Assembly: GCA_019455105.1 (NCBI GenBank)
Contig: JACFMZ010000012.1
Span: 1 to 38,106 of the forward strand
From: Bacteroidota bacterium
GTDB taxonomy: Bacteria; Bacteroidota; Ignavibacteria; UBA10030; UBA8401
Reading direction: 5' to 3'
DNA: 38,106 nucleotides
A model generated the notes under the pieces. It saw only the letters and a program-made list of their open reading frames with translations, ran no database searches and was not told the DNA's origin. The position numbers and the translations under genes were made by a program. This document shows positions 1 to 38,106 of the stretch, piece after piece (within the stretch, counting starts at the first letter, position 1; every line of letters begins with the position of its first letter).

Positions 1-160
1 AGTAAGTGTCCCAGGGTGCTTCAAGTGTATCCACTGTCCAGGTATAATCGCGCCTGCCGGGTTTTAATTCATTATCAGGCGGTTCTGTTGGGCTGCAGTT
101 AGTAATTAGTGAAAAAATTGCAGCGAGCATTAATGAAAATATCAGGTTGTTATTTTTCAT
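1..160 (-). CDS. Lipoprotein, N-terminal fragment cut by the window edge
   Basis: Only the first 53 codons are present; the gene runs off the left end. The ATG is at 160 on the minus strand. The product has a short hydrophobic signal (about residues 5-20) ending in LITNC, a plausible lipobox with an unusual Asn before the Cys, then SPTEPP and a stretch reading RRDYTWTVDTLE. From family knowledge, this start followed by a Tyr/Trp-Thr-Val-Asp-Thr stretch is seen in surface lipoproteins of Ignavibacteria that continue into beta-propeller-like repeats, but that part is outside the window. No strong Shine-Dalgarno is visible. The esterase gene upstream ends 91 bases before this ATG, so co-transcription is possible. 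Function unknown. Confidence 0.6.
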   Translation of the reverse strand, partial: MKNNNLIFSLMLAAIFSLITNCSPTEPPDNELKPGRRDYTWTVDTLEAPWDTY

Positions 161-251
161 TTGGAAGCCCCGTGTAAACTTTAAGATAGTTTGTTAAGTA
201 ATTTAATAAGTGAGAAACTGCTTCTGTTATCTAGTATAACGACATTAGCCG

Positions 252-2627
252 CTATTTTATCAACAACATTTTACGGGTTTTAACAAAATTGTCCGAAGTC
301 AATTTATAAAAATAAACACCGCTTGCTAAACGGGAAGCATTAAAATTTATTTCGTAATAACCTGATTTCATATCTTTATCAACCAATGTTTCAACCAACT
401 GTCCGAGAGAGTTATAAATATTTATTTTCACTCTGCTCTCAACCGGCAAAGCAAAACTTATAGTTGTTGTTGGATTAAAAGGATTTGGATAATTTTGATA
501 AAGGTGAAAATCGTTCGGCAAAGATTTTTCATTTCTCACCGCCAGCGGATAAGAGGTAAACTCGTACAAATCATTATCAAGAGGTTTTGTGGTAACGAAC
601 CGCAGCGCATCGCCTGCCTGCGGAACGGCTGCGCCCGTCATTCCGGTAAATGCAATATGCCAGGAAAGATGCAACGAGTCGAGAGAATCTGATTCAAATA
701 AAAACAATTCGTCTAAATCAGAAATTTTTGAATCGCCGTTGAAATCGAGAAAAACAAAATGAGTTTTTCTATCGGCTGTGGTATTGCGAATCGTAAAATA
801 CGTCGGAAGCGCCGGCGCATCATAAAACTGCATCGAAGTGTCGCTGATTTGATCAGTAACTTGAATTTCATAATCATACGGAAACGCTGCGGCGAAAATA
901 TTTTTATTATCCAAAAGAAGATCCATCAGTCCGATATTTCCGTTCAATTGCGATGTCTGCTTCAGCCAGCGGACAGAATCGGGAATAACGGAAATTGCTG
1001 CCGGCTCATCAATCAATAAATGAAAACCGTCGAACGAAGGACCTTCGGTGCGGGCATCAAACCACGCAACATTTGCAAGAAGCGTACTATCGGTGGTGGT
1101 ATTCACAACGGAATATTTTTTTTCGTTTCCGATTTGCGAAAAACGAATTTCATAAGTATCCGTACTGTGCGGAGTGCCGGCATCTTTCGTAATAGAAAGG
1201 AAAGCCGTACTGACTCCTGATTTATGACGAAGAATTGACGCGGGATATTGCACGCGTGGATTATTAAGAACAACAGGAACATCATATATTGTTGAGCTGC
1301 TTAATGAGCCGTCGCTGACACTTAATTTTAAATATAAGTTTGAAGAATTCGGAAATGAGAAGGTAGAAAAATTATATGTTCCCGAATTCGGAAGATGATT
1401 GGCAACGGGAATCCAAGATTTTTTATTATCATAGCTGATGGAAAATGAAATCGTCAGACTGTCGTCTTCCGGATCGCCTGCTTCCCACCGAATCGGCGAG
1501 ATTCCGTTCAACACACTGTCTATTGAAGTAAAAAGAACATACGGCGCGCCGTTGCCGATATTATCAATTGTCAGCCGCGGAGTTTCGGTAACGCTGTAAA
1601 GCGTTTCGCTGAGCGCAACAACTCGAAATTTATACAGTGAACCATCGGGATAATTTTTTGTATTGAAAGAAAAAACAGAATCGTGAGCGTTCTTTTGTGT
1701 AATATAAGTCCAAGATTTTCCGTCATCGTTCGATAGAAAAAGATAGAATGTTAATGAATCGCTGACTGCCGGCTTGCTCCAGCGTAACGAAATTGTTTCG
1801 GAAAGTTTTTGCGTTCCGGAAGGGGAGGTGATTGCCAACGGAATATTCTGCTGCGGCGTCATAAATTTTTTGTAATGAAGCGGAAAAGTTTTTGACATAT
1901 GCAGGTCGGCAAAATACCAGTTATGTTCGGCGTTGGGAGCGAGCAGCAGTTCGGAAAAAGTATTTTCAATTCCTTTTTCTTTTAACTGATTTAAAATCTG
2001 CACGTTATTGTTGTAATTACTCGGTCCGGCAGGATTCGAAGAGTGAAATAAAATCTGTAATTTTTTTACTTCGGCAAGAAGTTCCGGAGAAGCATTGGTA
2101 AGAAGCGATTTGTTAAACATGGAAAATGTTCCGTCGTACGAGCCGATAGAAGAAAATAACTCCGGACGGGTAAACATAATTGTCAGCGTAGTTAATCCGC
2201 CGAGAGAAAAGCCGTCAATGCCTCGAAACCAGCGGCTTTTGTACGTTCGAAATGTTTTGTCAACATACGGAATTAATTCGGAATACAGATAGGTGTAATC
2301 ATTTGCTACCGGCGGCGCGGAAAATCCGGGCATAATTAAAATAACCTTTCCCATTGTTCCGTTTTTTATCAACGAGTCGGCAACTGTTTTAATATTTCCT
2401 CTGCGGCTGGCATCTTCGCCGTCGTTTGCCCATTCCCGCTCGTGTCCGCGAAAGAGATACACAACAGGATAGCGTTCCGCTGAAGAATCATATCCCGGAG
2501 GAAAATACACATTAAAATTTTTGTTGGCAGAAAATGTATTGCTGTAGATTGTTCGGAGTTCAATTCTGCTTTGCTGGGAAAAGAGAAACGATGAAGTAAA
2601 GAAAAAGAAAAGAAATAAGTTTTTCAT
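252..2627 (-). CDS. Secreted esterase (alpha/beta hydrolase, esterase D/Fes-like) with T9SS-type C-terminal domain
   Basis: The 791-residue product begins with a signal peptide (about residues 1-17, ending FLFSQQ). An alpha/beta-hydrolase domain of the putative-esterase family (PF00756-like) spans about 22-255, with the nucleophile elbow GFSLGG at 139-144 (Ser141) and a likely catalytic His235 in AEHNW. Two Ig/Fn3-like beta domains follow (about 263-355 and 358-458). Near 628-640 there is an Asp/Asn-rich loop, DFNGDSKISDLDE, resembling a dockerin/EF-hand calcium loop. The last 90 residues are a sorting-type domain: QNYPNPFNP near 711, LASGVYFYKL, and a final KMLLIK. Family members cleave ester bonds of carbohydrate or siderophore esters; the substrate here cannot be told. 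The expected location is cell surface or secreted. The aldo/keto reductase lies 98 bases upstream. Confidence 0.85.
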   Translation of the reverse strand: MKNLFLFFFFTSSFLFSQQSRIELRTIYSNTFSANKNFNVYFPPGYDSSAERYPVVYLFRGHEREWANDGEDASRRGNIKTVADSLIKNGTMGKVILIMPGFSAPPVANDYTYLYSELIPYVDKTFRTYKSRWFRGIDGFSLGGLTTLTIMFTRPELFSSIGSYDGTFSMFNKSLLTNASPELLAEVKKLQILFHSSNPAGPSNYNNNVQILNQLKEKGIENTFSELLLAPNAEHNWYFADLHMSKTFPLHYKKFMTPQQNIPLAITSPSGTQKLSETISLRWSKPAVSDSLTFYLFLSNDDGKSWTYITQKNAHDSVFSFNTKNYPDGSLYKFRVVALSETLYSVTETPRLTIDNIGNGAPYVLFTSIDSVLNGISPIRWEAGDPEDDSLTISFSISYDNKKSWIPVANHLPNSGTYNFSTFSFPNSSNLYLKLSVSDGSLSSSTIYDVPVVLNNPRVQYPASILRHKSGVSTAFLSITKDAGTPHSTDTYEIRFSQIGNEKKYSVVNTTTDSTLLANVAWFDARTEGPSFDGFHLLIDEPAAISVIPDSVRWLKQTSQLNGNIGLMDLLLDNKNIFAAAFPYDYEIQVTDQISDTSMQFYDAPALPTYFTIRNTTADRKTHFVFLDFNGDSKISDLDELFLFESDSLDSLHLSWHIAFTGMTGAAVPQAGDALRFVTTKPLDNDLYEFTSYPLAVRNEKSLPNDFHLYQNYPNPFNPTTTISFALPVESRVKINIYNSLGQLVETLVDKDMKSGYYEINFNASRLASGVYFYKLTSDNFVKTRKMLLIK

Positions 2628-2725
2628 AGGAGAACCTCAACAATTATAATTTCTTAAAGAGATGGCTGCATTGCTTTTTACGGCAGAATAGTTGGAGCGG
2701 CACAGTGATTTACTTCAAAAATAAG

Positions 2726-3712
2726 TTACTGTAAAATTTTTTCAATAGCACTCAATTCATCCGGACTGAACTGCAGATTGTCCATACATTTCAGCGAATC
2801 GGCGAGCTGTTCCGGTTTGCTGGCGCCGACAAGCACCGAAGTAATACGCGAATCTTTTACAATCCACGCCAGCGCCATTTGCGCCAGCGATTGGTTTCTC
2901 TTCTTCGCAATTTCCGTCAGCCGCTGAACTTTTTTCATTATCTCCGGCGTAATATTTTCCGTTTTTAAGAAAATTGATCTCGACGCGCGCGCATCACTTG
3001 GAATGCCGTGTACATAACGATCTGTCAATATTCCCTGTGCAAGCGGAGAATAAGGAATACAGCCGACGCCGTTTTGCTCCAGAACACTCAGCAGATCTTT
3101 TTCCACCCAGCGGTTAAGCATTGAATACACCGGCTGATGTAGCAGGCAGGGCGTTCCGAGTTTGCGTAAAATAGAAATTGCTTTTGCCGCTTCTTCGGCG
3201 CCGTAATTAGAAATTCCGACATAGAGCGCTTTTCCCTGGCGCACTAATAAATCAAGCGCGCTCATTGTCTCTTCAAGCGGTGTTTCCGGATCGGGACGAT
3301 GATGATAAAAGATGTCAACATATTCCAGTCCCATTCGTTTTAAACTTTGCTCAAGACTTGCAACAAGATATTTTTTTGAACCCCAGTCTCCGTACGGTCC
3401 GTCCCACATCCAATATCCCGCTTTTGTGGAAATAATCATTTCGGCGCGGTGCGGCGCAAGATCAGATTTTAGAATTTTGCCGAAATTTTCTTCAGCAGAA
3501 CCGGGAGGCGGTCCGTAATTATTGGCAAGATCGAAATGCGTAATGCCGCTGTCGAATGCGAGCAGCAGTATTTTTCGTGCATGGGAAAGAAGATCGACAT
3601 GTCCGAAGTTGTGCCATAACCCGAGAGAGAGAAGCGGAAGGTGAATTCCGCTTCTTCCGCATCGGCGATACTGCATCTGCTGATACCGTTGTTTGTTCGC
3701 CAGATAAGTCAT
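2726..3712 (-). CDS. gpr: Aldo/keto reductase, YghZ/Gpr-like (L-glyceraldehyde 3-phosphate reductase family)
   Basis: This 328-residue protein matches the E. coli YghZ/Gpr type (AKR14) along its whole length as I remember that sequence: a start reading YLANKQRYQQMQYRRCG, then LSLGLWHNFGHV, FDLANNYGPPPGSAEENFG and LVGASKPEQL. The AKR catalytic tetrad is visible as Asp61, Tyr66, Lys97 and His138. Family members reduce aldehydes such as L-glyceraldehyde 3-phosphate or methylglyoxal with NADPH, in the cytoplasm. No signal peptide. It starts at ATG 3712 without a clear Shine-Dalgarno, 29 bases after the stop of the AGCS symporter, so the two are probably co-transcribed. The family assignment is firm; the physiological substrate is inferred from homology only. 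Confidence 0.9.
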   Translation of the reverse strand: MTYLANKQRYQQMQYRRCGRSGIHLPLLSLGLWHNFGHVDLLSHARKILLLAFDSGITHFDLANNYGPPPGSAEENFGKILKSDLAPHRAEMIISTKAGYWMWDGPYGDWGSKKYLVASLEQSLKRMGLEYVDIFYHHRPDPETPLEETMSALDLLVRQGKALYVGISNYGAEEAAKAISILRKLGTPCLLHQPVYSMLNRWVEKDLLSVLEQNGVGCIPYSPLAQGILTDRYVHGIPSDARASRSIFLKTENITPEIMKKVQRLTEIAKKRNQSLAQMALAWIVKDSRITSVLVGASKPEQLADSLKCMDNLQFSPDELSAIEKILQ

Positions 3713-3741
3713 AGAAGGTATCTTTCTGAAAAGAGAATTTC

Positions 3742-5073
3742 TTATTTATCTATCCAAACATATTTCTGTGTTTCTTGAATAATAATTTTATTTAACACGA
3801 GCAGTGAAATTAAGTTTGGAATTGCCATCAGTCCATTGGTAATATCGGCAAATGTCCAGACAATTGGAAGCGTCATCACCGAGCCGGCAAATGTTGCAAT
3901 AACCCAAAGCCAGCGGTACGGTTTAATGACTTTACTTGAATTAAAAAGATACTCCGCGCTTTTTTCTCCGTAATACGACCATCCCAAAATTGTAGAAAAG
4001 ACAAACGTTAAAAGACCGATGGATAAAATAAACGAACCGAGATACGGAATATCCGCAAACGCTGCTTTTGTTAATGCGCCGCCGGATAATCCGTTCATCC
4101 ATTCGCCGGAATTTACCACTACCAAACCGGTTAACGCGCAGACAACAACCGTATCCCAAAAGGTGCCGGTAGAAGAAACTAATGCCTGCCGCGTCGGATT
4201 TTCTGTTTGAGCGGCGGCGGCAACAATCGGCGCACTTCCTAAACCGGATTCATTTGAAAATAATCCTCTGGCAACGCCGAACCGAATTGCTTCCCGTATT
4301 CCGGCTCCCATAAATCCGCCGATTGCCGCTTGACCGTCGAACGCAGAAGAGACTATTACGCCGATGGTGTGCGGAATGGTGGAGATATTCATAAAAAGAA
4401 TAATTAAACAGCCGAGGATATAAAACAACGCCATAAACGGAACAAGGCGCTCACACCATTTTGCAATGGAAGTAATGCCGCCGAGAATTGCGAGTGCCGT
4501 AAAAAAAGCAATCACCAAACCGGAAATCCACGGTTGAATATTTAAGGTCTCATTAAGCAGCACAGAAATAGAATTGGACTGCACCATATTACCGATGCCG
4601 AAAGCAGAAATAGCAGTCAGCACCGCGAAGATCATACCGAGCCATTTTTTATTCATTCCTCTTTCCAGTACATACATCGGTCCGCCCGCCCACATTCCGT
4701 CGTCGCTTCGTTTAATTCTGTATTTAATGGAAAGCACGGCTTCGCCGTATTTTGTGGCGATACCGAACACGCCGGTAAGCCACATCCACAAAACGGCGCC
4801 GGGACCGCCGAGCGCAATTGCCGTTGAAACGCCGACAATATTTCCCGTACCGATTGTTGCCGCCAGTGCCGTTGTTAACGCGCCGAAATGACTAATGTCT
4901 CCCTCTCCCTCTTTTTTACTGGAAAACGAAAGGCGTATTGCCTGCGGAATGTATCGTTGAATAAATTTTAGTCGAAACGTAAGAAAGACGTGTGTTCCTA
5001 CCAGCAGCACTAACAGCGGAATACCCCAGATGTAACCGCTGATTTCGTTGAGAATTTTTTCAAAGAGCTCCAT
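3742..5073 (-). CDS. Sodium:alanine/glycine symporter family protein (AGCS, AlsT-like)
   Basis: A 443-residue integral membrane protein with roughly ten to eleven hydrophobic segments. It contains the AGCS signature region: FGALTTALAATIGTGNIVGV near residue 65-85, followed by GGPGAVLWMW and then GMWAGGPMYVLERG. Later comes RGLFSNESGLGSAPI, also diagnostic. Members take up alanine, glycine or related amino acids driven by Na+ (family knowledge, PF01235). The length is typical and the protein looks intact. The aldo/keto reductase follows 29 bases downstream. The upstream gap to the AEC permease is 267 bases and may hold its promoter or a small gene. The amino acid carried cannot be read from sequence. 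Confidence 0.92.
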   Translation of the reverse strand: MELFEKILNEISGYIWGIPLLVLLVGTHVFLTFRLKFIQRYIPQAIRLSFSSKKEGEGDISHFGALTTALAATIGTGNIVGVSTAIALGGPGAVLWMWLTGVFGIATKYGEAVLSIKYRIKRSDDGMWAGGPMYVLERGMNKKWLGMIFAVLTAISAFGIGNMVQSNSISVLLNETLNIQPWISGLVIAFFTALAILGGITSIAKWCERLVPFMALFYILGCLIILFMNISTIPHTIGVIVSSAFDGQAAIGGFMGAGIREAIRFGVARGLFSNESGLGSAPIVAAAAQTENPTRQALVSSTGTFWDTVVVCALTGLVVVNSGEWMNGLSGGALTKAAFADIPYLGSFILSIGLLTFVFSTILGWSYYGEKSAEYLFNSSKVIKPYRWLWVIATFAGSVMTLPIVWTFADITNGLMAIPNLISLLVLNKIIIQETQKYVWIDK

Positions 5074-5169
5074 TATTATTCCTGTAATTGGTAAGTGAAA
5101 AAAGATACTGAAGAAAAAATATTAACTTCAGAAGTTTTTGTGATATTCTTTTTATTTATGAAGAAAGTA

Positions 5170-5274
5170 TTACGGATCGCTTAAAGAATTGAAGACGGTG
5201 CTTTTATATTTTCTCTTTTTGCCGAAACGGCGGCGGGCAATTTTCCGGCGTTGTTGTAATACAAGGTAGAGCAT
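5170..5274 (-). CDS. Candidate small basic protein, 34 residues (uncertain)
   Basis: An ATG at 5274 opens a 34-codon frame rich in Lys and Arg (QQRRKIARRRFGKKRKYK), ending TAA at 5170. The same frame is open upstream back to the TGA of the AEC permease (5341-5343). That extension encodes a hydrophobic stretch (RFITITFTIIFTMLYLVL) that would make a membrane segment with a positively charged tail. No Shine-Dalgarno and no ATG, GTG or TTG start is seen for the longer form. It could be a small membrane protein, a readthrough extension of the permease, or chance. It is not recognised as any family. Confidence 0.22.
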   Translation of the reverse strand: MLYLVLQQRRKIARRRFGKKRKYKSTVFNSLSDP

Positions 5275-5340
5275 AGTAAAAATTATTGTGAAGGTAATAG
5301 TAATGAACCGTTTATTAAATATTAATTTTAAAAAAAGAAA

Positions 5341-6243
5341 TCAATACGTAACTAAAATTTTCCACCAGACGAAGGTAGTTGCCAGAGAAACAACAATTCC
5401 GATACTCACCATTAATGTCGCTAAGCGCGGATTGAGCTGATATTCTCCCGCGAGAATTGCCGACGTTACCATCGGCGCCATTCCGGATTCGAAAACGGCT
5501 GTTTGTGCTGTTATTCCTTTCAATTGAGCGGCGTATGCAATGCCGAAGATGATTATCGGCGCAATAAATAATTTATAGATCAATCCTTGAAGGAGAAATT
5601 TTTTTTCATTCTTTAATTCCGCAAAACGAATCTGCAAGCCCACGGAAAACAGTGCCAGCGGAATAAGCGTAGCGGCAAGTTTTTCAAAGAGCGGATTAAG
5701 CGGGGATAAATCAATTTTTAACGGTAATAGTAATGCGGCAATAAAGGCAAGCACGGGAGGAAAGGAAATAATTTTTTTCAGCAGCATAGTAACCTGAATT
5801 GTTCCTTTGTGTGCTGCATGCATTGCCGTTATCACACCAAAGGTGGAGAGCGTAATAAATGACAATTGATCGCAGACGACTGCCACACGAAGTCCGTCGC
5901 TGCCGAAATATGCCTGCGTCAGCGGAAAGCCGACGAACGATGTATTTCCTAATCCCGAAGTAAGAAGAAGCGCCGCAAAAGTTTCAGCATTGATGGAAAT
6001 AAATTGCGAAATGATTTTTAAAAATATCCATGCACCGATCCAAACAACAAACGGCATAAGAATGGGAAGGAAATATTCATGGTTCCAGGTAATTTGAGGA
6101 ATATAGAACAGCGCTGTTGCCGGAAGAGCAATATACAAAATCCAGATATTAATGCCTTTATGGGCATCGGCAGGAAGAATATTTTTTGTACGGAAAAACC
6201 ATCCGGCGGATAAACAAAGTGCAATAAGAAGAAAATTTACCAT
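5341..6243 (-). CDS. AEC family transporter (auxin efflux carrier-like permease)
   Basis: A 300-residue membrane protein with about ten hydrophobic segments in two five-helix halves, as expected for PF03547. The half-1 motif TSGLGNTSFVGFPL lies near residue 94-107 and is typical of AEC permeases, as is the late SGMAPMVTSAILAGEY near 249-264. Bacterial members export or import organic acids (for example malate) or amino-acid-related compounds; the substrate here is unknown. The ATG at 6243 follows the dipeptidase stop by 42 bases, so it is probably in one transcript with that gene. The pairing of a secreted dipeptidase with a permease suggests, but does not show, use of peptide breakdown products. 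The stop is TGA, followed by an open frame (see the small candidate gene downstream). Confidence 0.88.
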   Translation of the reverse strand: MVNFLLIALCLSAGWFFRTKNILPADAHKGINIWILYIALPATALFYIPQITWNHEYFLPILMPFVVWIGAWIFLKIISQFISINAETFAALLLTSGLGNTSFVGFPLTQAYFGSDGLRVAVVCDQLSFITLSTFGVITAMHAAHKGTIQVTMLLKKIISFPPVLAFIAALLLPLKIDLSPLNPLFEKLAATLIPLALFSVGLQIRFAELKNEKKFLLQGLIYKLFIAPIIIFGIAYAAQLKGITAQTAVFESGMAPMVTSAILAGEYQLNPRLATLMVSIGIVVSLATTFVWWKILVTY

Positions 6244-6285
6244 GCGCAGCAGAAGAAATTGAGTTTCACAATTATTGAATATTGG

Positions 6286-7929
6286 TTATTTGCAAACGGC
6301 TTTAAACACGCGCATAAAATTTTCTCCGAGAATTTTTCGAACTTCTTCATTGGTGTAACCGCGCCGTAAAAGAGCCAAGGTTAAATTCGGCATCTTTGAA
6401 ACGTCTTCCAATCCCACTGGCGCCGTAATTCCGCCGTCATAATCCGCGCCGAGTGCAATGTAATCCACGCCGACAAGATTTTTTATATAATCAATATGGG
6501 CAATCACCGTATCAATGGTTACTTTGTTAGCAGCGGCAGTTGAAAGAAACGAAGTGTAAAAAACAACACCGATAACGCCGCCCCGCGCGGCAATAGCGCG
6601 GATTTGATCATCCGTTAAATTGCGGGTATGATTACGAAGCGCCCGCACGCCCGAGTGCGAGGCAATGATAGGATTTTTAGTAACGGCAAGAACGTCTTCA
6701 ATAGTTTTTATTCCCGTATGCGAAACATCAATAAGCATTCCGAGAGAATCCATTGTACGTATTACCTGCTTGCCGAAATCGTTCAATCCTTTCGTTGCTG
6801 ATTGTGCATCTGCCGCGGAAGTTGCCCACGCGGTAGAATTATTCCATGTAATAGTCATATACCGCGCGCCGAGATTATACAACGCAATTAATTTATTCAA
6901 ATCATTTTCAATAGTATGGCCCCCTTCAACACCGTAAATGCCGGCAATTTTTCCTTCAGCATGAGCATTCATAATTTCTTCATACGTTGATGCTTGTGTC
7001 ATCAGCGTGCTGTTGCGGCTGACGCGTGCGGCAAATGTATCCGCCATTTGTATGGCGCGGTTATACGGCGATGATTCGTCCGGATCAACCCACAGAGAAA
7101 TCATCTGCGCATCAATTCCGCCCTGCCGGAATCTGGGAATATCGGACTGGTAGTATGAATGTCTGACGCCGAATTCGTAATCTTCATCTACCGTTGTTTC
7201 AAGAATATCGTTATGCAAATCAATAACGAACGCACGGTAATGAACGGTATTCAAAATAAAATTTATGTGGGAAGATGTTTCGGCAGGAACAACCACCGAG
7301 TCGGATTCATAACCGAAGAGAGATGCCGTAATGCGGTACTGTTTAGCGGTAATTTTTTGTTTTGTCCGGCTTATTGAAATTCCGTGATGAAGAGAAATTT
7401 GCTGAATGCCTCCTTCGCCGCCTCCGTCCAATTGAAGCATTTTTCTCGTTAATCGCTTTCCGTCAAATTCTATGGTGTAAAATAATGTTCCGGCGGCTCC
7501 TTTGCTGCTCCATTGCAGCGAATATTCTCCTGCCCGCAGCGAAAAAGATCGCCGGTCAATACGCTGTCCGAGAATATTATGAATGGAAACGTGCACTTCG
7601 CCGTCTCGAGGAATGGAAAACGGAATAACGGTTGAAGGATTGAACGGATTTGGAAAATTTTGTTCCAGCGAAAATGAAAACGGAACGCTGTTCTGCTGCG
7701 GCACGCCGCTGACTTGAACGGTGTAAGACCATTGTCCCAATGCATTGGTAACCAGCGCATATTCTTCCGACAGGTTTTCCAAATTCACAATATGGATTCT
7801 TACTCCGCTTAATGGAGAAGCGTTCGCCGAATCTTTTACAATGCCGCTTAGCGTAAATGATTGTTGCGCTGTAAGAGAAAAAGAAATAAACAGTACTACG
7901 GCAGCTAAAGAGAAAATGTTTTTCATCAT
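6286..7929 (-). CDS. Secreted membrane dipeptidase (peptidase M19) with internal T9SS-type sorting domain
   Basis: The 547-residue product starts with a signal peptide (MMKN to about Ala21). Residues 25-72 look like the first half of a carboxypeptidase regulatory-like domain (SGIVKDSANASPLSGVRI). Residues 85-168 are a complete sorting-type domain (QNFPNPFNPSTVI to RKMLQLDGG). Residues 195-228 look like the second half of the regulatory domain (YRITASLFGYESDSVVV). The M19 catalytic domain fills 233-547, with metal ligands in DLHND (His239, Asp241), GVEGGH (Glu335), DVSHTG (His404) and ASHSG (His425), and GADYDGG at 494-500. M19 enzymes hydrolyse dipeptides with two zinc ions. The active site looks complete. 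The domain order is unusual because the sorting-type module is not C-terminal. The AEC permease follows 42 bases downstream. Confidence 0.9.
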   Translation of the reverse strand: MMKNIFSLAAVVLFISFSLTAQQSFTLSGIVKDSANASPLSGVRIHIVNLENLSEEYALVTNALGQWSYTVQVSGVPQQNSVPFSFSLEQNFPNPFNPSTVIPFSIPRDGEVHVSIHNILGQRIDRRSFSLRAGEYSLQWSSKGAAGTLFYTIEFDGKRLTRKMLQLDGGGEGGIQQISLHHGISISRTKQKITAKQYRITASLFGYESDSVVVPAETSSHINFILNTVHYRAFVIDLHNDILETTVDEDYEFGVRHSYYQSDIPRFRQGGIDAQMISLWVDPDESSPYNRAIQMADTFAARVSRNSTLMTQASTYEEIMNAHAEGKIAGIYGVEGGHTIENDLNKLIALYNLGARYMTITWNNSTAWATSAADAQSATKGLNDFGKQVIRTMDSLGMLIDVSHTGIKTIEDVLAVTKNPIIASHSGVRALRNHTRNLTDDQIRAIAARGGVIGVVFYTSFLSTAAANKVTIDTVIAHIDYIKNLVGVDYIALGADYDGGITAPVGLEDVSKMPNLTLALLRRGYTNEEVRKILGENFMRVFKAVCK

Positions 7930-8174
7930 TCTGTTTTTATGAAATCATGGGAGAGTTTGCGCTTATGTTCCCCGGTGAGGAATTATTTAAATACTACAAA
8001 AACTCTCTTCTAATCGCAACCTTAAAAATTATTCAAAAGTGAAAAAGAATTGCAAAATATTTCATTAATGCAAAAAATAGAAGAGGAACTCTTTGAATTT
8101 CTTAACGAATTTATCGGCATACGCTTTGCTTTCTTTGTGTATGGGAATTTTATTTTACAAACAGAGGAACTTAC

Positions 8175-8969
8175 ATGAAACGAACAGTCCTTTTATGGAT
8201 TATAGCTTTTGTTATCACCATTGCCTCGGCGGTTTATCAGCGAATGACCGGTCCGACGTATCCCTTAAAAATAACAACAACGCTGGACGAGCGCGAGCTT
8301 TCTTTTTCACTCGATCGCACCCACGGCGGTGAAGGAAATCATGTGGTAACAATTTTCACAAACGACGAAAAGATTTCCGGAATCTTAGAATGGAAACGGC
8401 TCGGCATTGATGAACCGTTCACCAAAGAAACAATGAACTACAACAATGGAAAGTTAACGGCTGAGCTTCCGCATCAGCCCCCTGCGGGAAAACTTGAATA
8501 TCAAGTTACATTAACGGACGGCAGTAGTTCGGTAACAAACGGAACAATCATCAGATTTAAAGGGGAAGTGCCAGCGGCAATTTTATTAGTGCATATTCTT
8601 TGTATGTTTACCGGAATGTTGTTTGCCACGCGCGCCGGATTGGAAATTTTTAATCCGCAGCCGCAGTATAAAAAATTTACAAACATTACTTTCGCTCTGC
8701 TTACCATCGGCGGAATGATTCTTGGTCCCGTTGTATTGTATTATGCCTTCGGCGATATTTGGACCGGCTGGCCTGTGGGAACCGATATTACCGACAATAA
8801 AACATTGATTGCATTTATAGTATGGCTGACGGCAATGGCTGCCGTGCGTAAATCAAAAAATCCTAAAGTGTGGATTCTTTCCGCCGCAGTTGTAACGTTA
8901 ATTGTGTTTCTCATTCCGCACAGTTTGTGGGGAACGGAATTAAATTACCAAACAATGCAGAGACAGTAA
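8175..8969 (+). CDS. Conserved-looking membrane protein of unknown function
   Basis: A 264-residue protein on the plus strand, opposite to nearly all neighbours. It has an N-terminal hydrophobic segment (residues 3-20), a roughly 110-residue extracytoplasmic beta-rich portion (TYPLKITTTLDERELSFSL onward), then four hydrophobic segments (about 134-152, 168-190, 210-226 and 232-248). A motif GWPVGTDITDNKTLIAF sits between two of them. The start at ATG 8175 is supported by AGAGGAA about seven bases upstream. It ends six bases before the convergent beta-lactamase-like gene and no terminator is seen there. I have met similar proteins in Bacteroidota/Ignavibacteria only as hypothetical proteins. 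The function is unknown and the topology is a reading of hydrophobicity only. Confidence 0.75.
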   Translation: MKRTVLLWIIAFVITIASAVYQRMTGPTYPLKITTTLDERELSFSLDRTHGGEGNHVVTIFTNDEKISGILEWKRLGIDEPFTKETMNYNNGKLTAELPHQPPAGKLEYQVTLTDGSSSVTNGTIIRFKGEVPAAILLVHILCMFTGMLFATRAGLEIFNPQPQYKKFTNITFALLTIGGMILGPVVLYYAFGDIWTGWPVGTDITDNKTLIAFIVWLTAMAAVRKSKNPKVWILSAAVVTLIVFLIPHSLWGTELNYQTMQRQ

Positions 8970-8975
8970 CAGAAA

Positions 8976-10523
8976 TTATTTCATCGGCATAAATTTCAAA
9001 TCCTGAAAATCGTAACTGAAATCAGTCTCCGGCGAAACCGCGCTCATGTGTATTGATTCAATGCTGCCGTCAGGATTAAAAGAAAATGTTACATAAGCAT
9101 CGGCGCGAAGTTCGCGGTTATACCAGCGGGCAATAAACGTTGTATAGCGGTAATAGTGAAGCGAGCCAATTAGTGCTGGTGTTTGATGAAACCGGATTTC
9201 CAGCGAATCATTGTTTTTCGAAACGGACATTTCGCCGTACCACGCATCGCGGAATGTTCCGCAGTATTTTTCAATCGGAAGCGGCGGCGATTGAGGAGTC
9301 TGCTCTGCGCTTTTTTCCACGGAAGATTTTTTTTCAGCATCGCGCTTTCGCAGTGTTAGATACGCATTGAGCCAATCGAACTTCGCCGCATTCATAAATC
9401 GGTCCAGAAGATAATTCGTAAGAATCATAAACGCCGCTTCTTCTTCTTGATTGGTGAGCACCGCAATACCGAGATTTAACTCCGGAATCATCGTTACCCG
9501 TGAAACATAGCCCGGAAGTCCGCCGGTATGCGTAATCATTTTCATTCCGCGGTAATCTTGAATGTTAAATCCTAAACCGTATCCGCTGAAGTTTGCTTTC
9601 ATCGGCGCCAGCTCTTTCGGCGGAGCGGAGATTGGTTTCGGCGTGATGAATGACCATAATTCTTTTGTTGTTGAAGAACGAAAGAGCCGTTTTTCATTGG
9701 AAATTTTTCCCGAATCGAGCTGCACGAGAAGCCACTTCGCCATATCTACCGCGTTAGAATTTATTCCGCCGGCAGGATTGGTAATATCACTTAAAAACGG
9801 CTGAACAATTTGAACCGTTCCGTTGACGCGCGCATGCGTCGAGGCAATATTGCCTTCGTTGGCGGCATCCGAATGTAACACGGTGCTTTCATTCATTCCG
9901 ACAGGTCTTAAAATTCTCTGCTGCATAAATTCTTCCCACGACATTCCGGAAACGGCTTCAATAACTTCACCGGCAACAGTATAGAGAACGTTATCATACG
10001 CATAAGCAGAACGAAAACTTGCTGCTAAAGGAAGATGGCGAAGCCGGCGGACAATTTCTTTTCTGTCATAAACAGTTTTGGGCCACCACAGCAGATCTCC
10101 GGCACCGAGTCCCAACCCGCTGCGGTGCACAAACAAATCGCGAATGCGCAGTTCTTTCGTTACATACGGATCGGAAAGCCGGAACCACGGAAGATAATCA
10201 ATAACGCGGTCGTTCCAGGAAAGTTTTCCTTCTTCCGCAAGAAGCGCCATTGCGGTTGCGGTAAATGCTTTTGTGTTTGATGCAATGCCGAATACTGTAT
10301 GTTCATCAACCGGCGCAGACATGCCGAGTTTTCGTTTTCCGAATCCTTTCGTAAGAATAACGTTTCCATCTTTTACAAGAGCAATACTGATTCCAGGAAC
10401 TTCATATTCTTTCATTACCTGCATCACAAGTTTTTCAAATTCAGTCTTTGAAAACGGAAGCGGCTGTGCCGGCAGCGAAGCTGAAAGAAGAAGCGCAAGA
10501 AAGAGAAGAAAAGTGTTTTTCAT
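8976..10523 (-). CDS. Serine hydrolase of the beta-lactamase/penicillin-binding (class C-like) family
   Basis: A 515-residue exported protein with signal peptide MKNTFLLFLALLLSASLPAQ. The PF00144 domain spans about 25-370. It has the SxxK motif in ASNTKAFTATAM (Ser and Lys of SNTK), a YxN-type motif in YAYDNVLYTVAG, and the HTGG motif in MITHTGGLPGY. The last 110 residues resemble the DUF3471-type C-terminal domain common in these proteins. Family members include D-aminopeptidases, esterases and penicillin-binding-protein homologues, so true beta-lactamase activity should not be assumed. The start at ATG 10523 has AGGA seven bases upstream. It lies 33 bases after the stop of the ICMT-like gene and the two are probably co-transcribed. 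Confidence 0.88.
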   Translation of the reverse strand: MKNTFLLFLALLLSASLPAQPLPFSKTEFEKLVMQVMKEYEVPGISIALVKDGNVILTKGFGKRKLGMSAPVDEHTVFGIASNTKAFTATAMALLAEEGKLSWNDRVIDYLPWFRLSDPYVTKELRIRDLFVHRSGLGLGAGDLLWWPKTVYDRKEIVRRLRHLPLAASFRSAYAYDNVLYTVAGEVIEAVSGMSWEEFMQQRILRPVGMNESTVLHSDAANEGNIASTHARVNGTVQIVQPFLSDITNPAGGINSNAVDMAKWLLVQLDSGKISNEKRLFRSSTTKELWSFITPKPISAPPKELAPMKANFSGYGLGFNIQDYRGMKMITHTGGLPGYVSRVTMIPELNLGIAVLTNQEEEAAFMILTNYLLDRFMNAAKFDWLNAYLTLRKRDAEKKSSVEKSAEQTPQSPPLPIEKYCGTFRDAWYGEMSVSKNNDSLEIRFHQTPALIGSLHYYRYTTFIARWYNRELRADAYVTFSFNPDGSIESIHMSAVSPETDFSYDFQDLKFMPMK

Positions 10524-10556
10524 AATTATTCCTAAAAACTGTGCAGACGTGAATAG

Positions 10557-11117
10557 TTACCAAAGATACGGAATTAATTTGGTGGTGCGTTTTTTATATT
10601 CGAGATACTGCCTGCCGAATTTATTTATCAGCGCTTCTTCTTCAACCTGTATTCGCCGTAAAAAAGCGGCAAGAACGGCGAGCGTAAGAAGAGCCGTACT
10701 GAAGATATTGTTTAACGAAAGTCCGAAGCCGATAAATGAAAGAAGTGAAAAAGCATACGAAGGATGACGTATAATACGATACATTCCATTGTTTTTTAAT
10801 GTATGTTCGGAATGTATTGCCACATCAACCGTAAATTCTTTTCCGAGAGAGCGGATGGCGAGGAAACGAAAAAAGCAGCCGGCAAGAATAACAGCGAGTC
10901 CGATAAAATTTATTATTCCATTCCGCCAGATTGGAGCCTCTACGTGCGAGGCAAGATAAACAGAAAGCGGCGTAACAACTCCGATGGTTATCCAGATTAA
11001 TGTCATGGTGTGTTTATCAAGATTCTGCGCATCGGCAGAGTGAGATTTATGCAATCGGTTGATCAAAATTTCCGAAGTAATCCAGATTATGTAAACGGCA
11101 GTGAAGAGAATGTTCAT
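10557..11117 (-). CDS. Isoprenylcysteine carboxyl methyltransferase (ICMT)-like membrane protein
   Basis: A membrane protein of 186 residues with about four to five hydrophobic segments. It carries the ICMT/PEMT-type signature near the C-terminus: MYRIIRHPSYAFSLLSFIG, then RRIQVEEEALINKFG and YLEYKKRTTKLIPYLW. The RHPxY motif and the paired Glu residues bind S-adenosylmethionine in the family. Bacterial members methylate mostly unknown substrates. An in-frame TTG at 11195 would give 212 residues, but it falls inside the stem of the terminator of the upstream gene, so I chose the ATG at 11117 (MNILFTAVYIIW), which also gives a natural first membrane helix. No strong Shine-Dalgarno is visible. 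The beta-lactamase-family gene follows 33 bases downstream. Confidence 0.82.
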   Translation of the reverse strand: MNILFTAVYIIWITSEILINRLHKSHSADAQNLDKHTMTLIWITIGVVTPLSVYLASHVEAPIWRNGIINFIGLAVILAGCFFRFLAIRSLGKEFTVDVAIHSEHTLKNNGMYRIIRHPSYAFSLLSFIGFGLSLNNIFSTALLTLAVLAAFLRRIQVEEEALINKFGRQYLEYKKRTTKLIPYLW

Positions 11118-11180
11118 TGTTATTCTGCAAAGTTTTACGGTTTCAGAAAAATATGTTCCGAAAGTAATGATAGAAAAAAT

Positions 11181-11218
11181 AAAAAACGCTTTCAAGAAGT
11201 TCGTTGAAAGCGTTTTTT
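11181..11218 (-). terminator. Rho-independent terminator after the 599-residue unknown gene
   Basis: A perfect 15-bp inverted repeat (11181-11195 with 11204-11218) encloses an 8-base loop. The core reads ACGCTTTC/GAAAGCGT and is flanked by runs of six A and six T, so in the minus direction the hairpin ends in a T tract. It begins 18 bases after the stop of the gene at 11237. It could also work on the plus strand. Its position rules out the long upstream start for the ICMT-like gene. Confidence 0.9.
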
Positions 11219-11236
11219 AATACTCAGCAATAATAA

Positions 11237-13036
11237 TTATGCGGCAACTGCCGTGCAGGCGTGCAGCTGCAAACGGATTTTTTCCAGCTCTCCGAGAATG
11301 TCTTCTTTTAATACAGCGAGTTTTTTCTCAAAATCACCGAACAATGTTTTGTAGTATGCAATTCCTTCATCTAAATTCTGGCGGAATGTTTCAAAATACT
11401 TCAGCTGTTTTTCGCTGAAGGGCTGCGCGGTTTCAGCTAATTGCGATTTAAGATAATCGACGTACAATTTTAATTCTTTGATAAACATGTTCGGACGAGT
11501 CTCCTCGCAGACAAGCGAAAGGCGTCCGTAAATATGATTCATCATTTCTTGCAGCGTTGCCGTGCGGGTAAAGTAGGCAATGTTCGGTCCGGGGCAGACA
11601 GAAACGCCGGGACCTTCTTTTTTCGTTTCAATACCGTTTACAAGAAGCGCGGCGGTTCCTAAGCCGACACAAATACAGGATTTATCGGTAATGGCATCGT
11701 ACCGTTTTTTGTATTCTTCGGGAGAAAGATTCATGGTGTCGAGCTGTTTAATTTTTTTGAATTGATACTCGCGCGAAGAAATACAGATTGCTTTTTCGCC
11801 GAACTCCGTGTTCAGTTCAACATGTTTCCGCGGGCAGGAACTTCCCGGTCTTCCTTTATCGATATTGTTCTGCTTCTCTATATCTTTTGTGTTTCCCCGT
11901 AAACTGTTAAAGGGAACGCCGAGAGGAGAAATTCCGCTTAAATATAAATCTTCTTCTTTTGCTTTGCATAAAAGATCGAGCGTGTGAGTATCAACATTGG
12001 TTGTTTCCGGCACTAAGAGAAACGGCGAGCCCCAGCCGATTGTATCCAAACCGTACTGCTGAAGCAAAAATTCATGTTCTTCTGCCGTGCCCACGCCTCC
12101 CTGCGCGGAAATTTTTACCGGCAGAGGGGAAACAGGAACGGCACGGTTTTTCGTTTTTAATGCGGCGGTAAAAAGTTCGTGCGTTGTATTAATTAAATCC
12201 TGACGGTGAGTTTTAAATTCTTCAAGAATCGGTCCCAGCAGATATCCGTCCGAAGCGAAAGCATGACCGCCGCAGTTGAGACCGGATTCAATGCGGTACT
12301 CGGAAACCCACAATCCTTTTTTTGCAAGAAATTTTCCCTGAATAATTGCGGATCGGTAATCGCTCACCTTTAAAATTATTTTTTTCTTAATGAAGCCGCG
12401 TTCGTCGGGATAAAAGTCATCGTACTTTTCAATGGAGCCGTAAAGGCGCGGATTCATACCGGCGGAAAACACAATGGAAGAACAGAGATTGCTGTTTGCG
12501 TATCCGCGAAGAGCGGCGTGGGCATCGTTATATTCCGTCGGAAGTTTTTCGTTGTTGCGGTAATTTTCTTTATCCAGCTTCGTCATAATATTTACATCAA
12601 TGCTGCCGGGATGCAGATGCTCGTCGAGCCACTGACGAAGATCTTCTTTAATCGTATTACGCTGAATAAATTCATTGAACCGTTTTTTTATTTCGGAAAA
12701 ATTCGGAAAGCTGTCGATATATTTCTGCAGCTCGTCGGACTTTTCTTCAAACGAACGCTTCATGGCGGTAAATTTTTCGGTTACCAGCACGTCAACAAGA
12801 TTTAAATATTCGGTAATTCTTTTAGCGCGGTGATCTTCCTGTTTTTCGGTAATCGGTTCGTACGACAGTTTCATTTTTTCGCAATAGAACTTACGCATTT
12901 TTTCTACCAGCGTGTCGTCCACCAGCGAAATAACCGAGGAAATGCCGAGATGTGCAACCTTTACCGGCGTATCAATGGTAAAACCGATTCCCATGACGGG
13001 AATGTGAAAAGTGTGTTGGGTGTTAATTTGCCGCAT
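11237..13036 (-). CDS. Conserved protein of unknown function, possibly a nitronate-monooxygenase-like barrel enzyme
   Basis: A 599-residue soluble protein with no signal peptide. The ATG at 13036 is preferred over an in-frame TTG at 13132 because GAGAGGG sits about six bases upstream. The N-terminus (IPVMGIGFTIDTPVKVAHLG, about 12-31) resembles the first strand of nitronate-monooxygenase/FMN barrel proteins. Later motifs are CGGHAF (255-260), AQGGVGTAEEH (311-321), GWGSPFLL (334-341), SSCPRKH (399-405), CICVGLGTAAL (454-464) and VCPGPNIAYF (480-489). At least eight Cys are present, several inside these motifs. Residues about 80-140 are helical and charged. The barrel idea is inference; I do not recognise a named family. 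The gene is monocistronic, bounded by terminators at 11181-11218 and 13271-13311. Confidence 0.8.
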   Translation of the reverse strand: MRQINTQHTFHIPVMGIGFTIDTPVKVAHLGISSVISLVDDTLVEKMRKFYCEKMKLSYEPITEKQEDHRAKRITEYLNLVDVLVTEKFTAMKRSFEEKSDELQKYIDSFPNFSEIKKRFNEFIQRNTIKEDLRQWLDEHLHPGSIDVNIMTKLDKENYRNNEKLPTEYNDAHAALRGYANSNLCSSIVFSAGMNPRLYGSIEKYDDFYPDERGFIKKKIILKVSDYRSAIIQGKFLAKKGLWVSEYRIESGLNCGGHAFASDGYLLGPILEEFKTHRQDLINTTHELFTAALKTKNRAVPVSPLPVKISAQGGVGTAEEHEFLLQQYGLDTIGWGSPFLLVPETTNVDTHTLDLLCKAKEEDLYLSGISPLGVPFNSLRGNTKDIEKQNNIDKGRPGSSCPRKHVELNTEFGEKAICISSREYQFKKIKQLDTMNLSPEEYKKRYDAITDKSCICVGLGTAALLVNGIETKKEGPGVSVCPGPNIAYFTRTATLQEMMNHIYGRLSLVCEETRPNMFIKELKLYVDYLKSQLAETAQPFSEKQLKYFETFRQNLDEGIAYYKTLFGDFEKKLAVLKEDILGELEKIRLQLHACTAVAA

Positions 13037-13270
13037 TGAATGCCCTCTCAATATAACGTTGAATGCATTGCTGAAAATAAAATTCTCTTGCAGAAGGAAA
13101 ACAAAAAATTTTCGTCTGCCGGACGGAATCAATTATTGCTCAATATAAGGGAATGCTACAGATCAGATGCAATTGTAATGTAAGATAAATATTTGAGAGT
13201 AGAAACAATTTAAAAATTAGAAAACTGCAAGAAGTTGGAAATTATGAATTATATTTCCGGTTTTAGCAAT

Positions 13271-13311
13271 AAAAAAGCCCTCATCAAGAGTTACATGGTC
13301 TTTCTGAGGGC
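13271..13311 (-). terminator. Rho-independent terminator after the M16 peptidase pair
   Basis: GCCCTCA (13277-13283) pairs with TGAGGGC (13305-13311) across a 21-base loop. In the minus direction the hairpin is followed by six T (A run at 13271-13276). It begins 21 bases after the stop of the M16 gene at 13333. The remaining intergenic DNA (13037-13270) shows no gene. Confidence 0.8.
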
Positions 13312-13332
13312 GTAGTTAAATTTTTTCTCTTC

Positions 13333-14907
13333 TTATTTAAACGTCTCTTTCGAATCTATAATTGTTACGTGTTTCACCCGTAAGTTATAGGCTGCAATAA
13401 GTTCGTCTTCCTCAAGAACGGATTTCGGCAAGCCGGCTTTCACGGCATTGGAGTAACTCATCGGCGAAGGAAGATTTTCTTTTAAGCTTTTTGCCAGCGG
13501 TTCGGCTTCGCTTGTATCTGTTACAATGGTGATATCCATGTTGTTAACGCGCCAATATTTTTTTACGGCATTGTTTACATCTTTTACGGTCAGCTTGGCA
13601 AGAAGGTGATCCATCTCTTTAATGTAATCGGTGCGTCCGTAAAATTTTGAATCCATTAAATAGCCGAGCTGATCCGACGGCGTGGCGACATACAGTTTAA
13701 TGTAGCTTCGCAGAAAGGTGCGGGTTGCTTCAAACGCTTCAGGAGAAATTCCATCGTGAATTATTTTTTCTACTTCCCGAACGGCGAGACGGAGCGCAAA
13801 CTGCGCGTGACCGATGGAAATATTTTTTAATTCAGGATACTGCTGCTGCAGCTGAACGGCAATCTGCACGGGACGAATCCAGATTGAAAAATAGTTTGAA
13901 TGACGCGGCACGCCGGGAGGAGGAAGCATATAGCCGCCGCCGTTTTGATACCATTCGATATATGAATAATCGCCGTAGTTCATGGAACGCGTTTCGCGGA
14001 TTTTATTATACAGCACGCCGTACGATTTCCGATGTTCGCCGAGATAAGAGTTTGCCACCATCAGTGCGGCAAAATCATTGTCGGAACGGGTAACAGCAAG
14101 AGGAGTGCCGGTAAAAATAGCGGAACCGAACGCTCCTTCTTTCGCAATAATTTCAACATTCACGCCGTCCGGCATTTTTGCTTTTCCCGGCGGAGGAATT
14201 ACCGGCGTTACATTTGAAAGTTTTGCCATATCCGCCTTTAACGAAGCAAGAAATTTCGGCGAATAATTTCCCGCAATGCCGATGGTGAGATTATTTCTGG
14301 TGAAGAAATTTTTATACTGCATTTTAATATCATCAAGCGAAATATTTTTTACGTCTTCGGAAGTTCCCTGAACCATGTGCTGATAATTTGTTCCGCGGAA
14401 AAGGAAATCTTCCAGTGCTTTCTTGCTGTATTCTTCGTCTGATGAAGCGCGGATAACCTGATCAACATAATTTTGCTGCTGTTTCATAATACGGTGAAAA
14501 TCATTTTCCGCAAACGCCGGCTCCAGTAAAAGTCCTTTCAGAATCGGATAAAACTGATCGAGCACTTCGGCGGGAACCTGAAACGTAAAGGTCGTTACTT
14601 CTTTATCCACCAGCGCTCCGTAACCGGCAGCCCAAGGATAAATTTTATCCTGAATTTCGCTGTAGCTTAGTTCTTTTGTTCCCCCCTGCGTAATAAGATT
14701 CGCCGTTGCATAGGTTAATCCTTCTTTGCCTTTCGGATCGCAGATGGAGCCGTTTCTGAATTGCAGTTTTATCACCACCTTATTTAATTTCGGTATCGGC
14801 AGTTCAACAAGCTGCTGTGCCGGCGATGAAGAGGCAAGAATTGCTGTTAACAAAAGAGAAAAAATAAGCAGCAGAGCGCCCTGATGTTTCATGAATAATG
14901 ATTTCAT
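13333..14907 (-). CDS. M16 family peptidase-like protein, non-catalytic partner subunit
   Basis: A 524-residue secreted protein (hydrophobic signal about 11-31, ending SSSPAQQ) with the two-domain M16 fold. The position where HxxEH should lie reads GKEGLTYATANLITQGG, so the zinc site is missing, as in the regulatory subunits of heterodimeric M16B peptidases. The later conserved arm is present: SLDDIKMQYKNFFTRNNLTIGIAGN near 207-231. The ATG at 14907 overlaps the stop of the upstream active subunit in a TAATG arrangement, so translation is probably coupled and the two likely form one complex in the periplasm. A terminator follows 21 bases after the stop. Confidence 0.9.
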   Translation of the reverse strand: MKSLFMKHQGALLLIFSLLLTAILASSSPAQQLVELPIPKLNKVVIKLQFRNGSICDPKGKEGLTYATANLITQGGTKELSYSEIQDKIYPWAAGYGALVDKEVTTFTFQVPAEVLDQFYPILKGLLLEPAFAENDFHRIMKQQQNYVDQVIRASSDEEYSKKALEDFLFRGTNYQHMVQGTSEDVKNISLDDIKMQYKNFFTRNNLTIGIAGNYSPKFLASLKADMAKLSNVTPVIPPPGKAKMPDGVNVEIIAKEGAFGSAIFTGTPLAVTRSDNDFAALMVANSYLGEHRKSYGVLYNKIRETRSMNYGDYSYIEWYQNGGGYMLPPPGVPRHSNYFSIWIRPVQIAVQLQQQYPELKNISIGHAQFALRLAVREVEKIIHDGISPEAFEATRTFLRSYIKLYVATPSDQLGYLMDSKFYGRTDYIKEMDHLLAKLTVKDVNNAVKKYWRVNNMDITIVTDTSEAEPLAKSLKENLPSPMSYSNAVKAGLPKSVLEEDELIAAYNLRVKHVTIIDSKETFK

Positions 14908-16244
14908 TATTTTACGCCTCCTTCCGCATCGGCAGAAATTGTAGCAATAGTTAGTGATGAAGGAACAAAATATTTTTTTGCCGCGCTTTTTATATCGTCA
15001 ATCGTAACTTTATCCAGCAGCGCGTAGGAGCGGTTTAACGATTCCGGATCGCCGGTAAGGTAAATATAATGGGCGAGCGCATTGGCAATGGTTGAAGGAT
15101 TATCAATGGACATTGCAAAGCTGTTCCGCAGGCGCATTTTAGTTTCTGCTAAACTTTTCTCGTCAACGCCGTTGCGTTTTACCTGTTCTATGGCTTTTAC
15201 AATTTCATCTTTTACGTATTGCAGATCATCTTTCTTAATTAAAGACGCTTCAATAGAAATAAGATCCGGGTCGCGTGAATCTGTTGCTCCGCCGTAAAGA
15301 CTCCTTACCTTTTGTTCCTGAAGAACTAATTTTTTATACAACGGTGAAATATTGGAAAAAAGAATCGTTGTTAAAATATCTAAAGAAGGAATATCGAGAG
15401 CAGAATCGCTGAATGCCGGTCCCTTGTAATTTAAACTTAAGGAAGGAGGAATAGAATTATTCTGTAAATGAACATACCGGGTTGAATCCTGCACCGGTTC
15501 AACAGGAACGTGCGATACGTAGGTTCCGCGCTTCCAGTTTCCGAAATATTTTTCTGCCAGAGCGTTGGTCTGTTCCGGTTTTACATCGCCGACAATTACC
15601 ACCGTAGAATATTCGGGCCGGTAATAGCGGTTGAAAAATTCCAGCGAGTATTGATATTGATTCGGCATATCAACAATATCTTTGAAAAATCCCATTGTGG
15701 TATGTTTATACGTATGGGTGGTAAATGCCGTGTTGACCATATTTTCATATAACTGCTGATACGGACTGGCGAAATTTTTGGTGTACTCGCCTTTTACGGC
15801 GCCGGCTTCCGTCTTAAAATCCGCTTCAGAATATTTCAGATGCATAAAGCGGTCGCTTTCTAACTCAAACATGGTTTCAAGTTTCGCCGCATCGCCGGTC
15901 ATGTGATAAATGGTGCGGTCGAGCGATGTGTTGGCGTTGGCATTGGCGCCGACCGATTTAAGAATGTTGTTGTATTGTTCCGACGAATATTTTTCTGTTC
16001 CGCGAAACATCATATGTTCAAAAAAGTGTGCGAATCCCGTAACGCCTTTTTCCACTTCATTGCGCGAACCGACCCGCACAACAACAAAAAATGCCGCAAG
16101 TCCCGGGCTGTCGAACGGAACCGTCACAATATTCAATCCGTTCGACAAGGTTTTTTGATATATTGGATACGGAAGAATTTTGCTTTGTGTCTGCGCGGTT
16201 GCGGCAGCGAAAACAAGAAGCGCAGAAAGCAGAAAAGTTTTCAT
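14907..16244 (-). CDS. M16 family zinc metallopeptidase, catalytic subunit
   Basis: A 445-residue secreted insulinase-family (pitrilysin-like) peptidase. The signal peptide is MKTFLLSALLVFAAATAQ. The inverted zinc motif HFFEH lies at 73-77 (His73, Glu76, His77) and the third ligand is Glu153 in GAVKGEY, at the expected spacing. A second M16 domain follows (YYRPEYSTVVIVGD about 225-238). M16B enzymes degrade peptides inside a closed two-subunit chamber. The next gene encodes the matching inactive subunit and overlaps by one base. The start at ATG 16244 is preceded by AAGGAA about nine bases upstream. The protein looks complete. The peptide substrate is unknown. Confidence 0.93.
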   Translation of the reverse strand: MKTFLLSALLVFAAATAQTQSKILPYPIYQKTLSNGLNIVTVPFDSPGLAAFFVVVRVGSRNEVEKGVTGFAHFFEHMMFRGTEKYSSEQYNNILKSVGANANANTSLDRTIYHMTGDAAKLETMFELESDRFMHLKYSEADFKTEAGAVKGEYTKNFASPYQQLYENMVNTAFTTHTYKHTTMGFFKDIVDMPNQYQYSLEFFNRYYRPEYSTVVIVGDVKPEQTNALAEKYFGNWKRGTYVSHVPVEPVQDSTRYVHLQNNSIPPSLSLNYKGPAFSDSALDIPSLDILTTILFSNISPLYKKLVLQEQKVRSLYGGATDSRDPDLISIEASLIKKDDLQYVKDEIVKAIEQVKRNGVDEKSLAETKMRLRNSFAMSIDNPSTIANALAHYIYLTGDPESLNRSYALLDKVTIDDIKSAAKKYFVPSSLTIATISADAEGGVK

Positions 16245-16401
16245 AACAGTATTCCTTTATTGTTTGAATAAATAAAAATAGCGGTAAAAGTTTGCGGAAT
16301 ATTTGCTGAGATGCAAGAAAAATAATCCGGTAGAAAGAAGATGTGCAGAAATTATTTTTGAGAATGAACAAATAGGAAAAATTCTTCTTCAAAAAATTCA
16401 A

Positions 16402-17589
16402 TTATAATTCGCTGCTCTCCTGCGGTTTGTTTTTATAGCTCATCAGTCCGAACATCATAACAAAAGCCGTTAAATAAATTACCTGCGTTAACATTCCGTC
16501 GTTAATCCGGGGAATTTGAAGCGGCTCGGGAATAGATAGATAGAGCAGAATGGTAATCAGTCCGCGCGGAGCAACATAAAAAACCGGCGCCTGAAGTTTT
16601 TTTTGAAAAAAAGAAAAGTAACTGAAGCGGGAAAGAAGAATAAAACCGGTCAGCGCAAGCGCGACAGCAAGACTTTCCGGATTTAACAACATTGCGACAT
16701 CCGTATAAAATCCGAACAAAATAAAAAAGAGAGAGCGCACGACAAATGTTAATTCTCCCACAAGATGTTTGAACGGAACAATTTCGCGGGCAATAATTTC
16801 CGGATGAACAAACCGATACAGCCACGAAAAGCGAAACAAACCGATATTCCGCAGCACCAAGCCGAACACAAGAATAAGTAAGAGAGAAGGGAGGTTGATG
16901 ATCTTTGCCAGCATATAAATAAGAATCAGCAGCGTAATAATCGGGACGGCTTTAATGTGGTGAGAAATTCGTTCAAGCAGCATTCCTAAAAGAAAACTTG
17001 CTCCAAACGAGATAACAAGAATTAATAACAATTGAATAATAAACTGTCCGCCGGTAGCAACGGTAAATTCATTGTTAATGGTAAAATAGTTAAAGAACAA
17101 CACGCCGAGAATATCCGAAAAGCTGCTTTCATAAATTACAAACTCCCGCTTTTCTTCATCAAGATTAGCAACGCTGGAAATTGCTACCGTGCTGCTGATG
17201 ATGCTCAACGGAATCGCGTTGACCAAAGAATGAAGGAACGATGCATGAAATAAAAGCATAAAGCCGGCGGAAAAAATAAGTGTGCAGAGAGCAAACAAAG
17301 CAAACGCAGAGAGCAGCGTTGAACGAATCAGCGGAAATTTATCCGCGGTAATACCGAGATCGAGACTTCCTTCCAGCACAATTAAAATTAAGCCGATAGT
17401 GCCGAGAACCGGAATCAGCGGCTGAATATTCGGAATGATAATTCCGAAAAAAGAGCTTATCCAGCGGATAAGCATGCCGAGCGTTAAGAGTAAGATGACG
17501 CCGGGAATGCGGGTCTTCTTTCCTGAAATATCAAAAGAGTACGAAAGAAGAATGAGAATGCAAAATGTTACAATAATAGTCGTTGTCAT
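16402..17589 (-). CDS. Cation:proton antiporter (CPA/NhaP-like)
   Basis: A 395-residue membrane protein with about eleven to twelve hydrophobic segments and the PF00999 layout. The region GTIGLILIVLEGSLDLGI (about 63-80) is the conserved helix of these exchangers. The ion-site helix reads ESSFSDILGVLFFN (154-167): the family Asp is present (Asp159), but the Asn of the CPA1 ND pair is Ser158. Members exchange Na+ or K+ for H+ across the inner membrane. There is no C-terminal TrkA domain, so this is the short form. It begins 64 bases after the small outer-membrane-like gene, and the M16 pair follows 157 bases downstream. Confidence 0.88.
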   Translation of the reverse strand: MTTTIIVTFCILILLSYSFDISGKKTRIPGVILLLTLGMLIRWISSFFGIIIPNIQPLIPVLGTIGLILIVLEGSLDLGITADKFPLIRSTLLSAFALFALCTLIFSAGFMLLFHASFLHSLVNAIPLSIISSTVAISSVANLDEEKREFVIYESSFSDILGVLFFNYFTINNEFTVATGGQFIIQLLLILVISFGASFLLGMLLERISHHIKAVPIITLLILIYMLAKIINLPSLLLILVFGLVLRNIGLFRFSWLYRFVHPEIIAREIVPFKHLVGELTFVVRSLFFILFGFYTDVAMLLNPESLAVALALTGFILLSRFSYFSFFQKKLQAPVFYVAPRGLITILLYLSIPEPLQIPRINDGMLTQVIYLTAFVMMFGLMSYKNKPQESSEL

Positions 17590-17653
17590 AAATATCTCAA
17601 CAAAAGATACGGCGTTGAATTATATAGATGCAACGAAAAAGAAAGAAGTGGGG

Positions 17654-18214
17654 TTACCGGCTCTTAAACCCGATGGAAAGAGCAAAAGTTAATTTCCGCG
17701 GTTTAATGACAGAATGGATAAGAGGATAATAACCGTTTACGCCTATGAGTAAATTTCCGATAGTGGCGTGAAATCCAAGCGTCGTTTCGGAAAGAACTTC
17801 CGGCTTATTGTTGAGATAAAAATAATCCGTAACCTGACCGATGATGAGATTATTATTTTTTCCGGAAACGGGAATAGCAAAGCGAAAATTTCCCAGAAGC
17901 TGCGGGAATGATAATGCCTGGCTTAATGCCGTTGAAATCGGGGATGAAATTCCGTACAGCAAACCGAACACAGGATTGAGCGAAATATTATATTCAGAAG
18001 GTTTTAAATTATTTCTTACAAGAGAAACTGACGCGACATCAAAACAGATTCTGCCGAACCTTAATCGGTCGTCAATTTCATAAAATGCGCGTGCCTGATG
18101 CTGAGTTGATGCATACATCGTTGTTCCAACAGCGTATTGTAAACGCTGTGCATTAAGGTGAGTACATAATCCGAATATAAGCACACAGACATTCAGCCAA
18201 AGCGTGAGTTTCAT
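17654..18214 (-). CDS. Small exported protein, probably an outer-membrane beta-barrel-like protein
   Basis: A 186-residue product with signal peptide MKLTLWLNVCVLIFGLCTHLNAQ. The mature part alternates polar and hydrophobic residues, has several short beta-like stretches, and ends in FALSIGFKSR. There are pairs such as LGFHATIGNLLIGVNGYYPL (about 142-161) that look like adjacent membrane strands. I do not recognise a family. A sigma70-like promoter is visible upstream (18295-18323), so it may head a transcript with the antiporter 64 bases downstream. Function unknown. Confidence 0.65.
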   Translation of the reverse strand: MKLTLWLNVCVLIFGLCTHLNAQRLQYAVGTTMYASTQHQARAFYEIDDRLRFGRICFDVASVSLVRNNLKPSEYNISLNPVFGLLYGISSPISTALSQALSFPQLLGNFRFAIPVSGKNNNLIIGQVTDYFYLNNKPEVLSETTLGFHATIGNLLIGVNGYYPLIHSVIKPRKLTFALSIGFKSR

Positions 18215-18294
18215 AGATTTTAAAATGGTAAAAATGAAATAATCCCCCGCTGTTTTAATAGGGTGTGAGTTGCTGTCCCAATAGCAACATATGC

Positions 18295-18323
18295 AATGTA
18301 ATCAAGTTTTATCTGCTGGTCAA
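18295..18323 (-). promoter_or_regulatory. Putative sigma70-like promoter for the small exported protein gene
   Basis: On the minus strand TTGACC (18318-18323) and TACATT (18295-18300) are separated by exactly 17 bases. The predicted start of transcription is near 18288, about 75 bases before the ATG at 18214. A short hairpin, GTTGCT...AGCAAC, falls just downstream in the leader. This is a pattern match only. Confidence 0.35.
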
Positions 18324-18349
18324 GCAGCGTTAGTGTGAGTTAATTGTTC

Positions 18350-20761
18350 TTATTTTCCTTCTCGTTGTTGAATTTTTTCAATGGCTTTTTTTGCTTCTTT
18401 ACCGGCGCGTTCATCTTCTTTCTTCGCCAGTTCAGAAAGAGCAGGAATTGCCGATACATTGCCGACTTCTCCAAGAACGCTGATTGCGCCGAAATTCAAA
18501 GATTTATCACGTAATAAGCCGATGAGTGTTTGAATAACAGCAGTATTATTTTTTCCGTATTTACGCAGAATGGAGAGAGCGGAATACCTGCCGTACATAT
18601 CTTCATCGGATTGTATTTTTTTGAGAGCTAATTCTATACCGCTTGTGCTGTCAAGTTCGGCAACAGCATTTAATGCGGCGTTCGAAACGCGGTTTCCGTA
18701 AGACCATTCATTGATTTTTGATTTCAATAACGGCAGGGCAAGGATGGAATCGACTTTGGCAAGCGAAGCAAGTGCGTTAGCTTCAACGGAATAACTTGAA
18801 TCGCCGGCAATCGCTTTGCGCAGCGCCGATGAAACTTCTGCGGTATGAACTGCCCGAAGCTGTGCTGCCGCTTCCGCACGAACTTTCGGATGCACATCGT
18901 GAAGCGCCGAGAGAAGCGCTTGTGTTTTTTCTGCAGATTGTTCTTTCATCATTCCCAACGCAATGGCAGCTTCCTGGCGCACCGCCCAGAATGCATCGTT
19001 CTGAAGAATGGAAGCAAACAGCGGAATATAGTTTTTCTGCTCATGCTGCGTGCGCATTGTGATAATTGCTGTTCTCCGCGCAACAACATCGGTTCCATGA
19101 AGTGCCTGATATTTCCATTCGTCCGTAGATTTTTCAAAATGTAATTCTTTAAGAATTTTATTTTCTTTATCGAACCAGACATTAACCGGTTTTTCATTAA
19201 CGGAAAAAAGATACGTAGAATCTTGTTTTACAATATTTATCCGCTCAACGATGTTTTTTTGCGATGTTGAGATTTCAATATCCGCCGGTGTTTGAAAAAT
19301 TCCTGTCAGCGAATCCTGCTGCTGTGTTTGTGTTACTCTGAGTGCCAGAGTTTTTGTCGTGTCGTTATATGAATACGAAACATCAAAAATCGGATAGCCC
19401 GCTTTGTAAACCCATTGGTCAAAAAACCAGTACAGATTTTGTCCTGTTGCTTCTTCAACGGCTTTTTTCAAATCATCTGTATCCACTGCTGTGAATTGAT
19501 GTTTTGTAATGTAATATTTCAGCGAACGGAAGAAAGCTTCATCGCCGAGAACAAAGCGAAGCATATTCAGCACCGAAGCGCCGCGCGGATAAATATTGGA
19601 AGTGTACGATCCTGAACTGACAATTGGTTTTCGTCCGAATGTCTTATCGGCAAAAATCCCGGATTGCTGCGCCGCGTACATTAGATTGGTAAATTCATCT
19701 TCGCCTTCTGCATATTCAAAATAGAGCGGATCAAAATAACTCGCAAAACTTTCGTTCAGCCACAAATGACGCCAGTCTTTGCATGTTACGACATCGCCCC
19801 ACCATTGATGCGCCAATTCGTGAGCAATTAAACTTGCCGGAGATTCATCAACACGCGAGCGGGCGTTATACACAAGAATGCGGTCCATCATTGTTGTTGC
19901 TGTGGTATTCTCCATTCCGCCGAACATAAAATCGCGAATGGTAATCTGTGCATATTTTTCCCACGGATATTTGTAGCCGATTCGCTGATTAAAAAATTTC
20001 ATAATTTTCGGCGTGTGTGATAAGCAAATTTTTGCATCTTCAATTTGATTTTTATAGACGTAGTATTCAAGCGGAATACCATCGGCTTCATCGGTAAGAA
20101 CGGCATACTCACCGACGGCAATCATAATTAAATACGAAGAATGCGGTTTTGAAATTGCCCAATGAAATGTTTTGGTCTTTCCTTTTTTGTTTTCTTTAAC
20201 TGAAAGAAGTTTTCCGTTGGAGAGAACGGTGTAGGAATTGTTCACCGTGGCAATGACTTCGCTGGTCGCTTTATCGTTCGGAAAATCGTAGCAGGGAAAC
20301 CAGTGATGATTATCCATATCTTCCCCCTGCGACCAAATCTGATGCGGTTTGTCGGGAGAGAGCGAATCGGGCTGAACAAAATACAACCCTTTTTTCGGCA
20401 GAGCGGTGTAATCAATTACCACAACAGCCGTATCGCCGTATTTCAGTGTGCGTTTTAGGCGAATGTTCAGTGTTTTTTCTTTTGTTTCAAATTGCTGTTT
20501 TTCTTTGCCGATGACTGCGGAAGAAACCGTCATATCTTCAGCATCCAGCACAATTTCTGTAATCGCAGAAAGAAGCGGAGTCAGCGTGATGGAAGTTTTT
20601 CCGATAACCATTTTTTTTGCTTCGTCGAACGATGCTTCTATTTTGTAATGCACGACATCATACGTTCGGCTCCGTGTTTCGCCGAGCGAATCTTTACTCG
20701 GAAAAACCGATTGGGAAAAAAGAGAGGAAGTGAAGAGAATAACAACAAGGAATTGTTTCAT
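18350..20761 (-). CDS. M1 family aminopeptidase with C-terminal HEAT-like repeats
   Basis: An 803-residue exported zinc aminopeptidase. The start is ATG 20761 (MKQFLVVILFTSSLFSQS, a signal peptide), supported by GAAAGG seven bases upstream; an in-frame TTG at 20776 overlaps that Shine-Dalgarno and is rejected. The N-terminal beta domain covers about 25-225. The exopeptidase motif GGMEN is at 281-285 and the zinc site HELAHQWWG has His314, Glu315, His318 and Glu337 (NESFASY). After the catalytic domain come HEAT-type alpha repeats (about 560-800), such as FWAVRQEAAIALGMM and VHPKVRAEAAAQL. It removes N-terminal residues from peptides, here in the periplasm or at the surface. It lies 21 bases after the M64 peptidase gene, so the two are probably one operon. 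Confidence 0.93.
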   Translation of the reverse strand: MKQFLVVILFTSSLFSQSVFPSKDSLGETRSRTYDVVHYKIEASFDEAKKMVIGKTSITLTPLLSAITEIVLDAEDMTVSSAVIGKEKQQFETKEKTLNIRLKRTLKYGDTAVVVIDYTALPKKGLYFVQPDSLSPDKPHQIWSQGEDMDNHHWFPCYDFPNDKATSEVIATVNNSYTVLSNGKLLSVKENKKGKTKTFHWAISKPHSSYLIMIAVGEYAVLTDEADGIPLEYYVYKNQIEDAKICLSHTPKIMKFFNQRIGYKYPWEKYAQITIRDFMFGGMENTTATTMMDRILVYNARSRVDESPASLIAHELAHQWWGDVVTCKDWRHLWLNESFASYFDPLYFEYAEGEDEFTNLMYAAQQSGIFADKTFGRKPIVSSGSYTSNIYPRGASVLNMLRFVLGDEAFFRSLKYYITKHQFTAVDTDDLKKAVEEATGQNLYWFFDQWVYKAGYPIFDVSYSYNDTTKTLALRVTQTQQQDSLTGIFQTPADIEISTSQKNIVERINIVKQDSTYLFSVNEKPVNVWFDKENKILKELHFEKSTDEWKYQALHGTDVVARRTAIITMRTQHEQKNYIPLFASILQNDAFWAVRQEAAIALGMMKEQSAEKTQALLSALHDVHPKVRAEAAAQLRAVHTAEVSSALRKAIAGDSSYSVEANALASLAKVDSILALPLLKSKINEWSYGNRVSNAALNAVAELDSTSGIELALKKIQSDEDMYGRYSALSILRKYGKNNTAVIQTLIGLLRDKSLNFGAISVLGEVGNVSAIPALSELAKKEDERAGKEAKKAIEKIQQREGK

Positions 20762-20782
20762 TCTTATGCCTTTCAAAATTTT

Positions 20783-22192
20783 TTATTTTACGTACGAATC
20801 AATAACGCGGTTTATGGCATCGGCACAAACGGGATCAAAACCGACAAGACTCAGCGAAAACATTCTGCAGTCCACAGCAGGGCGGTACACTCCTTTGGAA
20901 ACATATCCTGCGCCTTCAAATAATCCGACGGTATTTTTGTATTGTGCATTTTTTATTATTTCTTCTTCGGCTTTGTACAGCGGTTCTCGTTTTTCATAAT
21001 AATCGGGAGCGAGCCGGTCGAGTTTTCCGCGCAGTGTTTCCAGCGAATCGTATTCATTTTTTCTCCACGGAGTGGGAATCGGCGTTGCGGGGTTGATGAA
21101 TGATTTCCATTTTAAGGCGGCAGTGTCGGTTACGGTTGTTAAATTCGGCTCCCACGGTTCAACGCCGGGTTGATAAAAATCATTATACGCAACGGAAGAA
21201 GAATAATATTCATCGCCGAGTCCGCCGAACGAATGGCCGAGTTCGTGCACAAAAACATAATCCATCTGCCATTCCTGCCCTTTGGTATCTGCTTGTGTGT
21301 AGCATGTGGTGTAGAGATTATAAATTCCGCCTCCGCCGTACCGGTTATCGTTGACAAGAATGGAAATCGCATCGTACGGAACCTGTCCGGCAATATCGCG
21401 CAAAATTCTGTTTTCTTCCGTCAGCACGTAGCGCGCGCTTCCGAACGAATCGTACTGCGTACCGAGCGCATTTTCTTTCCATTCATTTTTCCCCGGTTTA
21501 TCAATGCCGCTTTCTTTTGATTCTACTTCAATCACCCACACATTAAAATCATTCTTTCGTTCTTTAAACGGCGAAGTGCCGAACAGCACGTCCGAAAAAT
21601 GTTTTGCATCGTTCCGAAATTTCTGCATGTCGGCTTTTGCATAACCGTCGCCGAGAATTAATAAATCTACTTTCTTTTCGGAAGGACCGTTGTCGATGAG
21701 TTTCACGGTTTTATAATTCGGCGTCCGCTGCCCGCTGTGTATCTGTGCGGAATTGTTCGGGTCTATGACCGTTGAGAAAATTTCCCTGAAGAGCATGTTT
21801 TTATCGCGCCGGGAAATTGTTAATTGAATTTTCTTTTTCGGAAATGGAATTCTCACCGTTTCGTGAAATGTTTTGTAGATTCCCGCCAGCGCTTCATCGG
21901 TGGACTGCCATTCGTTAAACATGGTGGAATATCCGCGGGAATAAATCATCTGTGCGCTTGCCGCATCATACACGCGCACCATATATTCGCCGAAATTCAG
22001 CGGATCGAGAAGCTGCGTCTTGCTTCCGGAATAGATTCCTTCCGGAGAGACCTTATCAAGCGAAAGAATTTCAACGCCTTTGGTTCCGGTATGGTAGTAA
22101 TCCACGCGCATAGTTTTATCAATAAAAAATTTGTTGAATAACTGCGCGCCGGCGATTGCCGGAATAATAAGAAGAAAGAGTAAACGTTTCAT
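20783..22192 (-). CDS. M64 family (IgA-peptidase-like) zinc metallopeptidase
   Basis: A 469-residue secreted protein with signal peptide MKRLLFLLIIPAIAGAQ. The catalytic motif HELGHSFGGLGDEYY has His316, Glu317, His320 and Asp327, the zinc-site pattern of M64 (PF09471). The N-terminal 150 residues look like the M64 N-terminal beta domain. LLILGDGYAKADMQKF (177-192) is a conserved start of the catalytic domain. Named after a Clostridium IgA protease, the family is wide in Bacteroidota, and IgA cleavage should not be assumed. The M1 aminopeptidase follows 21 bases downstream, suggesting endo- plus exopeptidase action. The first 19 bases around the signal-peptide codons recur 66 bases upstream (see repeat). 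Confidence 0.9.
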   Translation of the reverse strand: MKRLLFLLIIPAIAGAQLFNKFFIDKTMRVDYYHTGTKGVEILSLDKVSPEGIYSGSKTQLLDPLNFGEYMVRVYDAASAQMIYSRGYSTMFNEWQSTDEALAGIYKTFHETVRIPFPKKKIQLTISRRDKNMLFREIFSTVIDPNNSAQIHSGQRTPNYKTVKLIDNGPSEKKVDLLILGDGYAKADMQKFRNDAKHFSDVLFGTSPFKERKNDFNVWVIEVESKESGIDKPGKNEWKENALGTQYDSFGSARYVLTEENRILRDIAGQVPYDAISILVNDNRYGGGGIYNLYTTCYTQADTKGQEWQMDYVFVHELGHSFGGLGDEYYSSSVAYNDFYQPGVEPWEPNLTTVTDTAALKWKSFINPATPIPTPWRKNEYDSLETLRGKLDRLAPDYYEKREPLYKAEEEIIKNAQYKNTVGLFEGAGYVSKGVYRPAVDCRMFSLSLVGFDPVCADAINRVIDSYVK

Positions 22193-22254
22193 AGGAATGT
22201 CTTTCTATTTTTGTGAAATAATTTCTTCTCAAGAGAGAAGAAAGAGTAAACGTT
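22170..22254. repeat. 19-bp direct repeat spanning the start of the M64 gene
   Basis: AGAAGAAAGAGTAAACGTT occurs at 22170-22188 (inside codons 2-8 of the M64 gene) and again exactly at 22236-22254 in the leader, 66 bases apart. The second copy overlaps a hairpin (22222-22230 with 22235-22243, four-base loop). This looks like a small duplication of the gene start. Confidence 0.7.
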
Positions 22255-22267
22255 GTTGAGCGCAGAA

Positions 22268-23296
22268 TTACGGAACGATAACGGTCCGCACGCCGGCGTT
22301 AAATTTTTCCAAGGCATCCAGTGTTTCGTTAATTGCGCCGGCATCCAGCGGAATGGTGCGGGAAACAATCTTCGAAGTATCAAGCATGTTTGTTGCCGCA
22401 AATTGAATCAGCTTCGGAAGCTCCTGCAGAAGATGATCATTGGAGCCGATGAGTTCCACTTCACTGCCGAGGATTTCGCTGTACGTGTGAACGGAAAGAT
22501 TTTTATCCGAAAGCCCGACCAGTACAACGCGCCCCAGCGGACCGGCGGATTGCAGCGCCTGTTTTTGAGTTTCCGGCAAGCCGATCATTTCTACGGCAAC
22601 ATCCACGCCGCGGCTGTGCGTTCTTGCTTTAATTTCTTTTACCGCATCGGAAATTTTTCCGTTAATCGGCACGGCGCCGTACTGCGAAGCGAGCGCAAGT
22701 TTTTCTTCATGAATATCCACGGCATAAACCTGCACGGCGCCGAATGCTTTTGCCAACTGAATTGCCGATTGTCCCAATCCGCCGGCGCCGAACACGGCAA
22801 CAGTATCGCCCGGATTCATTCTTCCTTTCAACAACGCATGATACGCCGTCGCCGAAGCGCACATTAATGTTGCTCCTTGTTCAAAAGGAATTTCTGCCGG
22901 AAGCGGAACGGCATTTCGCGCCGGCACGGCAATGTATTCCGCGTAACCGCCGTCCGTGTGGTGCCCGAGCATTTTTCCGTTCGGACAGAATTGTTCGTTT
23001 CCCGTTGAACAGTAATAACAATCGCCGCAGGTGATAAGATAATGAAGGCAGACGCGGTCGCCGATACTGACGCCGGTAACCTGTGAACCAATTTTTTCCA
23101 CAACGCCGGCAACTTCATGACCAAAGGTGAGCGGCGCATAACTGACCGGAGAAATTCCCGCCCGGTAATGTGCATCGGAATGACAAATGCCGGCGGCTTT
23201 TACTTTTACTAAAATTTCGCGTTCATAAATTTTTGGAAGAGGAACTTCCTGTAACTCTAACGGTCTTTTTATGCCGGTAAAACGAACGGCTTTCAT
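22268..23296 (-). CDS. Zinc-dependent alcohol dehydrogenase (MDR family)
   Basis: A 342-residue cytoplasmic medium-chain dehydrogenase. Catalytic zinc ligands are Cys38 (GICHSD), His60/Glu61 (GHEVAG) and Cys146. The structural zinc lobe has Cys90, Cys93, Cys96 and Cys104 (CGDCYYC...C). The Rossmann motif GAGGLGQ lies at about 171-177, followed by an acidic Asp in YAVDIHEEK, which suggests NAD rather than NADP. Such enzymes interconvert alcohols and aldehydes or ketones; the substrate is unknown. It lies 12 bases after the methyltransferase gene and 75 bases before the M64 gene. All expected ligands are present, so it is probably active. Confidence 0.92.
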   Translation of the reverse strand: MKAVRFTGIKRPLELQEVPLPKIYEREILVKVKAAGICHSDAHYRAGISPVSYAPLTFGHEVAGVVEKIGSQVTGVSIGDRVCLHYLITCGDCYYCSTGNEQFCPNGKMLGHHTDGGYAEYIAVPARNAVPLPAEIPFEQGATLMCASATAYHALLKGRMNPGDTVAVFGAGGLGQSAIQLAKAFGAVQVYAVDIHEEKLALASQYGAVPINGKISDAVKEIKARTHSRGVDVAVEMIGLPETQKQALQSAGPLGRVVLVGLSDKNLSVHTYSEILGSEVELIGSNDHLLQELPKLIQFAATNMLDTSKIVSRTIPLDAGAINETLDALEKFNAGVRTVIVP

Positions 23297-23308
23297 AGAA
23301 TTTCTCGT

Positions 23309-24028
23309 TTAATTTTTTTGTGCAGTAATAATTGTAAGCGGAGGAAAAGTATCAAAATACGATGTTCCGTTGTTCTGTACCCTCATGCCGAGCGCTTTAA
23401 AAGTTTTTGTATATTCTGAAAGATGAGTAAAATCGGAAATGATCGCCGTTCCGCCCGGCTTTAAAATTCTGAATATTTCCCGACACGCCTGCTCTCTCTT
23501 CTCTTTTCCGTGAATATTATGAAGGCAGAGATTTGAAACGATAACATCGAACATTGCATCGCCAAATCCGTTATCTAAAATATTTTTATTAACGATAATT
23601 GTTTTCTCGGAAACATTTTCCATCTGAATGTTTTGTTTTATTTGTTCAATCGTGTTGCCGGAAAGGTCTGTTGAATTAAAAATATCAATTCCGTAAGCTT
23701 TTCCGATTGTTAATTTTTTTGCCGCACCGATCATCAGCAGGCCCAATCCGGCTCCAATATCCAACACCGTTTCGGCTCCCTGCCATTGATGCCGATGCAA
23801 TATTCGTTCCCGCTGTCTGAATTTTCCAACGCGGGAATAATAGAGCATAAAAAGCCCGGTCAGCAGCATGAAAATTCCGGGAAAGAAGAGTGTGCTCTTT
23901 ACCGCATTAATGGTTTCCGGGATATTAAAATCCGGCAAAAAAATTACCAGAAGAAGAAATACCGCGCCGATAACGCACAAATTTCTTACGACGTTCGGAG
24001 CATCAATTCCATAATTAATTTTCGGCAT
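23309..24028 (-). CDS. Class I SAM-dependent methyltransferase with two N-terminal membrane segments
   Basis: A 239-residue protein. Two hydrophobic segments (about 14-33 and 45-63) anchor it to the membrane. The methyltransferase domain follows: motif I VLDIGAGLGLL (88-98), an acidic residue at the end of strand 2 in AYGIDIF, the motif IV-like MFDVIVSNLCLHNI, and LKPGGTAIISDF for motif VI/VII. The product resembles small-molecule or lipid methyltransferases (UbiE/COQ5 type), but the substrate is not identifiable. It sits between MarC (35 bases upstream) and the alcohol dehydrogenase (12 bases downstream) in the same direction, probably one transcript. Confidence 0.85.
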   Translation of the reverse strand: MPKINYGIDAPNVVRNLCVIGAVFLLLVIFLPDFNIPETINAVKSTLFFPGIFMLLTGLFMLYYSRVGKFRQRERILHRHQWQGAETVLDIGAGLGLLMIGAAKKLTIGKAYGIDIFNSTDLSGNTIEQIKQNIQMENVSEKTIIVNKNILDNGFGDAMFDVIVSNLCLHNIHGKEKREQACREIFRILKPGGTAIISDFTHLSEYTKTFKALGMRVQNNGTSYFDTFPPLTIITAQKN

Positions 24029-24063
24029 AAAGTTTTGCGGAAGAAAGTGTATAATTTTTTTTG

Positions 24064-24738
24064 CTAAAATATTTTCAATGCCTTAATTCCCGAGACGGCA
24101 ATCTGCAAACCGACACAGAAAATTAAAAATGCCGCCAGACGGTTGACTAATTTTTCCGTACCGGAGCTTAAGTATTTGAGAATAAATTTCGTATTGAGAT
24201 AAAAAATAAAAATGAGAATACAAATAAAAAGTATTCCCAACAATATTGCCGCGGTATTGACGAGATATTCAATAAAATCGGCATTGATACTGTGCGCGCT
24301 TAACGTAAACAAAACGGCAATGGTGCCGGCGCCCGTTGAAATAGGAAAGGTGATCGGGTAAAATAATTTGTCTTCCACATTATGAAAATGAACTTCGCTT
24401 CCACCTTTTCCGGCAAGCGTATCGCCCGGTTCTTCTTTTTTATCCGTTGTTAATGAATCCCATCCGATTTTACAAATCATAATGCCGCCGGCAACCTGAA
24501 CAACAGGAATTGAAATACCGAACAGTTCCAAAATCCAATGCCCGGCAAATAACGCAACAGTGCTGAGACCGAAGGCATAGAAAGAAATTTTTTTTACCGC
24601 TTTTTTCTTATCGGCATACGATAAATCATTTAAATACGGATTGACGATAAAGGCGGAGCCGATCGGGTTAACAACGGGAAACAGAGCGATGATGCTGAGA
24701 AACAGGAGATTAACAAATGAGTGTAAGTATTCTGCCAT
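24064..24738 (-). CDS. MarC family integral membrane protein
   Basis: A 224-residue protein with six hydrophobic segments, as expected for MarC/SNARE-like PF01914. Characteristic stretches are FLSIIALFPVVNPIGSAFIV near the N-terminus and VQVAGGIMICKIGWDSL, then YPITFPISTGAGTIAVLF in the second half. The ATG at 24738 (MAEYLHSFVN) is preferred over an in-frame TTG at 24786 that would overlap the upstream gene. MarC was once linked to multiple antibiotic resistance, but that link has been withdrawn; the true role is unknown. It lies 22 bases after the PEP-mutase-family gene. Confidence 0.88.
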   Translation of the reverse strand: MAEYLHSFVNLLFLSIIALFPVVNPIGSAFIVNPYLNDLSYADKKKAVKKISFYAFGLSTVALFAGHWILELFGISIPVVQVAGGIMICKIGWDSLTTDKKEEPGDTLAGKGGSEVHFHNVEDKLFYPITFPISTGAGTIAVLFTLSAHSINADFIEYLVNTAAILLGILFICILIFIFYLNTKFILKYLSSGTEKLVNRLAAFLIFCVGLQIAVSGIKALKIF

Positions 24739-24760
24739 AAAAAAAATTAAGAAATAATTG

Positions 24761-25606
24761 TTATTGAAACCAACTGTTAATTTCAAGATATGTCGGCTCC
24801 TTCACAAAGAGGGACTGCCAGTTGTTTCCGCTTTGCAGTTCGCCGGAAATTTTTTTCAGCAGACTCATTGCGGCAACAATCGGTTTTCCTCCCACCGTTA
24901 CACGGTTGACGTGTAATTTTCTTAATTCGCCGATATCAAGTTTTTCATTAACAAGAATATTGAGCGGAAGCGATATGGCTTTTTTTAGTTCGGCAATCGT
25001 TTCCATTTCCAAAATGAAGGGAATAAAAATTCCGTCCGCGCCGGCGCGCTGATAGGCATCGGCTCGTTCAATGCAGGCGTGAATTTTATTTTTCAACTCT
25101 CCCGGCGCCCGTTCGTACGCGTCCGTCCGCGCATTGACAAAAAGCCGTACTCCTTTTTCTTTTCCGATATTCTTTGCCAAAGTAATTTTTGATTTCTGCT
25201 TATCGAGATCGTTCAGCGTTTTTGTTTTTGCGTCGGCATCTTCTATATTAACGCCGACCGCGCCAGCTTCGATAACATCGGAAATAAATTTTCCGTACCG
25301 CTCAAAATCATTGCCGAAATATCCTGCTTCAATATCCGCCGTCACCGGAATGGAAACAGCGTTCGTAATGCGGCGAATCACTTCAAGCATGAGTTCAGGC
25401 GGAATATGTTCGCCGTCTTTATAACCAACCGACCAGGAAATACCCGAGCTGGTTGTGGCAATGGCGGGGAAGCCGCTTTCTTCAAAAATTTTTGCGGAAA
25501 GACAATCCCATGCATTAGGAAGCACCAGCATGGTTTCGGCGTGATGGAGCGCGTGAAAGCGTTCCGCGAGTGCGTTTTGTTTTTCGGCGTTAAATGTTGT
25601 GTTCAT
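24761..25606 (-). CDS. Isocitrate lyase/phosphoenolpyruvate mutase family enzyme
   Basis: A 281-residue cytoplasmic TIM-barrel protein (PF13714-like). It has LVLPNAWDCLSAKIFEESGF at the start, SVGYKDGEHIP, PVTADIEAGYF and GVNIEDA, which form the magnesium/substrate site of the superfamily, then NARTDAY and GADGIFIPF. The lyase catalytic Cys loop (KKCG type) is not present, so it is not a true isocitrate lyase. Members include PEP mutase, oxaloacetase and carboxyphosphonoenolpyruvate mutase-like enzymes, and the reaction cannot be fixed from sequence. A good Shine-Dalgarno (AGAGG) precedes ATG 25606. It sits 47 bases after the PLP decarboxylase gene. Confidence 0.85.
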   Translation of the reverse strand: MNTTFNAEKQNALAERFHALHHAETMLVLPNAWDCLSAKIFEESGFPAIATTSSGISWSVGYKDGEHIPPELMLEVIRRITNAVSIPVTADIEAGYFGNDFERYGKFISDVIEAGAVGVNIEDADAKTKTLNDLDKQKSKITLAKNIGKEKGVRLFVNARTDAYERAPGELKNKIHACIERADAYQRAGADGIFIPFILEMETIAELKKAISLPLNILVNEKLDIGELRKLHVNRVTVGGKPIVAAMSLLKKISGELQSGNNWQSLFVKEPTYLEINSWFQ

Positions 25607-25653
25607 AAAAACCTCTTTCTGAAAGTATTAAACACTGTTCTGCGTAGTGTTGC

Positions 25654-27087
25654 TTACCGTGTTTGTACTTTCTTTAAACATCGTTGAATCATTTGAACAG
25701 CTTTATCAATCGTTTCTTTTTTTGTGCGAAACGATAACACGGCTATTCGGATAACAAATTTTTCGTCAATAACGGAAGAACTGAAATAAATTTCTCCGTC
25801 GTCATGTATTTCATCCATCAGCATTCTGTTTTTTTCATCGGCATCGGATTCAAACGGATACCAAAAATAACTGATGGATAAATCCGGTTCGGGACCGAAG
25901 AGAAAACCAAGTTTGCCTGCTTCATTTCGAAAATATTTTACCAGCAATAATTTTTCTTCTAAACAGGCGGCGAACGGTTCTACGCCGTGAAGCTGAAGCG
26001 GAAGCCACAAGCGAAGCCCTCTGAAATGTTTTGTTAATTCCGGCGAAACATTGGAAGGACTTTGAATGAGATCGTCAGTCACGGCATCCTGCATGTAATT
26101 TGCCACGTATTGATTTGAATGAAGCACCGCCGTTCGGTCTTTAATCAGTACCGCGCCGAGTCCGTACGGAATGAACATTCCTTTATGCGGATCCACAATC
26201 AGAGAATCGGCGCGCTCAATTCCGCGGAACAATTCTTTTTTTGAAGTGAGAATAAAAAATCCTCCGTATGCCGCATCAACATGAAACCATAAGTGATGCC
26301 GCTCTGCCGTATCGGCAAGCTCATCCAACGGATCCATTGCTCCGGTATCAGTAGTTCCCGCGGTTCCGACAAGCAAAAACGGATGAAGACCTCCGGCAAT
26401 ATCTTTTTCAATCAGCGCATTTAATGCATCGGCTCTCATGCGGTGATGCGCATCTAACGGCACCGAACGGAGAACAATATCTTCCAATCCGATAATGCGC
26501 AATGCTTTCTGTGTTGAATGATGCACCTGCGGACTGATATACACAACACTGTTCCGGATTTTTTCGTTCTTTATCTGAAATTTATCCCGCGCCGCCGTAA
26601 ACGCAATTAATGTTGATACCGAGCCGCCGGAGGTGAGATTTCCGACGGAGTTCTGCGGAAAAGAAAAAATTGATTTCAGCCAGTTGAGAACTTCGTTTTC
26701 AATTTCGGCGGCGCCGGGAGAAGCGTAATACACTCCGGCGTACGGATTGGTAACGGCGGCGAGAAAATCCGCCAGCGCTGAAGCAAAAATTCCTCCGGCA
26801 GGAATATATCCTAAATGATTTCCGGAAGCGGCGTTAATGCCTGTTTCCGTTACTTCTTTATGATAGAGATCGAGAAGTTCGATAAAAGATTTTTTGCTGT
26901 TGGAAATTGCCAGCGATTCCGGTTTTTTGTTATGAAAAATCTTTTTTTCCGGCAGCTCGGAAATAAACCTGTTTGCATACGCAGAAAGCTGCTCTACAAA
27001 ACGGCTCCGTTCGGATTCGGAAATTTCCAGCGCGCTGCTGAGGGTGTTGAGTTTGTTAAGTTTTGAAAGTAAAGTGCCGGTGTCCAT
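25654..27087 (-). CDS. Pyridoxal-5'-phosphate-dependent amino acid decarboxylase (group II)
   Basis: A 477-residue enzyme counted from ATG 27087 (MDTGTLLSKLNKL); an in-frame TTG four codons earlier is less likely. It belongs to PF00282: LTSGGSVSTLIAF near 151-163, the HVDAAYGG cofactor motif (269-276) and the PLP lysine in VDPHKGMF (Lys302). Group II members decarboxylate aromatic amino acids, glutamate, histidine or similar; the active-site loop does not let me choose. It is cytoplasmic and looks complete. It heads a run of co-directional genes with gaps of 47 bases or less down to the alcohol dehydrogenase. Upstream lies a palindromic intergenic element. Confidence 0.88.
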   Translation of the reverse strand: MDTGTLLSKLNKLNTLSSALEISESERSRFVEQLSAYANRFISELPEKKIFHNKKPESLAISNSKKSFIELLDLYHKEVTETGINAASGNHLGYIPAGGIFASALADFLAAVTNPYAGVYYASPGAAEIENEVLNWLKSIFSFPQNSVGNLTSGGSVSTLIAFTAARDKFQIKNEKIRNSVVYISPQVHHSTQKALRIIGLEDIVLRSVPLDAHHRMRADALNALIEKDIAGGLHPFLLVGTAGTTDTGAMDPLDELADTAERHHLWFHVDAAYGGFFILTSKKELFRGIERADSLIVDPHKGMFIPYGLGAVLIKDRTAVLHSNQYVANYMQDAVTDDLIQSPSNVSPELTKHFRGLRLWLPLQLHGVEPFAACLEEKLLLVKYFRNEAGKLGFLFGPEPDLSISYFWYPFESDADEKNRMLMDEIHDDGEIYFSSSVIDEKFVIRIAVLSFRTKKETIDKAVQMIQRCLKKVQTR

Positions 27088-27112
27088 AGGGTTTGCCAAA
27101 GAAGAAAAAAAT

Positions 27113-27298
27113 CTTACTCATTGATGTTATGCGGATTAAGAAAAACAGTCATAGCAGGCAAGGCGCAGGTGTAACGAGCAAAGGTATCCTTCGACGCATG
27201 CCGATAAACAACATCGGTATTTGCTCAGGATGACCATTGCTTCTGCGACGCGTTAAACTATGTTTACTTCTTTGCATAACATCGGTTACTAATGTAAG
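27113..27298. repeat. Nested inverted-repeat intergenic element
   Basis: The 314-base gap between the decarboxylase and GH20 genes has no gene. GATGTTATGC (27123-27132) and GCATAACATC (27274-27283) form a perfect 10-bp inverted repeat enclosing 141 bases. Outside them CTTAC (27113-27117) and GTAAG (27294-27298) also match, with small gaps. Inside lies a second palindromic unit (27185-27233) with ATCCTTCGAC on one side, CTCAGGATGA on the other, and a CCGAT/ATCGG hairpin in the middle. This resembles a MITE-like or REP-like structured element. No transposase is present. Confidence 0.5.
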
Positions 27299-27337
27299 GA
27301 AATTACGATTGAGAGAAAATAATTTTCATGCTGCGTT

Positions 27338-27370
27338 AAAAAAAGCCGCCGCTGAAAATACGAGGCGGCT
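27338..27370 (-). terminator. Rho-independent terminator after the GH20-like gene
   Basis: AGCCGCC (27344-27350) pairs with GGCGGCT (27364-27370) over a 13-base loop. In the minus direction six T follow (27338-27343). It begins 31 bases after the stop of the gene at 27402. Confidence 0.85.
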
Positions 27371-27401
27371 GATTTGTCTGCATATTTTTTAGAAATAAAA
27401 A

Positions 27402-28529
27402 TTATTTTTTTGCCGTAACTTTTTGCACCACGGCATCCATCTGTTCGCACATTGTCAGGAAAGATTTCCACACGCCCATTCCCTGAAAATTTTTATCTTT
27501 CTTTGTCTGATATGCTTCCATCATAAAAAACACCGTCGGCGACCAAACGGTTTGCACCAAGCCGGCGTAATTTTCTTTTATTTGCGGCGCTGCATCATTT
27601 CGGAATTGTGCCATATCTTTTACCTGCTGTGCTGTAACGTCGGCATTTCTCCACGGCGCGGTTGCTACTTGAATTCCTTTGCTGGCAATAATAACGGGAG
27701 TTTTTTCCGGTTTTTCGTAGTGCCAGTCGCAGACAAAAACATCTTTCGGAATAATATCAACAGCGCGGTGTGTGTTGTTGTAGCTTGCTTCCCACATGCC
27801 GAGTCCGGAAATTTTTCCTTCTAATAAACGGTCTCCCCAAATCCAGAGCCTTCTGTTTTTTTCGGCAAGATGATTGCGGATTTTCCAGACTTCTCCGGCA
27901 AAAAGTTCCGCTTTGTCGCGTCCCTGGCAGCGCGGACAGTTGTTATCGCCGAGATAGAAGACTTCATCCATTCCGGCATGAAAAGCATCGGCTTCAAAAA
28001 CATTGCACAGTTCATCCATAACGTCGAAAATAATTTTATGAACATTAGGATGAAGCGGACAGTAGCTTTTGCAATACAGTTCATCGGGATTGGGCCAGGT
28101 ATATTTTTCCGGCATTGCAACCTGCGGTGTTTCATCAAATTCCGGATAGACTTGAAGCAGTTTTCCTGTCTGCGATGCCCAGGATTGATGCCCGAGAAGA
28201 TTAATCTGCGGCATAATGCGGATATTATTTTTTCGGCAGACCGCAACAATTTTCTTCACATCACTTTTTGTCAGCGGCATGGTATCGATTAATTCCGGAT
28301 GAGATTCAAACTGATAGCGGTAATCCACCCGCAGAATTATGGTGTTAATTTTTTTCGGCGCAATTTCTTTATCAAGAAAAATAATAAAGGAATCAACGGA
28401 ATTTGGATACGGCGCTTCCAAACATAAACCGCGGACAGGGAAAAGCGTATCAATGGCGGCAGTCTGCGCGTGAAGCGAAAAAGCAAAACCGGCAAACGAG
28501 AGAAAAAGAAAAAGGATAAATTTTTTCAT
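27402..28529 (-). CDS. Secreted family 20-like glycoside hydrolase (beta-hexosaminidase catalytic domain)
   Basis: A 375-residue protein with signal peptide MKKFILFLFLSFAGFAFSLHAQ. It is a single TIM barrel: strand motifs INTIILRVDYRY (about 61-72), IRIMPQINLLGHQSW (103-117) and FHAGMDEVFYLG (183-194). Asp188-Glu189 is the DE pair that GH20 enzymes use for substrate-assisted hydrolysis of N-acetylhexosamine glycosides. The N-terminal non-catalytic domain of classic GH20 hexosaminidases is absent. Four Cys (Cys153, Cys157, and CPRC at 198-201) flank the active-site loop and might bind metal or form disulfides. AAGGAA lies about nine bases before ATG 28529. A terminator follows. The sugar substrate is unknown. 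Confidence 0.82.
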   Translation of the reverse strand: MKKFILFLFLSFAGFAFSLHAQTAAIDTLFPVRGLCLEAPYPNSVDSFIIFLDKEIAPKKINTIILRVDYRYQFESHPELIDTMPLTKSDVKKIVAVCRKNNIRIMPQINLLGHQSWASQTGKLLQVYPEFDETPQVAMPEKYTWPNPDELYCKSYCPLHPNVHKIIFDVMDELCNVFEADAFHAGMDEVFYLGDNNCPRCQGRDKAELFAGEVWKIRNHLAEKNRRLWIWGDRLLEGKISGLGMWEASYNNTHRAVDIIPKDVFVCDWHYEKPEKTPVIIASKGIQVATAPWRNADVTAQQVKDMAQFRNDAAPQIKENYAGLVQTVWSPTVFFMMEAYQTKKDKNFQGMGVWKSFLTMCEQMDAVVQKVTAKK

Positions 28530-28718
28530 GGTAACAATTCCTTATAGTGTAGAGTGAAAAAATTATGAATGATGATAAGAAGGAGCATTGAGAGCAAGCG
28601 GTTCCTTACCCGTACAATACTCTGTCGTTTGGGTTTTGGCAGTGGCTGGTATGTGAATGTATAAAAAATTGAGCGTTGTTTCAAGCGCCGACGGCATCTC
28701 TTTGAGATCGAAACGATT
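28530..28718. other. Intergenic stretch with no gene found
   Basis: This first part of the 445-base gap between the GH20-like and AhpD-like genes has stop codons in all frames. It shows no tRNA-like cloverleaf and no clear promoter. The rest of the gap is taken by palindromic repeats and a terminator. Confidence 0.5.
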
Positions 28719-28900
28719 GAGTCATGCTTCGACTCACTTCGTTCGCTCAGTATGACTCTAAAAAAAATATATCAAATTATTTTTTTTATTGCTTTACGGC
28801 TAATCAGTCATGCTGAGCGAGTGAGTGAAGCGAATGAGTCGAAGCATGAGTATTAATGTCACTCTTCGACTCATACAAAACTTTCGCTCAGAGTGACTTA
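28719..28900. repeat. Cluster of three related palindromic repeat units
   Basis: Unit 1 (28719-28758) contains GAGTCATGCTTCGACTCA and then CGCTCAGTATGACTC. Unit 2 (28806-28851) is its inverted form (AGTCATGCTGAGCGA, later GAGTCGAAGCATGAGT) with a few extra bases. Unit 3 (28858-28897) is a self-palindrome, GTCACTCTTCGACTCA to CGCTCAGAGTGAC. Between units 1 and 2 is an AT-rich spacer. The word TTCGACTCA/CGCTCA recurs in intergenic palindromes of many Bacteroidota and relatives (general knowledge). Transcribed, units 1 and 2 would fold into one long hairpin. Confidence 0.8.
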
Positions 28901-28921
28901 TTATAGTTTTATGGTAAAATA

Positions 28922-28948
28922 AAAAAGTCCGCAGCGAGCGGACTTTTT
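28922..28948 (-). terminator. Rho-independent terminator after the AhpD-like gene
   Basis: GTCCGC (28927-28932) pairs with GCGGAC (28938-28943) over a five-base loop, extended by five A and five T on the two sides. It lies 26 bases after the stop of the gene at 28975 and could work in both directions. Confidence 0.85.
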
Positions 28949-28974
28949 GGGGAGTATCATACAGCAAAAATTTT

Positions 28975-29412
28975 TTAATCCAACGGCGAGCGCGTTGTAA
29001 TAGCAATTCTGTTCCAGCCGTTAATGGCAACAATGGACATAATGACAGCGGATAATTCTTTTTCCGTTAAATGTTTTGCCGCTTCGTTATACACTTCATC
29101 CGGAACGTGTCCGTTGGTAATTAATGTTACCGCTTCGGTAAGAGCTAACACTGCCCGTTCTTTTTCGGTGTAGAGATCGGTTTCGCGCCAGGCATCCAAA
29201 AGAAATAAGCGCTGGGCTGTTTCGCCGATTTTCATGGCGTCGCGAACGTGCATGTTAATGCAATGCGCGCAGCCGTTAATCTGCGATGCTCGTGTTTTAA
29301 TCAGCTCGTACAGCTTTTTATCCAATCCGCTTTGTGCAACATATTTTTCCAGTCCGAGCATTGCTTCAAGAGCATCGGGAGATTTTTTGAATAACTCAAA
29401 TCTTGTTTCCAT
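28975..29412 (-). CDS. AhpD-like carboxymuconolactone decarboxylase family protein
   Basis: A 145-residue all-helical protein of PF02627. The redox motif CAHCINMH has Cys48, Cys51 and His55, the CxxCxxxH arrangement of AhpD-type alkylhydroperoxidases. ASQINGCAHC and the following EIGE-like region (KIGETAQR) are standard. These proteins reduce peroxides or act as small thiol oxidoreductases in the cytoplasm, and the exact role is not shown. It has its own terminator and a 147-base leader. That leader holds a 9-bp hairpin, TCTCTTTTT/AAAAAGAGA (29443-29463), 31 bases before the ATG, which might be an operator, though this is only inference. Confidence 0.88.
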   Translation of the reverse strand: METRFELFKKSPDALEAMLGLEKYVAQSGLDKKLYELIKTRASQINGCAHCINMHVRDAMKIGETAQRLFLLDAWRETDLYTEKERAVLALTEAVTLITNGHVPDEVYNEAAKHLTEKELSAVIMSIVAINGWNRIAITTRSPLD

Positions 29413-29559
29413 AATATTTTATTGTGTTTGGTGAATGAAATATCTCTTTTTCGTAAAAAGAGAAGTGAGTGTATTAATACATAGTTATCTGAAAAAAATA
29501 AACAGCCTTTTCTTCTGCAGTATCCTCCTGCTTCCGGTTTACTTGAACATAAACATTAT

Positions 29560-30165
29560 TTATAAAGTTTCCGGACGGTTATAAAACAAAGTATTGCAGT
29601 CGGGAGATTCCCGCATTGATTTCAGGACTGAAGGGACAGGTGAAGTAAACACATTCGGATAATCTACTTCGCCGAGTTCGGTGCGGATAGGGTATGCTAA
29701 CTTTTCAACATCCATAGAAAATTGGGAATCAATGCCCGGTTTATTTCCTCTCGGGTCAAGGCGGAACCATCCCTTTTCTTTTAAATACACGGCATTTAAT
29801 CCATGCAGCGCGTAACCGGATTCAACGGTTCCTTTCCGCAGCACGCGTTGATAACAAAAACCGGTCGGAATTCCCATGCCTCGAAGCAGAGCCGCAAGCA
29901 GATGAGATTTTGCAAAACAGATTCCTTCTTTTTTTTGCAATGTTTCTTCGGCGCCGATGGTGATAATTGTTCCTTTCCTATCAAACGAATGTTGTATGCC
30001 GTCCCGCGCTGTTTCAAAAGCAATTTTTGCTCTCTCGTGAAGCGAGGGAGTTTGAAATTCTATTTCGTAGATTTTTTTCTGAATGAGGGGCGTAGCAAAT
30101 TGAATAATCGGCGGAATCTCGTCGAGATAATCTTCAATGTTATTGGATTCTAAAAGTAATTCCAT
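29560..30165 (-). CDS. Transglutaminase-like (cysteine protease fold) protein
   Basis: A 201-residue protein without a signal peptide. A transglutaminase-core pattern is visible: KKEGICFAKSHLLAALLRGMG with Cys83, ALHGLNAVYL with His121 and FRLDPRG with Asp137, a complete Cys-His-Asp triad. Length and triad spacing fit the short bacterial transglutaminase-like family (PF01841), which includes peptidases and amidases more often than true crosslinkers. It begins 17 bases after the hemerythrin gene and is likely co-transcribed with it. The function is unknown beyond the fold. Confidence 0.82.
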   Translation of the reverse strand: MELLLESNNIEDYLDEIPPIIQFATPLIQKKIYEIEFQTPSLHERAKIAFETARDGIQHSFDRKGTIITIGAEETLQKKEGICFAKSHLLAALLRGMGIPTGFCYQRVLRKGTVESGYALHGLNAVYLKEKGWFRLDPRGNKPGIDSQFSMDVEKLAYPIRTELGEVDYPNVFTSPVPSVLKSMRESPDCNTLFYNRPETL

Positions 30166-30182
30166 GAAAAAGATTTTTTAAA

Positions 30183-30704
30183 TTATGCGTTCGCCGCCTG
30201 TTTAACAATTTCATCAAAATCAAAACCGGCGCGCTTTAAAGATTTCTTTGCCGCCTCCAGCGCAAACCCTGCGGTATTGTGCGCCAGCACCGGAACTTCG
30301 GTGGTATTTCGAAGCTGTTCCAGAAGAGCTTCCGTTTCCTGTTCCGCCAATTTTTCGCAGACATCGTACATTCCGCCTTCTTCTTCTTCCAAAATATCAT
30401 GTTTCTCCAGCACATGAAGAAGAACGGTTACCACTTCAGGGCTCGGCGGAACAACCATCAGCGCGGTAAGTGCGCCGTGATCGAGACGAAGTTTTGCCGC
30501 CAGCGGAAGAGGAACATTGCCGTTTGCGCGCTGCGCCGCTGGAAACAATACTTTCTCTTCCATCTTAATATGTTTTAAAAGTCCGGTGCGGAATTGATGA
30601 TAAATTTCCGGATTGATGTTGTTCGGATCTTTCGTTGCTTCGTCCAACAGTTTTTCAATTCTGCGGTGATCGGTAGTAAAAAAATCATACAGTGGTTTGT
30701 TCAT
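30183..30704 (-). CDS. Hemerythrin domain protein
   Basis: A 173-residue cytoplasmic four-helix protein of PF01814. Candidate di-iron ligands are His13 (TTDHRRIE), His45 and Glu49 (KHIKMEEKVLFP), His76 (RLDHGAL), and His97/His102 with the following Glu cluster (HVLEKHDILEEEEGG). Such proteins bind oxygen or nitric oxide, or act in iron-sulfur repair or oxygen sensing. It lies just upstream of the transglutaminase-like gene. No DNA-binding or kinase domain is attached. The ATG at 30704 has no strong Shine-Dalgarno. Confidence 0.88.
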   Translation of the reverse strand: MNKPLYDFFTTDHRRIEKLLDEATKDPNNINPEIYHQFRTGLLKHIKMEEKVLFPAAQRANGNVPLPLAAKLRLDHGALTALMVVPPSPEVVTVLLHVLEKHDILEEEEGGMYDVCEKLAEQETEALLEQLRNTTEVPVLAHNTAGFALEAAKKSLKRAGFDFDEIVKQAANA

Positions 30705-30805
30705 AGCGCATCACATAATGGTGAAAAAAAATGGAGTTATAAAAATATAACACATCCTGAGATTATTCTCCAGAAAAAACGTGTGCTGTTGATGTTGAGG
30801 AAAAT

Positions 30806-31876
30806 TTATGGAGCACTCATTCCTGTAACGTAATTGTAATTTCTAATATTACTGGTAAGAAAGACAAAAGGAGAATAAGCAGATTTTTTTGCAGACAAGA
30901 AGCTGTAAAATAAATTATGCGCGCCGAAGGAAAGCGATTTTGCATCGTATCCCAAAACGCGGAGATACGCCGTAATAAATGCGCTTTCCTGACCCGAATA
31001 GCTATAGATAACAATCTTTTGGCGGTTCGGAAGGAGCTGCAGATTTTCTGTGCTTTTAAAATCTTTTCCCGGTAAAAAAGAAACAGAGCGGGGAAAATGT
31101 CCCACGGAAACAGGATCGAAAGAATTTTGAGCGTGCAGAGAGCGGTCGCCGTAACAGACAATATAAAAATCTGCAGCGGCTTCGCCGTTGAACATCATTG
31201 TATCCGGCGGATAAATTTTTACAAAGGCGCCGCCGTCTGCAAATCCTGCGTGTATTAAATCGGCAATTCTCATTTTTATTTTCGTCTTCATCTCCGCGCC
31301 GGAATTCGGCAGAGCAATTTCCGGCAGAGGAAACAATTGTTCGCTGCTGTAATTAGAAAAGGTGAAATTTCTTGTTACCTGAATATTGTCGGCGATATTA
31401 TCGGTCCAACTGTGCGAGAAAAAAGCATTCCACTGCGACATTCCGAACAATAAAGAATACGCATTTGGAATTCCGTACAGTCTCAGCAGTGAGGTAAAGT
31501 AGGAAGAAGCCTGCCCGTCCGAACTGATGAGAACAATTTTTGCATAGCTGCCGCTGTTTACGGAATTCAAAAAAGTGAGAAGCGAATCGCTGCGAAGATG
31601 AACGGCGCCGGAAATATGTCCGTCGGCATATTCCTGAACAGTGCGCAGATCGAGAAGTAAATATGCGCCGAGATTGTTCGCGACTTCATCAACATCTACA
31701 ACGGAAGGAAGAGCAGCAGAATTTCCGTAATCTCCGTCTTGCTCCAAAGCGTGCAGCAACAGCGCATTATCGGATAAAGAAATTTCCGCAACCGGCGAAA
31801 CATCATCCTTTAAGCAGCCGGAAATGCCGAGGCAAAGAAAAAAGAGAAGAAAATATTTTTTAAAAAAGAATGTCAT
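30806..31876 (-). CDS. Lipoprotein with two rhodanese-like domains, both lacking the catalytic cysteine
   Basis: A 356-residue lipoprotein counted from ATG 31876 (MTFFFKKYFLL), with lipobox ISGC and lipid Cys at 21. Domain 1 (about 58-155) has LLLDLRTVQEYADGHISGAVHL, and domain 2 (about 205-330) has GHFPRSVSFL. These are rhodanese substrate-domain features. The active-site loops read LISSDGQAS (Ser118 where Cys is expected) and IYSYSGQES (Ser292 where Cys is expected). Both are therefore Cys-to-Ser, so sulfur transfer is unlikely and a binding or structural role is inferred. It is the last gene of the TonB receptor operon, nine bases after the DUF4249-like gene. Expected location: periplasmic or outer leaflet membrane anchor. 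Confidence 0.82.
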   Translation of the reverse strand: MTFFFKKYFLLFFLCLGISGCLKDDVSPVAEISLSDNALLLHALEQDGDYGNSAALPSVVDVDEVANNLGAYLLLDLRTVQEYADGHISGAVHLRSDSLLTFLNSVNSGSYAKIVLISSDGQASSYFTSLLRLYGIPNAYSLLFGMSQWNAFFSHSWTDNIADNIQVTRNFTFSNYSSEQLFPLPEIALPNSGAEMKTKIKMRIADLIHAGFADGGAFVKIYPPDTMMFNGEAAADFYIVCYGDRSLHAQNSFDPVSVGHFPRSVSFLPGKDFKSTENLQLLPNRQKIVIYSYSGQESAFITAYLRVLGYDAKSLSFGAHNLFYSFLSAKKSAYSPFVFLTSNIRNYNYVTGMSAP

Positions 31877-31885
31877 CAAAAATTT

Positions 31886-32716
31886 TTATTGTGATTGCAA
31901 CAATGCCCCTTCACTTACTCCAATAAAGAGACCGATAACATGTTCCCCCTGCACATTCCATGCAATCAGGTCGCCTCCCTGCACAAAGGCATCAGAAACG
32001 GGCTGATTATTATTTTTTGTATTGAAATATTTTAAATATGCTTCATCAAAAGCATACACTTTTATGCATCGGTAATCTTTATAATACGATGCGTTGTATT
32101 TTTCCGGAAGATCTTTTGTTGCCACATCAATGGAAGCAGCGGAAAGAGTTTCCGGCGCGTTGACGATCGATAAAAAACTTTCTCCTTTTTCAAGAATGTT
32201 TTTGCTGCTCGGATTCATCATTGTCCAAACGGCGCCGTACGCTTCTCCCGGATTTGTTTTTACGGTCGCCAGCAAATGTCCGTTTGCATAGCGGACATTA
32301 ACGGCCTCCGGAATGCGGGGAATTTTTGTTACGGCGTAGATTGGGCTGTTTTCCACGGAAGCAAACAGTTCAACCGTTTCACCGGGAAGCAGAATAAGCG
32401 TGCCGAGCGGTTTATACATTCCTTCGGCGGAATAATGAAGCGGAACGATTTTTATTCCGTTAATTTTTAAATACGCCGCGGCATCTTTAATAAATGCTTT
32501 GGCGGTGTCGAACGGTTCATTGATAGGGAGCGTTTTGGAAATAAAAACTCCCTGAATATCGGAATACGGTTTCAGTTCCGCTCTTACGACAATATTTTTC
32601 TCGTACAGTAAATCGGGATTTACCGCTTCAATATTATCGCAGCCGAAGACCGCAAGCAATACCGTCAGAAAGAGTGTAGGAAAAAATTTATTCATCGCCG
32701 TGAAAAAAAACCTCAT
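31886..32716 (-). CDS. DUF4249-like lipoprotein, partner of the TonB receptor
   Basis: A 276-residue lipoprotein with lipobox AVFGC (Cys about 26). The mature part begins with NPDLLYEKNIVVRAELKPYS and then a beta-rich region with IVVRAEL, INGIKIVPLHYSAEGMY and VTKIPRIPEAV. This is the layout of the Bacteroidota DUF4249 family, which sits next to SusC-like TonB receptors. That match is from memory of the family pattern and is moderate. The ATG at 32716 lies seven bases after the receptor stop; a second ATG at 32695 (MNKFFPTLFL) gives a more typical lipoprotein signal and may be the true start. The rhodanese-like lipoprotein follows nine bases downstream. Confidence 0.65.
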   Translation of the reverse strand: MRFFFTAMNKFFPTLFLTVLLAVFGCDNIEAVNPDLLYEKNIVVRAELKPYSDIQGVFISKTLPINEPFDTAKAFIKDAAAYLKINGIKIVPLHYSAEGMYKPLGTLILLPGETVELFASVENSPIYAVTKIPRIPEAVNVRYANGHLLATVKTNPGEAYGAVWTMMNPSSKNILEKGESFLSIVNAPETLSAASIDVATKDLPEKYNASYYKDYRCIKVYAFDEAYLKYFNTKNNNQPVSDAFVQGGDLIAWNVQGEHVIGLFIGVSEGALLQSQ

Positions 32717-32723
32717 TCATTTT

Positions 32724-35069
32724 TTAAAAAGTAATTTTAATTCCTGCCGAAGGAATAAACGGAAACAGAGAAATTTCTTTCAACCGGGTTGTTAACGAAG
32801 CGGAGCTGTTGTTTTTTACTTCATCAAGATTGTTGGTTGAATAAATCGCAAAAGGATTTTTCCGGTTATAGACATTATACAACGATATGTAGGTTTCGCA
32901 GTTCAGCGCATAAGCAGCGAACTTATAGCTCACCGTAACATCAAGTTTATGGTACGCGGGAAGTTTAAAACTATTCCGCTCCGTGTAGTTGTATTGCAAA
33001 CTTCTCGAACTGTTCACATCAACCGGTTCAAACAGATACTGTCCGTTCGGCACCGTAAATCCCTGACCGCTGGCATACACCCAGCTAATTCCCGCATTCC
33101 AGTTTTTATTGAACTCGTACGCCAGCGTTACGGCAACATCGTTTCTTCGGTCGTAGCGAGGATAAAATATTTTCCCCGCATTCAATGCAGAAAATTTTTG
33201 TCTTGTCCATGATAATGTATAACCGACCCATCCCGTAATTTTTCCAGCGGTTTTATACATAAACCATTCTATGCCGTAGGCTTCTCCGTCTCCTTTGGTA
33301 AAAAGATTTTCAATCGGGTCGCCGAGCGCATACGGAGCGGAATTTTTAAATTCATAAAGATTGCTCATGTTCTTGTAATATCCTTCAAGCGAAAAAAGAT
33401 AATGGTCATCCGGCAGATTGTAATGTATTCCCAGCACATATTGCTGCGAGCGACTTGGTTCTATATTTTCGGAGGAAGGATACCATAGATCGGTCGGAAG
33501 CGAGATATCGTTTCGAATAATTAAATGTAAAAATTGATGCGCAACGGCGTACGCCGCAGTGAACGAGAGATTTTCATCGGCGGAAATTTCCGCCGACAAG
33601 CGGGGCTCGAGACTGAAATATTTTTTTGATTTAAAATAATATCCTCGCACGCCGATATTAGTTTTCAGCCAGCCGGTAAAGCGGCTTTCATTCTGCGCAT
33701 ACAAAGCAGTTTCCAGCGCCAGAATATCGGGAAGCGTTTCATACGTCTGCTTGAGAAGTGGATGATAAAAATTACTATAGATGAGCGAGTAATTATGAAC
33801 CATCATCTCGCTGCCGATTTTTAAGGTGTTGAATTCATTCCAATACAGTTCTGTTTTTAATTTCGCTGTTACATCTTTCAGTTTCGAAAGCGCGTAATAA
33901 TTATTTGCCGAACGGGAAGAGAGGCGGTCTTCCAACAGCGATTCCGATTCATAATCAATATAGCTCAGCGATGCCGTAATAATTGAAGACTGCGGATTGA
34001 TATGCTGCCAGGAAAAACTTGCGAAGGCATTCTTCCAGCCGATAAAATACTCTTTTTCTTGCGCCGCCGCCGGATTATAGAGATTATCTTTTCCGTACAA
34101 CCCGCTGAGCGAATACACATTCGATGCCGAAGGAGTTAACGTAATTTTTGTGCTGAGATTGTAATAATTATATCTGGGAATGACGCTGCTTTTTATGACG
34201 CTGTTTTCAAGAACATCGTAATACATTTTTTCGCCGGAAACCATATACGTGGCATGGTCGTTCAGCGGACCTTCAATCACCATTCCGGAATTTATTAAAC
34301 CGAGACTGACGGTTCCTTTTTCTTTTTCCTTTGTGCCGGGCCGAAGCATAATATCCAGCACGCTGGAAAGTCTTCCGCCGTACTCGGCAGGAAACGCTCC
34401 TTTAATCAGCCGGATATTTTTTACGGCATCGGTATTGAACACGCCGGAAAAATTTCCTAAATGAGTGGGGTTGTACATCATTACGCCGTCCACCAGCGTA
34501 AGATTTTGATCGGGCGAGCCGCCCCGCACATACAGCCCGCCGGAAATTTCGCTCGCCGTTTTAATTCCCGGCAGAGACTGCAGCACTTTAAACAAATCGG
34601 TTTTTGCCCCCATAGAAGGGAGCATTTTTATTAACTCCGGATTGATATCCAGAGAGCTTGTAAGAGGCTCGCCGAGACGGTTTCCTTCAATAAAAACTTC
34701 CTGCAGGTTAATATTTTCTGCCGGCAGTTTTACGGTTAATTGAATGTGTTCGTTATCGGATGAGATGCGGACGCTTTTTACAACGGCTGCATAGCCGATA
34801 TTTCGCACCACCACAACATACATTCCGGGCGGAAGTTTCGGAAAAATAAAAAATCCGAAATTATTTGTTGAAACTCCTCTCAACGGAGGCTTGCCGGTTT
34901 CAAGAGCTTCTTTGTATAATAAAATATTTGCACCGATAATCATTTCTCCGCTGGTGGAATCGGAAACAAAACCGGAGATATCGGAATGAAACGTCTGCGC
35001 TACCGCAGAAACAGAAAGAGCGGTAAAAAGAATACCGTAAAATATTTTTTGGAAAATGTCTGCGTTCAC
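32724..35069 (-). CDS. TonB-dependent outer-membrane receptor with N-terminal carboxypeptidase-regulatory-like domain
   Basis: A 781-residue protein that begins at GTG 35069; no ATG is available before residue 42 and the GTG gives a good signal peptide (IFYGILFTALSVSAVAQ). Residues about 30-110 form the regulatory-like domain (ISGFVSDSTSGEMIIGANIL). The plug follows (GGLYVRGGSPDQNLTLVDGV near 175-194, then AVKNIRLIKGAFPAEYGGRL). The rest is a large beta-barrel ending AGIKITF with a terminal Phe. No extended TonB box is evident. Receptors of this kind import bound nutrients with a lipoprotein partner. The next two genes are lipoproteins, so a three-gene surface system is inferred. A sigma70-like promoter is visible upstream. 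Confidence 0.9.
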   Translation of the reverse strand: MNADIFQKIFYGILFTALSVSAVAQTFHSDISGFVSDSTSGEMIIGANILLYKEALETGKPPLRGVSTNNFGFFIFPKLPPGMYVVVVRNIGYAAVVKSVRISSDNEHIQLTVKLPAENINLQEVFIEGNRLGEPLTSSLDINPELIKMLPSMGAKTDLFKVLQSLPGIKTASEISGGLYVRGGSPDQNLTLVDGVMMYNPTHLGNFSGVFNTDAVKNIRLIKGAFPAEYGGRLSSVLDIMLRPGTKEKEKGTVSLGLINSGMVIEGPLNDHATYMVSGEKMYYDVLENSVIKSSVIPRYNYYNLSTKITLTPSASNVYSLSGLYGKDNLYNPAAAQEKEYFIGWKNAFASFSWQHINPQSSIITASLSYIDYESESLLEDRLSSRSANNYYALSKLKDVTAKLKTELYWNEFNTLKIGSEMMVHNYSLIYSNFYHPLLKQTYETLPDILALETALYAQNESRFTGWLKTNIGVRGYYFKSKKYFSLEPRLSAEISADENLSFTAAYAVAHQFLHLIIRNDISLPTDLWYPSSENIEPSRSQQYVLGIHYNLPDDHYLFSLEGYYKNMSNLYEFKNSAPYALGDPIENLFTKGDGEAYGIEWFMYKTAGKITGWVGYTLSWTRQKFSALNAGKIFYPRYDRRNDVAVTLAYEFNKNWNAGISWVYASGQGFTVPNGQYLFEPVDVNSSRSLQYNYTERNSFKLPAYHKLDVTVSYKFAAYALNCETYISLYNVYNRKNPFAIYSTNNLDEVKNNSSASLTTRLKEISLFPFIPSAGIKITF

Positions 35070-35101
35070 GCCGCTGAATCGGTTAATAAAAATTTCTTTC
35101 T

Positions 35102-35130
35102 ACTATATAACAATAATTTTTTTTATTCAA
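35102..35130 (-). promoter_or_regulatory. Putative sigma70-like promoter of the TonB receptor operon
   Basis: On the minus strand TTGAAT (35125-35130) and TATAGT (35102-35107) are separated by 17 bases, with an A-run in the spacer. The predicted start near 35095 leaves a leader of about 26 bases before the GTG at 35069. Confidence 0.45.
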
Positions 35131-35190
35131 TAGAAATTCTTTTTCAAAGAGTAAAATCCCTGTGCCGCGTAGCGGTGATAAATGCCCATA

Positions 35191-35229
35191 CTAAAAAGAA
35201 AAGCCCCGTTACAGGGCTTTTCTTTTTAG
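35191..35229 (-). terminator. Rho-independent terminator after the SBBP gene
   Basis: A perfect 16-bp stem (35191-35206 with 35214-35229) has a 7-base loop, with CTAAAAAGAAAAGCCC as one arm. In the minus direction the second arm ends in T-rich sequence (GGGCTTTTCTTTTTAG). It begins 14 bases after the stop at 35244 and may act in both directions. Confidence 0.9.
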
Positions 35230-35243
35230 AGAAATATAAAAAA

Positions 35244-36878
35244 TTATTTTATCAGCATCATTCGCTTTATCTCTGAAAAATTTCCGGTACGAAGATGATA
35301 AAAATACACGCCGGAAGAGAGAGAAGATGCATTAAACATTACTTCGTACATTCCCGGTGTCTGTTCCGCGTTCACAAGCACAGCAATTTCCCTTCCGAGA
35401 AGATCAATTACTGTTAATGAGACCGCTGTTTTCCCGGCGTGTTCAATGCCGGCAAGATGATACCGGATTGTGGTTGCGGGATTAAACGGATTCGGATAAT
35501 TTTGCGAGAGAGAATATTCCGCCGGAATTACGGCATGAATCATTCGAACGGCTGTGCCTGTTTCGGAATATTTTATCACATACATATCTCCCTTGGTGTC
35601 GGCGGAAGTGCTGTAGCCGGCGACGTAGATTGCGCCGTCGTTTCCCAATTTTAAAACAGATGGTTCATCGTTTCCGTTTGCCGTACCGTTGAACGGCATT
35701 GTCCATGCCGTGTCCCCGTTTGTATCGTACTGTACGGTAAGAAAATTGTAATCGGTGCTCGGCGGACTGGAAATTCTTCCGACCGAAAAAATTTTTCCAT
35801 CAGCACCTACAGCCAGCGCTGAGATTTGATGATTAACATTGGTTGTTCCAATACGGCGGCTCCAAAGAGAATCGCCGCCGGCGCTGAATTTCATCAGCGT
35901 AAATTCATCGAAGCCGACATAGATATTATTATTTTTGTCAACAGCCATTGCTTTCGGCTTATGGTAGTCATAGAGTAAAACGGTTTTCCATTGCTGAATG
36001 CCTTCCGCATTGTATTTAATAATAACCGGCTGGGCATTTGGATATTGCGAATTTGAACCGGCAACATACACATTTTCATTTGCATCAACGGCAAGAACTT
36101 TTGCTTCTTCCGATACGCTGTTATTCGGACCCGCATAATAGGCATGCCATTGTTTTACGCCGTCACGGTTATATTTAAGCGTTACAAAATCCCAAAATGT
36201 TGTTTGATTATTGACGTGTCCGGTCAGATACACATTTCCCGAACCGGTAACCGCCATATCCTGCGCGTCGTTTGAAAAAGCGTACGTTGCATCGCCCGAC
36301 CAGCGTCTCACCCATTGTTCAACGCCGTCAGCAGTGTATTTAATTGTCGTAATATCCATTGCGTTATTTGCTCCCATGCTTAAACCGGTAACATAAACGT
36401 TTGCCGAATCATCCAGCCCGATTTTTTTCGGCATATCCCTGTTCGCTCCGGTTCCATCATAGCGTTTAACCCACAGAGAATCGCCGTTCGGGCTGTATTT
36501 GATAATAACGTAATCTTCTGTTCCAAACTCGCTGCCGTTCCGGCTTTCGCCGGTTACGTAAACATTTCCGTTTGTATCCACTGCTATAGCCCGGGCAATA
36601 TCGGTATTGTTTCCCGTTCCATTATATATCCGCACCCAGGCGGTATCACCGGATGGGGTATATTTGATGGTACAAAAATCGTTCCCCGATATTAATCCGT
36701 TGCCGTTGCTTCCTGCAACATAGACATTGCCCTCATCATCAATCGCCATTGCATTAATACCGTCGTGTAAATTTCCCGCGCCGTTAAACCTGGCAGACCA
36801 AACTTCTTTCACTTGAGCAGTTACTGTAAGTGTATAACAGAAAACTGCAGCTACTGCCACACCGAGACAGTGTTTCAT
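35244..36878 (-). CDS. Secreted SBBP-repeat beta-propeller protein with T9SS C-terminal domain
   Basis: A 544-residue protein with signal peptide (MKHCLGVAVAAVFCYTLTVTAQ). Seven to eight SBBP-type repeats follow, each with a core like AIAVDTNGNVYVTGESRNGS (for example near 91-110) and KYSPNGDSLWVKRYDGTG-type links. The last 88 residues are a sorting-type domain with SLSQNYPNPFNPATTI, LSSGVYFYHL and a final KRMMLIK. SBBP proteins are surface adhesive or structural proteins of unknown partner. AGGAGGG lies just upstream of ATG 36878, a very good ribosome binding site. A sigma70-like promoter (36930-36958) and a terminator bound the gene, so it is monocistronic. Confidence 0.9.
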   Translation of the reverse strand: MKHCLGVAVAAVFCYTLTVTAQVKEVWSARFNGAGNLHDGINAMAIDDEGNVYVAGSNGNGLISGNDFCTIKYTPSGDTAWVRIYNGTGNNTDIARAIAVDTNGNVYVTGESRNGSEFGTEDYVIIKYSPNGDSLWVKRYDGTGANRDMPKKIGLDDSANVYVTGLSMGANNAMDITTIKYTADGVEQWVRRWSGDATYAFSNDAQDMAVTGSGNVYLTGHVNNQTTFWDFVTLKYNRDGVKQWHAYYAGPNNSVSEEAKVLAVDANENVYVAGSNSQYPNAQPVIIKYNAEGIQQWKTVLLYDYHKPKAMAVDKNNNIYVGFDEFTLMKFSAGGDSLWSRRIGTTNVNHQISALAVGADGKIFSVGRISSPPSTDYNFLTVQYDTNGDTAWTMPFNGTANGNDEPSVLKLGNDGAIYVAGYSTSADTKGDMYVIKYSETGTAVRMIHAVIPAEYSLSQNYPNPFNPATTIRYHLAGIEHAGKTAVSLTVIDLLGREIAVLVNAEQTPGMYEVMFNASSLSSGVYFYHLRTGNFSEIKRMMLIK

Positions 36879-36929
36879 ACGCCCTCCTAAGTTAGTTTAT
36901 GGAATGCAGCGTTGTTGAAGCATGCGGAA

Positions 36930-36958
36930 AATATAAAATTTTAGAAGCTGTATGTCAA
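36930..36958 (-). promoter_or_regulatory. Strong sigma70-like promoter of the SBBP gene
   Basis: On the minus strand TTGACA (36953-36958), a perfect -35, and TATATT (36930-36935) have a spacer of exactly 17 bases. The -10 continues as TATATTTT, which also comes close to the Bacteroidota -7 pattern TAnnTTTG. The predicted start is near 36923, about 45 bases before the ATG. Confidence 0.55.
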
Positions 36959-37380
36959 TGAGACCGGCGGAATATCTTTTACCGTGCAGCGCGGCAATGA
37001 AAAAATATCCGTAAGGGCAGAACTGAAAAAGAGACGGCTTTTTTACTGCTGCCTGAAGCAATAATGGAGTAAACGACAGTATGCGCATATAATGACATTG
37101 TTTTTTAAAACAGCAAACCGGTAGCAATAAAAATTTAAAAAATGTATAATTGCGTAGAGACGGGAGAGGGAGGACGGCGGAAAAAACAACACGACAACAG
37201 AAAATGAATAATAACACGACAAATAAAATACCAGCTTTCCGTGAAATAAAAAGAACCATAACTCAACATCAAAATTCACTCTTCACTCTAACGACTTAAC
37301 GTGTGAACTTTTAGGCAGATACGGATTGAACAACATCAAAAAACAATTTACCGTTATAACGAATTAATTACGCAATAGCA
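36959..37380. other. Intergenic stretch between divergent genes, no gene found
   Basis: Together with the SBBP leader this 502-base gap holds no convincing gene. Two minus-strand open frames (36897-37259 and 37043-37279) encode only hydrophobic, Phe/Leu/Cys-rich sequence expected from T-rich DNA. One of them runs across the SBBP promoter. No tRNA or terminator was seen. Confidence 0.5.
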
Positions 37381-38043
37381 TTGAACAAAAAAATAAAACA
37401 AGATAAGCAGGTTAAATCAAAGCAGCGCGTAGCCGACCACGGCGAAGTGTTTACCAACCAACGTGAAGTAAACGCTATGCTTGATCTTGTGAAACACGAA
37501 ACCGAACGCATTGACAGCCGTTTTCTTGAACCTGCCTGCGGCACCGGAAACTTCCTCGCGGAAGTGCTGAACAGAAAACTAAACGTAATTGACCACAAAT
37601 ATTCCCATACTCAAATTGAGTGGGAACGATACGCTGTACTTGCCGTATGCAATATTTACGGAGTAGATATTTTGGAAGATAATGCGGAAGAATGCCGCAA
37701 GCGTTTGTTTACCATCTTTAAAGAACGCTATAACAAATTATTTGCCGACAAATGCAAACCCGAAGTATTACGCAGTGTGGACTTTCTGCTTCATAGAAAC
37801 ATTTTATGGGGCGATGCTTTAGACTTTACCAACCCGAAAACAAAACAGCCGATTATTTTTAGCGAATGGAGTGCCGTAAACGGAACAATGTTGAAACGCA
37901 GAGATTACATGTTTAAATTTTTGGTGCAAAAAACACATCAATTCTCTTTCTTTAATGACGAAGGCGAAGCCAACGCCATTGACGAACCGGTGAAAGATTT
38001 TCCGTTGGTGCATTTTTTACAATTGTCTGAATCACAGATTTAA
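37381..38043 (+). CDS. DNA methylase-type protein, motif-I portion of a split restriction-modification methylase
   Basis: A 220-residue protein with a TTG start at 37381 (an in-frame stop lies at 37357 and no ATG occurs before residue 33). The N-terminus has KSKQRVADHGEVFTNQREV, the usual lead-in of type I/IIG-like adenine methylases. FLEPACGTGNFLAEVL (about 48-63) is SAM-binding motif I, and VDILEDNAEECRKRL is the second strand region. No NPPY catalytic motif is present; GDALDF and FSEW come where it might be approached. In related systems the next gene supplies NPPY and the rest, so a split enzyme is inferred. The final residues (SESQI) are coded by a repeat, so the natural C-terminus may be altered. 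No strong Shine-Dalgarno. Confidence 0.75.
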   Translation: MNKKIKQDKQVKSKQRVADHGEVFTNQREVNAMLDLVKHETERIDSRFLEPACGTGNFLAEVLNRKLNVIDHKYSHTQIEWERYAVLAVCNIYGVDILEDNAEECRKRLFTIFKERYNKLFADKCKPEVLRSVDFLLHRNILWGDALDFTNPKTKQPIIFSEWSAVNGTMLKRRDYMFKFLVQKTHQFSFFNDEGEANAIDEPVKDFPLVHFLQLSESQI

Positions 38044-38106
38044 CAGATGATAGGATGACACGGATTAAAAAGTGTCTGAAACACAGATGCTGCGGATTGA
38101 AGGATG
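38025..38106. repeat. Direct repeat units at the right edge
   Basis: GTCTGAATCACAGAT (38025-38039) and GTCTGAAACACAGAT (38074-38088) differ by one base and are spaced 49 bases apart. Both are followed by GGATT- and GGATG-rich degenerate sequence. Such CTGA-CACAGATT elements occur dispersed in Bacteroidota genomes (general knowledge). The first copy overlaps the end of the methylase gene. The array may continue past the window. Confidence 0.65.

Follow-up and report, generated by a model that had tools for sequence, protein, structure and literature searches.

In Bacteroides thetaiotaomicron, the TonB-dependent receptor (TBDT) BT2172 and the DUF4249 protein BT2173 are encoded in an operon that is conserved across dozens of genera (PMC11003636). 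Disrupting either gene has similar consequences (PMC11003636), which indicates that this core pair acts together. For the DUF4249 proteins that accompany TonB receptors we came across no recorded ligand, and the open-access papers searched contain no description of a third component accompanying a TBDT and a DUF4249 protein. Rhodanese-family lipoproteins are known from another setting: ExtH belongs to the outer-membrane electron-conduit cluster extHIJKL of Geobacter sulfurreducens, and full reduction of selenite and tellurite requires the porin ExtI of this cluster (PMC6148476, PMC5877670).

We analyzed a 38,106-nt stretch of DNA from an Ignavibacteria genome (contig JACFMZ010000012.1; hereafter the window). 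Its minus strand carries, in order of transcription, genes for a TBDT (32724..35069), a DUF4249 lipoprotein (31886..32716) and a two-domain rhodanese lipoprotein (30806..31876). The first two show the layout of a TBDT-DUF4249 pair, with a plug-domain receptor and a DUF4249 gene adjoining on the same strand; the published BT2172/BT2173 case bears out the original prediction that such a pair is known and functionally open. The intergenic gaps are 7 bp (TBDT/DUF4249) and 9 bp (DUF4249/rhodanese) when the ATG at 31876 is taken as the rhodanese start, and the second gap would be 6 bp if translation began at the TTG at 31879, where the listed open reading frame starts. The predicted three-gene surface operon (a TonB receptor, a DUF4249-like protein and a dead rhodanese, spaced by seven and nine bases) was recovered on a single strand, with Pfam matches for all three proteins. 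We refer to this unit as the triad.

A strong, terminator-like hairpin (35193..35227, minus strand; RNA folding energy of -25.1 kcal/mol, z of -7.36) lies between the triad and the upstream co-directional gene at 35244-36878, and the triad therefore probably starts its own transcript. Beyond the hairpin, this upstream gene encodes a 544-aa protein with beta-propeller repeats and, at its C-terminus, a sorting domain for type IX secretion. It had also been proposed that the three genes share one promoter. This is plausible, but the only promoter-like match in the gap, a weak TTGAAT-17-TATAGT on the minus strand upstream of the receptor (35102..35130), belongs to a class of matches found at chance density (11 found for 10.5 expected). 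On the other side, the next gene lies 101 bp beyond the rhodanese gene and is mostly replaced in relatives by another gene, often on the opposite strand, which makes the rhodanese gene the last of the unit.

The receptor (781 aa, GTG start) carries a signal peptide, a CarboxypepD_reg-like domain (E = 1.6e-11) and a plug (PF07715, E = 1.3e-9), and its closest relative is 53% identical (locus L140, genome G566). A vitamin B12 receptor identity was rejected, the match scoring 18 bits against a cut-off of 600. The DUF4249 lipoprotein (276 aa, with a possible internal start at 32695) matches PF14054 (E = 5.6e-8; 33.1 bits against a cut-off of 28.5) and has its lipobox cysteine at Cys26. Its AlphaFold2 model (pLDDT 89.1) is all-beta apart from the signal peptide and short helices and forms two sandwich-like domains; compared with the PDB, it showed nothing beyond weak, generic FN3/Ig-like similarity. 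Sequence searches found no solved structure related to the receptor or to the DUF4249 protein, and no SusD Pfam match was obtained at E<=1.

The third protein (356 aa) matches PF00581 in two stretches (E = 8.1e-19) and carries a lipobox with Cys21, followed by LKDD. An active sulfurtransferase has a catalytic cysteine in its active-site loop; the window protein has serine at this position in both domains, Ser118 in domain 1 (codon 31523..31525, minus strand; loop SSDGQ) and Ser292 in domain 2 (codon 31001..31003, minus strand; loop SYSGQ), in agreement with its earlier description as dead. The AlphaFold2 model (pLDDT 83.8) has only rhodaneses among its top PDB matches (Foldseek), and single-domain rhodaneses superpose on it at about 2-3 A. 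Because this confident model resembles rhodaneses while both catalytic positions are serine, the protein has kept the rhodanese fold and lost the chemistry; we call it a pseudo-rhodanese. Close pairs of triad rhodaneses gave dN/dS values of 0.15 (G493/G577) and 0.13 (G051/G021; dS near saturation), which are low, yet looser than those of the operon partners. These values show a gene under purifying selection rather than one in decay.

We then searched the 391 genomes of the class using the DUF4249 proteins of known triads as seeds, which tests whether this subfamily ever occurs without the rhodanese. The subfamily was limited by a gap in the scores, with 22 matches down to E = 4.9e-65 and the next at 1.8e-53. 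Rhodanese genes were searched over the same genomes, their coordinates were compared with those of the DUF4249 matches and the new loci were read. All 22 subfamily members are followed immediately, on their own strand, by a rhodanese gene, against none of the 41 lower-scoring DUF4249 matches (63 matches in the class in total). The check set beforehand, whether the three genes stay together across relatives, thus had a clear answer: a third gene rarely found beside the other two would have spoken against the triad, and the outcome is strongly opposite. Since 41 of the 63 matches lack the rhodanese, the pseudo-rhodanese is not a general DUF4249 partner; in other DUF4249 pairs the third gene encodes something else, such as an OMP-like protein (G113) or an alpha/beta hydrolase (G160), or there is none.

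Triads span at least five families and their flanking genes are otherwise unrelated. In trees of the receptor, the DUF4249 protein and the rhodanese, triad members form one group each time (SH-aLRT 95, 99 and 99), meaning one side of a branch in these midpoint-rooted trees; many triad entries were found through the rhodanese, and the trees inform common origin, not frequency. This pattern fits a single origin of the triad in each of the three trees. The distribution is nevertheless patchy: among the sampled genomes, the window's is the only one of its family with a triad, and the nearest triad relative (JAKAGZ010000014.1; L140, G566:C102, family f23) has a rhodanese 47% identical to that of the window. 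It is conceivable that the rhodanese is a passenger, co-transcribed with the receptor and working independently of it. The DUF4249 genes that do without a rhodanese would agree with this, as would the operation of Cys-bearing relatives in other settings, but adjacency in every subfamily member, across families with unrelated flanks and with one origin in three trees, makes it very improbable.

The same family of two-domain rhodanese lipoproteins is also encoded directly 3' of a lipoprotein of about 455 aa with ten CXXCH motifs, i.e., a decaheme c-type cytochrome. These decaheme-rhodanese pairs occur in Ignavibacteria, Kapabacteria and Bacteroidales and may form an extracellular module for redox chemistry on sulfur or metals; the open-access papers searched describe no such pair in this phylum. 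The window's genome has one of its own: on contig C24, a decaheme cytochrome lipoprotein is followed by a Cys-bearing rhodanese lipoprotein (L092:13393-15797), and the decaheme-linked paralogue G000:C24:23395-24351 is 36% identical to the window rhodanese. In a third group, from Bacteroidales (L151, L169 and L135), the rhodanese has genes for sulfur transport (PF04143), a molybdopterin oxidoreductase or porin O/P in its vicinity, likely a cluster for sulfur-compound respiration. At another locus (L137:7820-8845, G458), a Cys-bearing rhodanese lipoprotein of the family precedes a protein of 1163 aa that contains 24 CXXCH motifs. Around the triads, no CXXCH-rich multiheme gene was found within three genes, and no porin family was detected among the scanned neighbors in the window.

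All 49 decaheme-linked proteins retain the cysteine in both domains, with loops CY[ST]GQ and mostly CYTGQTS. In contrast, domain 1 has serine in all 31 triad copies (30 full, 1 partial), and domain 2 has Ser, Asp or Glu in 29 of them, the cysteine being present only in two sister species (G615 and G545). Cysteine is the canonical state in rhodaneses, and its loss in the triad copies is the simpler reading. Recruitment to the receptor operon was thus accompanied by the loss of catalytic function in a gene that is under purifying selection. In the tree the decaheme-linked group is separate from the triad clade; the root is unfixed, and an origin of the triads inside the decaheme clade is not claimed. 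Mean identities across pairs of five genomes were 41% for the triad rhodanese, 38% for the DUF4249 protein and 47% for the receptor, against 58% for the Cys-bearing paralogues in those genomes; the triad proteins have thus diverged further than the paralogue.

We propose, with about even confidence, that the triad is a three-component TonB-dependent outer-membrane importer with the pseudo-rhodanese as a subunit for capture or gating, exposed at the cell surface. The receptor, with its barrel and plug, would import a ligand on TonB energy, the DUF4249 protein would be its obligate lipoprotein partner, and the pseudo-rhodanese would capture the ligand or gate the receptor. Import, ligand binding and the formation of a complex are what we infer from this arrangement, as is surface exposure. 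Capture or gating is our best reading of the third subunit, by analogy with other TonB-dependent systems in which surface lipoproteins take part. The surface-export signal of Bacteroidetes lipoproteins (LES), C-X-K-(D/E)2-X, was determined in Capnocytophaga (PMC5080379). The mature N-terminus of the window rhodanese, CLKDDV, fits this motif, which may not apply in the present class, and two adjacent acidic residues are found in about half of the triad copies (11 of 23). Against a three-component importer, DUF4249 alone suffices as a receptor partner in many genomes.

The active-site loops bear on what the third subunit might do. In domain 1 of the triad copies, serine and glycine are invariant and glutamine nearly so (13 of 14 in alignment A1). 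Because this S-x-x-G-Q substrate loop is kept with Ser in place of Cys, domain 1 may bind without forming a persulfide, and its near-invariance fits non-covalent binding. In domain 2 the catalytic position of the loop has varied freely (S, D, E or C), suggesting that ligand contact was lost there, and conserved positions specific to the triad clade have appeared, including L99, C241, S275 and Q280. Inactive rhodanese domains commonly act as protein-binding modules. These features would suit a structural or regulatory scaffold that binds no small ligand and either holds the receptor and the DUF4249 protein together or packs against another surface protein. However, the conservation of the domain 1 loop goes beyond what a pure scaffold would need, and we regard this explanation as unlikely. 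The non-catalytic Cys241, a single cysteine, is kept in 13 of 14 triad pseudo-rhodaneses (alignment A1); at this position the Cys-bearing relatives carry Asn.

Some genomes carry triad-type rhodanese genes in tandem: five in G161, where they follow one receptor/DUF4249 pair (L087:8543-14155), two in G011 and several in G661. Such copies behind one receptor fit diversified binding subunits. They would also be expected if the receptor and the DUF4249 protein exported or matured the rhodanese lipoprotein as cargo, since the rhodanese is the last and the multiplied part of the operon and has an export-type N-terminus. Yet the Cys-bearing relatives, lipoproteins with similar acidic N-termini, have no receptor or DUF4249 gene beside them and would thus reach their place unaided by the pair. 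Most receptor/DUF4249 pairs also lack such a cargo gene, and the paper describing the pair records no export role (PMC11003636). We therefore consider a surface-assembly or secretion unit improbable.

For the importer that we favor, the ancestry of the rhodanese family allows a guess at the ligand: a sulfur oxyanion, a thiol or a chalcogen-containing compound. The neighborhood gave no further clue. Around the triads we found no conserved flanking periplasmic or inner-membrane transporter or enzyme; a conserved flanking metabolic gene was rejected since the flanks vary between families, and a riboswitch or other Rfam element was rejected since the upstream regions of the window and five triad loci gave no matches. 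A bolder version of the proposal is that, on a single occasion, a TonB-dependent receptor acquired a rhodanese lipoprotein of the kind that elsewhere accompanies extracellular-type decaheme cytochromes, and that this protein now acts at the surface as a receptor, without catalysis, for a ligand containing sulfur or another chalcogen. The triad would then represent a class of uptake system not yet described, in which a pseudoenzyme is the binding subunit; we hold this version to be rather doubtful.

The triad is a real and conserved three-component variant of the known receptor pair, and apparently an undescribed one. DUF4249 proteins are widespread as partners of TonB receptors, and the subfamily in which a pseudo-rhodanese is obligatory offers a concrete handle on them. 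The pseudo-rhodanese provides a soluble domain with a loop suited to ligand screening, for which the Cys-bearing relative encoded in the same genome can serve as the control. It is also a clear-cut example of catalysis being lost in an enzyme family upon recruitment to a transporter operon.

Several described systems resemble parts of the triad. As in SusC/SusD systems, a TBDT is combined with accessory surface lipoproteins, but SusD is largely helical, whereas the window DUF4249 protein has no SusD domain match and is predicted to be all-beta. The decaheme-rhodanese pairs use the same two-domain lipoprotein family, but their rhodaneses keep both cysteines, form a separate tree group and are partnered with a cytochrome. 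ExtH offers a functional parallel, set side by side by description, as a rhodanese-family lipoprotein that acts alongside a beta-barrel protein in the outer membrane; its cluster, however, has a porin and a multiheme cytochrome with no TBDT or DUF4249 protein named, and the window rhodanese lacks both cysteines. Compared by gene layout, BT2172/BT2173 likewise has a TBDT gene beside a DUF4249 gene; the difference is that in the window's subfamily a pseudo-rhodanese gene always follows as the third.
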